From assembly GCF_019968905.1 (NCBI RefSeq), contig NZ_CP079946.1, forward strand, positions 744,001 through 808,000: a stretch of 64,000 bases of DNA. Direction: 5' to 3'. The notes below the pieces were generated by a model. The model was not told the origin of the DNA. It saw nothing but the letters and a program-made list of their open reading frames with translations, and did not search any database. Origin of the DNA: Corallococcus sp. EGB (GTDB lineage: Bacteria > Myxococcota > Myxococcia > Myxococcales > Myxococcaceae). A program made the position numbers and the translations under genes. This document shows, one piece after another, positions 1 through 64,000 of the stretch (its first letter is position 1; every line of letters begins with the position of its first letter).

Positions 1-1
1 G

Positions 2-64
2 GTGGTGGACGTGCGCTACGCGTCCCCCACGGTGGAGCCGCGCGAGGCCCCGGCGGCTCAGTAG
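2..64 (+). CDS. C-terminal end of an unidentified protein (cut by window edge)
   Basis: Only the last 20 codons are inside the window, in the frame that begins at base 2 and stops at TAG 62-64. The visible tail is rich in Pro, Ala and Glu and ends in PAAQ, which gives no family information. Its 3' end overlaps the 3' end of the convergent flavin reductase gene by seven bases. That it is a real gene end is inferred from the open frame and the stop-to-stop arrangement; the product cannot be named. Confidence 0.4.
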   Translation: MVDVRYASPTVEPREAPAAQ

Positions 65-750
65 TTGAGGAACACGGCGCTGCGCGGAACGCCGCGCTGG
101 GCCAGCTGGACCATCACGTCCTGCACCATGTCCGAGGGGCCGCACACGAAGGCGATGGCGTGCTCCAGCCGCTCCTCGCCCAGGTGGGCCTGCACGTAGC
201 CGGTGAGCCCCTGCCAGCCGCTGGCGCCGGGGCGGCTCACGGTGCACAGCACCCTCACGCCGTCCGCCTGCCACTGCTTCAGCTCGTGCTGGTACGCGAA
301 GCCCCCCGCCGTGCGCGCGCCGAAGTACAGCGTCACCTGGCCATACGCGCCGCGGTCCTGGCGCACGGCGGCGATGACGGGACGGATGGCGGAGATGCCG
401 GAGCCGCTGGCGAACAGCAGCAGGTCGCGGCCGCGCGCCCTCTCCATGGGGAAGCCGGGCCCCTCCGGCCGCGTCACCTCCACGCGCGCGCCCACGGGCA
501 GTTGCAGGAGCGCGGAGGGCAGCCCGCCCTCGGCCTTGAGGAGGAACTCCCACCGCGTGCCGGCGGGGGCGGGCGGCGAGGCGATGGCGAACATGCCCGG
601 CTGCCCACCGGGAAGGCGCAGCTGGACGTACTGGCCCGGGTGGACGTGCGCGCCCACGAGCGGCGTCCCGCCAATGTCGAGCACCCAGTCGGTGAGGCCA
701 TCCGCCGCGGGGGTGCTGGCGGTGACGGTGGCGGTGTGCCAGTCGCTCAT
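58..750 (-). CDS. FAD/NAD(P)-binding oxidoreductase (ferredoxin reductase-like)
   Basis: A 230-residue cytoplasmic protein with the two-domain ferredoxin-NADP reductase fold. An FAD-binding barrel covers about residues 1-100, with GQYVQLRL near 39-46 and FAIASPP near 54-60 replacing the usual RxYS flavin motif. A nucleotide-binding domain follows, with GSGISAIRP at 116-124 and a CGP motif near residue 205. There is no 2Fe-2S domain, so the electron partner must be a separate protein. FNR-fold proteins of this size move electrons between NAD(P)H and a small acceptor; the substrate here cannot be told. The gene is monocistronic and diverges from the GT51-like gene at 806. The ATG at 750 opens directly into the barrel. 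Confidence 0.75.
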   Translation of the reverse strand: MSDWHTATVTASTPAADGLTDWVLDIGGTPLVGAHVHPGQYVQLRLPGGQPGMFAIASPPAPAGTRWEFLLKAEGGLPSALLQLPVGARVEVTRPEGPGFPMERARGRDLLLFASGSGISAIRPVIAAVRQDRGAYGQVTLYFGARTAGGFAYQHELKQWQADGVRVLCTVSRPGASGWQGLTGYVQAHLGEERLEHAIAFVCGPSDMVQDVMVQLAQRGVPRSAVFLNY

Positions 751-805
751 GGGGACTTTCTAACCCGTCCTCCTGGCGCGTGCCTCCCCTGCTAGAGTCA
801 GGCCC

Positions 806-1591
806 GTGAAGACCGTGTTCTGGCTGTTCATGTTCCTCGTCGGCCTGGCCGGCGTGGTGATTCCGCTCACGTACCTGTACACGGCCAGCAAGCTGCCGCG
901 GCTGGAGAGCGAGTTCGACGTCGAGAGCCAGCTGCGCCACCGCATCGAGGGCGACCGGATGAGCATCCTGGCCGGCCGGATGGACCAGGGCGGCCGGGAG
1001 CGCACGCCGGTGACGTTCACGCGGCCGGACTTCTCGCGGATGCCCAAGGACCTGGTGGCGCTCTACATCCGCCAGATGGACTGCCCCACGTACTTCCAGA
1101 CGCCGCGCGAGGACGGGCGCGCGTGGGCGTGGCGCCTGTTCGCCGGCGTGACGCTGGGCAAGGCGCCCCCGGGCGACGGCGCCTGCGAGCGCCGGCTGGC
1201 GGTTCGCATCGCGCGCGAGATGGGCATCGAAGGCGACCTGCAGCTGGCCGTGGCGGCGCACCGGCTGCACGCGTTCTTCCAGAAGGACCAGCTCGTCGCC
1301 TACGACCTGGCCACCATCCGCTTCGAGCGCGGCGTCATCGGCGTGGAGGACGCGGCCCGCAAGCTCTTCGGCCGGGAGCTGGGCGACCTCCAGCTGTCGG
1401 AGCTGGCGGAGCTGCAGCTCGCGCTGCCGCCATACGGGTATTACGGCGACATCAAGGCGTGCAAGAACGCGAGCCTCATCCGGCAGAACCGCGACATGCT
1501 GTTGCAGGACCTGGCGGGCTACACGCTGGTGAGCGAGGAGCGCGCGCGCAACGCCATCGCGCAGCCGGTGGCGTGCCTGTCGGTGAAGTAG
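806..1591 (+). CDS. Membrane-anchored GT51 (peptidoglycan transglycosylase)-like protein, catalytic acids missing
   Basis: A 261-residue protein starting at GTG. One N-terminal membrane anchor (about residues 4-24) is followed by a periplasmic domain. Residues 160-250 match the second half of the GT51 glycosyltransferase domain of penicillin-binding proteins: FERGVIGVEDAARKLFG is the counterpart of the family's G-x-YG-x-x-AA-x-x-YFG block, followed by an L-x-x-L-A-E-L-A-LP stretch. The N-terminal half is weakly conserved. Where GT51 enzymes have the catalytic Glu-Asp-x-x-Phe motif, this protein reads QMDCPTYF (90-97), and the second conserved Glu is also absent near 163-168. GT51 enzymes polymerise lipid II; this copy is probably non-catalytic, with a binding or regulatory role. 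No transpeptidase domain follows. It converges with the next gene, seven bases apart. Confidence 0.6.
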   Translation: MKTVFWLFMFLVGLAGVVIPLTYLYTASKLPRLESEFDVESQLRHRIEGDRMSILAGRMDQGGRERTPVTFTRPDFSRMPKDLVALYIRQMDCPTYFQTPREDGRAWAWRLFAGVTLGKAPPGDGACERRLAVRIAREMGIEGDLQLAVAAHRLHAFFQKDQLVAYDLATIRFERGVIGVEDAARKLFGRELGDLQLSELAELQLALPPYGYYGDIKACKNASLIRQNRDMLLQDLAGYTLVSEERARNAIAQPVACLSVK

Positions 1592-1598
1592 CGGGCGC

Positions 1599-2081
1599 TC
1601 AGCGCCGCACCTCCGCGGGCACCTGCGGAAGCCAGCCCACCTCGAGCGCGCCCCACAGGCCCAGCAGGATGGCCTCCGCGGCGTCGTGCCGCAGCGAGGT
1701 GGGGCGCGGCGCGTGGGACCACCCGATGACCCGCCGCGCGAGCGTGTCCGCGGCGTCCTTCGCTTGAGCGCCACTGCGCTGCTCGCGCGCGTAGAGCAGC
1801 CGGTGGCGCCAGTCCTCCGCGGCCACGCGCAGCACGGGCAGGGCGCGGCGCAGGGCCTCGCGCTCCCAGACGTCCGCGACGGGGCCTCCGCCCTCCAGCA
1901 CGAGCCACGCGAGCGGGGACGCGTCCTGGAGCACGGAGGGCACCGCGCGCTTGAGCCGCGCGTGCGTGCCGAAGTTCTGCGAGCGGTACCACTGCAGCCG
2001 CCCGTCCGCGCCGAAGCGCGCGAGCCCGCTGCGCAGCCCCAGGTCCACCGCGAGCAACGCAGGGCCTGGGGGCGCGGTCAT
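1599..2081 (-). CDS. RuvC/RNase H-fold nuclease-like protein
   Basis: A 160-residue protein whose start, LLAVDLGLRSG (residues 9-19), resembles the first strand of the RuvC/RNase H fold, with Asp in the position of the first metal ligand. A VLEGG element about 50 residues later and a C-terminal RHDAAEAILLG helix supply acidic residues in the order and spacing of a RuvC-type site (D...E...D). RuvC-fold proteins are usually two-metal nucleases acting on structured DNA. It is not RuvC itself, because the length and flanking motifs differ, so the substrate is unknown. It lies eight bases downstream of the kinase gene on the same strand and is probably co-transcribed with it. Confidence 0.5.
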   Translation of the reverse strand: MTAPPGPALLAVDLGLRSGLARFGADGRLQWYRSQNFGTHARLKRAVPSVLQDASPLAWLVLEGGGPVADVWEREALRRALPVLRVAAEDWRHRLLYAREQRSGAQAKDAADTLARRVIGWSHAPRPTSLRHDAAEAILLGLWGALEVGWLPQVPAEVRR

Positions 2082-2089
2082 GGTGGAGG

Positions 2090-3802
2090 CTACTTGAGGT
2101 AGGTGCGCTTCCAGCCGCGAAGCTCCTCGAGGATCTCCGCGCGGCCCGCCGCGTCGTCCGCGTTCTCCAGGCGCTTGATCTGCTTGTCCAGGTAGTTGAG
2201 GGCGGCCTGCTGGGTGAGCCCCTTGTAGCCCTGGCTGTCGGCGTACAGGGGGCTGGTCTTGACCTGCTTCACGGTCGCGAGGATCTGCTCCCGCACGGCG
2301 GACTCGCTCGAGGACTCCGCGCGCCTGGGCGTGGGCGCCGGGCCTTCGCGGACGGGCTTCATGGCCACGGCCTTCGCGACGATCGGCGGCTCTTCCTTCG
2401 CTGGGGGAGGCGGCTCGGCGGCGGGAGCGGGTGGCTCCTGCACGGGCGCGGCGACTGCCTCGGGCGGAGGCGGCGTGGGCTCGGCCTTCGGGGCGGGAGG
2501 CGGCGTCGGCGCCGTGGCGATGACGGGCGGCGGCGTCTCGCCACCGCCGCGCGTGGCGATGACCACGCCCACGGCGGCGAACAGCACGGCCGCGCCCACG
2601 GCGATGGGCGCGAGGCGGCGCAGGGATGACGTCTCCTCCTGCGGCACCACCAGGTCCTCTGGCGGAACCGGCGGCGGCACCTGGGTGGTGGGGCGGCGCG
2701 AGTCCGCGTCGCTGACGACGGCGGCGGGCTTGGGCGGCGCGGGCTCCACGGGCGCGGGCGCGGTGGGGTTGGTGCGCGTGGCGCGCAGGGTGCGGCGCAG
2801 CTTGGACAGGTGCTGACGCAGGGCATCCGCGGAGTTGGGGCGCGTCTCCGGGTCCTTGGTGAGCATCTGCAGGATGAAGGCGTCCACGGCGGGCGGCAGG
2901 TCGGGGACGAACTCCGACGGCCGGGGCGGGCGCGCCTCCACGTGCTTCATGAGCAGGTCCACCGGGGAGCTGCCGATGAAGGGCAGCCGGCCGGTGATGA
3001 TTTCGAAGGTGACGACGCCCATGGCGTACAGGTCCGTCATGGGGCCCACGGCCTGGCCGCGGGCCTGCTCGGGCGCCATGTACTCCGGCGTCCCGACGAC
3101 CATGTCCGTGCGCGTCTGCGCGGTGCGCACGGTGGGCCCTTCGCCGCGCTTGGCGAGCCCGAAGTCCAGGAGCTTCACGTAGCGCGAGCCGTCCGGCTGG
3201 CGCACGAGGAAGATGTTGCTGGGCTTCAGGTCGCGGTGCACCACGCCCGCGCCGTGCGCGGCGCCCAGGGCGGCGAGCACCTCATCCAGCAGGGACAGGG
3301 CCTCCGGGACGGGGAGGCGGCCCTTCTCCGCGAGGACGGCGTCCAGCGGCTGGCCATCCAGGTACTCCATGACGATGTACTGGCGGCCGTCGGGGAGCTG
3401 GCCGAAGCCGAAGATGTCGATGATGCCGCGGTGGCGGATGGCGTTGACGGCGCGGGCCTCCGCGAGGAGCCGGGCCACCTGCTCGGACGAGTGCGCCAGC
3501 TCCGGGCGCAGCACCTTCACGGCGACGCGCTTGCCGATGAGGGGTTGGATGCCGTCGTAGACGAGCCCCATGCCGCCCACGCCGATGCGGGAGCGCAGCT
3601 CGTACTCGCCCAGCTTCAGGCCGATGAGGGGGTCGGTGAGGGCCGTGGCTTCGCTGCCGGAGTGCTCCACGATGACCTTCGGTTCCGGTGGAGTCGGATG
3701 GAACGACGACAGCACGACGGTGCCGTCGCGAGGGCACACCGCCGTCTCGGACGGAACGGTGAGGCCGCAGGTTTCGCAGATCAGCTCGGAAGACGTCTCC
3801 AC
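2090..3802 (-). CDS. Transmembrane serine/threonine protein kinase (Pkn2 family)
   Basis: A 570-residue eukaryotic-like kinase. The N-terminus carries a short zinc-ribbon-like knuckle (CETC at 9-12, CPRD at 23-26). The kinase domain (about 67-335) has all key elements: glycine loop GVGGMG 74-79, Lys96, Glu115, HRDLKPSN 189-196, DFG 213-215 and a GTPEYMAPEQ activation segment near 237-246, so it should be active. A Pro-rich linker, one membrane segment (about 397-417) and a Pro/Ala-rich stretch with a short charged helical C-terminus follow. The kinase domain faces the cytoplasm and the tail is outside the inner membrane. The start at 3802 is GTG with no clear Shine-Dalgarno. It is probably co-transcribed with the RuvC-like gene. 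Confidence 0.9.
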   Translation of the reverse strand: METSSELICETCGLTVPSETAVCPRDGTVVLSSFHPTPPEPKVIVEHSGSEATALTDPLIGLKLGEYELRSRIGVGGMGLVYDGIQPLIGKRVAVKVLRPELAHSSEQVARLLAEARAVNAIRHRGIIDIFGFGQLPDGRQYIVMEYLDGQPLDAVLAEKGRLPVPEALSLLDEVLAALGAAHGAGVVHRDLKPSNIFLVRQPDGSRYVKLLDFGLAKRGEGPTVRTAQTRTDMVVGTPEYMAPEQARGQAVGPMTDLYAMGVVTFEIITGRLPFIGSSPVDLLMKHVEARPPRPSEFVPDLPPAVDAFILQMLTKDPETRPNSADALRQHLSKLRRTLRATRTNPTAPAPVEPAPPKPAAVVSDADSRRPTTQVPPPVPPEDLVVPQEETSSLRRLAPIAVGAAVLFAAVGVVIATRGGGETPPPVIATAPTPPPAPKAEPTPPPPEAVAAPVQEPPAPAAEPPPPAKEEPPIVAKAVAMKPVREGPAPTPRRAESSSESAVREQILATVKQVKTSPLYADSQGYKGLTQQAALNYLDKQIKRLENADDAAGRAEILEELRGWKRTYLK

Positions 3803-3936
3803 CGGGAGGGAGCGTAACAGGTGAAAACCCGGGAAGCGAAGTCACCGCCCCGGGGATGCCGGGCAAGCGGACAGGCACCTGCCCCCAGGTCTTGTTTTCT
3901 CACCCGCTCTTGTCGGACAGCGGGCGATGCGGTGGG

Positions 3937-5688
3937 TCAGGGAGTCCCGGCGTCGACGACGATGCAGTCGACAAAGTCCTGGGTGAGTCCGGTGGGGCCT
4001 GCGTTTCCGCCGACACTCACACCACCTGCTCCGCCCTGTCCCGTCACGACCTGGCTGTTGATGAGCGCGACACCCGCGTCTCCCAGGCACCAGACGCCGA
4101 CGGACGGGCCGCCCGCACCGCCACCTCCGGCGCCGCCCGGGCCACCCGCTCCACCCTTCGCGCCGTTCCCGCCAGTGCCGCCATACACCGTGTAGACCGG
4201 GCCTGCGTCGTTCACGCGGAAGTTGGTCGTCGCTCCCTGTCCACCCGACCCTCCCGGACCGCCGCCGCCTCCAGGGCCGCCGGCCATGCCTTCCCCGCCC
4301 ATGCCTCCCTGGCCCGGGTGGACCTGGGACATGCCGGAGAGTGTGACGCGAGAGTCGATGACGATGAGCGCGATGGACGCGCCTCCGTTGAGGCCGCCAG
4401 TGCCGGGCTGTCCACCACATCCGCCTGCGCCACCACCGCCTCCAGAGCCAGCGCCTGCCGTCGATTCATCCGGAACGGCCGGCAGGGAACTGGCGGAGCA
4501 AGCCCCTCCGCCACCGCCGCCACCACCACCACCACCCGCGGGACCCACCTCGCCCCCCTGTCCATGCTCGGTTTCACGAGGCGTCCAGGCTCCGGTCGCT
4601 CGATCCATCTGCCCCAACGACGCCAATCCAGGCCGGCCAGCGGCGCCCGCGTCGTTCGCATCCTGGCCTACCCCACCGTCGTGGCCATTCGATACGAAGC
4701 AGGAGCAGGGCTGTCCGGGGACGGGGCAGATGAAGGTTCCCTCCCCACCGCCCTGGCCTCCGGAACCACCTCGGTCCGAAGGCGCCCCCTTGAACCCTGG
4801 TTGTCCATCCCCACGGATGAGTCCGGAGCCACTCGCACCGCCCGTTCGAGCACCGCCCGCCGCGCAAACGTTCGCACCACCGCTCCGGCTGTTCCCGCCG
4901 GAGCCACTCTTGCCCTCCTGGCCCGTGGCGCCAGTGCCCCCGCTCGCCCCCTCTCCCCCCGTGACGCCCGAAGCACCGGTGCCACCGGTGCCAGACTCGA
5001 GGCGCGTGGCGTTCAGCGTGGTGTCCACGCTGTTCACGATCTTGAGCGCCACCGAGGCGCCGCCATCGTTTCCGATGGTCGCGGATGCGATGTGCAGTGA
5101 GTCCAGCACTACGCTCGCACCCGTTACGTCGCGCACCGTGAATGCGAGTGCTCCGCCGTCGAAGAACGTGGTTCCGCCTCCGTCGAGGAACCGGCCCCAG
5201 TAAGGGCTCGTGCCCCCTTGCCACTTGTAGCCGCCGTGGATTGAAACCGGGATGTCCACCACGGGCGCGGGCTCATTGTACGTCCCCGTGCCCAGGTACA
5301 CGATGGTGCGTCCCGAGCCTCCGTCGCGGATCTCCCGGAGGGCGCGCGCCAGCGTCTGGAACGGCTTCACGCGGGAGCCGTCGTTCTTGTCGTCCAGCCC
5401 CCTCTCTGGATCCACGAAGTAGCCGGCGTCCGCGACGCCATCCACGCCGTCGCAGTCCGTGTCCTTTGCCTCGTCATCGGGGAGGTCGGGGCCTGAGTTG
5501 GGAACGGGTTCGCAGTCATAACCCCCGTCTCCTCCGCCTCCGTCCTGGCTGTCACCGCCGTCCTTCACATCGCAGCGGCCCGCGTCCCGGCACTCCTCGT
5601 AGGCCGCGTCGAAGTCCTGGCAGCCACCCATGCCGAGCACCGCACCGAACACCGCGCTCAGCGCGCCGACCTTCCAGAGGTTCCGCAT
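3937..5688 (-). CDS. Gly-rich surface lipoprotein with DUF1565/beta-helix-like N-terminal domain
   Basis: A 583-residue secreted lipoprotein. The frame is open further upstream, but the ATG at 5688 begins a clear lipoprotein signal ending in GMGGC (Cys23), so I take that start. After an Asp/Gly-rich spacer, a segment beginning YFVDPERGLDDKNDG resembles DUF1565-type domains that open right-handed beta-helices. From about residue 215 onward the protein is dominated by Gly-rich GxxG runs with patches of collagen-like Gly-x-y spacing, plus isolated Cys. This composition is known from myxobacterial outer-surface proteins; the function is unknown, possibly an extracellular scaffold. It lies 14 bases downstream of the 5703-6671 gene, which suggests an operon. 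Confidence 0.7.
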   Translation of the reverse strand: MRNLWKVGALSAVFGAVLGMGGCQDFDAAYEECRDAGRCDVKDGGDSQDGGGGDGGYDCEPVPNSGPDLPDDEAKDTDCDGVDGVADAGYFVDPERGLDDKNDGSRVKPFQTLARALREIRDGGSGRTIVYLGTGTYNEPAPVVDIPVSIHGGYKWQGGTSPYWGRFLDGGGTTFFDGGALAFTVRDVTGASVVLDSLHIASATIGNDGGASVALKIVNSVDTTLNATRLESGTGGTGASGVTGGEGASGGTGATGQEGKSGSGGNSRSGGANVCAAGGARTGGASGSGLIRGDGQPGFKGAPSDRGGSGGQGGGEGTFICPVPGQPCSCFVSNGHDGGVGQDANDAGAAGRPGLASLGQMDRATGAWTPRETEHGQGGEVGPAGGGGGGGGGGGACSASSLPAVPDESTAGAGSGGGGGAGGCGGQPGTGGLNGGASIALIVIDSRVTLSGMSQVHPGQGGMGGEGMAGGPGGGGGPGGSGGQGATTNFRVNDAGPVYTVYGGTGGNGAKGGAGGPGGAGGGGAGGPSVGVWCLGDAGVALINSQVVTGQGGAGGVSVGGNAGPTGLTQDFVDCIVVDAGTP

Positions 5689-5702
5689 GGTTCTCTCCGA
5701 GC

Positions 5703-6671
5703 TCACTGCCACGTCCCGGCGAGGCTCAACCCACCGCCCTGCGGCGTGAGCGTCACGGACGGCTGAACGTTCGTCTGCTTCACCGGCAGGAAGTACATCA
5801 GCGCGCCCGCCGCGATCGCCGCCGCGCCCACGCCGATGCCCACCACGCCAAGCGTCTGCGAGCGCTTGCCGGAGTCCCTCACGTCCTGCCCGTTGGGGAG
5901 CGGCTCCGTGCCCTCGGTCAGCTTGTTGTACTTGCTGTGCGACTGCACGTAGAACACCGCACCCACGCCCGCGAGCACCACGCCGCCCGCCGCCGGCACC
6001 CAGGCCCACTTGCGCCGTCCCGGCGTCTCCACCTTCGGCGTGTCCGTGAGGTCCATCTGGCTGGGCGGCTGCACGCCCGGCGTCAGGTCCGGCCCCGGCA
6101 CCGGCTGCTTCTCTCCCGGCGTCACGTTGGGCGTCTGCTGCGCCACGGGCGGCGTCACCGGCGGCGGCGCCACCGGCTCCGGACGCAGCACCCGCAGCGT
6201 GCGCGGCACCACCACGTCCAGCGACTTGCTGAGCGCGTCCAGCACCTGGTCCTCGCTCACGCCGGGGACGGACTCCTCGACGAGCGGAGCGCCGTCCTGC
6301 GCCGTGTACACGCGCACGCCCGCCTTGTACGCGTTCAGGTACGGACCAATCTCCGTCACCATCACCACGTCCGTCTTCGCCGCCACACCCAGCGACGCGA
6401 TGCAGGACGGCTGCGTGCGGTTGCAGCGCATCATCGCCGTGCGCTTCTTCTTCGGCAGCGTGCGCGTGACATCCTCGACGCGGATCACCTCCAGGCCCCG
6501 GGCCTTGAGCTGCTCGGCCACGTGTTCCTGGGCGGTTCCGACGAGATAGCGCGGCGTGCCCCGCGTCACGTCCGTGGGAGCCAGCAGCACGGTGACGGGT
6601 TTCGCGGAGGAGGGAGGCGCGGGCGCCTGGGCGACCACCAGAGTGAGCGCGGCGATGAAGGGGATCAACAC
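5703..6671 (-). CDS. Secreted or periplasmic protein with C-terminal membrane segments, unknown function
   Basis: A 322-residue protein starting at GTG (6671), preceded by a purine-rich GGGAG. A short signal peptide (LIPFIAALTLVVAQA) leads into a compact alpha/beta domain (about 25-165) with two Cys (MRCNRTQPSCI near 81-91) and a periodic pattern reminiscent of TolB-N or CsgG-like folds, which I cannot confirm. A Pro-rich linker (about 170-215) is followed by two hydrophobic segments near 226-245 and 272-295. I do not recognise the family by name; proteins with a two-Cys N-domain plus paired C-terminal membrane spans are frequent in myxobacterial genomes. It is the first gene of the unit with the Gly-rich lipoprotein, so a role in its display or export is possible but is inference only. 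Confidence 0.6.
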   Translation of the reverse strand: MLIPFIAALTLVVAQAPAPPSSAKPVTVLLAPTDVTRGTPRYLVGTAQEHVAEQLKARGLEVIRVEDVTRTLPKKKRTAMMRCNRTQPSCIASLGVAAKTDVVMVTEIGPYLNAYKAGVRVYTAQDGAPLVEESVPGVSEDQVLDALSKSLDVVVPRTLRVLRPEPVAPPPVTPPVAQQTPNVTPGEKQPVPGPDLTPGVQPPSQMDLTDTPKVETPGRRKWAWVPAAGGVVLAGVGAVFYVQSHSKYNKLTEGTEPLPNGQDVRDSGKRSQTLGVVGIGVGAAAIAAGALMYFLPVKQTNVQPSVTLTPQGGGLSLAGTWQ

Positions 6672-6800
6672 GGGAGCACTTTCTCCCTGACCCGCCCTCC
6701 TCGCAAGGTCAGGATTCGCTGACCCGCGTGGTGGGACAGGGCCCCACCCACCCAGGGATGAGCCCGATGTCCTACGCCGAGCGCACCGCGTCGCCGGCCG

Positions 6801-8522
6801 CTACCGGCGCGGACGCTCCGGCGGCGGGCGGATCTGCGTCTTCTCCGACGTGTTCAGCTCCGTCCTCGGCCGGTCGTCGTCCTCGTCCTCATCGTCCGAG
6901 GGCGGTGGAGGCGGACGGCGCGTGGGCACCGCACCCGCGCGCAGCGTGTTGGCCGCGGGCGCGCCCGGACGCGCGGGAGCAGGCGGCGGACGGCGCGGAG
7001 GCGGGGTGTTGCGCGCGGGCGGGGCCTCCGCGAGCAGGTCCTCGGACACCTGAACCAGCGGTTCGGAGGCCGGTGATGCCCGGGTGTCCTCCTGCTCCGC
7101 GAACGGGTTGCGCGTGGGGGGCGGCGTCTTGTCGTCGTCCTCGGAAGGCGGCGGCCGGGGGGGCGTCGCGGGGCGCAGCGCCGGAGCGGCCTTCGCGGGC
7201 GGCGGGGCCGGAGGCGGCGCGGCGGCGGGCTTGGGCGCGGGCGCCGCGGGCTTGGGGCCGGAGACCGGGCCGTCCGGGGCCGCGTTGCGGAGCACCTGCT
7301 CGAAGCGGGCCCAGTCCTCCTTGAAGTGCGCCGGATCCGGCAGCCCCTGCTCGCGGTGCTTCAGCGAGGGAGCCCAGCGCAGGGTGTACGCCTCGCCCAC
7401 GTGGAAGCTGGGCGGGGGCGGCACGCCGTAGGTGGCCGGGTCGAAGAAGGCGTCGTCCAGGTCGTCGAAGCCGTACGCGCGCGCCTTCTGGATGAAGTTG
7501 GGGATGATGCCCGTGGGCGCGTGGTAGCCCAGGATGTTGCCGTGCTCGTCCTTGGCGACGGGCGTGAAGACGAAGATGTCCTGCGTGCGGTACTCGCCCT
7601 TCTCCGTGAGGGGCAGCACCTCCGACAGGGCAATGGTCTTGCGGCTGCCGTCGTGGAGGCGCTCGCAGCAGATGACGAAGTTGATGGCGCTGGCCACCTG
7701 GGCGCGCACGGCGACCATGGGCAGCTCCACGGACGACATGAGGCACAGGGACTCGATGCGGCGCAGCGTGTCCGTGGGCGTGTTCGCGTGCGTGGTGGCC
7801 AGCGAGCCGCCGTGGCCGGTGTTCATGGCCTGCATGAGGTGGAAGGCCTCGCCGCCGCGCACCTCGCCCACCACGATGCGGTCCGGACGCAGACGCAGCG
7901 CGGAGTGCAGCAGGTCTCCCATGTTGATCTCACCCTTGCCGAACTTGTCGGCGGGGCGGGATTCGAAGGCCACGATGTGGGACTGGTTGAGCTGGAGCTC
8001 GGCGGAGTCCTCGATGGTGAGGATGCGCTCCTCGTCCGGGATGAGGGACGAGACGATGTTGAGCAGCGTCGTCTTGCCGGAGCCCGTGCCGCCGGCCACC
8101 AGCATGTTGAGCTTGGTGGCGATGCCGGCCTCGATGAGGCGCGCCATGGGCTTGGTCAGCGACTTGAACTTCAACAGCGAGTCGATGGTCAGCTTGTCCT
8201 TGAAGAACTTGCGGATGGAGATGGTGGTGCCGTTGCGCGCGATGGGCGGAATCACCACGTGGATGCGGCTGCCGTCGGGCAGGCGCGCGTCCAGGCGGGG
8301 GCGCTCTTCCGAAAGGGGGCGGCCCACGAACTGGGCCATGTTGCGCGCGGCGCCGAGCAGGCCTTCATCGGAGAAGGTGGCATCCGTCTTGATCAGCCGG
8401 CCCTTGCGTTCGATCCACACGTCAGTGGGGCCGTTGATCATGATTTCCGACACCGACTCGTCATCCAGGTAGGCGAGGACGGGCTTGAGGAAGGCGCGGA
8501 GTGACTCGGTGTACATCGTCAT
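6801..8522 (-). CDS. cpaF: CpaF/TadA-type secretion ATPase with Pro-rich C-terminal tail
   Basis: A 573-residue ATPase of the type II/IV secretion superfamily. I start it at the ATG at 8522 (MTMYTES; a second ATG follows at 8516) because upstream TTG codons give only Pro/Gly. The conserved core (about 1-390) has the N-terminal CpaF domain, Walker A GGTGSGKTT (144-152), the Walker B region RPDRIVVGEVRG (212-223) and the His box GHGGSLATTHAN (236-247). A low-complexity Pro/Ala/Asp tail of roughly 180 residues follows, longer than usual for CpaF. Such ATPases power Tad pilus assembly. No other tad genes are adjacent, so it may serve a system encoded elsewhere. It diverges from the lipoprotein gene at 8666. 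Confidence 0.88.
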   Translation of the reverse strand: MTMYTESLRAFLKPVLAYLDDESVSEIMINGPTDVWIERKGRLIKTDATFSDEGLLGAARNMAQFVGRPLSEERPRLDARLPDGSRIHVVIPPIARNGTTISIRKFFKDKLTIDSLLKFKSLTKPMARLIEAGIATKLNMLVAGGTGSGKTTLLNIVSSLIPDEERILTIEDSAELQLNQSHIVAFESRPADKFGKGEINMGDLLHSALRLRPDRIVVGEVRGGEAFHLMQAMNTGHGGSLATTHANTPTDTLRRIESLCLMSSVELPMVAVRAQVASAINFVICCERLHDGSRKTIALSEVLPLTEKGEYRTQDIFVFTPVAKDEHGNILGYHAPTGIIPNFIQKARAYGFDDLDDAFFDPATYGVPPPPSFHVGEAYTLRWAPSLKHREQGLPDPAHFKEDWARFEQVLRNAAPDGPVSGPKPAAPAPKPAAAPPPAPPPAKAAPALRPATPPRPPPSEDDDKTPPPTRNPFAEQEDTRASPASEPLVQVSEDLLAEAPPARNTPPPRRPPPAPARPGAPAANTLRAGAVPTRRPPPPPSDDEDEDDDRPRTELNTSEKTQIRPPPERPRR

Positions 8523-8665
8523 GGCGGGCGTGAGGCTAGCGCGCCCGGGCCCGGGCCCCAAGCTCCCGCCCTGATTGCCTGCTCGCTTTCAGGTGCGGCG
8601 GTCCGGCACGATGCCGTCCGGGGGCGGTTACCCGCCCTCCGCTTCCGAGGAAGGAACTCCAGCCC

Positions 8666-9418
8666 ATGCGCGGTCCCTGGTGGTGCTGCCTGGTGTGCTG
8701 GCTTGGGGGCTGCGCGTCTTCCGCCCCGCGCGACCCGGACATCGTGAGGCCCGAAGCCGGGGCTCCCTTCCTGGAGGAGATTCCAGGGCCCCTGCTGGGG
8801 CCGTTCGAGACGTCCTCGGATGCGCTCCTGGCCGCGTGCGGGAGGATCCTCTCCAAGCCCCATGCGAGCGCGGACCGCCCGGATCATCCCAGCTTCAGCA
8901 CCCACTGGCGCGTCTCCAGCGAGTACTGCGCATGGGTGTACTACACACCGGAACATCAGTACGTCGTCAGCCGGCTCACCGACCAGTCGAGGGTCGATCC
9001 GGTGCAGCGGAGCAAGAGCTGCCTGCTGCCCTCCCGGGTCGCGGATGCGCGGTATCCCGCCGACGCGCTCCGCTACGTCTACGCCCTTCACAACCATCCC
9101 TATGGGAGCGCGCTGTCCTCGAATGACCTGCGCTTCATCGTTTCCGAAGGGCGTGCGCATGGCTTCGAAACCGAGACGAAGGCCGGACGCGTGAGGCTCT
9201 CCATCGTCGCCTTCTTCTCCAACACCATCGAACCGGCATCATGTGACGGCTTCCACCAGTACATCCCCCTCACGGGGCAGTTGCTGAAGTGGACACGCAC
9301 CGCATCGGCGGGATGGCAGTGCGAGCAGACGGGCCGCGTCACGTGGCACGATGCGGAGGCATTGGACTTCACGATCCAGAAACTCCAAGGCCCCTGTCTG
9401 AGAGGGGCAGGGCCATGA
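8666..9418 (+). CDS. Lipoprotein with JAMM/JAB-like metal-binding motif
   Basis: A 250-residue predicted lipoprotein (lipobox LGGC, Cys16) with a good ribosome site (GGAAGGAAC) before the ATG. Residues 142-154 read HNHPYGSALSSND. This matches the JAMM/MPN metalloprotease signature HxHP...SxxD (H142, H144, S151, D154) with one residue fewer in the loop than RadC-type proteins. Glu86, in an SEYCAW strand upstream, could be the conserved acid. Canonical JAMM proteins bind zinc and cleave isopeptide bonds or act as toxin-associated proteases; an exported lipid-anchored version is unusual. It overlaps the next lipoprotein gene by four bases (ATGA), so the two are translationally coupled. Assignment rests on the motif alone; DUF4329-like toxin domains are an alternative with a similar HxHP signature. 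Confidence 0.55.
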   Translation: MRGPWWCCLVCWLGGCASSAPRDPDIVRPEAGAPFLEEIPGPLLGPFETSSDALLAACGRILSKPHASADRPDHPSFSTHWRVSSEYCAWVYYTPEHQYVVSRLTDQSRVDPVQRSKSCLLPSRVADARYPADALRYVYALHNHPYGSALSSNDLRFIVSEGRAHGFETETKAGRVRLSIVAFFSNTIEPASCDGFHQYIPLTGQLLKWTRTASAGWQCEQTGRVTWHDAEALDFTIQKLQGPCLRGAGP

Positions 9419-9981
9419 GGCGACTGCTGCTCGTGGGCGCGGTCCTGTGCGTTGGCTGCTTGCGGCGCGAGGCGAATCCGTCTGATTCGTTGGCGGTGGA
9501 GGATCGCTCCATCGTCTTTCCGAACATGTACGCACACGAGGTGCTGGAGGTCGGAGCGCCGGGGCAGCCGTACTCGTTGGACGGAAGCCTGGTTCGGGCC
9601 CTGGTCGTGGCGGTGGATGACTTCCTTCCCCGCGAACAGGAGGGCCGGTCCTGTTCGAGCAGGAGAGAGGCTCATCGCTTCCGGGTCCTCCGTGAAGGAG
9701 ACATCGTCTTCATTCGCATGGACCTGGACCCGCGGGCCTGTGAACCCGGAGGGTTGCTGCTGGATGGCGGTGTCACCTACGCGGTCCGACTCTCCGACGG
9801 CCGCATCCTGAGGCGGCTCCACGATGGAGAGCCCGACGGGCAGGGGATTCCTGGTGGTTCCGATGCGGGTGTGTCCGGCAATCCCTCGGACCCATCCATT
9901 CCGGTGGGGGATACCTCCTGGGGAGAGCCGCTCCCTTCGTTTCCATCCCAGTGGCTGGATGCCGGCAGTCCCGCACCCTGA
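9415..9981 (+). CDS. Small secreted lipoprotein coupled to the JAMM-like gene
   Basis: A 188-residue predicted lipoprotein starting at the ATG that overlaps the stop of the upstream gene (ATGA at 9415-9418). The signal MRRLLLVGAVLCVGC places the lipidated Cys at residue 15. The mature part is probably beta-rich (short strands such as HRFRVLREGDIVFIRMDL) and ends in a Gly/Pro/Ser-rich tail with no known motif. I do not recognise the family. Coupling to the JAMM-like lipoprotein suggests the two act together at the envelope, perhaps as enzyme and partner; that is inference. Confidence 0.6.
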   Translation: MRRLLLVGAVLCVGCLRREANPSDSLAVEDRSIVFPNMYAHEVLEVGAPGQPYSLDGSLVRALVVAVDDFLPREQEGRSCSSRREAHRFRVLREGDIVFIRMDLDPRACEPGGLLLDGGVTYAVRLSDGRILRRLHDGEPDGQGIPGGSDAGVSGNPSDPSIPVGDTSWGEPLPSFPSQWLDAGSPAP

Positions 9982-10058
9982 GCAGGCCGCCTCCCCGCGC
10001 AACGCCCGCCTCAGGACGCGCGCGCTGGTCTAGGGTGGGCCCTTCACGGAGGGTCGCA

Positions 10059-10739
10059 ATGAGCCTGGCGGATGGGTTGCCCGAGGACTGGAAGCAGGTG
10101 CTGCATGACGCCATCCACGCGCCGTCGTTCAAGGAGCTGGAGACGTTCGTGCGCAAGGAGCGCCAGGAACACACCGTGTTCCCGTCGGAAGAAGACCTGT
10201 TCTCCGCCTTCCGCCTCACCCCGTACGCGGACGTGCGCGTGCTGCTGTTGGGGCAGGACCCCTACCACGGCCCGGGCCAGGCCCATGGCCTCGCCTTCTC
10301 CGTCCAGCCCGGCGTGCCGCCGCCGCCCTCGCTCGTGAACATGTTCAAGGAACTCCAGAGCGACGTGGGTGTGCCCAAGCCTCGCGACGGGTCGCTCATC
10401 CCGTGGGCGAAGCAGGGCGTGCTCCTGCTCAACACCGTGCTCACCGTGCGCCAGGCCTCCCCCAACAGCCACGCGAAGCACGGCTGGGAAGCCTTCACCG
10501 ACGCCGTCATCCGCGCCGTCAGCGCCAAGGAGGACCCCGTCGTCTTCCTGCTCTGGGGCACGCCCGCGAAGAAGAAGAAGGCCCTCATCGACTCGAAGCG
10601 CCACATCGTCCTGGAGGGCGTGCACCCCTCGCCGCTGTCCGCCAGCAAGGGGTTCTTCGGCAGCAAGCCCTTCAGCACCACCAACGCCGAGTTGAAGAAG
10701 CACGGCCAGCACCCCATCGACTGGGAGCTGCCCTCGTAG
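10059..10739 (+). CDS. ung: Uracil-DNA glycosylase
   Basis: A 226-residue family 1 uracil-DNA glycosylase that removes uracil from DNA at the start of base excision repair. The ATG at 10059 follows GGAGGG at a good distance, and the codons upstream give non-homologous residues. GQDPYHG (65-71) carries the catalytic Asp67, FS..PP.PPSL covers the DNA minor-groove contact region, LLLNT (122-126) is the uracil-binding strand, and HPSPLSASKGFFG (189-201) supplies the catalytic His189 and the intercalation loop. Length and motifs match the E. coli enzyme. It appears to be monocistronic. Confidence 0.97.
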   Translation: MSLADGLPEDWKQVLHDAIHAPSFKELETFVRKERQEHTVFPSEEDLFSAFRLTPYADVRVLLLGQDPYHGPGQAHGLAFSVQPGVPPPPSLVNMFKELQSDVGVPKPRDGSLIPWAKQGVLLLNTVLTVRQASPNSHAKHGWEAFTDAVIRAVSAKEDPVVFLLWGTPAKKKKALIDSKRHIVLEGVHPSPLSASKGFFGSKPFSTTNAELKKHGQHPIDWELPS

Positions 10740-10776
10740 GTGCGTGTCCCGGGGGTGGCTATAGTGCCCGCCCACG

Positions 10777-11406
10777 ATGGCCATCACCCTCCTCGAAGAC
10801 GCCGCTCGCCCCCAGGCCGCTGAAGCCGTCGCGGCCATTGAGTCCCAGACCTCCGCCGAGGTCGTGGTGGCCGTGCGCCGGGCCTCCAGCCCCTACGCCC
10901 ATATCGACGCAAGGCTGGGCGCGGCCGTCGCCTTCGTCATGCTGCTGATCCTCCTGTTCATCCCGCAGGAGGTCCACCTCTTCGCCTTCCCGCCCATCGT
11001 GCTCCTGTCCTATGCGGCAGGCGTGATGGGAGGCCGCCTGCTGCCGTCGCTGCGCCGCGCGCTCACGCCGCGCAAGCTCCAGGAGGACTCCGTGCGCACC
11101 GCGGCGCGGGCGGCGTTCACGGAGCTGGGCGTGTCACATACGTCGCGCCGCACCGGCATCCTGGTGTTCGTCTCCCTCTTCGAGCGCCGCGTGGAGGTCC
11201 TCACCGACTACGGCGTGGACACCTCGCTCATGGGCGCGGAGTGGCAGGACGCGCTCACGCAAGTGTCCGCCGCGCTGACGGCGTCCACCGCGTCCGAGCC
11301 CTTCTTCCAGGCCCTGCGCCGCTTCCAGGCGCCGCTGGCGCGCGTACTGCCCCGCCTGGAGGATGACGTGAACGAGCTGCCGGACATGCCCGGAGCCGTG
11401 GCGTGA
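10777..11406 (+). CDS. TPM-domain membrane protein
   Basis: A 209-residue protein with an N-terminal segment (ESQTSAEVVVAVRRASSPYAHIDARLG) typical of short TPM (TLP18.3/Psb32/MOLO-1) proteins, two membrane segments (about 48-63 and 68-86), then the second half of the domain (RTGILVFVSLFERRVEVLTDYGVD, about 126-150). Bacterial TPM proteins are linked to envelope maintenance; some plant homologues have phosphatase activity, which cannot be assumed here. It overlaps the next gene by GTGA (11403-11406), so the pair is translationally coupled, matching the common TPM pairing with a second envelope protein. Confidence 0.75.
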   Translation: MAITLLEDAARPQAAEAVAAIESQTSAEVVVAVRRASSPYAHIDARLGAAVAFVMLLILLFIPQEVHLFAFPPIVLLSYAAGVMGGRLLPSLRRALTPRKLQEDSVRTAARAAFTELGVSHTSRRTGILVFVSLFERRVEVLTDYGVDTSLMGAEWQDALTQVSAALTASTASEPFFQALRRFQAPLARVLPRLEDDVNELPDMPGAVA

Positions 11407-13010
11407 GGGGCTCGCGCTCCGTCCTCCTCTTCGTCGCGCTGCTCGTCGGGCTGGGCTTCGCCTCGCTCCCCGACTCCGAGGCGCGCCCCGGCGGCGGCAA
11501 CAGCTACCGCGGTTCATCAAGCAGCCGCAGCTCGTCGAGCAGCCGCAGCTCGTCGAGCAGCCGCAGCTCGTCGTCCTCCTTCGGCTCCAGCAGCAGCCGG
11601 TCCTCGTACAGCTCCAGTCCCCGCTATTACGGCTCCAGCGGCTCGTCGTCCTCGGACGGAGGAGGCACGTTCGGGAGCATCTGCATGCTCATCGTCGTCC
11701 TGGGCGTGGTGGCGATCGTGTTCGTCAACCTGAGGGCCGCCTTGGGACGAGAGGACTGGAGCACTGCCGAGCCCCACGCACCGCCACCGCCGCCCCGGCG
11801 TCAGGGCTCGTTGCGAACGAAGCTCGCGGGGCTGGCCCGCGTGGGGCCCAAGGGCTCGGACGGGTCGACGCAGCCGTTGGATCCAGAGTTCTCCATCGTC
11901 CTCTTCGAGGACTTCGTCTACTCCCTCTTCGCCCGCGTGCACGAGGCGCGCGGCGGCGGCCGCCTGGACACGCTGGGCGGCTGGCTGTCCGACGGCGCCA
12001 TCGCGTCGCTCCATGAGCTGGGCACGCCGGACGCGGTGAAGGCCGTGGTGGTGGGCGCCGTGACGTACGAGGACGTGAGGGGCGTGGGCCCGAGCAGCCG
12101 CCGCGTCAGCGTGGTCCTGCGCTTCGAGGCCAACTACACGGAGGTCTCCCGCGGCTCCGAACAGAGCTGGTACGTCGCGGAGGAGTGGCAGCTGGAGCGC
12201 GACGCGTCCGCGAAGTCCCGGCCACCCGAGGACGCTCGCGCGTTCAAGTGCCCCAACTGCGGCGCGCCGCTGGAGAACGTGCACGGCCACAAGTGCTCGT
12301 ACTGCGACACGGTGGTGAACACCGGCGAGTTCGACTGGGTGGTGACGCGCGTGGCCTCGCAGGAGCGCGAGCGGCGCGGCCCGCAGCTCACCGGCACCAC
12401 GCAGGAGGAGGGCACGGAGCTGCCCACCGTCAAGGACCCGCGCGCCCAGGAGCGGCTGAACGCGCTCCAGCACGACGACCCGCACGCGACGCCGCTGGCC
12501 CTGCGCAAGCGCCTGGAGTTCATCTTCCACGAGATGCAGACCGCGTGGGCCGCGCGCGAGTGGAAGGGCATGCGGCCCTTCCTCAGCGACAACCTCTTCC
12601 AGACGCAGCTGTACTGGATCAACGCCTACCGCCAGGCGGGCCTGCGCAACATCACGGAGAACGCGCACATCACCCACATGGTGCTCGCGCGCGTGACGCG
12701 GGATGCGTACTACGACGCCGTCACCCTGCGCGTGTTCGCGTCCAGCCTGGACTACACGGTGCGGGACGCGGACGGGGAGGTCGTGGGTGGCAGCCGCCAC
12801 CGGGAGCGCGCCTACAGCGAATACTGGACGCTCATCCGCGGCCGGGGCGTGCAGGGCAGGCCCTCCACGGAGAAGAAGTGCCCGTCGTGCGGCGCACCGC
12901 TGTCCATCAACATGGCGGGCCACTGCACGCACTGCCAGGCACGGGTGACGTCCGGCGAGTTCGACTGGGTGCTCAGCCGCATCGAACAGGACGAGTCGTA
13001 CCAGGGTTGA
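11403..13010 (+). CDS. Membrane protein with Ser-rich segment, Tim44-like domain and two zinc ribbons
   Basis: A 535-residue protein starting at GTG inside the stop of the TPM gene. Order of parts: signal or anchor segment (about 5-22), a Ser/Arg tract (about 38-80) encoded partly by perfect 18-bp repeats, a membrane helix (IVVLGVVAIVFVNL, about 97-110), and a Tim44-like region beginning FSIVLFEDFVYSLFARVH. A first zinc ribbon (CPNCGAPL...CSYC, about 282-302) is followed by another Tim44/NTF2-like segment and a second zinc ribbon (CPSCGAPL...CTHC, about 496-516). Tim44-like domains bind membranes or protein partners. The duplicated domain-plus-ribbon layout suggests internal duplication. Function is unknown; coupling to TPM points to the envelope. 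Confidence 0.6.
   Translation: MRGSRSVLLFVALLVGLGFASLPDSEARPGGGNSYRGSSSSRSSSSSRSSSSSRSSSSSFGSSSSRSSYSSSPRYYGSSGSSSSDGGGTFGSICMLIVVLGVVAIVFVNLRAALGREDWSTAEPHAPPPPPRRQGSLRTKLAGLARVGPKGSDGSTQPLDPEFSIVLFEDFVYSLFARVHEARGGGRLDTLGGWLSDGAIASLHELGTPDAVKAVVVGAVTYEDVRGVGPSSRRVSVVLRFEANYTEVSRGSEQSWYVAEEWQLERDASAKSRPPEDARAFKCPNCGAPLENVHGHKCSYCDTVVNTGEFDWVVTRVASQERERRGPQLTGTTQEEGTELPTVKDPRAQERLNALQHDDPHATPLALRKRLEFIFHEMQTAWAAREWKGMRPFLSDNLFQTQLYWINAYRQAGLRNITENAHITHMVLARVTRDAYYDAVTLRVFASSLDYTVRDADGEVVGGSRHRERAYSEYWTLIRGRGVQGRPSTEKKCPSCGAPLSINMAGHCTHCQARVTSGEFDWVLSRIEQDESYQG
11520..11573 (+). repeat. Three perfect 18-bp tandem repeats inside a Ser-rich coding tract
   Basis: The unit AGCAGCCGCAGCTCGTCG occurs three times without mismatch at 11520-11537, 11538-11555 and 11556-11573, with degenerate copies on both sides. 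The length is a multiple of three, so copy changes keep the reading frame and only alter the Ser/Arg tract. Slipped-strand length variation between strains is likely. Confidence 0.85.
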
Positions 13011-13020
13011 TGGAACTAGG

Positions 13021-13836
13021 ATGCGGCGCATCATGACCGCACCCTTCCTCGCCGCCACCGTCGTTGAACCGCTGGAATCCGGGCACTACCGCTCGCGCTA
13101 CGAGGCGGCCTGGTATCAGGGCCGGGGTGCCTACGGTGGCGTGGTGGCGGGACAGGTGCTGCGCGCGCTGGAGCACCACCTCAATGACGCCAGCAGGCCG
13201 GTGCGCTCGCTCACCGTGCACTTCTGCTCGCCCGCGGCGGAGGGCGTGGCGGACCTGCACACGCGCATCGAGCGCGCCGGCAAGTTCGTCACCCATGCCA
13301 CCGCGCGGGTGGAGAGCGGCGGTGTGGTGGTGGCCGTGGCCACGGCGACCTTCGGCGCCGCTCGCGGCGGAGCGCCCGGGTACATGGACTTCGTCATGCC
13401 CAAGGTGCCCGCGCCTCAGACGCTCGCGCCCATCCCCGACGACATTCCCATGCCGGACTTCTGCCGCTTCTTCGAGTACCGCTACTGCGTGGGCTCGGCG
13501 CCGTACTCGGGCGGGCCCGAGGCGGAGGTGGGCGGCTGGCTGCGGCCTCGCGTCCCCACCGCGCTGGACGCGCCGCTGTGCGTGGGCTTGATGGACGCGT
13601 ATCCGCCGTCCGTGCTGTCGCGGCTGGAGGGCTTCCGCGCGGCGGCGTCCGTGGACTTCAGCGTGCAGTTCTTCCAGACGTTCCCGGTGGCGGGCATCGC
13701 GCCGGACGCGCACTACCTGCGCACCGGCCGCTCACGTCAGGCCGCGGAGGGCTACACGGAGGAGACCCAGCTCCTCTGGGCGCAGGACGGCACGCTGCTC
13801 GCGCAGTGCCGGCAGCTCGTCGCCGTGCTCGGTTGA
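13021..13836 (+). CDS. Acyl-CoA thioesterase family protein (TesB/4HBT_3-like)
   Basis: A 271-residue double hotdog protein. The first hotdog covers about residues 20-125 (YRSRYEAAWYQGRGAYGG, then RPVRSLTVHFCSPAAEG) and the second about 150-265, with the typical LLWAQDGTLLAQCRQL end strand. TesB-like enzymes hydrolyse acyl-CoA thioesters; the acyl length is not predictable. The ATG at 13021 has GGAA five bases upstream; a second ATG at 13033 is an alternative and would remove four residues. Its stop directly adjoins the decayed endonuclease/exonuclease/phosphatase remnant on the other strand. Confidence 0.75.
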   Translation: MRRIMTAPFLAATVVEPLESGHYRSRYEAAWYQGRGAYGGVVAGQVLRALEHHLNDASRPVRSLTVHFCSPAAEGVADLHTRIERAGKFVTHATARVESGGVVVAVATATFGAARGGAPGYMDFVMPKVPAPQTLAPIPDDIPMPDFCRFFEYRYCVGSAPYSGGPEAEVGGWLRPRVPTALDAPLCVGLMDAYPPSVLSRLEGFRAAASVDFSVQFFQTFPVAGIAPDAHYLRTGRSRQAAEGYTEETQLLWAQDGTLLAQCRQLVAVLG

Positions 13837-14076
13837 ACAGTCATCGGCGGACACCCGCTCGGCCACCGCGGCGTGGGGGTCGGAGATGGCGTCGGGCACG
13901 AGCGCGTAGCGGGTGAAGCGCAGGGCGTGGGAGCTCAACACCTGATCCACCCGCTGGCGTGCGTGCGGAACGGGGTACGTGGGCTCGCCTTCCGCCGCGG
14001 AGGACGGATCCAGGTGCAGGGGCACCGCGAACCGCGCCCCATGGGCCACGTTCAGGGTGAGGACCTTGAGGCGCAC
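13837..14076 (-). pseudogene. Remnant of an endonuclease/exonuclease/phosphatase-family gene (internal deletion)
   Basis: The minus strand opens with ATG at 14076 and MRLKVLTLNVAHG, the classic first strand of the endonuclease/exonuclease/phosphatase (EEP) family, whose Asn is a metal ligand. Within about ten codons the frame reads straight into a C-terminal EEP segment: TYPVPHARQRVDQVL, then VPDAISDPHAAVAERV, which corresponds to the family's final RxRIDYVL and SDHxxVxA motifs. The roughly 150-200 residues between are missing, including the central catalytic Glu, Asp and His, and the terminal SDH has become SDP. The frame then runs without a stop into the antisense of the thioesterase gene, so the native stop is lost too. 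It is therefore a deletion pseudogene, probably not functional. Confidence 0.65.
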
Positions 14077-14083
14077 GCGCCGC

Positions 14084-14443
14084 TCAGGCGGCGATCTGCT
14101 TGCGCAACAGCCGCGTCAGCTCGGACGGGTCCACCGGCTTGGGCAGCAGCTCCGCGCCGTAGCGGATGGCCACGGGCAGCAGGTCATCCAGCTCCGAGTG
14201 GCCGGTGAGGAAGATGAACGGCGCCCGGCACCCCTGCAACTCGCGCATGGCGGCGAGCACGTCGGAGCCGTTCATGTCCGGCATGTTGTAGTCGCACAGG
14301 ATGGCGGCGACGTTCTTGAGGTCCAGGTGGAACGCCTCCGCCGGAGACTGCACCGTGAGCACCGTGTAGCCCGCGGCCCGCAGGGCGTCTCCCACGGTCG
14401 CGAGGACGAAGAGGTCATCGTCGATGACCAGCACGGTTGGCAT
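14084..14443 (-). CDS. Single-domain response regulator (stand-alone receiver)
   Basis: A 119-residue CheY-like receiver. Acid pair Asp8/Asp9, phospho-acceptor Asp51 in CDYNMPDMNG, conserved Thr80 and Lys102 are all present, so it should be phosphorylatable. There is no output domain. The ATG at 14443 is preceded by GGAGG at a normal distance; the upstream open codons do not look coded. No histidine kinase is adjacent, so its partner is encoded elsewhere. Single-domain receivers in myxobacteria act in phosphorelays, motility and development. Confidence 0.9.
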   Translation of the reverse strand: MPTVLVIDDDLFVLATVGDALRAAGYTVLTVQSPAEAFHLDLKNVAAILCDYNMPDMNGSDVLAAMRELQGCRAPFIFLTGHSELDDLLPVAIRYGAELLPKPVDPSELTRLLRKQIAA

Positions 14444-14594
14444 GGGCAGGCCCTCCAGCAGCGCCTCTCCGGCGCGGCGATGCGCCCGAGTGTAGCCGAG
14501 CCCACGCCCCCACGCGCCACGTCCCTCCGTCCAGGTCGCCGGGGTCGGACCCACCCACGTCGTAGCGTGTGGGTGGGCTCCAGGCCGGAGGTTG

Positions 14595-15929
14595 TCAGTG
14601 TTTCGCGGGCGTGACGGGAGACGGGATGAGGATGAGCTGCTCCTGGGGTGGGTTGAGGTACTCGGCGCCGGTGTCGGTGACGACGGCCATCTCCTCCACG
14701 GAGAGGATGCGCAGCGCGTCCGGGCTGCTGCCGTCCTTCCACGCGAAGAAGCCGTCGAAGGCGAACACCTGACCGGGCTGGAGCTTGCGCAGCGCGGAGC
14801 CCGCGGGAGGCTTGCCGGACGCCGCGCCGGACAGGGCAGGGCCGGCGTCATGGGCCCAGTAGCCCACGGGATGGCCGGTGCCCCACATCACGGGCTCGGA
14901 GCCCGCTTCGCGCATCCAGTCGCGCTGGGCCTTGTCCACGTCGTAGCCGCGCACGCCGGGCTTCATCGCCGCGAGCGCGATGCGGCTGCCCTTCTTCGAC
15001 TTCTCCCACTTCGCCAGCGCCTCCGCGGGAGGCTGCGTCTCGCCCGGCGCCAGCACGTAGGCGAAGCGCTGGATGTCCGTCACCCACGTGCCGCCCACGC
15101 GGATGCCGAAGTCCGTCTGGATGAAGTCCCCCGGCTGGATGACGCGGTCGGTGGCGTTCGAGTGCCCGCGCGTGGGCCCGCTGTTCACGTTGGGGTTCTG
15201 GTCCGGCTGCCACCCGTCACCCACGCCCAGCTCCGCGATGCGCTTCTTGAGGAAGCGCGCCACGTCCGAGTCCCGCGTCTTGCCGGGCACCACGGTGCGG
15301 TACGCCTCCTCCTCCAGCTTCGCGGTGAGGTCCGCGGCCTTGCGCATGATGTCCACCTCCTCCGGCGTCTTCACGGACAGCCACTCGGAGACGAGGTCCT
15401 CGGAGGACACCAGCTTCTTGCGCAGCGCGGGGGACAGCGCCGCCTCCAGCTTCGCGCGCTGCGTGGCGGACAGGCCATCCGCGATGGACATCCGCTCCGA
15501 CGCGTTGATGGCCACCTTCGTGAGCTTCGCCTTGGCCAGGCGCGCGGCGATGAGCGCGTTCACGTCCGCGCCGCGCTCGAAGGCCACCACCTCGTCCACG
15601 ACGCCCATGTCCCGGAGCGCGGTGGCCTCGCCCTCGGGGGAGAGGGCGGTGGAGCGCAGCGTGTCGCCGTCGCGCAGGAACAGGAACGCGGCGGTGCCGC
15701 CGGCGTTCTCACCGCCCACGTGGCTGGCGAGCGGGTCGTTGTCGTTCTCACGGCAGAGCACCACCCACGCGTCCACGCCCGCGCGCGCCATGGCCTGGGG
15801 CAGCAGCTTCTGGATGCGCTCCTTGCGCACGCGCGGCCACGCCCCTTCCGCGGTGGGCACGGCGGGCGCCGCATGGGCAAGGGAGGCAAGCAGCAGGGCG
15901 GAGAGGAGGACGGGCCGGACACGCGTCAT
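14595..15929 (-). CDS. Secreted M24-family metallopeptidase (Xaa-Pro aminopeptidase-like)
   Basis: A 444-residue protein with a signal peptide (cleavage probably after AHAA, near residue 21), a creatinase/prolidase N-domain (about 25-180) and an M24 pita-bread domain (about 195-435). Metal-site candidates are visible: PGDFIQTDFGIRVGG with Asp in the DxG position, WVTDIQRF with the second Asp, GTGHPVGYWAHD with the His, and a C-terminal region where the usual EPG motif is FAFDGFFAW. The departures from the strict DTG/ExG pattern mean activity needs testing. M24 enzymes cleave N-terminal residues next to Pro. The protein should be periplasmic or exported. Confidence 0.75.
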   Translation of the reverse strand: MTRVRPVLLSALLLASLAHAAPAVPTAEGAWPRVRKERIQKLLPQAMARAGVDAWVVLCRENDNDPLASHVGGENAGGTAAFLFLRDGDTLRSTALSPEGEATALRDMGVVDEVVAFERGADVNALIAARLAKAKLTKVAINASERMSIADGLSATQRAKLEAALSPALRKKLVSSEDLVSEWLSVKTPEEVDIMRKAADLTAKLEEEAYRTVVPGKTRDSDVARFLKKRIAELGVGDGWQPDQNPNVNSGPTRGHSNATDRVIQPGDFIQTDFGIRVGGTWVTDIQRFAYVLAPGETQPPAEALAKWEKSKKGSRIALAAMKPGVRGYDVDKAQRDWMREAGSEPVMWGTGHPVGYWAHDAGPALSGAASGKPPAGSALRKLQPGQVFAFDGFFAWKDGSSPDALRILSVEEMAVVTDTGAEYLNPPQEQLILIPSPVTPAKH

Positions 15930-16235
15930 GGATGCGCTCTTCCTGGTGGGGGGAGGGCGCGGATTGTTCCACGGCCGGACGCCGGGCCAAGCCGGATCCG
16001 CCCTCCCCACGCGCATTCCATGCAACGCATTTCGCGACCTGCTGGCTTCACGGGATTCAGCCGTGAAGCCTTCGTGGGGGATGGGGGCCTGTCCTCCAGC
16101 GCATGTCAGACCTCCCTCCGGAAGAGGCGTGGCGTTCGTGTCTGTCATTCGCCTGGGACCGGGGGACAGCGCCAGCGGTGCGAGGAATTGCGAGCGTGCG
16201 GGCCGCTTCATCCACGCCACCCCTGGGGGGGCCCC
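15930..16235. other. Intergenic region between divergent M24 peptidase and methyltransferase genes
   Basis: This 306-bp stretch has no plausible coding sequence. It holds one strong inverted repeat (16044-16070), described separately, and a G-run just before the methyltransferase start that serves as its ribosome site. Both divergent promoters must lie here; I see no convincing -35/-10 pair. The window's usual high GC continues, with no AT-rich island. Confidence 0.6.
16044..16070. repeat. Perfect 10-bp inverted repeat with 7-nt spacer between divergent genes
   Basis: GGCTTCACGG at 16044-16053 and its exact complement CCGTGAAGCC at 16061-16070 flank the spacer GATTCAG. No T-run follows on either strand, so it is more likely an operator or a structured 5' leader than a terminator. 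It sits about 115 bp upstream of the M24 start and 165 bp upstream of the methyltransferase start. Confidence 0.7.
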
Positions 16236-17081
16236 ATGCGCGTCGAAGAAACCAATGCCGCCGCGGAGTACGTCCCGAGCAACGAGGACCGGGAGCTGCG
16301 ACGGCTGATGCTCCAGGCCCAGGTGTACGCGCCGTTGACGGAAGGGGTGCTGCGCGGGGCCGGCCTCAAGGCCGGCATGCGCGTGCTGGACGTGGGCTGC
16401 GGCGTGGGTGCCGTGTCCTTCCTCGCCGCGCAGATGGTGGGCCCCACGGGCGAGGTGGTGGGCGTCGACCGCGAGGCCCGTGTCCTCGCCTGCGCGAAGC
16501 ACCGCGCCGAAGCGCAGGGCCTGTCCCATGTGCGCTTCCAGCAGAGCAGCCTGGAGTCCCTGCCCGTGGGCGCCCCCTTCGATGCCATCGTCTGCCGGCT
16601 GGTGCTGATGTTCCAGCCGGACCCGGTGTCCTTCGTGCGCCGCATGGCGGAGCACCTGCGCCCCGGCGGCGTGATGGCGCTGCATGAGCTGGAGCTGGCG
16701 GCCATGGGCTTGATGCACCCGAAGCTCCCCCTGTTCACCCGCATCTGGAACTGGATGCTGCCCACCTGCGAACGCGTGGGCATCAAGGTCCACATGGGCC
16801 TGGAGCTCGTGTCCACGCTGCGCAGGGCCGGGCTGGTGGTGGATGACGGCGTGGTGGGCGGACGGCTGGGCGTGACGCCGGACGCGGAGCCCACGCACGC
16901 CCTGGTGGAGACCGTGCGCACGCTCCTGCCCCACATGGAGCGGCTGGGCGTGGCGCTGGCCATGGAGGTGGACATCGACACGCTGGTCGCCCGCCTCACC
17001 GCCGAGCTGCACTCCCACGGCGCCGTCCTGGTGCCCAGCCTCATGGTGGGCGTCTGGGGCCACCGTCCAGGCCCCACCTAG
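16236..17081 (+). CDS. SAM-dependent methyltransferase (class I)
   Basis: A 281-residue protein with a standard class I methyltransferase domain: motif I VLDVGCGVGAVSF (about 51-63), acidic motif VVGVDREA (about 75-82), and a FDAIVCRLVLMFQPDP segment as motif IV. The N-terminal 45 residues and the C-terminal third, which carries an NWMLPTCERVGIK patch, probably form the acceptor site. Small-molecule methylation (quinone, lipid or secondary metabolite) is likely, but the substrate is not predictable. The ATG at 16236 follows a GGGGGGG tract; the frame is open upstream but the codons there do not look coded. Confidence 0.85.
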   Translation: MRVEETNAAAEYVPSNEDRELRRLMLQAQVYAPLTEGVLRGAGLKAGMRVLDVGCGVGAVSFLAAQMVGPTGEVVGVDREARVLACAKHRAEAQGLSHVRFQQSSLESLPVGAPFDAIVCRLVLMFQPDPVSFVRRMAEHLRPGGVMALHELELAAMGLMHPKLPLFTRIWNWMLPTCERVGIKVHMGLELVSTLRRAGLVVDDGVVGGRLGVTPDAEPTHALVETVRTLLPHMERLGVALAMEVDIDTLVARLTAELHSHGAVLVPSLMVGVWGHRPGPT

Positions 17082-17090
17082 CGCGGCCGT

Positions 17091-17200
17091 CTCCGGACGA
17101 CTTCGTCTACACGGCTGCGTCTCCGGACGACTTCGTCTACACGACTGCGTCTCCGGACGACTTCGTCTACACGACTGCGTCTTCGCACGACTTCACGAGC
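17091..17200 (+). repeat. Three 30-bp tandem repeats plus a degenerate fourth copy
   Basis: Units begin CTCCGGACGACTTCGTCTAC and cover 17091-17120, 17121-17150 and 17151-17180; copies two and three are identical and copy one differs by one base near its end (GGCT for GACT). A decayed fourth copy runs to about 17200. Each unit contains the small inverted repeat GACGA-CT-TCGTC. They lie between the methyltransferase stop (17081) and the TPR gene start (17232). There are no spacers, so this is not CRISPR. A protein-binding array or transcript-end structure is possible. Confidence 0.85.
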
Positions 17201-17231
17201 GGCGGGGGAGTGGGTCGCTTAGAGTGGCCCC

Positions 17232-17999
17232 ATGGCAAAGACGGCACCCCGCAAGTCCCCCGCGAAGGCGAAGAAGAAGCAGCCCGCGCGCCCCGCCGCG
17301 CCCGCGAAGACACCGGCCCGGCCGGTGAAGGCGAAGGTGGAGATGGTGGAGCCCCGCCGCGCCTCCGCGTCGTCCCCGAAGCCCCCCGTGCTGGAGGCCG
17401 AGCCCGTCTTCGACGCCGGCCCCGCGGCCGACCCTCGCGCGGCCACGCCCAAGAGCCTGCCCGCCGGTGAAACGAAGGGCCGGGTGCTGCCCTTCGAAAT
17501 CGATCCGGCCCAGCTGGAGGCCGGCTTCCAGAAGCTCCGCGGTGAGCTGGTCCACTGGACCAACAAGGGCCGCTACACCAAGGTCCGCTTCAAGTTCCGG
17601 GGCAAGCAGCTGCTGCCCGACCTGCCCCTGGCCGCCGTCGTCGCCGCGGAGGGGCTGTCGTTCTACTGGGGCGGCATCCTGCGCGTGCTCGTGGCCAACG
17701 TCGTGGGCAAGAGCGTGCTGGAGGTGGAGCTGGTCAACGACGCGGACAAGCGCGTCCAGGCGGGCCGCGAGGCGCTCCTGTCCGGTGACGTGGACCAGGC
17801 CCTCACGCTGTTCCGCGAAGCCCTGGCCATGGACCGCGACAACGCCTCCGCGCACCTCAACGTGGGCGTCGCGCTGAAGCTGCGCGGCGACCGCGAAGGC
17901 GCGCTCGCCGCGTTCGAAGCGGCCAGGGCCCGGGACCCCGAGGGCGGCGTGGGCGCGGAGGCCGAACGGCTGGCCGCGAACCTCCGCCCCAAGGCCTGA
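17232..17999 (+). CDS. TPR protein with Lys/Ala/Pro-rich histone H1-like N-terminus
   Basis: A 255-residue protein. Residues 1-50 are Lys/Ala/Pro-rich with repeated PAK/APAK-type motifs resembling the basic tails of histone H1-like bacterial proteins. Residues 85-170 form an unassigned alpha/beta domain (GRVLPFEIDPAQLEAGFQKL, then GRYTKVRFKFRGKQLLPDLP). The C-terminus holds two tetratricopeptide repeats (about 177-240; GDVDQALTLFREALAMDRDN and GDREGALAAFEAARARDPEG). TPRs bind proteins and the basic tail may bind nucleic acid, so a DNA- or RNA-associated scaffold is plausible but unproven. The 30-bp repeat array lies immediately upstream and gyrA downstream on the same strand. Confidence 0.7.
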   Translation: MAKTAPRKSPAKAKKKQPARPAAPAKTPARPVKAKVEMVEPRRASASSPKPPVLEAEPVFDAGPAADPRAATPKSLPAGETKGRVLPFEIDPAQLEAGFQKLRGELVHWTNKGRYTKVRFKFRGKQLLPDLPLAAVVAAEGLSFYWGGILRVLVANVVGKSVLEVELVNDADKRVQAGREALLSGDVDQALTLFREALAMDRDNASAHLNVGVALKLRGDREGALAAFEAARARDPEGGVGAEAERLAANLRPKA

Positions 18000-18184
18000 A
18001 AGCGGGCCCGGAATGGCCCGGGAGGTGCCCCGGAAACCGTCCGGAATCCGGCCCGGGAAACGGCCTGCGGTGGGGCTGAAAACGCACCGCCCGGATGTTC
18101 CATCCGGGCGCCCCGGAAAGGCCCTCCCAAACGCTTGAAACCGGGCGGGCGGGCAGCCGGGGCGAATCCCCCCTGTTTCCCTTA

Positions 18185-18213
18185 TTGACTGAGGGAAATC
18201 CGGGGGTTACGAA
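18185..18213 (+). promoter_or_regulatory. Candidate sigma-70-type promoter for gyrA
   Basis: TTGACT (18185-18190) is separated by exactly 17 bases from TACGAA (18208-18213). The -35 element matches consensus in five of six positions and the -10 in three of six. Transcription would start near 18220, about 50 bases before the gyrA ATG. It lies in the only moderately AT-rich part of the 273-bp gap before gyrA. Confidence 0.4.
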
Positions 18214-18272
18214 CACTCTCCCATCGGGCGGAGCCCCCCTCGCGCGGGGCCCGTCCGCACCTTCCAGAGCCC

Positions 18273-21071
<2,799 letters not shown>

Positions 21072-21094
21072 GGCTTGAGGCGGTAGCGGTACGG

Positions 21095-21145
21095 GAGGGC
21101 CGGGCACGGGACGCGCTTCGATGCGCGCTCCGGGACCCGGCCCTC
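21095..21145. terminator. Hairpin between convergent gyrA and NTF2-like genes
   Basis: GAGGGCCGGG (21095-21104) pairs exactly with CCCGGCCCTC (21136-21145); an inner GCGC-TTCGAT-GCGC element extends the structure. It lies midway between the two stop codons (21071 and 21168), so it could terminate both transcripts. There is only a short T-run (CTCTT) on the gyrA side, so termination efficiency is uncertain. Confidence 0.6.
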
Positions 21146-21167
21146 TTCGTGGGAACAGGTGCCGGGG

Positions 21168-21800
21168 CTACTTCGAGGTGAGGTCCTGGGGCACCTTGAG
21201 GCCGGCGGTGGCCTCGTCGAGCCAGAAGATGTTCATCACCCACCAGCGCTGGCCGTCGTTGAAGAGCTGGATGCTGTTGACGCCCTTGGCGATGAGCGGC
21301 CCGTCCTGCGTGCCGCGCGCCTCGTAGGTGCTCATGACCTGCATCAGGCCGCCGAAGGCGTGCGTCTGGCGGGCAATCTCCTTCTCGAAGAAGCCGTGCG
21401 TGGCGGTGGCCTCCTGGCCCCACGCCACGTAGTCGTCCGGGGTGATGGCTTGGGCCGCCAGCGTGGTCGCGCCCGGCGGCTTCCCCAGCGGGATGAGCTG
21501 GGCACCCGGATAGAACAGCGAGCGGAAGCGCTGCCAGTCGCGGGGCGCGCCAGCCGGTCCGCTGATGACGTCATAGAGGGCCTTGAGGATGGCGTCCTGG
21601 GACTTCACGTCCTCCGGCTTCGCCTTGGGCAGTTGGGCGAGCGCGGCCTGCGCGCGCATCGCGGCGGTCTTCGCCGGGTTTTGCTTCTCCGGAGCGGCGG
21701 GGGCGGCCGTGGCCTTGGGCTGCGGCGGAGGCGTGGCGGGGGCTTGAGCGAAGGACGTGGCTCCCAACAGGACGGCACAGGCGATGAGCAGGCGCGACAT
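21168..21800 (-). CDS. Secreted SnoaL/NTF2-like domain protein
   Basis: A 210-residue exported protein. The signal peptide (MSRLLIACAVLLGATSFAQA, about 20 residues) is followed by a Pro/Ala/Lys-rich linker (about 20-65) and an NTF2-like cone domain (about 66-205): an opening helix with DVKSQDAILKALYDVISG, DWQRFRSLFYPGAQLIPLG, then strands ending in NSIQLFNDGQRWWVMNIFWLDE. This fold occurs in SnoaL-like enzymes and in ligand-binding proteins of unknown role; no catalytic set can be identified. It diverges from the ABC ATPase gene. Confidence 0.7.
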   Translation of the reverse strand: MSRLLIACAVLLGATSFAQAPATPPPQPKATAAPAAPEKQNPAKTAAMRAQAALAQLPKAKPEDVKSQDAILKALYDVISGPAGAPRDWQRFRSLFYPGAQLIPLGKPPGATTLAAQAITPDDYVAWGQEATATHGFFEKEIARQTHAFGGLMQVMSTYEARGTQDGPLIAKGVNSIQLFNDGQRWWVMNIFWLDEATAGLKVPQDLTSK

Positions 21801-21953
21801 GGGGACTCCCGGAAGAGGGAAGGGCGGGACGGGAGCCTAGCCTCGCGGTGGGAAGCGCCGCAGCCGGTTCGGGGAGCCATGCGTCCGGCAGTCCCCGGAG
21901 ACGGGACCCGGTGCTTGGCCCGGCCGGTGCCGCACCGTAGTGTGCCCGCCGTC

Positions 21954-23009
21954 ATGGCCTTCCTCTCGCTCGATGCCCTCACCCTGAAGTTCCCTGGCGC
22001 CACTGCCCCGGCGGTGCGGGACGTGTCGCTGGCGCTGGAGCCGGGGGACGTGGTGGCGCTGATGGGCACCTCCGGCTCCGGGAAGACAGCGCTGCTGCGG
22101 CTGGTGGCGGGCCTGGAAGAACCGAGCTCCGGCACCCTCTCGCTCGCGGGCCGCGTGGTCGCCGGTCCGGACGTGTTCGTGCCCCCGGAGCAGCGCCCGC
22201 TGCGCCGCGTCCTCCATGACGGCGAGCTCGAGTCCGGCCTCACCGTGCGCGACGTGGTGATGGGCGTGCAGCCCAAGGGGGAGGGCCTGGCGCACGCGCG
22301 CGGCATGCTGGCGATGTTCCAAGTCGAGGACCTGGAGTCGCGCACCTGCGGCACGCTCTCCCGGGGACAGCGGCAGCGGGTGCTGCTGGCGCGCGCGCTG
22401 GCCTCCGGCACGAAGCTGCTGGTGCTGGACGAGCCCTTCGCTGGCATGGACGCTGGCCTGCGCGGCCCGCTGCTCGGGGAGCTGCGCCGCGTGCTCAAGG
22501 CGCGAGGCACCGCCGTGCTCTTCGCGACACACGACGTGGCCGACGCGCTCGCCTTCGCGGACCGGCTGGTGCTGCTGCGCGCGGGCACGGTGGAGCAGCA
22601 GGGCACGCCCGAGTCCGTCTACGAAGCGCCGCGCACCGCCTTCGCTGCGTACTTCCTGGGGGGCACCAACCTGCTGCCCGGCTCCGCCTTCGGCCGCGTC
22701 GCGCGCACGGCCCTGGGCAACGTGCCGCTGACCACCGACGCCCGCGGCGAGGTGATGCTCTCCCTGCGCCCGGAAGCGCTGCGGCTGGTCCCGGACACGG
22801 ACGGCGTCGCGGTGGGCGGCGCGCTGCGCGCGGAGGTGCTGGAGCGCGCCTTCCGGGGCGCGCACGTGGACTTCACCGTGTCCTGCGCGGGCATGGCGCT
22901 GGTGGTGCGCGCCCCGGCCTCGGCCCCGTTTCGCGAGGGCGGCCGCGCCCGCCTGGAGGTCGCGGGCCGCGCGGATGTGCTGGAGGAGACAGCTGGGCCG
23001 GCCCGCTAG
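21954..23009 (+). CDS. ABC transporter ATP-binding protein (Fe3+/polyamine-type), Q-loop Gln replaced
   Basis: A 351-residue importer-type ATPase with a C-terminal TOBE-like domain (about 240-345). Walker A is GTSGSGKT (38-45), the signature is LSRGQ (135-139, LSGGQ in most), Walker B is LLVLDEP (155-161), followed by an H-loop ATHDVADAL. Where the Q-loop normally reads VFQ, this protein has VLHDG, so the conserved Gln is His88. FbpC/PotA-type proteins energise uptake of ferric iron, sulfate or polyamines; no permease or binding-protein gene is adjacent, so its partners lie elsewhere or it has another role. The ATG at 21954 starts directly at the first strand; codons upstream do not look coded. 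Confidence 0.85.
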   Translation: MAFLSLDALTLKFPGATAPAVRDVSLALEPGDVVALMGTSGSGKTALLRLVAGLEEPSSGTLSLAGRVVAGPDVFVPPEQRPLRRVLHDGELESGLTVRDVVMGVQPKGEGLAHARGMLAMFQVEDLESRTCGTLSRGQRQRVLLARALASGTKLLVLDEPFAGMDAGLRGPLLGELRRVLKARGTAVLFATHDVADALAFADRLVLLRAGTVEQQGTPESVYEAPRTAFAAYFLGGTNLLPGSAFGRVARTALGNVPLTTDARGEVMLSLRPEALRLVPDTDGVAVGGALRAEVLERAFRGAHVDFTVSCAGMALVVRAPASAPFREGGRARLEVAGRADVLEETAGPAR

Positions 23010-23078
23010 CACACCGGGCGTGCGAGCCCCGGGCACGAATGGTGCAATCACCCGCGTCCCCCATGCGTAGGGAGGGGT

Positions 23079-23396
23079 ATGAACATCGCAGGCCTTCGAG
23101 GAATGGGGACCCGCTTCTTCCACTACCTGCGCGACCCGCAGGTGGCGACGTGGCGCAAGCTGGCCGGGCTGCTGGCCATCCTGTACTTCGTGTCGCCCGT
23201 GGACGCGATTCCGGACTTCATCCCCGTGTTCGGCTGGCTGGACGACCTGGGCGTGCTGTCCGCCGCCGCCTTCTTCGTGGTGCGCGAGGTCCAGCGCTGG
23301 CGTCCCAGCACGCCGTCCGGCGAACCGGCGTTCGACGGGCTCCCGCGTGACGAGGAGGGCCGGACGCGCGAGCCGACGCTGCGCCGCCACTCCTAG
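23079..23396 (+). CDS. YkvA/DUF1232-family small membrane protein
   Basis: A 105-residue protein with the DUF1232 signature YFVSPVDAIPDFIPVFGWLDDLGVL (about 36-60), which forms the single membrane hairpin of the family. It starts at ATG 23079 after GGGAGGGG. Length fits the family (about 100-140). Function is unknown. It converges with the next gene eight bases apart. Confidence 0.85.
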   Translation: MNIAGLRGMGTRFFHYLRDPQVATWRKLAGLLAILYFVSPVDAIPDFIPVFGWLDDLGVLSAAAFFVVREVQRWRPSTPSGEPAFDGLPRDEEGRTREPTLRRHS

Positions 23397-23404
23397 CCGG
23401 CGGT

Positions 23405-24529
23405 CTAGAACTGCCCGAGCACCGCGAGCCCCATCCCCCCATGACGTCCCATGGCCGCCGGGACGACGGAGACGGCCGGCGTGGCGTCTGGCGCATCGAA
23501 GTCACGCGTGAGGAACGTCGCGGTCCCCAGGCCGGCCACCACGCCCACGGAGGTGCCCACCAGCAGGGCATCTCTGTTGTCGGTGTTGAGCGCCAGGTAC
23601 AGCGCGCTCAACCCCACCAGGCCGCCGAGGATGCCGCCCGCGTCGATGAGCAGCACCCGGCCCCGGGAGATGTCCAGGTTGCGCGACACGAGCGCGAAGG
23701 TGAGCAGGCCCGCGCCCACCACGCCCTGCTCGATGCCGATGAAGTCGCGCGTCTCGCCTTCCTGCGTGGCCATCAGCAGCCCCACCACCACGCCCGCCCA
23801 CAGGCCGCCCGAGTTCGTCAGCGACACCTGCCCGGCGGTGGGCCGCGCGAACTCCGCCACCAGGATGCCCAGGCCCGTGAAGCCCAGCGCCCCCGCCATC
23901 ACCATCCCCGTGGCCTGGTCCCCTTCCAGGTCGAACGAGCTCATGGACGCAAGGCCATAGCCAAAGCCCCACACCGTTCCGGAGTTGATGGCCGCCGCCT
24001 GGCCCTGCGTCAGCCCGCCCCGGGTCGTGAGCAGCGAAATCGCCGCGCCCGCGCCGCCGCCCAAGAGCGACAGCGCCACGTAAGCCCGAGTGTCCTGACA
24101 GTGGGAGATGGCGCACAGCAGGATGCCCTGGGTGACCCCGTGCATCGTCTGCACGACGGTCAACGATGCCCGGGCCCCCTGCGACGGCGCTTCCCTGGGG
24201 ACCGCCTCCGGCGGCAGCGCCCCCGGCCGCGCCAGCGTGTCCTGCGCCAGCCGCGCGCCCGGCTCCAGCCGCGTCCGCGCCAGCCGCGCCAGCTCCGGTG
24301 CGTAAGGATGGTGGGGGCACACCAGCATCACGCGCTCCAGCAGCTCCAGCGCCTGTGCATCCTGTCCGTACACCAGCGCATCGAAGCCCGCCGCGTAGTC
24401 GGACTCGGCGGCGCAGGCCTCGTCGCTCGCCAGGAGCGGCGGCGCGGACACGGCGCCCGCGGACGGTTGGGGGAGGGGACCGGGCTGCGCGGCGACGAGG
24501 AGGGCCAGGACGAAGGGCGCGAGGAGCAT
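23405..24529 (-). CDS. Myxobacterial multi-pass membrane protein of unknown function
   Basis: A 374-residue protein with a signal peptide (MLLAPFVLALLVAAQPG), a periplasmic region (about 20-130) containing three Cys and a short TPR-like helix pair (ALVYGQDAQALELLERVMLV), and about seven Gly/Ala-rich hydrophobic segments from about 135 to 345. I cannot assign a family. The start at 24529 is preceded by AGGGTGG; a GTG at 24541 would add four residues. It lies downstream of, and on the same strand as, the VIT/vWA gene but about 100 bp away, with a G/C-rich inverted repeat between, so it is probably a separate unit. Confidence 0.6.
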   Translation of the reverse strand: MLLAPFVLALLVAAQPGPLPQPSAGAVSAPPLLASDEACAAESDYAAGFDALVYGQDAQALELLERVMLVCPHHPYAPELARLARTRLEPGARLAQDTLARPGALPPEAVPREAPSQGARASLTVVQTMHGVTQGILLCAISHCQDTRAYVALSLLGGGAGAAISLLTTRGGLTQGQAAAINSGTVWGFGYGLASMSSFDLEGDQATGMVMAGALGFTGLGILVAEFARPTAGQVSLTNSGGLWAGVVVGLLMATQEGETRDFIGIEQGVVGAGLLTFALVSRNLDISRGRVLLIDAGGILGGLVGLSALYLALNTDNRDALLVGTSVGVVAGLGTATFLTRDFDAPDATPAVSVVPAAMGRHGGMGLAVLGQF

Positions 24530-24629
24530 GCGGGCGGCCACCCTAGTCGACCCCCGGGACGGAGCGGGAGACCCGGGACCCCGCTCCTCCTGGAGGAGGC
24601 ATGGGGCCCGGGTGCCACCACGCGGGGGC

Positions 24630-27374
24630 CTACCGCGCCACCAGCGTCTCCAGGTGCTGGCGGAGCGCGGCCGTGTCCCCCAGCCGTCCGCCCAGGCCCG
24701 GAAGAGGCTTCGCGGCCTGCTCGATGCGGCCCCTCGTGCGAGGCCCCGCCGCCACCAGCCACGCCACGCCCAGCGCCAGCTCCGCCACGTCCGGTGCCTG
24801 TCCCAGCTGCGCGGCCAGCGCGAGCAGCGCGTCCACGGCCTTCTTCACCTGCGCGCCGTGCAGCGGGTGGCTGCTGGTGATGCCCTCGCGCAGGAGCACC
24901 AGCAGCACCCGGGCGGTGGCGCGAGCCTGGCGCACCGGCTCCGGCCCCTCACCCGTGCCGGCCCACAGCCCGTTCGCCAGCTGCCGGCCCAACAGGTCGC
25001 CCACGTCCTCGGTGAAGCTGGGGGCCTCCGCCACGGACAGCGACAGGGACTCCTCCTCCACGGACAGCGTCCGGGACGCTGCCTGCTCGTAGAGCACCTC
25101 CGCCTTCTGGGCGCGCGGAGCCGCCTGCGCAGGAGTCGGCGCCCCTGGAGCGGCGGCCTTGTGAGGCTTCGCGGCGGCCATCAGCCGGTCGAAGATGCCG
25201 CCCTTCTCCTTCTTCCGCTTCGTGGACTCCTGCTCCCTGCGCTCCATGGGCGCGGCGGCTCCCGTGGCCCCGGCGCCATCCGCGAACTCCTCCTGGATGG
25301 AGGCGCCGGTGGTGGGCTCAGGCCCCAGCGCGGGCGCGGAGGCGGGGGCGGCGACGCTCGGAGGCGGCGCAGGCACCGCGCCGCCCCGGGAGCGGCTGAC
25401 CCCTCCAGGCATCGCTCCGGGCGCGGGCATCGGCCTCTGCGAGGAAGTGGCCCGCCTCACCTGGATGAGCGGCCTCGGAGCCGCGCCTCCGAACACGGGC
25501 GCCGGCGCCGGCATGTCGTCGTCCACGTCGTGCGGGGCCGCGTTGAACATGTTCCAGCCCGCGGGCGCGCTCACCGGCACCACGCGTGTCTCCGGCGTGC
25601 CGGATGCGCGACGGTCGCCCTGGCGCTCCTCCACCACCACGAAGGACGTGTACTTCGTGGCCAGCTGGTGCTCGATGGCGAGCCGCACGATGCGCTCCTT
25701 CATCGCGTCCGCGCGCCGGCCCACCAGCCCCGCGTCCATCCATCCCCGGATGCGCTCGGCGGCCCACAACTTCTCCACCACCGGCCGGTCCGACTGCGCG
25801 GGCAGCGCCAGCCGCACCGTGAGGGAGAAGGGCTCCCGGCCCGACCTCCCCTTCAGCGTCACGCTGCCCGTGCCCGCCTGCGCATAGCGCCCGAAGAGCG
25901 TCCACGGAGTGCCGTCCACCAGCGGCGGCAGCGTGGACGGAGCCAGCTCGCTGGCCTCCACGCCGTCGAAGGCCACCTCCAGGTCGGTGACGCGCGGCGC
26001 GAGCGCCCGCGAGAACTGCGCCACCACCTTCTCGTCGATGCGCTCCCCCGGGTGGATGAACTCCACCGCGCCGTCCGTGCGCCGCGCCAGTTCGCGCAAG
26101 AGCACGTCGCTCACGTTGGTGCCGATGCCGAACGAAAACACCCGCCCCGTCCCGCGCGCCGCGAGCACCGCGTCGAGGATCTCGCTCTCGTTGCCCACCT
26201 GGCCGTCCGTCAGCAGCACCACCACGCCGTCCGGCGCGGCCTTCATCGCGGTGACCATCGGCTCCAGGAGCTCCGTGCCGCCATGGGCCCGCAGCGCCGC
26301 GACCCACGCGTCCGCCTGCTCCAGCGTGCGCTGGGTGAACGGCACCGTCTGCGCGGAGAAGGAGCGGAACGCGTTCTCGAACGCGATGACGTTGAAGCGG
26401 TCGCCCTCGCGCAGGTGGCGCAGGCACAGCCGGAGCGCGGCCTGGGCCTGCGGCAGGCTGTCCCCGTCCATGGAGCCGGACGTGTCCACCACGAACACCA
26501 CCTCCTGCCGGGGCGGCGTCGTCGCCAGGTTCAGCAGGTCCGGCACCACCGTGAGCGCGAACGTGCCCGGGCCCTCCGCCTTCCGGTGGGTCACGACGGG
26601 CGTGAGCATCACGTCCGGGTGGGCGTTGCGCATCGTGAGCACCACGTCCCGGTTCAGCGCCACCTCGTCGCCCGCGAGGTTCTTCAGGAACGCGTCGCGC
26701 TGCAGGTTCACCCGCGTGCGCGTGCCGTCCTTCGTGACGGTGAGCCGGTGGGATGGGCTCTCCACCACCACGTCACGGCCCACGTCGATGAGCAGGTCCA
26801 TCCGCATCCCGTAGTCCACCGGGCCCTGCGGCGGGGTGATGCGGTCCGCGTCCGGCACCCGCGTCGTCGGGGCCGCTTCGCCGTGGCCGGTGCGGTCGCC
26901 GTGCACCGCGCCGGGGATGTAGCGGGGCGCCACCAGCGTGGGCAGCATCCAGCGCACGCTGCCCTCCTCCGCGGTGAGCGTCTGGAGGAACTCCACCTCC
27001 ACCCGCGTCTCCTCGCCCGGCAGCAGGTTGCCCACCTGCGCGGTGAAGACGTTGGCGCGCTCCTGGTCCAACAGCGCCGCGCCGTGCCCTTCCGTGATGG
27101 CGTCGTCGTAGGCGCGGAAGGCCTCCTCGCGCTCCTTCACCACGCCGGCCACGCGGCGGCCCGCGCACGTCATGGAGAAGGCACTGAGCGTCGCGTCGGA
27201 GGGCAGGGGGAAGGTGTAGATGGCCTCCACCGGCTTCTTCTCGTCGTTGCGGTAGCGCTGCGTCACGCGTACCCGCGCGTGCCCCCCGAGCAGCTCTCCG
27301 GTGACCTCCACTCCCTGCAGGGGCACCCGGGCCCCCTCACGCGTGAACAGCCCACACTTCGCCTGCTCGTTCAT
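24630..27374 (-). CDS. VIT- and vWA-domain protein (inter-alpha-trypsin inhibitor heavy chain-like)
   Basis: A 914-residue protein. An N-terminal VIT domain (about 5-130; VRVTQRYRNDEKKPVEAIYTFPLP) is followed by a bridging region and a vWA domain (about 288-470) with an intact MIDAS: Asp297, Ser299 and Ser301 in DTSGSM. The C-terminal 400 residues are Pro/Ala-rich low-complexity linkers and helical segments. VIT-vWA proteins form metal-dependent adhesion complexes in animals and, in bacteria, associate with envelope or assembly functions. No signal peptide or membrane span is evident at the N-terminus. The ATG at 27374 overlaps the MerR stop (ATGA), which fixes the start and couples translation. 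The codons upstream of 27374 in this frame are not part of the protein. Confidence 0.85.
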   Translation of the reverse strand: MNEQAKCGLFTREGARVPLQGVEVTGELLGGHARVRVTQRYRNDEKKPVEAIYTFPLPSDATLSAFSMTCAGRRVAGVVKEREEAFRAYDDAITEGHGAALLDQERANVFTAQVGNLLPGEETRVEVEFLQTLTAEEGSVRWMLPTLVAPRYIPGAVHGDRTGHGEAAPTTRVPDADRITPPQGPVDYGMRMDLLIDVGRDVVVESPSHRLTVTKDGTRTRVNLQRDAFLKNLAGDEVALNRDVVLTMRNAHPDVMLTPVVTHRKAEGPGTFALTVVPDLLNLATTPPRQEVVFVVDTSGSMDGDSLPQAQAALRLCLRHLREGDRFNVIAFENAFRSFSAQTVPFTQRTLEQADAWVAALRAHGGTELLEPMVTAMKAAPDGVVVLLTDGQVGNESEILDAVLAARGTGRVFSFGIGTNVSDVLLRELARRTDGAVEFIHPGERIDEKVVAQFSRALAPRVTDLEVAFDGVEASELAPSTLPPLVDGTPWTLFGRYAQAGTGSVTLKGRSGREPFSLTVRLALPAQSDRPVVEKLWAAERIRGWMDAGLVGRRADAMKERIVRLAIEHQLATKYTSFVVVEERQGDRRASGTPETRVVPVSAPAGWNMFNAAPHDVDDDMPAPAPVFGGAAPRPLIQVRRATSSQRPMPAPGAMPGGVSRSRGGAVPAPPPSVAAPASAPALGPEPTTGASIQEEFADGAGATGAAAPMERREQESTKRKKEKGGIFDRLMAAAKPHKAAAPGAPTPAQAAPRAQKAEVLYEQAASRTLSVEEESLSLSVAEAPSFTEDVGDLLGRQLANGLWAGTGEGPEPVRQARATARVLLVLLREGITSSHPLHGAQVKKAVDALLALAAQLGQAPDVAELALGVAWLVAAGPRTRGRIEQAAKPLPGLGGRLGDTAALRQHLETLVAR

Positions 27375-27859
27375 GACGGCGTTCCTTCCTCGGACTCCTC
27401 GATGAGGGCGCGCACCCGCTCCGCCAGCGCCCGGACCTTCGCTTCCGCCTGCTCCGACACGTGCAATTCCAACCCCGGCGCCAGGAGCCAGCGCTGGTAA
27501 CGCGCCACCTCCACCGTCGGGTCTCTCCCCGGCCGCTTCGGGGGCACCCGGGCCACGTCCTCCGGGACCGGAGGCGTCCCCGGGCCCACCGGCGACTCCG
27601 CCAGCCGGCGCAGCTCCTCCGGCGACAGCCGCAGCAGCTCCGCCTGGATGGCGTCCAGGGGCAGGAACCGCGCCTGGAGCACCCGGATGGCCTTGAGCCG
27701 CACCCGGTGCTCCTCTCCGTAGACCGTGTCCGGCCCCTTGAAGGGAGGCGCGGGCAGCAGGCCTCGCTGGACGTAATAGCGGACCGTGCGAGGCGAGACG
27801 CCCACCTCCTCCGCCAGCGCGGCCAGCTTCCACTCCGTCTGTGTCTTGGGCGTGCTCAC
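27371..27859 (-). CDS. MerR-family regulator, coupled to the VIT/vWA gene
   Basis: A 162-residue MerR-like protein. The HTH and first wing are clear: LAALAEEVGVSPRTVRYYVQRGLL (about 13-36), then a helix pair (KAIRVLQARFLPLDAIQAELL). No Cys cluster or B12/metal-binding C-domain is visible; the C-terminus is a Pro/Arg linker and a charged helix. I choose GTG at 27859 because the longer frame would begin at a TTG that is itself the -35 box of the apparent promoter. The stop overlaps the VIT/vWA start by four bases, so the regulator probably controls both genes. Confidence 0.85.
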   Translation of the reverse strand: MSTPKTQTEWKLAALAEEVGVSPRTVRYYVQRGLLPAPPFKGPDTVYGEEHRVRLKAIRVLQARFLPLDAIQAELLRLSPEELRRLAESPVGPGTPPVPEDVARVPPKRPGRDPTVEVARYQRWLLAPGLELHVSEQAEAKVRALAERVRALIEESEEGTPS

Positions 27860-27866
27860 GAACCTG

Positions 27867-27895
27867 ACAGTAGGTTGTGACAGTTTAAGTGTCAA
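27867..27895 (-). promoter_or_regulatory. Promoter and operator for the MerR-VIT/vWA unit
   Basis: Reading the minus strand, TTGACA (27895-27890) is spaced 17 bases from TACTGT (27872-27867). The -35 is perfect; the -10 is weak (three of six). The predicted start of transcription is at or within one base of the chosen GTG (27859), so the mRNA may be leaderless. Half-sites TGACA (27894-27890), TGTCA (27882-27878) and TGTCA (27869-27865) overlap the -35, the spacer and the -10; the first two form an inverted repeat with seven bases between. This arrangement suits MerR autoregulation. Confidence 0.6.
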
Positions 27896-27975
27896 GATGT
27901 CGGTGGCGATTCGTCAGCGATGGTGTCTGGATGCGGGGAGGTGGCGGCCAGGCGGGCGGTGGGACAGAAGGGGGC

Positions 27976-28467
27976 ATGAACGTCGGCGTGGACGGCCTGG
28001 ACCCCTCCTCCATCCAGCTCATCGGCACGGCGGTGACGCCCGCGGTGATGGTGTCCGGGTGCGGCATCCTGGCCACGGGCCTGGACAATCAAATCTCGCG
28101 CATCACCGCGCGCATGCGGGACATGGTCCGGGAATGGCGCACGCTGCCGGAGGGCCACGCGCGCCGCCTCCTCCTTCGCGAGGAGGTGGCCATCATGGAC
28201 CGCCGCCACGCCATCCTCGCGAGGGCCATCGGCTTCACCTACGCGGCGCTGCTGTCCTTCGTGGTGACGTCGCTGCTCTACCTGCTTCGCCGCAGCGTCG
28301 CGGTGCTGGAGGGGCTGCCGGTGATGTCCTTCTCCCTGGGCGTGGGACTGTTGGGCTCCACGGCGGTGCTGGCCCTGGCGTCGCTGCGGTTGAGTCGCCG
28401 CGCCATCACGCTGGAGGGCGCGGAGCTCTTCCGCGATGAGCGGGCGGGCGGCCCTCCTTCGCCCTGA
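27976..28467 (+). CDS. DUF2721-family membrane protein
   Basis: A 163-residue protein matching DUF2721: an N-terminal hydrophobic segment with PAVMVSGCGILATGLDNQISRITARMR (about 19-45), a charged helical loop, and two membrane segments (about 85-105 and 118-138). The ATG at 27976 follows AGAAGGGGG; the open codons upstream are Gly-rich and not coded. Function of the family is unknown. It diverges from the MerR regulator with the operator between them, so it could share its control. Confidence 0.75.
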   Translation: MNVGVDGLDPSSIQLIGTAVTPAVMVSGCGILATGLDNQISRITARMRDMVREWRTLPEGHARRLLLREEVAIMDRRHAILARAIGFTYAALLSFVVTSLLYLLRRSVAVLEGLPVMSFSLGVGLLGSTAVLALASLRLSRRAITLEGAELFRDERAGGPPSP

Positions 28468-28606
28468 ATTTGTTCCGCAACGCACGCGAAGGTGCTAGCG
28501 GGGGCCTCCGAGGCGCGCGGGTCTGGTACGTCCCGGCCCGCGCGCCGGGTATCGCGCAGGATTCCGCAGCCTCTGTGGCTCAACCCTCACCGTGGAGCAC
28601 GTGAAC

Positions 28607-29122
28607 ATGGCAAACGCCAAGGTCTTCTTCGACATGTCGATTGGTGGCCAGCCCGCCGGCCGCATCGTGATGGAGCTGTTCTCCGACGACGTTCCCAAGA
28701 CCGCCGAGAACTTCCGCGCCCTGTGCACGGGTGAGAAGGGCACCGGCAAGAGCGGCAAGGCGCTGCACTTCAAGGGGACGCCCTTCCACCGCGTCATCCC
28801 GAGCTTCATGTGCCAGGGCGGCGACATCACGCTCGGCAATGGCTACGGCGGCGAGTCCATCTACGGCGAGAAGTTCGCGGACGAGAACTTCAAGCACAAG
28901 CACACGGGCCCGGGCATCCTCTCCATGGCCAACGCGGGCCCCAACAGCAATGGCTCGCAGTTCTTCCTCACCACCGTCGCCACCCCGTGGCTCGACGGCA
29001 AGCACGTCGTCTTCGGCAAGGTCGTCGAGGGCATGGACGTGGTGAAGAAGATTGAAGCCGTGGGCAGCCAGTCCGGCGCGACGCGCCAGCCCGTGAAGAT
29101 CGAGGACAGCGGCCAGCTGTAA
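28607..29122 (+). CDS. Eukaryote-like cyclophilin (peptidyl-prolyl cis-trans isomerase)
   Basis: A 171-residue cytosolic cyclophilin with all active-site residues: catalytic Arg62 in FHRVIP, Phe67, Trp128 and His133. It carries the 'divergent loop' [14 protein letters not shown] (about 44-57) that is characteristic of eukaryotic cyclophilin A/plant forms and absent from E. coli PpiA/PpiB. The strong overall likeness to eukaryotic cytosolic cyclophilins points to transfer from a eukaryote or to a myxobacterial branch of that clade. I start at ATG 28607 (GGAG ten bases upstream); GTG at 28592 would add five residues. A strong hairpin follows the stop. Confidence 0.93.
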
Positions 29123-29146
29123 TCCCGCCGCTGCTTCGCCTCACCC

Positions 29147-29183
29147 AGAAGGCCCATCCGTGCGACGCGCGGGTGGGCCTTCT
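29147..29183. terminator. Bidirectional hairpin terminator (cyclophilin/slipin)
   Basis: Arms AGAAGGCCCATCC (29147-29159) and GGGTGGGCCTTCT (29171-29183) pair over 13 positions with one wobble. TTCGTTT follows on the plus strand. It lies between the cyclophilin stop (29122) and the slipin stop (29189) and probably serves both. Confidence 0.75.
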
Positions 29184-29188
29184 TCGTT

Positions 29189-30013
29189 TCAGGACAGCCC
29201 GTGGGACGCGCCCTCGTCCTCCTCCTCTTCATGCACCTCCTCCGGCCGGAAGGGCCGCGCGGGCACGGCGCCGAACGCGCGCAAGAGCTCCAGGGGGATG
29301 GGCAGGATGGTGTGGTTGCCGCCGCTGGTGATCTCCACCAGCGTTTGCAGGTAGCGCAGCTGGAGCGTGGCGGGGTTGCGGCTGAGCACGTCCGCGGCCT
29401 GGGCGAGCTTCTCCGCGGCCTGGTGTTCGCCCTCCGCGGCGATGATCTTCGCGCGGCGCTCGCGTTCCGCCTCGGCCTGACGGGCGATGGCCCGCTGCAT
29501 CTCGATGGGCAGGTCGATGTGCTTCACCTCCACGTTGGACACCTTCACGCCCCACGGGTCGGTGCGAGCATCCAGCACCTGCTGCAATTCGTGGTTGATG
29601 CGCTCGCGCTGGGACAACAGGCCGTCCAGCTCCACCTGGCCCAGGATGGCGCGCAGGGTCGTCTGCGCGATCTGGCTGGTGGCGTAGAGGTAGTCCTCCA
29701 CCTGGAGCACCGCCTTGTCCGCCTGGATGACGCGGAAGTAGACGACGGCGCTGACCTTCACGCTGACGTTGTCCCTGGTGATGACGTCCTGCGGGGGCAC
29801 GTCGCGCGCCACGGTGCGCAGGTCGATGATGACCATCCGTTCGATGAACGGGATGAGCCAGCGGAAGCCCGCGCGCTTGAGGCCCACGTAGCGGCCCAGC
29901 CGGAACACGACGCCGTTCTGGTACTCGGCGACGATGCGCACACCGGAGAGGAAGAGGAGGAACAGCACGGCCAAAGGGATGATCCATCCCAGCGCACCGA
30001 CCAGTTCATTCAT
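29189..30013 (-). CDS. Slipin/stomatin-like SPFH membrane protein
   Basis: A 274-residue SPFH (band 7) protein. One N-terminal hairpin/membrane segment (about 8-27) is followed by [35 protein letters not shown], the diagnostic slipin start, the band 7 domain (about 25-190) and a C-terminal helix rich in Glu/Ala/Arg typical of oligomer contacts. Slipins assemble ring-like membrane scaffolds. The gene overlaps its upstream NfeD partner by ATGA, the standard bacterial pairing, in which NfeD proteases are thought to process the slipin. Confidence 0.92.
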
Positions 30014-31365
30014 GGCATGGACTCCGCGACGGTGAGGGTGAGTCCCTCCACGGCGCGCACCACGACCCGGGCGCCCTCGCGGATGGGAGTGAAGGAGACA
30101 GCGCGCCAGCGCTCGCCATGGACGAACACCTCGCCGCCCGAAGGCGTGACGGGGGCCAGCGCCGTGCCCGACTCGCCGACGAGCCCCGCGTCACCGCCCC
30201 GCTGCGGCAGCCTGCGCGTCTGGGCGCTGCGGTACGCGATGAAGGCCGCGCTCCCCGCGAGCACGAGCGCCGTGGGCAGCATCACGCCCCACGACAGGCG
30301 GAAGGACGGCTCCACGAACCAGTCCGGTTCGAAGCGGTCCATCAGGAACACGCCCCCCAATATCAACAGCCCCACGCCCGCCACGCCCAGCAGGCCGCTG
30401 GTGACGAACAGCTCCGCGACGATGAGCCCCACGCCCGCGAGCATCAACACCAGCGCGCCCGAGCGCACCGGCAGCGTCGCGGAGGCCATCAACGCCAGCA
30501 CCAGCGCCACGCCGCCAATGAGGCCCGGCGCCACCGCGCCCGGATGGGACAGCTCCGCCACCAGGCCCAGCGCCGCGACGAGGAACAGCAGGTAGACGAG
30601 CGAAGGCTGCGCGAGCGCATGCACCACCCGCTGTGACAGCCCCGGCTCCAGCGACACCACGCGGGCCTCGCGGGTGGCGAGCGTCACGTTGTCGCCGCCC
30701 GCCACCTGCACACGGCGGCCATCGACGGCGGTGAGGAACGCGGCCTCGGTGGGCGCGATGAGCTCCACCACGTGAAGCTGCACGGCACGGTCCGCGGGAA
30801 CGCTGGCGCTGTCGCGCACGGCGGCCGCGGCCCACTCCGGATTGCGGCCCCGCTGCTGGGCGATGCCCTCCGCGAAGGCGACCGTGTCGTTCTCCAGCTT
30901 CCGGGCAAGCTCTTCACCGCCCACCTGCTCCACATCCTCGCCCTTCATGCCCACGGGGTGCGCCGCGCCGATGTTCGTCCCCGGGGCCATGGCGCTCACG
31001 TTCGACGCGAGCGCGATGAACACCCCCGCGCTGCCCGCCCGGGCGCCGGAAGGCCCCACCCACACGAGCACGGGAACGCGCGAGCCCAGGAACGCGCGCA
31101 CCACGGCGCGGGTGGCCTCCAGGGAGCCCCCCGGTGTGTCCAGCCGCACGAGCAGCGCCGAGGCCCCGCCGTCCTCCGCGCGCTTCACGCAGTCCGTGAG
31201 GTACGCGCCGGATCCGGTATCCACCACGCCCTCCAGCTCGCACCGCGCGACGAAGGACGGTGAAGCGGGCGCCGCCGGAGCGGCAAGGCCCATGAAGAGA
31301 AGCGCCACGAGCCAGCCCCAGAGGGCGTGATGGCGCCAGCTCCTCCTGTCGACGTGCTCCCGCAT
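30010..31365 (-). CDS. NfeD-family ClpP-like membrane serine protease
   Basis: A 451-residue protein: signal sequence or N-anchor (about 15-35), a ClpP-type periplasmic protease domain (about 40-230) with RLDTPGG and nucleophile Ser in [13 protein letters not shown] (near 105-117), then four or more membrane helices (about 260-375) and a C-terminal NfeD beta-barrel (OB-like, about 390-451). The ATG at 31365 is the first Met before the signal; codons upstream are open but unlike coding sequence. The stop overlaps the slipin start (ATGA). NfeD/slipin pairs are implicated in membrane protein quality control, and the protease is thought to cut the C-terminus of the slipin. Confidence 0.92.
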
Positions 31366-31590
31366 GGCCGCCCCCGGTGCGCGCTCCCCACGCACACGCA
31401 CTCGGTGAACGATGTGCATCGGACGTTCGGATGACCGGGATGAGAAGCCGGGGGCCCGGAGGGCATGCGGGCAGGAGGGGACCGCTACCCCGCTTGTGCA
31501 TCCAATCCTGGACGTTGGAGGGGATGCGCGTTGCTGGAGGAGGACGCACCTCCTTAGCTTCAACATCGCGATTTTCTTCCAGGAGGTTTC

Positions 31591-31809
31591 ATGCGCCGTG
31601 CCGTGCTCTTCATCGCTGCTCTGGGGCTGACCGCTGCAGCGGTGGCCTGCAAGACCACCCAGCCCCCAGGGACGGAGGACCAGCTGCCCATCCAGGGCCC
31701 GGACACGAACCGCGAAGTCATCCAGAACGTGCCCAATGAACCGGCGGGTCCCGCGGGTCCCATCAATGCGCCGGACGTGGATGGTGGCATCCCCGAGGGT
31801 GGCGGGTAG
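31591..31809 (+). CDS. Small lipoprotein, Pro/Gly-rich
   Basis: A 72-residue lipoprotein: signal MRRAVLFIAALGLTAAAVAC with the lipidated Cys at residue 20 and a strong ribosome site (AGGAGG) just upstream. The mature 52 residues are Pro/Gly/Asn-rich and probably disordered, with no motif. It may be an outer-membrane or peptidoglycan spacer. The next gene starts 11 bases later on the same strand. Confidence 0.75.
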   Translation: MRRAVLFIAALGLTAAAVACKTTQPPGTEDQLPIQGPDTNREVIQNVPNEPAGPAGPINAPDVDGGIPEGGG

Positions 31810-31820
31810 TCTTCCGCGCC

Positions 31821-33419
31821 ATGACGGCGGAGACCACGGTCTACAAGGCGGAGCGCGTGTGGACGCTCGATGCGGAGCGTCCGCGCGCGGAAGCCTTGGC
31901 GGTGCGGGACGGGCGGTTGCTCGCGGTGGGCACGCTCGCGGAGGTCCGCTCCGCGGCAGGGCCCACCGCACGTGAAGTGGACCTGGGCCGGGCCACGGTG
32001 GTGCCCGGCCTGGTGGACGCGCACGCGCACATCCACGGCCTGGGCAAGAGCCTGACCACGGTGCGCCTGGAGAAGGCGTCCTCGGTGGAGGACGTCCTCC
32101 AGCGCCTGGCGAGGGCGCCCGCGTCGAGCTTCCAGGGCGACTGGCTGCTCGGCAAGGGTTGGGACCAGAACGAGTGGCCCGGCGCCGCGTTCCCCGGCCG
32201 CAAGGAGCTGGATGCGCGCTTCCCCTCGACGCCGGTGTTCCTCACGCGCGTGGATCATCACGCGGCCTGGGTGAACGGCGAGGCGCTGCGCCGCGCGGGC
32301 ATCACGCGCGACACGCCGGATCCGCCCGGAGGCCGCATCCTCAAGGACGTCAGCGGCGAGCCCACCGGCGTCCTCGTGGACAACGCGATGGACATGGTGG
32401 AGGCCGCCATTCCCACGCCCACGCGCGAACAGCTGGAGACCCGGCTGCGGGCCGCGCTGGAGCGGTGCGCGCAGGTCGGGCTCACGGGCGTGCACGACGC
32501 GGGCATGGACCTGCAGGCCTTCCGCACGTTGCAGGCCTGGGACGCGGCGGGGACGCTGCCCCTGCGGGTTTACGCGATGGCGGCGGGGCAGGGTGAACAG
32601 CGCCACGCCTATCTGGAGCAGGGGCCCTGGCAGGGGCGCCACCTGTCGATGCGCTCGGTGAAGTTCCTGGCGGATGGAGCGCTGGGGAGCCGGGGCGCGG
32701 CGCTGCACGACGACTACAGCGACGAGCCCGGCCAGCGCGGCCTGTTGCTCCTCACGCCCGAGGAGCTCGAGGCGCGCGCACAGGCCTTCATGGCCCGGGG
32801 CTTCCAGGTGTGCATCCACGCCATTGGAGACCGTGCCAATACATTGGTCGTGGACGTGCTGCTGCGAGGCGCGGAGCGGACGGGCACACAGGCCCTGCGC
32901 CACCGCGTGGAGCACGCGCAGATCCTGCGGCGGGACGACATCCAGAGGCTGGGCGCGGCGGGCCTGGTGGCCAGCGTGCAGCCCACGCACGCCACCAGCG
33001 ACATGCCCTGGGCGGAGACGCGGCTGGGGCGCGAACGGCTCAAGGGCGCCTACGCCTGGCGCACGTTGAAGGACGCGGGCGCGCACCTGGCGCTGGGCAG
33101 TGACTTCCCCATCGAGAACCCGGATGTGCTCGCGGGGCTCTACGCGGCGCGCACGCGGCAGGACGCGAAGGGCTGGCCGGAGGGCGGCTGGTATCCGGAG
33201 GAGCGCCTGAGCGCTGCGGAGGCCCTGGAGGGCTTCACGGTGGGGCCCGCGTGGGCCTCCTTCGAGGAGGCGCGGCGCGGGCGGCTGAAGCCCGGCCTGG
33301 ACGCGGACTTCGTCGCGTTGTCGGCGGATCCGCTGGAGGGGCCCGCGTCAGCCCTGGTGGACGCGCGCGTGCTGGCCACGGTGGTGGCGGGCGCGGAGGT
33401 GTTCCGGGCGGCGGACTGA
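31821..33419 (+). CDS. Amidohydrolase (YtcJ-like, metal-dependent)
   Basis: A 532-residue member of the amidohydrolase superfamily with an N-terminal small beta domain (about 1-60) and the TIM barrel (about 60-480). The metal-binding HxH is in DAHAHIHG (about 67-74); CIHAIGDRAN and HRVEHAQIL supply further metal-site His; LALGSDFPIE holds the active-site Asp. YtcJ-type proteins hydrolyse small amides or esters; the natural substrate is not known. The gene stops at 33419, directly against the LysR stop on the other strand (TGATCA). It is probably co-transcribed with the small lipoprotein. Confidence 0.88.
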   Translation: MTAETTVYKAERVWTLDAERPRAEALAVRDGRLLAVGTLAEVRSAAGPTAREVDLGRATVVPGLVDAHAHIHGLGKSLTTVRLEKASSVEDVLQRLARAPASSFQGDWLLGKGWDQNEWPGAAFPGRKELDARFPSTPVFLTRVDHHAAWVNGEALRRAGITRDTPDPPGGRILKDVSGEPTGVLVDNAMDMVEAAIPTPTREQLETRLRAALERCAQVGLTGVHDAGMDLQAFRTLQAWDAAGTLPLRVYAMAAGQGEQRHAYLEQGPWQGRHLSMRSVKFLADGALGSRGAALHDDYSDEPGQRGLLLLTPEELEARAQAFMARGFQVCIHAIGDRANTLVVDVLLRGAERTGTQALRHRVEHAQILRRDDIQRLGAAGLVASVQPTHATSDMPWAETRLGRERLKGAYAWRTLKDAGAHLALGSDFPIENPDVLAGLYAARTRQDAKGWPEGGWYPEERLSAAEALEGFTVGPAWASFEEARRGRLKPGLDADFVALSADPLEGPASALVDARVLATVVAGAEVFRAAD

Positions 33420-34319
33420 TCAGCTGCCGAAGATGTGCGAGCGCGCGGCCTCGGCGATGGCGACGACGGCGGGGTGGCGCAGGCGTCGCTCCACGGTGAT
33501 GGCGTAGAAGCACTGCTCGATTTCGTCGGTGTGCCCGATGGCGGTGACGTTGAACTGCCGCTGCACCTCGGCGTCGATGATGGAGGGCATGGCGAAGATG
33601 CCGTGCCCCTTCTGTCCGAAGGCCTGGAGCAGCGCGCTGTCGTCGAAGTCGCCGGCGATGAGGGGCCGGATGCCGAGCCGCTCGAACCACAGGTCCAGCG
33701 AGCGGCGCACCGAAGACTCCTCCGACGGCAGCAGCATGGGCGCGCCGTCCAGCGAGCGCGGGAAGTCCTTGCGCAGGTGCGCGAGCGGCTGGGCGGCGAA
33801 GAACGTCACGCCGCACTTGCCCAGCAGGTGGTTGAAGGACCGGACGCTGACGGGCTCGGAGCCGGGTGCGTCCGCGAGCACCACGTCCAGCTCATGCAGC
33901 GCCAGCTGTGCGAGCAACTGGGGCAGGGGGCTCTCGCGGCAGATGATGCGCAGCGAGGGACCGGCCTCCAGCGCGGGCTTGAGCAGCTGCTCGGCCACGA
34001 GCTTGGGGATGACGTCGAGCACTCCGACGTTGAGGCGCAGCTGCTGCCCGCTGGGCAGGCCGGAGACGACGTTCTTCAGCTCGTTGCCCAGGCGGAAGAT
34101 CTCATCCGCGTAGCGCATGACGGTGCGGCCCACGTCGGACAGGACGAGCTTGCGGCCCTTGCGCTCGAAGAGCTGGTGGCCCAGCGACTCCTCCAGCAGC
34201 TTGATCTGCGCGCTGATGGTGGGCTGGGCGAGGTGCAGCTCCTCGCTCGCCTTGGCGATGCTTCCCGCCCGCGCAACCGTCCAGAAATACAGGAGATGGT
34301 GGTAGTTGAGCCACGCCAT
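33420..34319 (-). CDS. nhaR: NhaR-like LysR-family transcriptional regulator
   Basis: A 299-residue LysR regulator of the NhaR branch: MAWLNYHHLLYFWTVARAGSIAKASEELHLAQPTISAQIKLLEESLG is the diagnostic start, with the HTH about 17-45. The effector-binding domain (about 90-290) is typical. In E. coli NhaR responds to Na+ and pH and activates the Na+/H+ antiporter gene nhaA; here no antiporter is adjacent. The divergent neighbour is an RpoH-like sigma factor, and the shared intergenic region holds a long inverted repeat, so the sigma gene is the likely target. The symbol is by family and is tentative. Confidence 0.8.
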   Translation of the reverse strand: MAWLNYHHLLYFWTVARAGSIAKASEELHLAQPTISAQIKLLEESLGHQLFERKGRKLVLSDVGRTVMRYADEIFRLGNELKNVVSGLPSGQQLRLNVGVLDVIPKLVAEQLLKPALEAGPSLRIICRESPLPQLLAQLALHELDVVLADAPGSEPVSVRSFNHLLGKCGVTFFAAQPLAHLRKDFPRSLDGAPMLLPSEESSVRRSLDLWFERLGIRPLIAGDFDDSALLQAFGQKGHGIFAMPSIIDAEVQRQFNVTAIGHTDEIEQCFYAITVERRLRHPAVVAIAEAARSHIFGS

Positions 34320-34323
34320 GACT

Positions 34324-34390
34324 TAGGAATAACCGAAGGTTTTCATCCAAACTAGCTCATTTTTTTATGAGTCACCCCCGCTTATTCCTA
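34324..34390. promoter_or_regulatory. Long-range inverted repeat between divergent nhaR-like and sigma-factor genes
   Basis: TAGGAATAA at 34324-34332 and its exact complement TTATTCCTA at 34382-34390 lie 58 bp apart centre to centre, close to 5.5 helical turns. The arms extend to 12 of 15 matching positions. A second small palindrome, CTCAT-TTTTTT-ATGAG (34356-34371), sits between them. The tract is AT-rich compared with the rest of the window. This fits paired LysR binding sites with DNA looping or bending, and the promoters of both genes must overlap it. Confidence 0.55.
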
Positions 34391-34443
34391 GGCCTGTCAC
34401 CGCGTGATGGGGGCGCGGGGGACTGATTGGGGAGGTACGCGTC

Positions 34444-35247
34444 ATGGAAGCCATCTACGAGGAGCTCGAGTCCACGACGGTGAAGGGTGTGGAGGCCGAG
34501 GTGGACTCCGCGGAAGTGGAGATGCGGGTGCGGGGGCACCTGGAGCTGGTCCGCCGGCTGGCCTGGAAGTACCGCTGGACGGGCCTGTCGTTGGAGGAGC
34601 TGATGGCGGAGGGCAACGTCGGCCTGGTGGAGGCGGCGCGCCGGTTCGAGGAGCGGGGCGTGCCCTTCGGCGCCTACGCGCAGCAGTGGATCCGCGCGCG
34701 CATCCGGGCGTACGTGTCCCGCACCTGGAGTGTGGCGGGGGGCCGCGCGCCGTGGATCGTCTTCCAGCTGCGCCGCGAGCGTGCGCGGCTGGAGGCCCGG
34801 TGGGGCGAGGGCCACCCGGAAGTGACGAAGCGGCTGGCCGAGGCGCTGGGCAAGCGGGAGGAGGACGTGGTGCGGGGGACGGACGCGCTGGCGAAGGACG
34901 TGTCGTTGAACGCGCCCCTGGGCTGGGAGGGGGACGTGACGCGGCTGGACATGCTGGAGTCGGAGGAGGACTCGGTGGAGGAGCGGGTGGAGCGGGGGGA
35001 CTGGGCGGAGAAGCTGCACCAGAGCGTGGAGGCCGCCTGGCCGGAGCTGGACGCGCGGGAGCGGGCGCTGGTGAAGGAGCGGATGCTGGCGGAGGACGGG
35101 GTGAGCGCGGAGTTCCTGGCGAAGCGCTTCGGGGTGACGGCGGTGCGCATCCGGCAGATCGAACAGGGCCTGCGCCAGAAGCTGCGCCAGCGGCTGACGG
35201 AGGGGTGCACGGCGTGGGACGGCGAAGCGCCCCGTCTGGCGGCCTGA
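34444..35247 (+). CDS. RNA polymerase sigma factor, RpoH-like (sigma-70 family)
   Basis: A 267-residue sigma-70-family protein. Region 2 (about 30-98) has LEELMAEGNVGLVEAARRFEERGVPFGAYAQQWIRARIRAYVSRTW, matching the 2.1-2.4 block of RpoH, where the final YVLRNW-type motif contacts the -10. Region 3 is short. Region 4 (about 205-258) carries DARERALVKERML and an HTH with VSAEFLAKRFGVTAVRIRQIEQGLRQKLRQ. M. xanthus has several RpoH-like developmental sigma factors (SigB, SigC); this could be one of them or a stress sigma. No anti-sigma factor is adjacent. The ATG at 34444 follows GGAGGT. It diverges from the NhaR-like regulator. Confidence 0.88.
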   Translation: MEAIYEELESTTVKGVEAEVDSAEVEMRVRGHLELVRRLAWKYRWTGLSLEELMAEGNVGLVEAARRFEERGVPFGAYAQQWIRARIRAYVSRTWSVAGGRAPWIVFQLRRERARLEARWGEGHPEVTKRLAEALGKREEDVVRGTDALAKDVSLNAPLGWEGDVTRLDMLESEEDSVEERVERGDWAEKLHQSVEAAWPELDARERALVKERMLAEDGVSAEFLAKRFGVTAVRIRQIEQGLRQKLRQRLTEGCTAWDGEAPRLAA

Positions 35248-35281
35248 GTGTCGGGCGAGGGGGGAGGTTGGCGGAAAGAGG

Positions 35282-35310
35282 TTGACGTCGCGGCCCAGTG
35301 ACCGTAAATC
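35282..35310 (+). promoter_or_regulatory. Promoter for tRNA-Phe
   Basis: TTGACG (35282-35287), 17-base spacer, TAAATC (35305-35310). Transcription would start near 35317, about 21 bases before the mature tRNA 5' end. It sits 35 bases after the sigma-factor stop. Confidence 0.5.
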
Positions 35311-35337
35311 GGCGTCGCCGCTCGCGGTGCGCGGTAC

Positions 35338-35410
35338 GCCCAAGTAGCTCAGTCGGTAGAGCAGGGGACTGAAAATCCCCGTGTCGGTGGTTCGATTCCG
35401 CCCTTGGGCA
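35338..35410 (+). tRNA. tRNA-Phe (anticodon GAA)
   Basis: The 73-nt cloverleaf is complete: acceptor GCCCAAG (35338-35344) pairs with CTTGGGC (35403-35409), the D arm contains AGCTCAGTCGGTAGAGC, the anticodon stem GGGGA/TCCCC encloses CTGAAAA with GAA at 35371-35373, and the T loop is TTCGATT. Discriminator A is 35410. No CCA follows directly (CAC comes next), so CCA must be added by the tRNA nucleotidyltransferase. It reads UUC/UUU codons. Confidence 0.97.
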
Positions 35411-35431
35411 CACCAGTACGAAGAATCTGAA

Positions 35432-35461
35432 GGGCGTCGGACTCCGGTCCGGCGCCCTTTT
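35432..35461 (+). terminator. Rho-independent terminator of the tRNA-Phe gene
   Basis: GGGCGTCGGAC (35432-35442) pairs with GTCCGGCGCCC (35447-35457) over 11 positions with one G-T wobble, a TCCG loop, and TTTT directly after (35458-35461). It is a textbook intrinsic terminator, about 20 bases past the tRNA. Confidence 0.9.
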
Positions 35462-35483
35462 GCTTTGGGTCCGCTCGGCGTCG

Positions 35484-35993
35484 TTACGGGGGGCTGATGC
35501 GTCCGGGGGCGCTATTGGCGCCGGCCACGGTATGGCAGGAGCCGCAGGCTCCGGTGCTCTGCGAACTGCTCATGGCCCACTGGGTGCCGCCGTGGGTGAC
35601 GCGGGCGGTGTAGGGGAACGCGAAGTCCTTCGCGTCTCCGGCCTTGATGAAGAAGTTGCCGGAGGCATTGGTCGTCAGGGTGTAGGCCTTCTGATTGGCG
35701 TCGGTGATGACGACCTGGGCGCCCTCGAGGCCCGCGCAGTCATCCGCCTCGTGAGTCGCGGCCTGGACGGTCCCCGCCACCACGAACTTCGGCCCCTCGC
35801 CCCGGTCTGTATGGCATTGGATGCAGTTGCCACCGGGATGCATCAGGGCGTTGCCGCTGTCGCCGCCCGTCCACTTCATGCCCGTGGAGCACTCGGAGGT
35901 GCTCACCGCTTCCAGGCTGCCTCCGCCGCATCCCGCGAGAAGACTGCCAGCCGTCAAACACAGCATGAGTACCGGGGGGATGCGTTGTGACAT
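35484..35993 (-). CDS. Di-heme cytochrome c-like lipoprotein
   Basis: A 169-residue predicted lipoprotein (signal ending LLAGC, Cys22). It has two c-type heme-binding motifs, CIQCH (about 57-61) and CGSCH (about 149-153), flanking a central beta-rich domain of about 80 residues with GAQVVITDANQKAYTLTTNASGNFFIK, which resembles a carboxypeptidase-regulatory-like fold. That split layout, with hemes at the ends and an inserted beta domain, is unusual for small c-type cytochromes. It may pass electrons at the outer face of a membrane. No oxidase genes are adjacent. Confidence 0.65.
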   Translation of the reverse strand: MSQRIPPVLMLCLTAGSLLAGCGGGSLEAVSTSECSTGMKWTGGDSGNALMHPGGNCIQCHTDRGEGPKFVVAGTVQAATHEADDCAGLEGAQVVITDANQKAYTLTTNASGNFFIKAGDAKDFAFPYTARVTHGGTQWAMSSSQSTGACGSCHTVAGANSAPGRISPP

Positions 35994-36168
35994 GGGTCAC
36001 CTCTGGAAGGACTGTGTTTCATTCGAGGCCTTCGGCCTCGCGCTGTCAACGACACTCCCGGTATGGGGGGCTACGAGACAGAGGTAGGAATGCGGGAGCC
36101 ATGATGGAACGGTGAGGAACGCCTGCTCGCTCGCGGACGAATACTGACTCCAAGCCGGGAGGGTGTCG

Positions 36169-37846
36169 ATGCGTGCGAGTCACTGGGTGGGCTGGGCGAT
36201 GTGTGGCGTGTCGGTGGGCTGTGCCGCGCCTCGGATGGTCGCCGCGTCGTCGGTGTCCGCGGACCTGACCGTTGAAGCCATCGATGCCCAGATTCATGTC
36301 GTCGCACCAGGCCCTGGAGGGGAGTGGTGGGCGATTGGGGAGGAGTCCTTTGAAGTCCCCGAACCGCGCGGCATCGAAGCCTTTCGCAGCACGGATGAAG
36401 GCAGGACCTGGCAGCGCGCCACGGACCTCTCCCGGGTGCTGAACACGGCGTGGGGAGAGAGGTCCCCGAGTGCCATCCACTCCCTCACCTGGTACACCCC
36501 GGAAGTGGGGATCGCGGCGGGCTCCCTCGGGCCCTGGGGCTTGCGCACCACGGATGCCGGTACGACATGGCGGGCGGTGCCGTTGTTTGATGAAAAATCG
36601 ATAGGCGCGCTGGAGCGTGCGGGTTCCCGGTCCTGAAGGGCCTCTCTTTCATCAGTCCGGCCCAGGGCTGGGCCACGGGCTCGAATTCCACGCTCTGGGC
36701 CACGGAGGACGGTGGCGATACCTGGACGCCCCTGACGCCTCCCTTCCAACTGCTCCAGCTTTCTCGCCCCTTCTGGCGCTATTCATCGTCCCCTGACCTG
36801 CACGGGTCCTGCGTCTCACCCGGGACCTGGCATGGATCTCGGCCTCCACCGGGCTCTACAAGACGATGGACGGTGGCAAGACCTGGCGGGGGCCCATCTC
36901 CAGTCCGTCGGCCCCCTCCATGTCTCCGTCACACCGGATGGACGACAGGTGTTGACCCTCACGCCTCCGGAACTGCCGGTCGAACAATGGATTCCTGCCT
37001 TCTCGAAAGCCCAGGCCTTCCCCTGCGACACGGTGGCTTTCCCTTCACAATTGAGCACGCTCACCACCTACGTTTCAGGTCAGCCCATTCAAGAGGGCAG
37101 GAATTGACCGGGATGGTCAGGGGGGGCAGGTGATGGCCACCCGGGACGCGGGCAAGAACTGGTTTCGTCAAAGCAATACTTCAGGCGAATCAATTCGCGC
37201 GCTGGTGTTGCTTGAGAATGGAATCCTGCTCGCGGAACTCGATGGCGGGCGGCTTCTTCGCTCGAGTGATGACGGGCGGACCTGGGCACCTGGAAAGGGA
37301 TGGGAGGCCCGTGACTTCGCCGTGGCCACCGGCCGGAATCCGGGAACAGAGCATCCGCTCGCATGTCTGCTGTCGACGTCCGACGCCATGCTTCAGATTG
37401 AATTTGAAAGCCGTGCGTGTTTCGGAGGCTCGACGAGTGCCTTGGAGCTGCGCGTCCGGACCGAGGGCACGCATTTGAAGGGGAGCCGGGAGGAATACCC
37501 GGACCCCATCCGCGTGGACCAGCGCCTGGACCGGACCATGGGAGAACAGCTCCTCCACAAGCTGGTGGACGCGGCGACGCGTGCCGAGCATGGCATGCGC
37601 TGTCAGTCGACCACGGAGGCCGAGGTGCGGCTGACCTGGTCCTGTGGCTCCGGCCTGTTCAAGACCTTTCAGCGTGCGACGCTCACCGGCAGTCTGTGTT
37701 CTTTCCGGTGGCAGCACGACGAGGGGGCCACCGAGCCCTACGAACGAGTCGATGGCGTCTTCGATACCGCCTGGGACGTGCTGGAGCAGGCGACCTCCCC
37801 TCGCCCGGACGAAGCACCGGGTGCACATCCGGGCGCGACGCGGTAG
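36169..37846 (+). pseudogene. Broken lipoprotein gene with BNR/Ycf48-like repeats (four frameshifts)
   Basis: A lipoprotein signal (MRASHWVGWAMCGVSVGC, Cys18) begins at 36169. The gene continues with BNR/Ycf48-type blades: FRSTDEGRTWQRATD, then TTDAGTTWRAVP, LWATEDGGDTWTPLTPP, LYKTMDGGKTW, RDAGKNWFRQ and RSSDDGRTWAPGKGW, each in another frame. Reading frames change near 36600-36620, 36780-36800, 36895-36910 and 37091-37100. Within each stretch the protein-like sequence is unbroken, and the downstream 238-residue piece (37130-37846) runs to a normal stop. BNR repeats form beta-propellers. Four separate indels mean a pseudogene or sequencing errors in G/C homopolymers (two sites lie at G-runs). 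The C-terminal 130 residues are a separate, unrecognised domain. Confidence 0.75.
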
Positions 37847-37874
37847 ATGGGGGTTCCGGAGGTTCATCAACGCA

Positions 37875-38417
37875 ATGGACGCGAACGTGGTGGCGGAGCT
37901 GGAGAAGGCGGGCGTGAAGGTGGAGGACCCCATGCGCCTGTTCATCCCCGTGGAACGGGACGAACAGGGCCAGGTGAAGCCCGTGGGCGACGAGGTGCCC
38001 GTGCGCTTCGGCGACATCACCGCCCACGTGCGCCTGCAGCCCGTCTCCGCGCTGTGGACCGGCAACAAGCAGCCCCCCGACTTCTCCCGGCCGCCCTTCC
38101 CCGAGTACGAGCCCTTCTTCTTCCTCATCGAGGCCACCGCCGCCGGCTTCTGCCGCGACACCCGCCACGCGGAAGTCGACCAGGAGTTCTCCCAGCTCTA
38201 CCGGCACCTCGCGCGCCGGCCCGACGGGCACCACAAGAACCCGCTCTTCTCCTACCTGCGCGCCGCCGCCCGCCTGTACCTGTCCCTGCGCGACGTCAGT
38301 CAGGCGGAGTTCGAGGCCGTCGCCCAGCGCCTCCACCACTCCGCCAAGCTGCACGCGGGTCACATCGGCAGCACGAACTACTTCCAGGCCGTGCTGCGGC
38401 AGGTGCTGGGCGCGTAG
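37875..38417 (+). CDS. Conserved protein of unknown function
   Basis: A 180-residue soluble protein starting at ATG 37875, with GGAGG 12 bases upstream; the longer open frame upstream does not look coded. It begins MDANVVAELEKAGVKVEDP and is alpha/beta in the first 100 residues (LFIPVERDEQGQVKPVGDEVPVRFGDI) and helical in the last 80 (FSQLYRHLARRP, YLRAAARLYLSLRDV). I do not recognise the family. It begins 28 bases after the stop of the broken BNR gene, on the same strand. Confidence 0.6.
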   Translation: MDANVVAELEKAGVKVEDPMRLFIPVERDEQGQVKPVGDEVPVRFGDITAHVRLQPVSALWTGNKQPPDFSRPPFPEYEPFFFLIEATAAGFCRDTRHAEVDQEFSQLYRHLARRPDGHHKNPLFSYLRAAARLYLSLRDVSQAEFEAVAQRLHHSAKLHAGHIGSTNYFQAVLRQVLGA

Positions 38418-38541
38418 CTCCCGCGACCAGGGTCACCTTCAGGATGCGCTCGCTGGGCCGCCTGGCATCCTTCCACCAAAGGTGCGGCGACCGGAAATCG
38501 GGCTCGCGGGAGGGCTACCCCATGGGTAGCTTTTCTAGCTG

Positions 38542-41500
38542 ATGCCACGCCACTCATCCTCTTCCCAAGAAGACTCCCTCCGGCAAGAGCTCACCTGGGA
38601 GCACCTCCAGGAACTGGCGGGGCCGGAGCTGCTCAAGCGGGCCCGGTGGTTCGTCAACCGGGAGGCGGTGGAGGTGTGGCCTCCTTCCCGGGACTGCCTC
38701 CGGGGGACCGTGTCCGATGGCCCAGGGCCCCTGCTCAACGTGGCCCTCTACGTGGAGCCCGGTGCCGATGAGCTGGTGCTGTCGTGCGAATGCGACGCGT
38801 ACTGGAATGAAGGGGTCTGCGTGCATGCGATCGCGGTCGGGCTCGCGTGGCTCCGGTCCGCCGCGCCTCGTGGGCAGAGGCGCGCTCCCCCGGCTCGCAC
38901 CCGGCGGCCAGCTTCCGCGCGCCGCGCGAAAGACCCCGCGCGGCCCTCCCTTCCCGTCGCCATCCAGGCGTGGCTCGTCGAACACCACGTGGAGCGTGCC
39001 CGCATCGTGCCCGTGGCCGTGCTGGAGCGGCTGGTGTCCGGAGCCTATGCGCGTCGCGTGCTCCCCTCGCTGCGCAAGGCCACGGTCGTGGATGCACTGG
39101 AGGGCGGCCCGAAGCTCCAGCGCTTGAAGGACGGCCAGCAGGACGTACTCGCCGAGGCCGCCTGGCGCTGGGTGCGTGACGAGGCGGGACGCGTGTCACG
39201 CGGGCGGTCCCATGAAGCCTCCGCGAAGCCCCTGCCGCCCACGGACGCCCGCCTCGCTCCCCTGCAGGAGGCGCTGACCCGCGTCCGCGCGCGGATCCGT
39301 GAGCAGGCCGAGCCCCGGTCACTGTCGCCAGCCCCCACGCTCGAACTCCAGGAGCGTCCATTGCGGCTGCTCGTGACGGAGCCAGAACTGGCGGCGTGGC
39401 GCCCTACGCACCCGCCCGTGGGGTTCGAGGACGAAAGTCATGTCGAGCTCGATCCTCGCGCCCTGATGGAGGGCCGCCCGGGTGTGTCCTGTCCGTGCAG
39501 CCCCAAGGCCACCGAGGCGTCCTGTGTCCATGCCCTGACCGCCGTGGACGCGGCGCTGGCGTTCCTGGTGCTGCCGAAGCGGGCCTCGCGCGCCGCGAGG
39601 CTGGCGGAGCTGTTGGTCGAGGCGCCGGGCCGCGAACTCCTGTCCGCGCTGGAAGCGTCCCTCCTGGGCCGGGCGGTTCGTGAGGAGGCTCCGGCGACCG
39701 GAGACCTCGTCACCTTCCGGTTGGAGCTGGAGTCCCGGCGCGGCTGGCGGCTCCGGCCCCACCTGCACCACCCCTCGAAGAAGGGCGGTCTGACCCAGGG
39801 CCATGCCGTCTCCTGGTACGACCGCGACAAGGTATTCCGGTCGCTCACGGATCCGAATGAGCGCGAGGCCTGGTCCCTCCTCGACATGGAACAGCGGATG
39901 ACCACGAACGGCATGTTTCTGGGCGCTGGCCTCGCGTCGGGCGCACCGTACACGCTGATGCTCCAGGCACTGCGGTCGCTCGCGCGCAGCCCCCGGCTCC
40001 GGCTTGCCGACGTTCCGGATGTCCCCGTCCAGGTGCGGGAAGCGCCGCTGGGCTTCGCCCTGGAGCAGGAGGAACAAGCCCTGCGCCTGCGGCCGGCAGT
40101 GGACGGACGCCCCGTTGCCGTGGAGGCGATGACGCCCCCGCCGGAGGGGCCGATGGCTTCCCAGCCCTGGCTGCTCGTGGAGCCCGGCGGGCCGAGCGTC
40201 ACGCTGGTGTCCGTTCCTCCCAGCGCGGTGCCCCTGCTCGAATCCCTGGAGCGCCACGGCGCCTATGTGTCCGCCTACCAGCGCGACGCGCTGTTGGGCC
40301 ATCTCTCCGCGCTGGAGGAGGCCTTCCCGGTAGCGTTGCCGCCCGCCCTGGAGCCCCGCCCCGTGGACATCCAGCCGGGCCTGCTGGTGCGGCTGCGCGC
40401 GGTGGAGGACTCCGCCCTGGAGGTCTCGCTCCTCGTGAGGCCCCTGCCAGAAGCTCCTCCCCAGCCCGTGGGCGAGGGCGCCCCCGTACTCCGGGGCCAG
40501 CGCGGCCGGGAACGCGTCAAGGTCCAGCGCGACCTGGAAGCGGAGCGCGCGGAGGCGGACGCGCTCCTGGCACGTCTGTCATTGCCGGCCGGGATGTATC
40601 ACTTCACGCGTGACACCGCGGAGGATGCGCTCCAGCTCCTGGAGACGCTGGATCTGCTCACGGGCCCTGAGGTGCGCGTGGAGTGGGCGGAGCGGCCGTG
40701 GACGGTGTCTTGCCCGGAGCCCACGAACGTGCGGGTCCAGGTCCTGCGGGAGCATGACTGGTTCGGCGCGAAGGGGGGCGTGGAGCTGGACGGCGCGCGC
40801 GTGGAGCTGGCGGTCCTGCTGGAGGCCGTACGCCGCCGTCAGCGCTACGTTCCGCTGGGGAAGGGGCGCTGGATGCGTCTCACGGAAGCGCTGCGCGAGC
40901 AGTTGACGCCGCTCGCGGACGTGGCGCATCCGGGACGGAAGGGGCTGGAGGTGAGCGCCGCGGCGGCGCCCGTGCTGGAGACGCTGGAGAAGGTGGGCGC
41001 GCGCGTCCAGGCTCCTCCGGACTGGCGCCAGTTGGCGAAGCGCATCCGCGAGGCCCACGCGCGTCCGGTGCGCGTGCCCCGGGCCCTGAAGGCGGAGCTG
41101 CGCGACTACCAGCGCGAGGGCTTCACCTGGCTCGCGCGGCTGGCCTCGTGGGGCGCGGGCGCGTGCCTGGCGGATGATATGGGATTGGGCAAGACCGTCC
41201 AGGCACTGGCCCTGCTGCTGTCGCGCGCGGCGGAAGGCCCCGCGCTGGTGGTGGCCCCCACGTCCCTGCGCGGCAACTGGGTGCGCGAGGCCGCCCGCTT
41301 CGCGCCGTCGCTGCGCGTGCACGTCTGGCAGGACGCGGACCGGGATGCCCTGCCGGCCCTGCTGGGGCCCCGCGACGTACTGATCATCAGCTACGGCCTG
41401 CTGGCACGGGATGCCACGAAGCTCGCGGACGTGAGCCTCGCCACCCTGGTGGTGGATGAGGCACAGGCGGTGAAGAACCCGGACACGGCCCGGGCCCGCG

Positions 41501-42483
41501 CGCTGCGCACCGTGAAGGCCGGGGCCCGCGTGGCGCTCACCGGCACGCCGGTGGAGAACCGCCTGTCCGAGCTGTGGAGTCTCTACCACCTGCTCTTTCC
41601 CGGACTGCTGGGCGGGCGCGAGTCCTTCCACGCGCGCTTCGCCATTCCCATCGAGCGGGACCGGAGCACGGATGCCCGCGCGTCGCTGGCCCGGCTGGTG
41701 CGCCCCTTCCTCCTGCGCCGCACCAAGGTCCAGGTGGCGCGCGAGCTGCCGCCTCGCGTGGAGACGGTGGTGCCCATCACCTTGTCGGACGCTGAGCGGC
41801 GTGTGTACGACGACGTGCGGCTCGCGGCACTGGCGCGGCTGGGGGAGGGGGCGCCCGACGGGAACCAGCGCTTCGAGATGCTGGCCGCGCTCACCCGGCT
41901 GCGGATGGCCGCGTGCCACCCGCGGCTCGTGGATCCGGACTCGGGCCTGTCGTCCGCCAAGCTGGAGCGTGTCATGGAGCGGGTGGACGAGCTGCTGGCG
42001 GAAGGGGGCCGCGCGCTCGTCTTCAGCCAGTTCGTGCGCCACCTGGCCCTGGTGCGCGAGGCGCTGGAAGCGCGGGGCGTCGCGTTCCAGTACCTGGATG
42101 GACGGACTCCCGCCGCGCAGCGGCAGGCCCGCGTGGAGGCCTTCCAGCGGGGGGAGGGCGCGCTCTTCCTCATCTCGCTCAAGGCGGGCGGCACCGGCCT
42201 CAACCTCACCGGCGCCGACCACGTCCTCCACCTGGACCCGTGGTGGAACCCCGCCGTGGAGGACCAGGCCTCGGACCGGGCCCACCGCATCGGGCAGACG
42301 CGCCCCGTCACCGTGTCGCGGTTCGTGTCGGAAGGGACCATCGAGGAGGCCATCCTGGCCCTCCACGCGGAGAAGCGGGACCTGGCGGACAGCCTGCTGT
42401 CGGAAGCGGATGGCGCCGCCGCCCTGTCGCCGGAGCAGTTGCTGGGCTTGTTGCGCTTCGGCGCCGATGCGCACGTGGACTGA
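38542..42483 (+). CDS. SNF2-family ATPase with two SWIM zinc motifs
   Basis: A 1313-residue bacterial SNF2 (Swi2/Snf2) protein. The N-terminal half has a SWIM motif CECDAYWNEGVCVHA (C82, C84, C93, H95) and a second CPCSPKATEASCVHA (C317, C319, C328, H330). The motor core (about 850-1310) contains Walker A DDMGLGKT (Lys884), DEAQ (972-975), and a C-terminal helicase lobe with ASDRAHRIGQTRPV. SNF2 motors translocate on double-stranded DNA, and SWIM-bearing bacterial homologues probably remodel protein-DNA complexes or act in DNA repair or transcription. No obvious partner is adjacent. A single SWIM motif is usual; two spaced 235 residues apart is unusual. The start ATG has a weak ribosome site. 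Confidence 0.93.
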   Translation: MPRHSSSSQEDSLRQELTWEHLQELAGPELLKRARWFVNREAVEVWPPSRDCLRGTVSDGPGPLLNVALYVEPGADELVLSCECDAYWNEGVCVHAIAVGLAWLRSAAPRGQRRAPPARTRRPASARRAKDPARPSLPVAIQAWLVEHHVERARIVPVAVLERLVSGAYARRVLPSLRKATVVDALEGGPKLQRLKDGQQDVLAEAAWRWVRDEAGRVSRGRSHEASAKPLPPTDARLAPLQEALTRVRARIREQAEPRSLSPAPTLELQERPLRLLVTEPELAAWRPTHPPVGFEDESHVELDPRALMEGRPGVSCPCSPKATEASCVHALTAVDAALAFLVLPKRASRAARLAELLVEAPGRELLSALEASLLGRAVREEAPATGDLVTFRLELESRRGWRLRPHLHHPSKKGGLTQGHAVSWYDRDKVFRSLTDPNEREAWSLLDMEQRMTTNGMFLGAGLASGAPYTLMLQALRSLARSPRLRLADVPDVPVQVREAPLGFALEQEEQALRLRPAVDGRPVAVEAMTPPPEGPMASQPWLLVEPGGPSVTLVSVPPSAVPLLESLERHGAYVSAYQRDALLGHLSALEEAFPVALPPALEPRPVDIQPGLLVRLRAVEDSALEVSLLVRPLPEAPPQPVGEGAPVLRGQRGRERVKVQRDLEAERAEADALLARLSLPAGMYHFTRDTAEDALQLLETLDLLTGPEVRVEWAERPWTVSCPEPTNVRVQVLREHDWFGAKGGVELDGARVELAVLLEAVRRRQRYVPLGKGRWMRLTEALREQLTPLADVAHPGRKGLEVSAAAAPVLETLEKVGARVQAPPDWRQLAKRIREAHARPVRVPRALKAELRDYQREGFTWLARLASWGAGACLADDMGLGKTVQALALLLSRAAEGPALVVAPTSLRGNWVREAARFAPSLRVHVWQDADRDALPALLGPRDVLIISYGLLARDATKLADVSLATLVVDEAQAVKNPDTARARALRTVKAGARVALTGTPVENRLSELWSLYHLLFPGLLGGRESFHARFAIPIERDRSTDARASLARLVRPFLLRRTKVQVARELPPRVETVVPITLSDAERRVYDDVRLAALARLGEGAPDGNQRFEMLAALTRLRMAACHPRLVDPDSGLSSAKLERVMERVDELLAEGGRALVFSQFVRHLALVREALEARGVAFQYLDGRTPAAQRQARVEAFQRGEGALFLISLKAGGTGLNLTGADHVLHLDPWWNPAVEDQASDRAHRIGQTRPVTVSRFVSEGTIEEAILALHAEKRDLADSLLSEADGAAALSPEQLLGLLRFGADAHVD

Positions 42484-42574
42484 GGCCGCCGGAAACCCCC
42501 TCGCGGCGTTTCTGGAATAGGGTGCGCTGCCGCCCGTTCCCGGGCGCCGCCGAGGTCCCTCCCCAGGAGCAAGG

Positions 42575-43981
42575 ATGTTCCGTCCGCCGTTGTCGTGGTT
42601 CGCCTGTCTGGCCCTCCTGGGTGCGCCCCAGGCCGGGGCCCAGGCCGTCTCCGAGCCGTCCGCGAGGCCCGCTGCTGCCTCCACCCCCGTCGCGAAGCCA
42701 GGCTCGGACATCCAGGCCCGCACGCTCAAGAACGGGCTCACCGTCATCGTCTGGCCAGACCACGACATCCCCAACGTGGCGCTCGCCAACTGGTTCCGCG
42801 TGGGCAGCCGCAACGAGCGCCCCGGCATCACCGGCCTGTCCCACTTCTTCGAGCACATGATGTTCAACGGCGCGAAGAAGTACGGCCCCGGTGAGTTCGA
42901 CCGCGTCATGGAGGCCCACGGCGGCTCCAACAACGCCTTCACCTCCGAGGACGTCACCGTCTACCTGGACTGGTTCCCCGCGTCCGCGCTGCCCCTCATC
43001 CTCGACCTGGAGCAGGACCGGCTCCAATCCCTCTCCTTCGACCCCAAGGTCATCGAGTCCGAGCGCGGCGTCGTCTACTCCGAGCGCCGCTCCTCCGTGG
43101 ACAATGACAACAGCGGCGCGCTCCAGGAGCAGGTGCAGGCCACCGCCTTCGTCGCGCACCCGTACCAGATCCCCGTCATCGGCTGGCCGTCCGACATCGA
43201 GTCGTGGCGCATGGAGGACCTGCAGCAGTACTTCAAGACGTACTACGCCCCCAACAACGCCACGCTCGTGCTCGCGGGCGACCTGGATCCGGCCCGCGTC
43301 TTCGAGCAGGTGGAGGCCACGCTGGGCACCATCCCCGCGCAGCCCGCGCCGGAGCCCGTGCGCACGAAGGAGCCCGAGCAGCAGGGCGAGCGGCGCATCG
43401 TCGTGAAGAAGCTGGCCCAGTCCCCGCTGCTCCAGCTCGCCTACCACGGGCTCGCCGCCAACGACCCGGACATGGAGACGCTGGAGCTCCTGGGCCTCAT
43501 CCTCTCGCACGGGGACTCGTCGCGCCTGCACCGCAAGCTGGTGGACGAGGCGCGCGTGGCCATCCGCGTCCGGGCCTCCACCTCCGGGGGATTCGATCCG
43601 TCGCTCGTGTGGTTCGCCGTGGACCTGCCGCCGGGCGGCGACCTGGCGAAGACCGAGGCCCTGCTCACCGCGGAGCTGGCCCGCGTGGTGAAGGACGGCG
43701 TCACCGACGCGGAGCTGAAGAAGGCGCGCAACGTCGCGCTGGCCTCCTTCTGGCGCAAGCTGGAGACCAACAGCGGCCGCTCCCGCGAGCTGGGGGCCGC
43801 CGCCACCTTCCGCGGCGACTGGAAGGCCCTGTTCGAAGCGCCCGCGCGCTATGAAAAGGTCACCCGCGACGGCGTGAAGGCGCTGGCCGCCCGCATCTTC
43901 AACCCCGACCACCGCACCGTGGGCTGGCTCGTTCCCACCTCGGATTCCGCTGCCCCGGCCCCCAAGGAGGCCGCGCGATGA
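42575..43981 (+). CDS. M16B zinc metallopeptidase, secreted, catalytically intact
   Basis: A 468-residue exported protein: signal peptide ([23 protein letters not shown]), then M16 domains. The inverted zinc motif HFFEH (His90, Glu93, His94) and a third ligand at Glu170 (75 residues later) satisfy the HxxEH-x(74-76)-E rule. M16B peptidases degrade small peptides in pairs. The start ATG follows AGGAGCAAGG. The gene overlaps the inactive M16 partner by ATGA, so the two are made together. Confidence 0.93.
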
Positions 43982-45513
43982 GTGCTCCCTTCCGGCCGTC
44001 CGTCTTGATGTCCCCCCGACCGCTGCGCTCCGCCCTCGCCGCGTTGCTGTTCACCTCCGCGTGCGCGACCGCGCCGACGCCCGCCGCCACCTCCACGGCC
44101 ACGCCGCCCGCACCCGAGGCCCCGGCCCCGGCCACCCCGGCGCCCGCCGCCCCGCTGTCCACGAAGGGCGTGACGCTGCCGGAGACCACCTCCGTCACGC
44201 TGAAGAACGGCGTGCGCCTGCTCCTGGTGGAGAAGCACGAGCTGCCGCTGGTGTCCTTCAGCGCGTGGCTCAAGGGCGGCGCCGTCACCGACCCCGCGGG
44301 CAAGGAGGGGCTGGCCGCGCTCACCGCCGAGCTGCTCCAGAAGGGCGCGGGCTCCCGGAACGCGCAGCAGTTCGCCGAGGCCGTGGATGGCGCGGGCGGC
44401 GAGCTGGAGGTCGTGCCGGAGCGCGAGGCGCTCATCCTCAACGGCAGCTTCCAGTCCCGCGACACCGCGCTGATGGTGGAGCTGCTGTCGGACATGCTCG
44501 TGCGCCCCCGCTTCGACGCACAGGAGCTGGAGAAGGCCCGCGCGCTGCGCGTGTCCGAAATCGCCTCCGCCAAGGACGGCGACCCGCGCGCGCTCATCGG
44601 CGTGTATTTCAATGCCTTCCATTTCCCCGCGCACCCCTACGGCCGGCCCGAGGTGGGCAGTGAGGCGTCGCTGCCCACCATCAGCCGGAGCGACGTGCTC
44701 GGCTGGGCGAAGGCGAACCTGGGCGCGGACCGGCTCATCCTGTCCGTGGTGGGGGACTTCGACGCGAAGCAGCTCGCCGCGAGGCTGGAGACAGCCCTGG
44801 GCGGATGGGCCCCGGCGGCGCAGCCGCTGGCAGCCGTGCCTCCCACGGCGCCCACGAAGGGCCGGCGCGTGCTGCTGGTGGACAAGCCGGATGCCACGCA
44901 GACCTACTTCTCCATCGGCAACACCGGCATCCGCCGCACCGACCCGGACCGCGTCGCGGCGCAGCTGGGCAACACCGTGCTGGGCGGCCGCTTCACCTCG
45001 CTGCTCAACACCGAGCTGCGCGTGAAGACGGGCCTCACCTACGGCGCCCGCTCGACCCTGGAGCCCGCCCTCCAGCCGGGGCCCGTCGTCCTCGTGTCCT
45101 ATACCCAGACGGCCACCACGGGCCGTGCCATCGACCTGGCGCTGGACGTGCTCTCGCGCTACCGCCAGACCGGCATGGACGACGCCATGCTCGCCTCCGC
45201 CAAGGCGTACGTGCTGGGGCAGTTCCCGCCGACGCTGGAGACGGGCGAGCAGCTGGCCATGAAGCTGTCGGAGCTGGCCTTCTACGGCCTGGACGCACAG
45301 GACGTGAACGGGTTCGCGGACGCCGTGTCCACCGCCACCCGCGACGGCGTGCACACCGTGCTCCAGCGCGTCCTGCCCGCCCAGGACGACCTGACGTTCG
45401 TCCTCATCGGCAAGGCGGACGCCCTGCGCGACGTGGCCCGCAAGTACGGGCCTGTCACGGAGATGAAAATCTCAGACAAGCGGTTCGCCCCGCCGGCGGC
45501 GCCGGGCCGGTAG
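43978..45513 (+). CDS. M16B-family non-catalytic partner lipoprotein
   Basis: A 511-residue predicted lipoprotein; [22 protein letters not shown] gives the lipidated Cys near residue 30. The M16 fold is clear ([22 protein letters not shown] near 69-90), but the zinc motif is gone: where the active subunit has HxxEH, this one has LAALTAE. Such lost-catalysis chains form the second half of the M16B chamber. An extra domain downstream (residues 225-480) has the usual four-part M16 layout. Translation is coupled to the active subunit through ATGA, which supports an obligate heterodimer. Confidence 0.88.
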
Positions 45514-45616
45514 ACGGCGGACGGAGGTGGGCGCAAGTCTTGAATTGCGCCCACCGGAATTACCTATCAAAAAATAAATATCCAGAAAGTCAGACCCTTC
45601 ACGTATAGAAGGCGGC

Positions 45617-45640
45617 GTCTGGTTGGGGCCGGAACCAGAC
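45617..45640 (+). repeat. Inverted repeat in the 5' leader of the 45674 gene
   Basis: GTCTGGTT (45617-45624) and its exact complement AACCAGAC (45633-45640) surround GGGGCCGG. It lies 34 bases before the ATG at 45674, and an AT-rich stretch just upstream (45555-45600) could hold the promoter. It might act on the leader of the transcript; function is not established. Confidence 0.45.
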
Positions 45641-45673
45641 AAGCATTGCTGACTGTCTGTTCAAAGGCCCATC

Positions 45674-47281
45674 ATGTCCTTGCGACGCCTGTCGTTGTTG
45701 CTCGTCCCCACCTGCGCGGCCTGGCTGGGCTGCGGCGAGGCGCCTCCCCCCGAGGAGGTGCACCCTCCCGAAATGGCCATGGACCCCCGCGAGGGGGCCG
45801 CGGTCATCACCCACGAGGAGCTGCTGCCGGGCTGCGGTGAGCCCGACGCGGGCTCCGGGCCGGTGGACGCGGGCACGTCCGTGCTGGTGACGGCGGACAC
45901 GCGCTTCCACACCAGCGCCGGGGTGACGGTGGTGCCCCAGGACCTGTCCAGCCTCGACCTGGAGATCCTCATCCCCCACGGCGTCGACTACGACCGGTAC
46001 TCGGGCACGCCGGTGGCAGGGGGCGTGCGCTTCGACAACGTTCCCGAAGGTGAATACTTCCTGCGCTCGGGCCGGAACTACTACCTGACGCGCGAGCGTC
46101 ACTTCGACCTGGGCGTCAACCGCATTGGCCGGCCCGACGCGGTCTATCTGCCCCTCACCGATTCCCCCGTATCGGCGGAGCTCTTCAACCTGGAGCCCTG
46201 GCAGGACTATTCGTCCGTCTCCGAGCCGGGCAGCTCCGTGCAGCTCATCAGCGCGGACGTGAACCTGTACAGCACGTTGTCCGTGTGGTCCCCGGCCGGC
46301 GACACCTCCATCGTCGACCCGTACGCCTCCGCGTTCTTCACCTACGGGGCGCCGGTCCTGGACGCGTCGAAGGGCGACCGCATCTACGTGAACCAGTTCA
46401 ACTCCGTGCAGGCCGGGACGCTGCCGAGCGGCGGGCCCCTGGCGTACCAGTCCGTGGTGAGCAGCGCGCACCTGCCGCCGTTCTCGTTCATGCCGGACGG
46501 CACCACCCCGCTGGCGCTGTCCGCCACGCTGCAGCCCTTGCGGCAGACGCCCTTCTCCCTGGAGTGGCGCCTGAAGGAGTTCACCCGCTGGCGCTCGGAC
46601 GCGAACCCCAACGGCACGCTCAACTATCCCTCGTTGTCGCTGGTTCCCGCGCCGTTCGGCTACCAGTACGGGTGGGTGGGCTACCAGGGCGAGCTGTTCA
46701 ACATGTGGCTGCCGCGCGGAGAGGATGGCGTCATCGCGAGCCGGCTCGCCTACGGCAATCCCTATCCGTCCAGCTGGGGCGTGGTGGGCACCGCCGGCTA
46801 TTCGTTCCGGTCCGCGACGCCCGTCGTCGTCGGGAGCCGGGTCCACTACCCCAGCGGCAACATCTTCGTCACCGACCGGCTGGACCACCTGGTCGCCGGC
46901 CCCATCCAGCCGGCCCTCTCGCCGCCGCGGGAGCTGCGCATCGACGGCCTGGACGCCTATGTGTCGCGCGTGGTGGGCACCAACCAGCCCGTCATCTCCT
47001 GGCGGCCCCCCGCCCTGGGCACGGCCCGGAACTACGTGGTGTCTGTCATCCAGTTGATGGGCACCTGGACCTCCAACCCCACGCTGCGCTTCGCCGTGCC
47101 GGGTGACCGGACCCAGGTCCGCCTGCCGCCGGGCCTGCTGCTGCCCGGCTCCACCTACTACGTGCGTGTGTTGGCGGACGGCTCGCCGCTCTACGAGCCC
47201 TCGCGCGCCCCGTACATCACCGGGGAGCTGTTGCCCTCCATCACCGCGGACACGTTCAGCGCCGCCTTCACCACGCCGTAG
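45674..47281 (+). CDS. Secreted lipoprotein with C-terminal Fn3-like domain, unknown function
   Basis: A 535-residue lipoprotein (signal ending in WLGC, Cys20). The mature part is probably beta-rich; no enzyme motif is visible. The last ~110 residues (LRIDGLDAYVSRVVGTNQPVISWRPPALGTARNYVVSVIQ, then RTQVRLPPGLLLPGSTYYVRVLADG) resemble a fibronectin type III fold. A surface-exposed binding or adhesion role is plausible. It follows the M16 pair on the same strand but is separated by 160 bp with its own AT-rich upstream region, so it is probably a separate transcription unit. Confidence 0.65.
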   Translation: MSLRRLSLLLVPTCAAWLGCGEAPPPEEVHPPEMAMDPREGAAVITHEELLPGCGEPDAGSGPVDAGTSVLVTADTRFHTSAGVTVVPQDLSSLDLEILIPHGVDYDRYSGTPVAGGVRFDNVPEGEYFLRSGRNYYLTRERHFDLGVNRIGRPDAVYLPLTDSPVSAELFNLEPWQDYSSVSEPGSSVQLISADVNLYSTLSVWSPAGDTSIVDPYASAFFTYGAPVLDASKGDRIYVNQFNSVQAGTLPSGGPLAYQSVVSSAHLPPFSFMPDGTTPLALSATLQPLRQTPFSLEWRLKEFTRWRSDANPNGTLNYPSLSLVPAPFGYQYGWVGYQGELFNMWLPRGEDGVIASRLAYGNPYPSSWGVVGTAGYSFRSATPVVVGSRVHYPSGNIFVTDRLDHLVAGPIQPALSPPRELRIDGLDAYVSRVVGTNQPVISWRPPALGTARNYVVSVIQLMGTWTSNPTLRFAVPGDRTQVRLPPGLLLPGSTYYVRVLADGSPLYEPSRAPYITGELLPSITADTFSAAFTTP

Positions 47282-47299
47282 TTCCGGCGTGCGGGCCCG

Positions 47300-48496
47300 C
47301 TACCGCGCCGTCTGGCGGTGGCGGGCCATGCATTGCTGGTAGCGGGCGTCCACCGACTTCGCGAACCACGCGGTGGTGCGCTCCCCGCTCAGCTTCACGC
47401 TCTTGAGCGTCACCTGGGGCAATTGGGCATACGCGGGCGCCTCTCCCGTCTGCTTCGCGTACACGCGCTTCACGGCCAGGTACGTGTCCGTCTTCTCGAA
47501 GTCCGCCGTCTTCTCCTCCTCCACGTCCCGGCGCACCCGACGCTCGCTCAGGTCCGGCGCGTAGCGCTGGCGGAAGAGGAGCAGCGCCTTGAGGCTCTGG
47601 CTGTCCTCGCCCCGGGGCTCTCCCTTCTTGTCATACAAGCGCAGGTCGCCATCCGTCGCCAGGGGGACGCCGGTGAGGCGGCTGACCTGGGCCTGCAGCG
47701 CGGCGTTGCGGGAGCTGTAGACGCCTCCGTTGTAATCCGCGAAGCGGTAGAGCGGCGCGTCGTACGCGGCCTCGAAGCCCAGGAGCCGCGCGGTGCCGTA
47801 GCGCACGCCGCCCGCGCGCGTATAGAGCGACTCGCGCACCGCCACCGGATCCGCGTCCGGGCCCGCCTTCTCCACCGCGTAGCGCACGCTGACCTGCATG
47901 GAGCCCGCGGTGGTGACGGGGTTCTGCCCCGCGAACGAGGACGGACCGAACAGGGAGCTGGCCAGGTCCGCGGCCGCGTACGCCGTCGGGTACTCCGCCT
48001 CGTAGTACGCCAGCATGTCGCGGAAGAGCCGGTCCAGGTCCCGCTCGGTGCGCAGGGCATCCAGCCGCTCGCTGAAGGTGCGCTTCGCCCCCTTCGGCTT
48101 CGCCGCGAGCACCTCGTCCAGCAGCCGCCGCCCCAGGGGGCCCAGCCGTCCCGCCGTGGTGTCCAGCTTCTGGCGCACCAGCCTGGGCAGCCCCGGCACC
48201 GCGGGGTCCGCCTGGAAGCCGGACTCCTGTTCGATGATGGCCAGCACCTGACACACCACCGGCGCCGACGCGGGAATCGCCTCCGCGTCCAGCGCCGCCA
48301 GCACGTCGCGCGCCCAACCCTCGCGCTCCGCTCCCTTCACCTTCGCGGGCATCAGCCGCGCCACCTGCGCCACCGACAACGTGGGTGGCGCGGGCACCTC
48401 CGTCACCACCGGCGCCCGCGACGCGCAGGCCGTGAGCGCCAGCGCCGCACCCACGTACAACACGCCTGTCCAACGCCGGACGGCGGTCCGCGTCAT
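47300..48496 (-). CDS. DUF1615-family lipoprotein (lytic transglycosylase-like)
   Basis: A 398-residue lipoprotein: MTRTAVRRWTGVLYVGAALALTAC with Cys24 and the ATG at 48496; the earlier in-frame ATG at 48550 would put 18 extra residues in front of the signal and is unlikely. The DUF1615 domain (about 40-395) has IIEQESGFQADPAVPGLP near 87-104, where the Glu is positioned like the catalytic acid of lysozyme-fold transglycosylases, and later TTAGSMQVSVRYAVE. Family members are thought to act on peptidoglycan. It converges with the 45674 gene. Confidence 0.7.
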   Translation of the reverse strand: MTRTAVRRWTGVLYVGAALALTACASRAPVVTEVPAPPTLSVAQVARLMPAKVKGAEREGWARDVLAALDAEAIPASAPVVCQVLAIIEQESGFQADPAVPGLPRLVRQKLDTTAGRLGPLGRRLLDEVLAAKPKGAKRTFSERLDALRTERDLDRLFRDMLAYYEAEYPTAYAAADLASSLFGPSSFAGQNPVTTAGSMQVSVRYAVEKAGPDADPVAVRESLYTRAGGVRYGTARLLGFEAAYDAPLYRFADYNGGVYSSRNAALQAQVSRLTGVPLATDGDLRLYDKKGEPRGEDSQSLKALLLFRQRYAPDLSERRVRRDVEEEKTADFEKTDTYLAVKRVYAKQTGEAPAYAQLPQVTLKSVKLSGERTTAWFAKSVDARYQQCMARHRQTAR

Positions 48497-48655
48497 GCCC
48501 GCCTCCCGCCGCAGGTGAGAGGGCGTCTCATGAAACATTTTTTGAGACATCCCGGAGGCGGGTCCGTTCCCTCCCGAGAGCCGGTGAATAGCGGCAAAAC
48601 TGCTGTAAATTTCTTAAACTGCAATTCTTGAGTTCCACGCTCGAGCATTAGGAAA

Positions 48656-48683
48656 GGAGAAAGTGGCAAAACGCACTTTCTCC
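48656..48683. promoter_or_regulatory. Perfect 10-bp inverted repeat upstream of the M4 protease
   Basis: GGAGAAAGTG (48656-48665) and CACTTTCTCC (48674-48683) pair exactly around an 8-base loop, GCAAAACG, in an AT-rich tract that separates the divergent DUF1615 and M4 genes. On the plus strand it is followed by AAAAAGAAG, so it does not resemble a terminator for the protease's own transcript. It is a candidate operator or leader structure for the protease about 70 bases downstream. Confidence 0.55.
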
Positions 48684-48742
48684 AAAAAGAAGTTGATCTG
48701 ATGAATTCGAATGTGTCACGTATCATCCCGCTGTTTTTTCCT

Positions 48743-48757
48743 GGAGGTATCGCTTTG
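48743..48757 (+). promoter_or_regulatory. Ribosome site fixing the TTG start of the M4 protease
   Basis: GGAGGT at 48743-48748 lies six bases before TTG 48755-48757. The TTG gives MAHRLLKTIGAAWLGVALTAC, a perfect lipoprotein signal; the earlier ATG at 48701 has no ribosome site. Confidence 0.75.
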
Positions 48758-50974
48758 GCTCATCGACTGTTGAAGACGATTGGCGCAGCCTGGCTGGGTG
48801 TGGCTCTGACGGCGTGCGGCACGCAGGGTTCGACGGGGGAGGAGACGCAGGCTCCCGAGCAGGAGAAGTCGGGCGAGGACATCCAGAGCGCGCTGAACGC
48901 GCTCGGCGGCGCGCAGGTGTTGGGGGTGCACGCGGACGGCATCCCGGACAGCATCCGTGGCGAGCTGGGCCGGGTGGAGCGGACGCTGAACACGCTGCAG
49001 TCGAGCCGTCAGGCGGTGGCCGGCGTGGCCGCGGCGTTCCGGCTGAACCCGGACGACCTGGTGTTGCGCAAGTCGAGCACCGACGAGCAGGGCAACCAGC
49101 ACCTGCGCTTCACGCAGACGAAGAACGGCCTGGAGGTCGTCGGCGGTGAGCTGGTGGTTCACGTGCGCCCGGACGGCACGGTGTTCCGCGCCAACGGGTC
49201 CGCGCGCGACGGCCTGAACGTGTCCGCCATGCCGCGCATCGCCGGCACGGCCGCTCGCGAAGCGGCGCTGAGCGCGACGGTGGGCACGGGCCTGGACGTC
49301 CAGGGCTCCCCCCGCCTGGTGTACGTGCGCACAGAGGACGGCGCGCTCCGCCTGGCGTACGAAGTGACGGTGACGGGTGAGAAGGACCTGATGCCGCTGC
49401 GCGACCGCGTGTACGTGAGCGCGGTGGACGGCTCCATCGTGCTGCGCGCGCCGCAGATCCACTCCGCGCTCAACCGCAAGGTGTACAGCTCGAACAACAC
49501 CACCACCACCCCGGGCACGCTCAAGCGCTCCGAGGGCCAGGCGGCCATCGGTGACTCGCATGTCGACATGAACTACGACATGCTGGGCTACACCTACGAC
49601 TGCTACAAGACGAACTTCAACCGCGACTCGCTGAACAACGCGGGCCAGACGCTGATCAGCTCGGTCCACTACAGCAAGAACTACGTGAACGCCTACTGGG
49701 ACGGCACCCAGATGGTGTACGGCGACGGCGACGGCGTGAACTCCATCGAGCTGGGCAAGGACGCGGACGTCACGGTCCACGAGCTGACCCACGCGGTGAC
49801 GCAGAACGAGTCCAACCTCACGTACTCCGGCCAGTCCGGCGGCCTCAACGAGGCCATGTCCGACACCTTCGGCGCCATCTGCGAGAGCTGGGCCTCCGGC
49901 ACGTGGAGCACCGCGCCGGACGTCTGGATGGTGGGCGAGGACGTGTGGACCCCCGGCGTCGCGGGTGACGCGCTCCGCTACATGGACGACCCGGCGAAGG
50001 ACGGCGTGTCGCTCGACTGGGCGCCGGACTACTCCGGCCAGGACGTGCACTACACCTCTGGCGTGCCCAACCTGGCGTTCGCGCTGCTCTCCAAGGGCGG
50101 CACGCACCCGCGCGGCAAGAGCACCGTGAACGTGCCGGGCATCGGCGTCCAGAAGGCCGGGCAGATCTGGTACCGCGCCAACACGGAGCTCTACACGGCG
50201 GGCACGACGTACGTGCAGGCCAAGGCCTGGACCATCCAGGCGGCGGCGGACCTGGGCTATGACCAGGCCACGCAGGACGCGGTGAAGGCGGCCTGGGAAG
50301 CGGTGGGCGTGGGCGTGACGGTTCCGCCCCCGACCTCCACCCCGCTGACCAACGGCACGCCGGTGACCGGCCTGTCCGGCAGCTCGGGCAGCAAGAAGTA
50401 CTACTCGCTGGTCGTCCCCTCGGGCGCCACGAACCTCAAGTTCGTCACGACCGGCGGCACGGGTGACGTGGACCTGTACGTGCGCTTCGGCGCGGCGCCG
50501 GACTCGGCCACCTACGATTGCCGTCCGTACGCCAGTGGCAACGAGGAGACGTGCACCATCACCAACATCCAGGCGGGCACCTACTACGTGATGCTGAACG
50601 CCTACTCCGCCTACTCCGGCGTGACGCTGACGGGCAGCTACAGCACGGGCGGTGGCGGCGGTGGCAACGTGCTGCAGAACAACGTGCCGGTGACGGGCAT
50701 CTCCGGCGCCTCCGGCTCCTTCACCCAGGAGTGGATCACCGTGGACGTGCCGGCGAGCAAGAAGGTCACGTTCTCCATCGCGGGTGGCACGGGCGACGCG
50801 GACATGTACGTGAAGTTCGGCTCCTCGCCGACGACCGCGTCGTATGACTGCCGTCCGTACCTGTCCGGCAACAACGAGTCGTGCAGCATCACCAAGACGA
50901 CCGCGGGCAAGTACTACGTGAAGCTCAACGGGTACACGGCCTACTCGGGCGTGACGCTCAAGGCGGTCTGGTAG
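48755..50974 (+). CDS. M4-family zinc metalloprotease (thermolysin-like), lipoprotein, two PPC domains
   Basis: A 739-residue secreted protease starting at TTG. Order: lipoprotein signal (LTAC, Cys21), a FTP/PepSY-type propeptide (about 40-230), the M4 domain (about 235-530) with zinc motif HELTH (His342, Glu343, His346) and third ligand Glu366 in GGLNEAMSD, then two PPC pre-peptidase C-terminal domains (about 540-620 and 650-735), each with a Tyr-Tyr-pattern beta sandwich ending in the ...CTI/SIT..AGTYYVMLNAYSAYSGVTL motif. M4 proteases are extracellular peptidases acting on hydrophobic sites; in myxobacteria such enzymes are linked to predation and development. The PPC tandem is nearly repeated, suggesting duplication. 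An inverted repeat lies upstream. Confidence 0.95.
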   Translation: MAHRLLKTIGAAWLGVALTACGTQGSTGEETQAPEQEKSGEDIQSALNALGGAQVLGVHADGIPDSIRGELGRVERTLNTLQSSRQAVAGVAAAFRLNPDDLVLRKSSTDEQGNQHLRFTQTKNGLEVVGGELVVHVRPDGTVFRANGSARDGLNVSAMPRIAGTAAREAALSATVGTGLDVQGSPRLVYVRTEDGALRLAYEVTVTGEKDLMPLRDRVYVSAVDGSIVLRAPQIHSALNRKVYSSNNTTTTPGTLKRSEGQAAIGDSHVDMNYDMLGYTYDCYKTNFNRDSLNNAGQTLISSVHYSKNYVNAYWDGTQMVYGDGDGVNSIELGKDADVTVHELTHAVTQNESNLTYSGQSGGLNEAMSDTFGAICESWASGTWSTAPDVWMVGEDVWTPGVAGDALRYMDDPAKDGVSLDWAPDYSGQDVHYTSGVPNLAFALLSKGGTHPRGKSTVNVPGIGVQKAGQIWYRANTELYTAGTTYVQAKAWTIQAAADLGYDQATQDAVKAAWEAVGVGVTVPPPTSTPLTNGTPVTGLSGSSGSKKYYSLVVPSGATNLKFVTTGGTGDVDLYVRFGAAPDSATYDCRPYASGNEETCTITNIQAGTYYVMLNAYSAYSGVTLTGSYSTGGGGGGNVLQNNVPVTGISGASGSFTQEWITVDVPASKKVTFSIAGGTGDADMYVKFGSSPTTASYDCRPYLSGNNESCSITKTTAGKYYVKLNGYTAYSGVTLKAVW

Positions 50975-51032
50975 TCGCACCCGCTTCCAGCCCGGCTCCC
51001 TTCGCGTGAGGGGAGTCCGGGATGAAGACAGG

Positions 51033-51063
51033 CACCCGGGGAGCCTCCATGGCTTCCCGGGTG
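51033..51063. terminator. Hairpin between convergent M4 protease and lipoprotein genes
   Basis: CACCCGGGGAGCC (51033-51045) pairs with GGCTTCCCGGGTG (51051-51063) over 13 positions with one wobble, loop TCCAT. It sits between the two stops (50974 and 51093) and likely terminates in both directions; no long T-run follows. Confidence 0.65.
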
Positions 51064-51092
51064 TCGTCGTTTCAGGCACCGGAACGTGCCGC

Positions 51093-51854
51093 CTAACGCC
51101 GCACCTGCACGTCGCGCGCGACGGTGCGGCCGCCCATGAGGACGAACTGCGCGCGCACCGGCGTGCCTTCCTGGAGCTCCTTGAGGGGCACGCGCTGGCC
51201 CTGGCGCAGACCGCGGCTGCGCTGGTCGAGTTGGAGCTCGTAGACGGTACCTTCGCCGTCGCGCACGTGCAGGGTGTTCCGGCCCACGCTGGTCACCCGG
51301 CCGCTCACCGTGCTGGACGCGATGATGACCTGCTCCAGCGGCCGGTTGGCGGAGGTGTCCGTCACCGCCGCCTGTGCCGCCTTGGCCGCGCCCTCGTACC
51401 AGGCCTCGTCATCGCTGGCCTGCACGGCCTGGGCGCCAATCATGACCCGCCCCTCGGCGGGCGCCCGCGTCGTGGGCGTGCCGTCCGGGCGGCCCTGGGG
51501 CTGCTGTCGGGCGTTCGCCTGTGCGTTGGGGTTGGGCGGGGCGCTCTGACGGGCCTGCGCCGTCTGGGCGGGCTCGTTCACGCGAGGTCCTGGGAGCGGC
51601 CGGGCAGCGGGCGGAGGCGTCGTATCCGGAGGCACTTGCGCGTTCGCGGCGGGCCGCGCGTCCCCGCTTGGAGGCCGGGTGGTGTCCACCGTGCTCCGCG
51701 CCAGCGCGGGCGTGGCCGGCACCATCAGTCCGCCGCTCGCGGAGTCGCGGGCCTGCATCGCCGTCGGCATCGCGTCCGCGGTGTCATGCTCCCGACAGCC
51801 GGGAGCGAGCGAGCACAAACCCACCATCCCCAACCACATCCACCGTCCACCCAT
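51093..51854 (-). CDS. Secreted lipoprotein, Pro/Ala/Gln-rich with C-terminal beta domain
   Basis: A 253-residue protein with a lipoprotein signal (MGGRWMWLGMVGLCSLAPGC, Cys20), a long disordered Pro/Ala/Asn/Gln linker (about 21-130) and a compact beta-rich C-terminal domain (about 160-253; VSGRVTSVGRNTLHVRDGEGTVYELQL, RAQFVLMGGRTVARDVQVRR). I do not recognise the family; a short SH3/OB-like module is possible. The promoter must be upstream of 51854. Confidence 0.6.
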   Translation of the reverse strand: MGGRWMWLGMVGLCSLAPGCREHDTADAMPTAMQARDSASGGLMVPATPALARSTVDTTRPPSGDARPAANAQVPPDTTPPPAARPLPGPRVNEPAQTAQARQSAPPNPNAQANARQQPQGRPDGTPTTRAPAEGRVMIGAQAVQASDDEAWYEGAAKAAQAAVTDTSANRPLEQVIIASSTVSGRVTSVGRNTLHVRDGEGTVYELQLDQRSRGLRQGQRVPLKELQEGTPVRAQFVLMGGRTVARDVQVRR

Positions 51855-51944
51855 CCGCCAACCCTCCCGCAGGCGAACCTGCGGACGACCCCCTGCCGGT
51901 GCAAGCGTCCAGCGTCTGGAAGGGTGTTGGCTTCTGGATGGCGG

Positions 51945-52754
51945 CTACGCGGGGAGCGTGGCGGCCACGGCGCGCACGTGGTCGCGCACCCGCTCCCTCG
52001 CGGCGATGAGCTCCGTCGCGCTCGAGGGGGTGTAGCCCAGGCACAGGACCACGTCATCCTCGGGGGCGGCGCGCGTACCCAGCGCCGCGTAGTCGAGCGA
52101 GCGCGGGGTGGGTTCCCCTTCCGGGTCATGGGTGAAGCGCCCGAACACGGTGGCCTGGCCGTCGCGGCCGGGGGCCGTCTCCTTGAGGGCGAAGAGGCGG
52201 CGCACGGCGGCGAGCGATTCCGGACGCTCGCGCAGGACGTCGGGGGACGCGGGGCCTCCCAGCTCCCACTCGAGGAGCTTCAGGCAGCCGCGCACGAACT
52301 CCACGTCGGTGATGACGAGCCCATAGAGGTACCAGTCCGCGCACGCGGCCTGGATCAGCCGCGCCTGCGCGTCGGTGAGCCAGCCGAAGGATGGACAGGT
52401 GAAGGTTTCACAGACAGTGGCGCGGTAGACGCCGCAGTCGCGCAGGTCCGTGCCTCCCGTCACCAGCGGGTGGCCCAGGCAGCCCACGCGCTGGCGCTCC
52501 GCGTCCAGGAAGCCCAGCAGGGGACATACCCGCACGATGGGGAAGAGCGCGGGGGCGTCCCGGTTCGCGGTGAGCTCGCGCGCGGCCTCGGCGTAGGCCT
52601 CGGGCGTGTGGGGCGTGCGGGACAGGCGCTCGGTCTGCGCCGTGAGCCTGCGGGTCAGCGCCGCGCGCGAGTGGTCCCGGAAGTTGTAGAGGCCGCAGCA
52701 GGCGCCGCAGGACGCGCCCCTGCCGGGCTGGCACAGGTGGAAGGAGACGGACAT
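51945..52754 (-). CDS. Cysteine-rich YkgJ-like protein, second gene of the acyl-CoA dehydrogenase unit
   Basis: A 269-residue protein opening with CGACCGLYNF (about 16-25), the CxxCC pattern of the YkgJ/CxxCxxCC-like family, followed by scattered further Cys (CPLLGF, GCLGHP, DCGVYRATVCETFTC). Together these could bind zinc or a metal cluster. The rest is helical. Function is unknown. Its ATG starts one base after the acyl-CoA dehydrogenase stop, so the two are co-transcribed and probably act together. Confidence 0.7.
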   Translation of the reverse strand: MSVSFHLCQPGRGASCGACCGLYNFRDHSRAALTRRLTAQTERLSRTPHTPEAYAEAARELTANRDAPALFPIVRVCPLLGFLDAERQRVGCLGHPLVTGGTDLRDCGVYRATVCETFTCPSFGWLTDAQARLIQAACADWYLYGLVITDVEFVRGCLKLLEWELGGPASPDVLRERPESLAAVRRLFALKETAPGRDGQATVFGRFTHDPEGEPTPRSLDYAALGTRAAPEDDVVLCLGYTPSSATELIAARERVRDHVRAVAATLPA

Positions 52755-52755
52755 G

Positions 52756-54567
<1,812 letters not shown>

Positions 54568-54578
54568 GCCCGGGTTCC

Positions 54579-54737
54579 CTACCAGGACGCGATGGGGCCG
54601 TCGAAGTCATCGTGCGACGGGCATTCACCGTTGGACGCGGGTGGGGCTTCCGGGCGGGGAGCGTGCGGGGGCAGCGAGGGCTTGGGCTTTCCGGCGGGGG
54701 AGGGGGGGCTGTGCGGGTCGATGCCGGTGTCTGGCAT
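54579..54737 (-). CDS. 52-residue Pro-rich protein heading the acyl-CoA dehydrogenase unit
   Basis: A 52-residue protein, ATG at 54737 with a strong ribosome site (GGAGGT, eight bases upstream) and a stop at 54579. It begins [20 protein letters not shown] and ends [14 protein letters not shown]. It lies 11 bases before the acyl-CoA dehydrogenase start on the same strand, so it probably shares its transcript. It is Pro-rich, hydrophilic and has one Cys, with no signal peptide or known motif. The ribosome site, spacing and clean ends support a real gene. A leader peptide or regulator of the unit is possible. Confidence 0.6.
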
Positions 54738-54907
54738 TGGTGCACCTCCGTGTGGGGTGTCCCGGCGATTCCCGTCTGAAGGTGGGGCTCATGTCTGTCC
54801 ATTGCCGGGCGGGGACGGTCGGGGAGGCAAGGTCCCGCAGGGCGTGTCGGCCCGGGCCTGCGGGAGGGGCGGGCGCGACGCACCGTTGGAGGTGGAGGTA
54901 TTTTCCG

Positions 54908-55105
54908 ATGATCATCGTCGGCTCGATGCTGGTGGGAGTCCTGGTCATGTTGCTGGTGATGGGTGGGGTCATCATGGGGGGCGTGCTCGCGCACAAGAAC
55001 GCGCGCGACGACGAGGCGCGGTGGGCGAGGGAAAACGCAGAGCTCGCGGCGCGGCACGAGAGGGACAGGTCCGGACCCATGGGTGGGGAACCCGTGCACG
55101 CGTGA
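54908..55105 (+). CDS. Small single-pass membrane protein
   Basis: A 65-residue protein starting at ATG 54908 with GGAGG just upstream. The first 30 residues form one membrane helix rich in Met/Val/Gly (MIIVGSMLVGVLVMLLVMGGVIMGG), and the remainder is a charged helix (ARDDEARWARENAELAARHERD). Function is unknown. It lies opposite the FRG gene, with a hairpin between the two ends. Confidence 0.6.
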   Translation: MIIVGSMLVGVLVMLLVMGGVIMGGVLAHKNARDDEARWARENAELAARHERDRSGPMGGEPVHA

Positions 55106-55113
55106 AGGCGTGA

Positions 55114-55138
55114 GGCGCATTCCTCGCGAGGATGCGCC
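55114..55138. terminator. Hairpin between the small membrane protein and FRG gene ends
   Basis: GGCGCAT (55114-55120) pairs with ATGCGCC (55132-55138), and CCTC/GAGG pair inside around a GCG-type loop, with one bulged T. It sits between two convergent stops (55105 and 55235). No clear T-run follows, so termination is only suggested. Confidence 0.5.
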
Positions 55139-55234
55139 GTGCGCTTCGTGCTGCCGTCACTGCTGGGGCTGTGGGTGGGGTGTGCGGATGGACGACTCCG
55201 CCCGCACCGGAAGTTCCCGCAGGCGACGCTGTGT

Positions 55235-56026
55235 CTACCGGGGCCGCGGAGCGTAGTAGCGACGCAGCCAGCGGCTGAGTCCATCCAGGCCGGGGAAGAG
55301 GACGCGCTCGGTGATGTTCGCCTGGTCGAGCTTGTCTCGTATCTCCCACTTGAGCGACGCCGGCACCACCAGCCTGCGCACGCCGTGGTGCTGGTGCCCC
55401 AGGAAGTCGTTCAGGCTCAGCCCCGGCCCGTTCATCACCGAGAACAGCGCGAACTGGTTCACGATGCGCGCGTCCAACGACGGCGGCTCGAAGAACAACA
55501 CGAACGGATGCTCCCCCAGCCCGTCGAACGTCGGCAGGTCCTGCGCCACCGACGCCAACATCTCCGCCGTGAACACGTCCGCCCCCTCCACCCGCAACTG
55601 CTCACGCAGCGGCCGGGGCAGCTGCTCGTTCGTCTTGTGGTAGTCCACGCACCAGACCGCCCCGTCCTCCTCCATCAGGTCCACGCGCTCCGTCATGAAG
55701 TGCAGGGCCACATAGGGACTGAACGTCCAGTCGAGCAGCCGCGTCGGCATCCCGTGGTGCTGCGCCAGCGCCAGCCAGTCCCAGATGGACGTCAGGCGCT
55801 CCGTGCCCGGGACGCCCCGCGCGTACTTGCGGAAGGCCCGTAGCAGATCCCTCTCCTGCCGCACGAACGCCCCCTGGCGGTTCAGCGTCGCCGTCAAATC
55901 CAACGTCGCGTTCGGAACGCCCCGGAACACGAAGCTCGTGCGGAACCGGTGCAGGGGCTCGTTCCACGAGCCCGCGAACATCAGGTCCTGCAACTCCAAC
56001 CAGGATGTGACTCGCCGCTCCTGCAT
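55235..56026 (-). CDS. FRG-domain protein
   Basis: A 263-residue FRG domain protein. The signature is complete: FVFRG (about 32-36), AQHHGMPTRLLDWT (about 87-100) and the later NQFALFSVMNG region. FRG domains are found alone and in defence-linked or toxin-linked contexts; the catalytic function is not firmly established. No signal or membrane segment. It starts at ATG 56026. There is no clear partner gene beside it. Confidence 0.88.
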   Translation of the reverse strand: MQERRVTSWLELQDLMFAGSWNEPLHRFRTSFVFRGVPNATLDLTATLNRQGAFVRQERDLLRAFRKYARGVPGTERLTSIWDWLALAQHHGMPTRLLDWTFSPYVALHFMTERVDLMEEDGAVWCVDYHKTNEQLPRPLREQLRVEGADVFTAEMLASVAQDLPTFDGLGEHPFVLFFEPPSLDARIVNQFALFSVMNGPGLSLNDFLGHQHHGVRRLVVPASLKWEIRDKLDQANITERVLFPGLDGLSRWLRRYYAPRPR

Positions 56027-56201
56027 CCGCTGGCCCCTCGCCGCCTGACAAGGTGGACCCTGCCCTTCAGGAACGCAGCGGCGGGCCCGGCGGGAGACGG
56101 CGCCGGACGCCCCTCCCGCCCGCTCCCCCTCCCAGCGGAGGGGCGCGCCAGCGGGCAGGACGCCCGGCCGTCTCCATCACGGAAACTGAAACAGAGACAT
56201 C

Positions 56202-56438
56202 TCAGGGCTGCCCGAAGTCCGCGGGCTGCGTGAAGGCATACGAGCTGGCGCCCGGCGCCTTGTCCTGCTGGAACAAGGGGCACTTGGCGCAGGTGAAGCT
56301 CTCCCAATCCTGGCGGACCGCCACGTCGATGCATCCGCCGTAGAAGCGGCAGTGCACGTTGCGGTGCTCCTCGATGGAGAACGTCTCAGCCCGCAGCGGA
56401 GGGTGGAACCTGGTGGGACGCGGCTGTGGACAAGGCAT
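56202..56438 (-). CDS. Small Cys-rich (zinc-binding) protein
   Basis: A 78-residue protein whose core HCRFYGGCIDVAVRQDWESFTCAKCPLF carries four Cys (CxxxxxC and CxxC patterns), suggesting a small zinc ribbon or knuckle. The N-terminus is Pro/Arg-rich and the C-terminus unstructured. Start ATG at 56438 with GAGAG upstream. The sequence is compact and regular enough to be real, but no family can be named. Confidence 0.6.
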   Translation of the reverse strand: MPCPQPRPTRFHPPLRAETFSIEEHRNVHCRFYGGCIDVAVRQDWESFTCAKCPLFQQDKAPGASSYAFTQPADFGQP

Positions 56439-56713
56439 GGGATTCTCTCTAGCCCCCCTCGTGGGTGCTGATTCCCTCTACTGACCGGTGCGTCGCGTCA
56501 TTCCCGGCGTGCCGCTGTCCGGACACTGAACGCTTGCACCCCGGCTCATCGCTGCCAGCAGAAGACCGTGTGGGTGCGACACATTCAAAAGGCACAACAG
56601 CCTAATGACGTCGGGCGTCCCGGGCCCGCCCCGCCAGGATGTCTGCCTTCACGCGGAGCAACCAGCCGGGCAGGCCGTCGGAATCTTCACGCCTGGAGCG
56701 CTTTCCCGCGAGA

Positions 56714-58528
56714 ATGCGGCGCGTGAGCTCCCCCGCCCGACCCCCTCGTGCTTCCTCCCGCTGGCTGAGCGCCCTGGCGCTCCTGTCCCTGGTGCTGCTC
56801 AGCGGCTGTTCCGCCTTCTCCCGCGCCGTGCGCGAGGGGGACGGCGCCGTGAAGGAGCGCCACTGGGCGGAGGCGGAGGCGGCCTACCTGCGCGCCCTGG
56901 CCGCGGACCCGGGGGCCTCCGAGGTCACCGTGAAGCTGCGCGCGGTGCGCAAGGCGTGGGGCGCGGAGGTGTACCAGGAGGCCGGCGCCGCCCATGCCTC
57001 CGGGGACCTGCCGTCCGCCACCAAGCTGCTGGTGCGAGTGCTGGAGCTGGACCCCGACCATGACGGTGCCCGCGCGCTGCTCGCCCAGACGCTGGAGGCG
57101 CGCGTGCAGGTGGCATTGGGGCTGCTCAAGGAGGAGAAGCTCCAGGATGCCCGCGCGGAGCTGGACGCGGTGCTCGCCGTGGCGCCGGACCACGTGAATG
57201 CGCGCAAGGGCGTGGACGCCGTGCAGGTGGCGTGGGCGAAGCGCTTCTTCTCCAGCGCGGAGTCACTGGAGAAGGCCGGCAAGCTGGGCAACGCGCTCGT
57301 GGCCTACGTGCGCGCGGACCAGGAGCGCGTGGGCGCCACCGCCGCCCGCGAGCGCGCGGAGGCCGTGCGGCAGAAGCTGCGCGACGAGGTGGCCTTCCTG
57401 GTGGTGGCCACCCCCGTGGAGGACAACGCCCAGGCCCCGGATGTCGCCCAGCGGCTGAGCGCGGGACGGCTGGCCGCGGCGCTCCCCACGCAGCTGCCCC
57501 TGAAGGTCGTGACGGAGGCGCCCCCGGGCCGCGTGGGCGTGAAGCTGGACCTGGCCCTGGAGCGCGTGCTGCCGCTCAAGGCGGTGGAGGAGTCCCAGCG
57601 CAGCCAGCGCTACCTCGCGGGCAACCGCTCCGTGCCCAACCCCAAGCGCGCTGAGTACGAGAAGAAGCTGTTGGAGGCGGAGCGCACCCTGGAGGGCGTG
57701 GAGCGCAAGCAGGCCGCCGTGCTGCGCGAGTACCTCAAGGCCCAGCTGGAGCTGGGCACGCTTCGCGACGTCGCCGAGCGCTGCCGCGAGCGGGAGAAGC
57801 GCGAGTGCCGCAAGGCCATCCAGGAGTGCGGCGAGGAGGCCCGCGACGCGAAGAGCCCGGGCAAGGTGCCGGGCGAGTGCGACCCGGAGCGCTGCTCCGG
57901 CCAGTGCACCCAGGACGAGGGCCTGATGACGATGAAGGCCAAGGCGACGCGCGTGCTGGAGGTGGCGGTGCAGGTGGCGCTGGACAAGGCGGAGTCCCAG
58001 CGCACCGAGGTGCAGCGCAACCGCGACGCCGTCTTCCGTGAGCCCATCACCGTGGAGGAGCCCATGTATTCGGACTTCGTCTACGACGTGCAGCTGCACC
58101 GGCTCACCGTGACGGCCACCGTGACGTCGGTGATGCGCGACCTGCTGACGCCCCAGCAGGTGGCCGCGCCGAACACGCAGGACTACGCGGTGCTGCACGA
58201 GGACCTGGCGCACAAGGGGTATGACCGCTACGGCGTGCTCGCGGACCCCGTGCAGCTGCGCAACGAGCTGGAGCTGCGCGTGGACGCGGGCGACAAGGCC
58301 GTCCAGGACGTGGCCCGGCACGTGAAGGAGCGCTTCGACCTGTACCGCGGCAAGCGCGTGGAGGACGCCCGGCGCGGCATGGTGCGCCCCGGCGCGGAGG
58401 ACGTGGTGGAGACGGCCGTGCGCGCGCTGCTGCTCACCGCGGACGCGCCCCCGCAGGACATCCTCCAGCCCGTCGCCCGCGCGCGCGGCCTCACGAAGCC
58501 GGAGGCCCTGCTGGGCGTGGGGCAGTAG
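56714..58528 (+). CDS. TPR-repeat lipoprotein, large
   Basis: A 604-residue lipoprotein: N-terminal Arg-rich segment, membrane-like signal ALALLSLVLLSGC (Cys near residue 32), then tetratricopeptide repeats (about 38-210; GDGAVKERHWAEAEAAYLRALAADPGASE and similar). The remainder is a helical region with a Cys-rich insert (CREREKRECRKAIQECGEE...CDPERCSGQC, about 380-425) and a final unassigned domain. ATG at 56714 chosen over an earlier open start because the signal begins there; GTG at 56723 is an alternative. Function unknown; TPR lipoproteins act as envelope scaffolds. Confidence 0.75.
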   Translation: MRRVSSPARPPRASSRWLSALALLSLVLLSGCSAFSRAVREGDGAVKERHWAEAEAAYLRALAADPGASEVTVKLRAVRKAWGAEVYQEAGAAHASGDLPSATKLLVRVLELDPDHDGARALLAQTLEARVQVALGLLKEEKLQDARAELDAVLAVAPDHVNARKGVDAVQVAWAKRFFSSAESLEKAGKLGNALVAYVRADQERVGATAARERAEAVRQKLRDEVAFLVVATPVEDNAQAPDVAQRLSAGRLAAALPTQLPLKVVTEAPPGRVGVKLDLALERVLPLKAVEESQRSQRYLAGNRSVPNPKRAEYEKKLLEAERTLEGVERKQAAVLREYLKAQLELGTLRDVAERCREREKRECRKAIQECGEEARDAKSPGKVPGECDPERCSGQCTQDEGLMTMKAKATRVLEVAVQVALDKAESQRTEVQRNRDAVFREPITVEEPMYSDFVYDVQLHRLTVTATVTSVMRDLLTPQQVAAPNTQDYAVLHEDLAHKGYDRYGVLADPVQLRNELELRVDAGDKAVQDVARHVKERFDLYRGKRVEDARRGMVRPGAEDVVETAVRALLLTADAPPQDILQPVARARGLTKPEALLGVGQ

Positions 58529-58534
58529 CCCCGG

Positions 58535-59788
58535 TCAGTCCAGGCTGGCGCTCATCTCCGGGCGCTCCAGCCGCAGCGTCTCCACCCGGCGCCGGCGCGC
58601 GCCCGCGATGGTCAGGTGCCACGCGGCCGCGGCCAGCCCCACGCAGAAGCAGCCCGCCCACAGCGCGCGGCCGCCCACGTGGCCCAGCATCGCGCCTCCC
58701 AGCGCGGGGGCGATGCTGGAGGCCAGGCCCCACATCATGTGGTACGCGCCCTGGTAGCTGCCGCGCAGCTCCGCCGGCGCCAGGTCCGCCACCACCGACG
58801 GCGCCACCGGCGAGTGGACGATCTCCCCCAGCGTCCACACCGCCACCGCGGCCATCGCCAGCGGCACCGTGGCTGGTAGCGCGTGCAGCCCGAAGCCCAC
58901 GGCGGTGAGCACGCCCGCCACCGCCAGCGCGGTGGAGCGCCGCACCCGGGCCACCCCGCGCACGACGAACGGCTGGAGCGCGACGATGAGCACGCCGTTG
59001 ACGGACATCACCAGCCCGTACTGGGCGGGCGTCAGCCCCTGCTGGGTGAGCGTCAGCGGCAGGCTCATGAAGCTCTGGTGGAAGAGCAGCGCCAGCGCGA
59101 ACACCGGCAGGCAGAAGGCCAGGTACACGCCGTCGCGGAAGGGCGACAGCACCGCCCCCAGCGGCGAGTGGGACGCGTGCGCCGCCCGCGCCTCCGCGGG
59201 CCGCGTCTCCGGCACGAACGCCCAGACGCAGCAGCCGTAGAGGAACGTGGTCACCGCGTCCGCGATGAAGAGCAGCCGGTAGCCCAGCCCCGCCAGGAGG
59301 CCCGCCAGCGGCAGCGCGATGGCGAAGCCCAGGTTGATGACCCAGTAGAGCAACCCGTACGCGCGCGCCCGGTCCCGGGGCGCCACCAGGTCCGCCACCG
59401 CCGCGGACACCGCCGGCCGGTAGAGGTCTCCCAGGATGCCCAGGAGGAAGGCCGCCACCGCGATGCTTCCCGGCGTCTCCGAGTGGCCGATGAACAGCAT
59501 GGCCCCCGACCCCAGCCACAGGCCCCCCGCGAGCGTCAGCCGCCGGCCCACCCGGTCCGCGAGCATGCCTCCCAGGGGCGCCGCCAGCACCGCGCCCGCG
59601 CCGTTGAGCGCCACGATGAAGCCCGCCTGCTCCACGCTGAAGCCGCGCTCGCGCGTGAGGTAGAGCGCCAGGAACGGCGCGACGAAGGACCCCAGCCGGT
59701 TCACGAAGGTGCCCACCCACAGGACCCAGTACGTCCGTGGCAGGCCACCTCCGCCCAGCGCTCTCAACACCATGGCAACGGGATTCAT
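58535..59788 (-). CDS. MFS transporter (12-TM efflux-type)
   Basis: A 417-residue major facilitator protein. The first transmembrane helix begins about residue 14; the loop 2-3 motif GGMLADRVGRRLTLAGG (about 68-84) is the classic MFS signature. Twelve helices fit the hydrophobic profile. Related transporters move drugs or small organic ions; the substrate is unknown. ATG at 59788 is chosen because codons upstream are Arg-rich and not membrane-like. It converges with the TPR gene (six bases apart) and diverges from the AEC gene. Confidence 0.9.
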   Translation of the reverse strand: MNPVAMVLRALGGGGLPRTYWVLWVGTFVNRLGSFVAPFLALYLTRERGFSVEQAGFIVALNGAGAVLAAPLGGMLADRVGRRLTLAGGLWLGSGAMLFIGHSETPGSIAVAAFLLGILGDLYRPAVSAAVADLVAPRDRARAYGLLYWVINLGFAIALPLAGLLAGLGYRLLFIADAVTTFLYGCCVWAFVPETRPAEARAAHASHSPLGAVLSPFRDGVYLAFCLPVFALALLFHQSFMSLPLTLTQQGLTPAQYGLVMSVNGVLIVALQPFVVRGVARVRRSTALAVAGVLTAVGFGLHALPATVPLAMAAVAVWTLGEIVHSPVAPSVVADLAPAELRGSYQGAYHMMWGLASSIAPALGGAMLGHVGGRALWAGCFCVGLAAAAWHLTIAGARRRRVETLRLERPEMSASLD

Positions 59789-60014
59789 GGAGGATGCCCG
59801 ACGGCCGTGGGAGGGACGCCTGACCGGGGCGTCCGCCAGCATGCGCCCGCGCCCCGCCCGTTTCCATGCGCGCTCCGTCACACGCGGGCGGTTGGAACCT
59901 CATGCATTCCAGTCGCGCGCGAAACGCGACTTCCCGGTACGTCCTTCATGGCGCTGGACATCCCCTCCGGGCTCCTCCAGGTTGCCGCGCCAACCCACAC
60001 CGGGAAAGGCGGGC

Positions 60015-60920
60015 ATGGGGCAGGTCATCGGACTCCTGGGGGTGTGCCTCCTGTTGGGCGTGGTGGCGCGCCGGAGCGGCCGGTTCCCGGAAGGGACGGC
60101 GCCCGCGTTCAACGCCTTCCTGCTCAATGTGTCCCTGCCCGCGCTGGTGCTGCGCGCCATGCACCGGCTGGAGTTCGCGCCCGGGCTGCTGGTGGCCGCC
60201 GCGGCGCCGTGGCTGCTCTTCGCGGGGGCGGTGCTCTTCATGCGGGTGCTCGGGCCCCGGCTGGGCCTGGCGCGCGAGTCGGTGGCGGCGCTCATCCTCA
60301 CCGCGGGCCTGGGCAACACGGCCTTCGTGGGGCTGCCCATGGCCACCGCGCTCCTGGGGCCCCCGGCGGTGCCGGTGGCGGTGGTGGCGGATCAGCTGGG
60401 CTCGTTCCTGGTGCTGGCGACGCTGGCCACGCTCACGGCGGCGCGGGCCCGCGCCCAGGCGTCGCTGTCCGTCCGCACGCTCGCGCGCAAGGTGCTGCTG
60501 TTCACCCCGTTCCAGACGCTGGTGGTGGCGCTGCTCTTGCGCCCCTTCGCCTTCCCGGACTGGCTGGAGTCCGTGCTGCAGCGGCTGGGTGACCTGCTCA
60601 CGCCGCTGGCGCTGTTCATCGTGGGCTTCCAGCTGCGGCTGAAGGGGATTGGTTCGCGTGCGCCGGCGCTCGCGCTGGGGCTGTCCTACAAGCTGGTGCT
60701 CGCGCCGCTGGCGGTGCTGGGCGTGCTGATGTTCCTGCCAGGGCTGGCGCTGGTGGTGAGGCAGACCGCGGTGCTCCAGGTCGCCATGGCGCCCATGGTG
60801 ACGGCGGCCATCCTCGCGGCCGAGCACGATCTGGATCCGGAGCTGGCGGTGCTGATGGTGGGCGTGGGCATCCCGCTGTCCTTCTTCACCGCGCCGTTGC
60901 TCGTGTCGCTGGTGCACTGA
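60015..60920 (+). CDS. Auxin efflux carrier (AEC) family transporter
   Basis: A 301-residue integral membrane protein with ten predicted helices. The AEC family match is clear from the pattern FNAFLLNVSLPALVLRAMHRLEF (about 32-54), GLGNTAFVGLPMATALLG (about 97-114) and the C-terminal APMVTAAILAAEHDLDPELAVLMVGVGIPLSF (about 258-289). Bacterial AEC proteins export or take up dicarboxylates or other small acids. ATG at 60015 has a moderate ribosome site; codons upstream in frame do not look coded. It stands alone. Confidence 0.88.
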   Translation: MGQVIGLLGVCLLLGVVARRSGRFPEGTAPAFNAFLLNVSLPALVLRAMHRLEFAPGLLVAAAAPWLLFAGAVLFMRVLGPRLGLARESVAALILTAGLGNTAFVGLPMATALLGPPAVPVAVVADQLGSFLVLATLATLTAARARAQASLSVRTLARKVLLFTPFQTLVVALLLRPFAFPDWLESVLQRLGDLLTPLALFIVGFQLRLKGIGSRAPALALGLSYKLVLAPLAVLGVLMFLPGLALVVRQTAVLQVAMAPMVTAAILAAEHDLDPELAVLMVGVGIPLSFFTAPLLVSLVH

Positions 60921-60967
60921 CGCCCGCGCGGCAGGAGGCGGCGCGTGGGTTTCTCGCGCGGTGCCCT

Positions 60968-60983
60968 CCGTGCGGTCGCACGG
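60968..60983. terminator. Short hairpin after the AEC gene
   Basis: CCGTGCG (60968-60974) pairs exactly with CGCACGG (60977-60983) around GT. The stop of the AEC gene is at 60920 and the convergent zinc-ribbon gene ends at 61058. The two-base loop is tight and no T-run follows, so this is a weak candidate. Confidence 0.3.
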
Positions 60984-61057
60984 GCGTTCTCGTCATCGCC
61001 GCGCCGGGGAGCGTGCCCCCCGGGCGGGTGGTCATCGTGGTGATGCGGCGCCCGGGT

Positions 61058-61267
61058 TCAGGCGAGCGCCGTGGTCTGGAAGGAGAGCTCGACGCCGTTG
61101 GGCTTCACGCGCATCTGCGGACGCGACAGCACATGGCACTGCGGGCAGTAGCCGTGTGCGCCGGCCGGCGTGGCCCGGATGGAGACCGCGCCGCCGCACA
61201 TCATGCAGCCCTCGGGAAGATCGAAGTCCGCGAACCGCTCTCCGCTCTGGGTCTCGAATTGGGTCAT
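61058..61267 (-). CDS. Small zinc-ribbon protein
   Basis: A 69-residue protein with two CxxC knuckles, CMMC (about 21-24) and CPQC (about 41-44), 16 residues apart, the spacing of a zinc ribbon. It starts at ATG 61267. No other domain. Such minis may bind DNA, RNA or a partner enzyme. A 250-bp gap separates it from the next, divergent pair, and nothing else is visible in that gap. Confidence 0.7.
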   Translation of the reverse strand: MTQFETQSGERFADFDLPEGCMMCGGAVSIRATPAGAHGYCPQCHVLSRPQMRVKPNGVELSFQTTALA

Positions 61268-61517
61268 GCCCTTGAGTTAACGCAGGATCCGCCCGACACA
61301 AGCCGACCTGTCTCGCCCGCGAGGACCTGGTGTGGCGCCTTGCCCCACCTCTCCGGGACAGAAGACAGCCCTCCGGGGCAGCCCTGCAAACGTTACCGGT
61401 CCCGCCGCCCACTGCTCACCCGCCGACACCGCAACCCCTTGGGCGGGCTTGCGGGCGCTGGCACGGGGATTTCATGGCGCACCCCCTCGGACAGCAACGG
61501 GCCGGGGGAGGCGTGGG

Positions 61518-61760
61518 ATGGGTGCAGGGAACACAGTGAAGGTCATGTGCGACCGGAAGGGCTGGCGGGTGGAGGTGGCCCATGCGGGGGGCTTGCGGCG
61601 CTACCGCTATGGAAGCGAGGCCCAGGCGCGCTACTTCGCGGCGGTGTTCGAGCTGGGGCCGAGCGTGCTGCCCCCCAAGAACCATGCGCGAAGGCGGCAG
61701 GGACCCCGCTTGGCTCTACCCAATGAGGCTTCTTTCGGAGAGGCTTGGCTTCATGAGTGA
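61518..61760 (+). CDS. Small protein of unknown function, first of a coupled pair
   Basis: An 80-residue protein, probably alpha/beta (VKVMCDRKGWRVEVAHAGGLRRYRYGSEAQARYFAAVFEL), with a basic tail. ATG at 61518 is a possible start; GTG at 61536, with AGGGA six bases upstream, would give a 74-residue product and is equally likely. Its stop overlaps the start of the next gene by eight bases (61753-61760), so the two are translationally coupled. No family recognised. Confidence 0.5.
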   Translation: MGAGNTVKVMCDRKGWRVEVAHAGGLRRYRYGSEAQARYFAAVFELGPSVLPPKNHARRRQGPRLALPNEASFGEAWLHE

Positions 61761-62049
61761 TGCTCCCAAGGCCAAGTCCTTCCCCCTCCCCAACCGGCAG
61801 CACGTCACCAAGGAACCGGATCCGGGCGGCCGTTGGTCCGCGCAGTTCCCGGACATGATTGGCTACTCCAGCCAGGGCGGCGGCAAGGTGCCGGCCGACT
61901 TCGGGTGGAACACCAACCCCAAGCAGTGGCAGGAGGAGCTGACGCCGGAGACGCTGGCGGCGCGCTACGAGGAACTGCGCGTGCTGCCTCCGAAGCAGGA
62001 GGTCCCCGTGCTTCCCGCGCCCACGCCGGCCTCGCCCACGAAGCCCTGA
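61753..62049 (+). CDS. Small protein of unknown function, second of a coupled pair
   Basis: A 98-residue protein that starts at ATG 61753, inside the end of the upstream gene (8-base overlap). It is hydrophilic with a Gly/Trp-rich centre (RWSAQFPDMIGYSSQGGGKVPADFGWNTNPKQWQEEL) and a Pro-rich C-terminal tail (about 78-98). No signal or family. It is likely a small cytosolic partner of the upstream protein. Confidence 0.55.
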   Translation: MSDAPKAKSFPLPNRQHVTKEPDPGGRWSAQFPDMIGYSSQGGGKVPADFGWNTNPKQWQEELTPETLAARYEELRVLPPKQEVPVLPAPTPASPTKP

Positions 62050-62109
62050 GGCGTCCAGCCGCTCGCTTCCAGGGCCCGGAGCTTCCGGGCCCTGTCGAGG
62101 CACGGCTCC

Positions 62110-63300
62110 CTAGCTGAACGGCAGGCTGGCCAGCCGCTCGCGGAAGCGGGCGAGCAGGTCGCGCGCGCCGGCCTCGTCGAGCCCGGCCGCGGCCTCCTGG
62201 CGGCCCTTGCGCAGGAACGCGTCGAAGGGCGCCGAGCGACCCGAGAGCGCGCCCGCCGCCGCCACCGCCTCCTCCAGCACGCGCGCGGCGCCGGGAGAGC
62301 CCAGCTCCAGGTGCATCTCCACCTGCTCCAGCTTCGCCCCGCTCGCGGCCCACACCGCGCGGTCGTGCACGGTGAGCCACGTGCGGGTCAGCTCGTCCAT
62401 CGCCTCGTCCATCAGCGCGAGGAAGGGCTCCACCAGCCCGGGCAGCACCTCCGGCCCCAGCTCGGCGCGCTCGCCCGCCTCGCGCAGCCGGCCCCTCGCC
62501 GCGACGATTTCGCGCTTGGTGGGCGTCCTCAGCGCGAGCGTCGCGGGCAGGGACACGAACGCGGCCAGGCTCTCCTCGGCCTGCCTCGCCAGCGCGGGCC
62601 GCTGGGCGTCCGTGGCCTTCGCGGCGCGCTCCAGCCGGCCCTGCAGCGAGCGGCGCAGGTCCGCGGCCGCGCCCCTGAGGGCGACGCGCGCGCCCATCTG
62701 GTTCGCGTAGCCGGGCACCACGTCCTCGCGGCGCACGTCCGCGAAGGCCGCGGCGGTGAGGTACACGAGGTCGCCGATGCGATTGCGGAAGTCCGCGCGC
62801 GACGCGGCCAGTTCCGACATCAGCGTCCAGCGGTCGCTCACCACCTCCGGCCGGCGCATCTGCACGCCCAGCTCCTGCACGCGCTTGGACAGGCGCTCCG
62901 CGCTGGCGTGCAGCACGGCCTCGGCTTCCTGTGACAGGCGCTCGTCGGAGCTCGCGGGCGGCGGGGCCCAGCCGCCGTCGTTCGATGAGGCGGAGCGCGC
63001 GGGCGGCGGGAAGGCGTCGCGGATGGCGGCCACCAGCTTGTTGACGTCCATCAGCGTCTCGCCGATGGCGGGCGCCATCGTCTCCCAGAGGGACAGGTCC
63101 GCGGCGTCGTCGGGTTCTGCGGTGGTGGGCTCGTACTTCACGATGTTCAGGTGTCCCAGCCGGTCGATGGCGACGGCGGCCGCCTGGTAGACCTTGTGCA
63201 GTCGCGCCGCGAAGTCGCGGTCCATCAAGGCTTCGAGCAGCGCATCCAGGCGGGGCGGCAGGGCATCCAGCGGGGGACGGTTCTTCGACGCGACGGCCAT
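62110..63300 (-). CDS. Helical protein of unknown function
   Basis: A 396-residue soluble protein with no signal, membrane or enzyme motif; high Ala/Leu/Arg content and long amphipathic helices (for example RLDALLEALMDRDFAARLHKVYQAAAVAIDRLGHL near 17-51). A Pro/Ser linker lies near 95-115. I do not recognise it. It starts at ATG 63300, about 100 bp from the start of the divergent A2M-like gene. Confidence 0.6.
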   Translation of the reverse strand: MAVASKNRPPLDALPPRLDALLEALMDRDFAARLHKVYQAAAVAIDRLGHLNIVKYEPTTAEPDDAADLSLWETMAPAIGETLMDVNKLVAAIRDAFPPPARSASSNDGGWAPPPASSDERLSQEAEAVLHASAERLSKRVQELGVQMRRPEVVSDRWTLMSELAASRADFRNRIGDLVYLTAAAFADVRREDVVPGYANQMGARVALRGAAADLRRSLQGRLERAAKATDAQRPALARQAEESLAAFVSLPATLALRTPTKREIVAARGRLREAGERAELGPEVLPGLVEPFLALMDEAMDELTRTWLTVHDRAVWAASGAKLEQVEMHLELGSPGAARVLEEAVAAAGALSGRSAPFDAFLRKGRQEAAAGLDEAGARDLLARFRERLASLPFS

Positions 63301-63404
63301 GGCGCTTCACCCTAGCGCAGCCACTCCGCGGATACGTCATCGGGGGGAGGTGGGGACCGGCTTCCCGCTTTCCGGCGTACAGTGGGAAGACGGGGAGAAA
63401 ACGC

Positions 63405-64000
63405 ATGACAGGTGGCATCCAGCGCCGGCGATGGGTGGCCGGAGGGGTCGGCTTGTTGCTTCTGGGGGGAGGCCTGGCCTTCATGGCTTCCGGGCGGTGT
63501 CTGTCCGCCTGGGTGTTCCAGGGCGTGGAGACGCCGGAGTGTCCGGACGGGGAGTTCCGCCAGACGGTGAGCGTGTCCGCCAACGGCCTCGCGCGCGGCG
63601 CCTCCAGCCGGGTGAATGTCTGGGCGCTGGCGCACGGCGTGGACGACAAGGGCCGAGCGTTCCAGGCCCCCGTCATCCGGGGCTCCGCGGCGCTGTTCCT
63701 GGTGGACGCGGCCGGCAAGGAGACACCGCTGCCGCTGGACGCAGACGGCCATTGGGAGCGCGGCGAAACGGGGGCCCTCGCGGCGCCGGTGTCGCTGCCG
63801 CAGGTGCCGGACGGCGACTACCAGCTGCGCGCGCGCGTCACCACGCCGCTGGGCGCCGGAGCGGTGGAGGCACCCTTGCCACTGTACGCGCCCGCGCGGG
63901 TGCGCGTGCTCACCGACCGGCCCCTCTACGAGCCCGGGCACCGGGTGCGCTTCCGCGCGGTGGCGCTGCGCGCGAAGGACCTGTCGCCGCTCGATGGGCG
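63405..64000 (+). CDS. N-terminal part of an alpha-2-macroglobulin-like protein (cut by window edge)
   Basis: The first 198 residues of a protein that continues beyond the window. A signal or anchor segment (GGVGLLLLGGGLAFMASG, about 13-30) with Cys32 is followed by beta-rich MG-type domains. TDRPLYEPGHRVRFRAVAL (about 169-187) is the MG2 motif, where Y-x-PG-x-x-V is diagnostic of alpha-2-macroglobulins. Bacterial A2M proteins are broad-range protease traps in the periplasm. Whether a thioester motif and a PBP1C partner are present cannot be seen. It is preceded by GGGGAGAAAACGC upstream of ATG. Confidence 0.7.
   Translation, partial: MTGGIQRRRWVAGGVGLLLLGGGLAFMASGRCLSAWVFQGVETPECPDGEFRQTVSVSANGLARGASSRVNVWALAHGVDDKGRAFQAPVIRGSAALFLVDAAGKETPLPLDADGHWERGETGALAAPVSLPQVPDGDYQLRARVTTPLGAGAVEAPLPLYAPARVRVLTDRPLYEPGHRVRFRAVALRAKDLSPLDG

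What the first reader, a model, noticed from the sequence alone, without database searches (positions are those of the whole stretch)
27371..27895. MerR regulator coupled to VIT/vWA protein, with leaderless-type promoter and triple half-site operator
Seen: a perfect -35 and a 17-bp-spaced -10, whose predicted start falls within one base of a GTG that begins the MerR frame; a TGACA/TGTCA inverted repeat covering -35 and spacer; a third half-site in the -10; and an ATGA overlap with a 914-residue VIT/vWA protein. Known: MerR-type regulators commonly act at their own promoters; VIT/vWA proteins are usually not linked to them. Inference: an autoregulated cassette controlling a VIT/vWA assembly factor, with a leaderless transcript.
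Basis: partly seen in the sequence, partly recalled or inferred. Interest (0 to 1): 0.6.

Follow-up and report, generated by a model that had tools for sequence, protein, structure and literature searches.

The report
Leaderless MerR switch controlling VIT/vWA protein
A small DNA-binding switch gene and the large binding-protein gene behind it appear to share one self-controlled promoter that starts the message exactly at the first codon, an arrangement kept in dozens of related soil bacteria and seen, in part, in two other bacterial phyla; what the pair responds to is unknown.

Summary
On the minus strand, TTGACA-N17-TACTGT lies 7 nt before the GTG of a 162-aa MerR protein whose stop overlaps (ATGA) a 914-aa VIT/vWA gene. 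In 62 of 62 strong-hit genomes of the same family the two genes are adjacent; the promoter was read in 61 and is present in 60, always with a 17-bp spacer and 7 nt (58) or 6 nt (2) to an ATG/GTG. None of 60 MerR starts has a Shine-Dalgarno-like sequence, against 58 of 59 VIT starts. Eleven of 13 distant Myxococcota loci keep TTGACA, a -10 and 6-7 nt to ATG, although -10 and half-sites differ. Pairs with TGTCA sites also occur in Nonomuraea, Aquabacterium and Massilia; Massilia has the same operator but a 5' leader. In its own genome the operator pattern is unique. Best reading: an autorepressed, leaderless MerR-VIT/vWA operon. Binding, repression and signal are inferred, not shown. New variant of a known kind.

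The parts
27371..27859 (-). MerR-type regulator, 162 aa, GTG start; wHTH (residues ~10-80), poorly modelled linker (93-118), C-terminal beta-hairpin plus helix (121-158); no cysteine
   Evidence: PF13411 51.1 bits, cutoff 21.6; AlphaFold2; Cys in 0 of 23 rows of A2, in 1 of 15 of A1
24630..27374 (-). VIT/vWA protein, 914 aa: VIT 19-129, vWA 290-439 with a DxSxS motif (VDTSGS) read in the sequence, proline-rich linker, helical C-terminal domain 791-913
   Evidence: PF08487 113.2 bits; PF13768 77.6; only the C-terminal helices modelled with confidence
27371..27374 (-). ATGA overlap of the MerR stop (TGA) and the VIT/vWA start (ATG)
27383..27390 (-). AGGAAGGA, Shine-Dalgarno-like sequence of the VIT/vWA gene, inside the end of merR
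   Evidence: SD-like 4-mer at 58 of 59 VIT starts
27890..27895 (-). -35 element TTGACA; 27894-27890 is also half-site TGACA
27878..27882 (-). half-site TGTCA in the spacer, 7 bp from the first
   Evidence: TGTC in 35 of 37 distinct strings, TGGC in 2
27867..27872 (-). -10 element TACTGT
27865..27869 (-). third half-site TGTCA, overlapping the end of the -10
27857..27859 (-). GTG start codon and predicted transcription start (leaderless); preceded by a pyrimidine
   Evidence: -1 is C/T in 60 of 60, +1 is G/A in 60 of 60
27899..27917 (-). upstream half-site-like repeats CTGAC (27917-27913) and CACCGAC (27905-27899), seen in relatives as CTGaC and CACTGaC 14 bp apart
27976..28467 (+). divergent DUF2721 gene; a DUF2721 relative was found divergently upstream in 50 of 61 family genomes (some of the 11 misses are contig or stretch ends)
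   Evidence: (PF11026 77.2 bits)

Best explanation
A two-gene autorepressed operon. Sigma-70 RNA polymerase starts at the first base of the MerR start codon, giving a leaderless message; MerR is translated without a Shine-Dalgarno and the VIT/vWA protein from its own Shine-Dalgarno at the ATGA overlap. MerR dimers bind TGTCA-type half-sites that are built into the -35, the spacer and the -10 and continue upstream, and shut the promoter by occlusion; the 17-bp spacer is already optimal, so a repressor is expected rather than a classical spacer-twisting MerR activator. The operator pattern is unique in the genome, so the pair is a closed local switch. Release signal unknown; with no cysteine and no recognised ligand domain, a protein partner is a plausible effector. 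SHOWN by sequence: promoter, half-sites, spacing, lack of Shine-Dalgarno, pairing, uniqueness of the pattern. INFERRED: the transcript 5' end, MerR binding, repression, and any effector.
For: Pair adjacent in 62 of 62 strong-hit genomes of the family (for 59 of 61; for the two that tblastn missed; coordinates for G074). Promoter read in 61: 60 have TTGACA-N17-TAnnnT-N7 (58) or N6 (2)-RTG, while the distance between the MerR and the divergent DUF2721 hits varies from 107 to 258 nt. Shine-Dalgarno-like 4-mer at 0 of 60 MerR starts, 58 of 59 VIT starts; -1 pyrimidine and +1 purine in 60 of 60. Distant Myxococcota: 11 of 13 loci keep TTGACA-N16/17-(-10)-N6/7-ATG with different -10 hexamers (TATAAT, TATGAT, TACATT, TATTAT, CACAAT and others), so the hexamer is a promoter element and not only a binding site. 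Half-sites: CTGTC 24 against a shuffle mean of 2.7 in distant loci, 32 against 9.6 upstream of -35 in near ones. Massilia has the same TTGACA-N5-ACTGT-N7-TACTGTCA. Unique pattern in own genome. wHTH fold.
Against: No transcript end, binding or expression data. G044 (L067) has the gene pair but no such promoter. L115 has 9 nt between the -10-like hexamer and ATG (sequence; that script listed no promoter for it). Massilia has the operator with 59 nt between -10 and the annotated ATG and a Shine-Dalgarno-like GGAG, so leaderlessness is not obligatory. The window's -10 is poor (3 of 6). TGCC, counted beside the half-sites, also exceeds its shuffles upstream (42 against 26, maximum 36), so part of the enrichment is not specific to TGTC. 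Repression rather than activation is argued from spacer and overlap alone. CvkR, the nearest described leaderless MerR repressor, is reported not to bind its own core promoter (PMC9938897, passages).
Confidence: 0.78

Rival explanations
1. MerR is a conventional signal-dependent activator at this promoter (for example after ligand binding), with autorepression only in the unliganded state.
For: The MerR wHTH is closest by fold to PbrR, CadR and CueR; half-sites lie between and over -35 and -10.
Against: Spacer is 17 bp in all 60 promoters found, not the 19-20 bp of MerR-type activated promoters (recalled); no cysteine in 23 of 23 rows of A2, though 1 of 15 rows of A1 has one; scores far below the NCBIfam metal-sensor cut-offs.
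Confidence: 0.13
2. The half-sites bind another regulator, and MerR acts elsewhere; promoter conservation reflects that other factor.
For: TGTC-like repeats spread over the intergenic region towards the divergent DUF2721 gene in several genera (and the 25 loci printed before it crashed); no binding data.
Against: TGTCA sites accompany MerR-VIT pairs across phyla with different neighbours; the core pattern occurs once in the genome, odd for a global factor.
Confidence: 0.08
3. The transcript is not leaderless: it starts further upstream and the fixed -10 to start distance is a by-product of operator spacing.
For: Massilia keeps the operator with a leader.
Against: No Shine-Dalgarno-like 4-mer in 60 of 60; in distant Myxococcota the half-sites move but 6-7 nt between -10 and ATG is kept in 11 of 13.
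Confidence: 0.1

Closest known systems
NreA/nreAXY operon of Mesorhizobium (CsoR/RcnR family; PMC12724321, part of the abstract and passages)
   Same: Repressor gene first in an operon, operator within the promoter, 5'-RACE-supported leaderless transcript without Shine-Dalgarno, said to be uniform among the Mesorhizobium strains with nre.
   Different: Different regulator family; responds to nickel; partner genes are putative efflux genes; the passages seen speak of Mesorhizobium only.
CvkR, MerR-type repressor of type V-K CAST systems (PMC9938897, abstract and passages)
   Same: 150-aa MerR-type repressor translated from a leaderless mRNA, lacks a recognisable effector site; fold match over model residues 7-88 (7xn2, Z 9.3, rmsd 1.7, 78 aligned).
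   Different: Site AnnACATnATGTnnT; the authors' data point away from autoregulation; controls cas12k and tnsB; cyanobacterial.
HspR/HAIR autorepressors (MerR family; PMC6102357, part of the abstract and passages)
   Same: Inverted repeat with N7 spacing over its own promoter (HAIR: CTTGAGT-N7-ACTCAAG), extended operator proposed to be bound by several dimers.
   Different: Half-site here is TTGACA/TGTCR; the partner is not a chaperone operon.
Intracellular VIT/vWA proteins: PARP4, ITIH heavy chains (secreted), Dictyostelium Vwa1 (PMC10539598, passages)
   Same: VIT plus vWA core; best solved relatives by sequence are PARP4 (6.5e-38) and ITIH4 (7.4e-22).
   Different: No ADP-ribosyltransferase domain among the Pfam hits; MerR-linked operon.
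Marine proteobacterial sortase target proteins (TIGR03788)
   Same: Residues 27-613 match (407 bits).
   Different: Below the equivalog cut-off 551.65; the three annotated examples inspected sit beside a class GN sortase, not MerR.

Membership tests
MerR family regulator | N-terminal MerR-type winged HTH | tested here: met
   PF13411 51.1 bits and PF00376 39 bits, both over cut-off; wHTH fold Z up to 11.7
Classical MerR activator | operator in an elongated 19-20 bp spacer (recalled) | tested here: not met
   17 bp in 60 of 60 promoters found among 61 read
Metal-sensing MerR (CadR/PbrR, MerR, ZntR) | NCBIfam equivalog score | tested here: not met
   26.9, 27.1 and 19.8 bits against cut-offs 151.45, 150.85 and 167.95
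Leaderless autoregulated repressor operon | promoter places +1 on the start codon, no Shine-Dalgarno | tested here: met
   by sequence only:
Leaderless autoregulated repressor operon | mapped 5' end at the start codon | not testable with these tools
   no RNA data held
Leaderless autoregulated repressor operon | regulator binds and represses its own promoter | not testable with these tools
   half-site conservation only
CvkR subfamily | CvkR-type C-terminal dimerization domain and helix | tested here: inconclusive
   alignment to 7xn2 covers model residues 7-88 only
HspR/HAIR | CTTGAGT-N7-ACTCAAG operator | tested here: not met
   N7 geometry kept but half-site is TTGACA/TGTCA (against the consensus quoted)
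TIGR03788 sortase target | score over equivalog cut-off | tested here: not met
   407.3 against 551.65
Vault (MVP) associated VIT protein | co-occurrence with major vault protein | tested here: not met
   MVP_shoulder in 28 of 92 family genomes; in 0 of the 23 genus-g19 genomes searched, all 23 of which are among the 62 that carry the pair

The most novel reading that the evidence does not exclude
The VIT/vWA protein is itself the effector of MerR: a closed two-protein sensor in which a cytoplasmic PARP4/ITIH-like binding protein captures or releases the regulator through its small beta-hairpin/helix tail, so that occupancy of the VIT/vWA protein by its target is read out as transcription of its own leaderless operon. 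The unit would be an old, widely inherited protein-sensing module in at least three phyla.
Probability: 0.22. Interest if true: 0.75.

Novelty: new variant of a known kind. Interest (0 to 1): 0.52.

Why it matters
It turns a one-genome observation into a testable conserved module: one regulator, one operator, one partner, and a promoter whose -10 to start-codon distance is held at 6-7 nt across deep Myxococcota lineages. That makes leaderless initiation look selected rather than incidental, and gives a natural contrast (Massilia, same operator with a leader). It also gives a handle on bacterial VIT/vWA proteins: in the listings of my searches I saw no paper on the function of a bacterial protein with both domains, only eukaryotic ones and vWA proteins of other kinds.

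Tried and rejected
Vault hypothesis: the genome carries a major-vault-protein-like frame (G000:C1:5824884) and PARP4 is the closest solved VIT relative, but MVP does not track the pair. Sortase-target identity: below cut-off. Global regulon: no second operator beyond the control level. AlphaFold model of the VIT/vWA protein: poor except the C-terminal helices (mean pLDDT 45.4), so I made no fold search with it. The MerR C-terminal hairpin/helix had no useful alignment; the second-look fold comparison tested mainly residues 6-82. Searches for printed work on a MerR-VIT/vWA pair and on leaderless mRNA in myxobacteria or with MerR or repressors showed no paper on this unit in their listings (some listings show only the best of more hits; the library lacks most subscription journals). 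Plasmid VIT hits: 9 of 22 records inspected, 3 MerR-linked; two of the other six have a divergent, differently annotated HTH gene. MerR protein searches of plasmids gave mostly partial, HTH-level matches whose neighbours I did not examine. Paralogous VIT loci L108-L112: 0 of 5 MerR-linked within about 1.5 kb. Of 20 stretches fetched for weaker MerR hits, 13 had a VIT/vWA or vWA frame downstream and 7 did not (L120, L121, L128-L132): those are ordinary MerR genes. The script crashed after 25 loci; redid the count differently. Tree of VIT regions: 26 linked and 11 unlinked rows separate by one branch, but support is only 82/65 and long branches are flagged.
Full report
WHERE IT IS. The window is G000:C1:744001-808000 of a 9.43-Mb, single-contig genome; the named records with the most similar VIT/vWA gene (85-86%) are Corallococcus (which may leave out the genome itself). 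On the minus strand a 162-aa MerR protein (27859-27371) is followed by a 914-aa VIT/vWA protein (27374-24630), sharing ATGA. A DUF2721 gene diverges at 27976.

OBSERVATION. TTGACA, 17 nt, TACTGT, 7 nt, GTG are as described. The -10 is weak (3 of 6), which is why the generic scan lists no promoter. The listed interval is a mechanical ORF starting inside the -35. In the window, 4 of 2168 ATG/GTG codons with 80 open codons have TANNNT 6-7 nt upstream, and 1 also has a good -35, a criterion this gene meets. The core pattern occurs once exactly in the genome; 3 sites at 3 mismatches compare with 6 for the reversed control.

CONSERVATION IN THE FAMILY (the tool's family f1, which holds NCBI's Myxococcaceae and Archangiaceae). 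A MerR search found a match in 67 of 96 family genomes, and a profile in 114 of 195 phylum genomes, 62 of them very strong (E below 1e-70). In all 62 a VIT/vWA frame follows directly on the same strand: 59 of 61 by tblastn, two by reading the frame, and G074 by the coordinates; many stretches hold only the first part of that gene. The promoter was read in 61 (G074 was not fetched): 60 fit, spacer always 17, gap 7 in 58 and 6 in 2; the miss is G044. An earlier count over 55 loci, with some genomes twice, gave 51 with N7 and 4 that the N7 pattern missed; the printout shows N6 in those four. The distance between the MerR and DUF2721 hits, by contrast, runs from 107 to 258 nt in the 50 of 61 where DUF2721 was found. 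No Shine-Dalgarno-like 4-mer precedes MerR in 60 of 60, while 58 of 59 VIT starts have one; the base before the start is a pyrimidine and the first base a purine in 60 of 60. The 7-nt stretch varies in sequence but hardly in length.

HALF-SITES. The spacer site is TGTC in 35 of 37 distinct strings and TGGC in 2; the -10 site is TACTGT in 35 and TAGTGT in 2; the wider set adds TACAGT and TATTGT. Upstream of -35, CTG(A)C repeats recur 14 bp apart; in 70 nt of 39 distinct loci TGTC counts 92 against a shuffle mean of 38 (maximum 51), CACTG 55 against 10 (maximum 19), but TGCC also 42 against 26 (maximum 36). Related sequences are not independent, so these are descriptions, not probabilities.

DISTANT LOCI. 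In Myxococcota outside the strong family set, 13 loci with a readable start were examined: 12 (in L122 the downstream frame matches the vWA part only) plus L067 of G044, which also counts among the 62; L068 and L126 are cut at the contig end and were left out. Eleven have TTGACA, spacer 16-17, a -10 and 6-7 nt to an in-frame ATG; L115 has 9 nt and L067 none. Here the -10 hexamers differ and in several the CTGTC half-site abuts the ATG instead of the -10, so the kept distance is that of a promoter to a start codon. CTGTC counts 24 against 2.7 (maximum 8); TGTC with every TTGACA masked still counts 18. I chose the start among in-frame candidates, all of which are printed.

OTHER PHYLA. Of 22 plasmid-collection records with a VIT/vWA match, 9 were inspected and 3 have a MerR-type gene directly upstream: Nonomuraea gerenzanensis (ATGA overlap; TTGACA-N18-CATCGT-N6-ATG, a poor -10), Aquabacterium olei (TTGCAA-N18-TATATT-N6-GTG, start as annotated) and Massilia sp. 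H6, with TTGACA-N5-ACTGT-N7-TACTGTCA, the window's own spacing, but 59 nt from the -10 to the annotated ATG and a GGAG before it. The other 6 have no MerR match in the stretch fetched.

EVOLUTION. In a tree of 37 VIT/vWA regions the MerR-linked and unlinked rows are separated by one branch, weakly supported (82/65), with long branches flagged: one old association is compatible, not proven.

PROTEINS. MerR: AlphaFold2 (23 rows, mean pLDDT 73.7) gives the wHTH, a poorly modelled linker and a hairpin plus helix. Cysteine in 0 of 23 rows of A2 and 1 of 15 of A1. Fold matches cover essentially the wHTH. VIT/vWA: PARP4 and ITIH are the nearest solved relatives; the model is poor.

MECHANISM. Consensus -35, optimal spacer and half-sites over -35, spacer and -10 argue for a repressor that occludes its own promoter. 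HspR gives a precedent for an N7 inverted repeat and several dimers on an own promoter, NreA for a leaderless repressor-first operon, CvkR for a leaderless MerR repressor without a recognisable effector site, whose authors consider a protein effector possible. I therefore hold autorepression likely, and the VIT/vWA protein as effector a minority, testable idea.

NOVELTY. Leaderless repressor-led operons and MerR autorepressors are known; the MerR-VIT/vWA pairing with this operator and its fixed start distance was in no paper listed by my searches. New variant of a known kind.

CORRECTION MADE ON CHECKING. 

Noticed in passing
G000:C1:5824884-5825234 (own genome, outside the window): A major-vault-protein shoulder domain (PF11978, 156.6 bits, 842-aa frame); present in 15 of 16 genomes of this genus searched and in 28 of 92 of the family.
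   Followed up: partly
L066 1-6120 (G002): Tandem duplication of the VIT/vWA gene, with a remnant of the MerR C-terminus in front of the second copy.
   Followed up: partly
L068 596-3574 (G048): MerR-linked VIT/vWA protein whose C-terminus reads like pieces of a Ser/Thr kinase; by eye only.
   Followed up: no
L122 (G186): Related MerR with the same C-terminal motif; the frame downstream matches the vWA part of the VIT/vWA query only, and a TTGACA-N17-CACAAT-N6-ATG start is present.
   Followed up: no
L043 (BNCN01000008.1): Record labelled Comamonas sp. KCTC 72670 carries the Myxococcus-type locus: possibly a mislabelled or contaminated assembly.
   Followed up: no
window 29189-31971: An NfeD/protease-like frame (30010-31971, minus strand) lies directly upstream of an SPFH/stomatin-like gene (29189-30013, minus strand); recognised by eye from the translation.
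   Followed up: no
L016/L037 1-96: Contig end holds an inverted partial copy of the MerR start with a stop, probably an assembly artefact.
   Followed up: no
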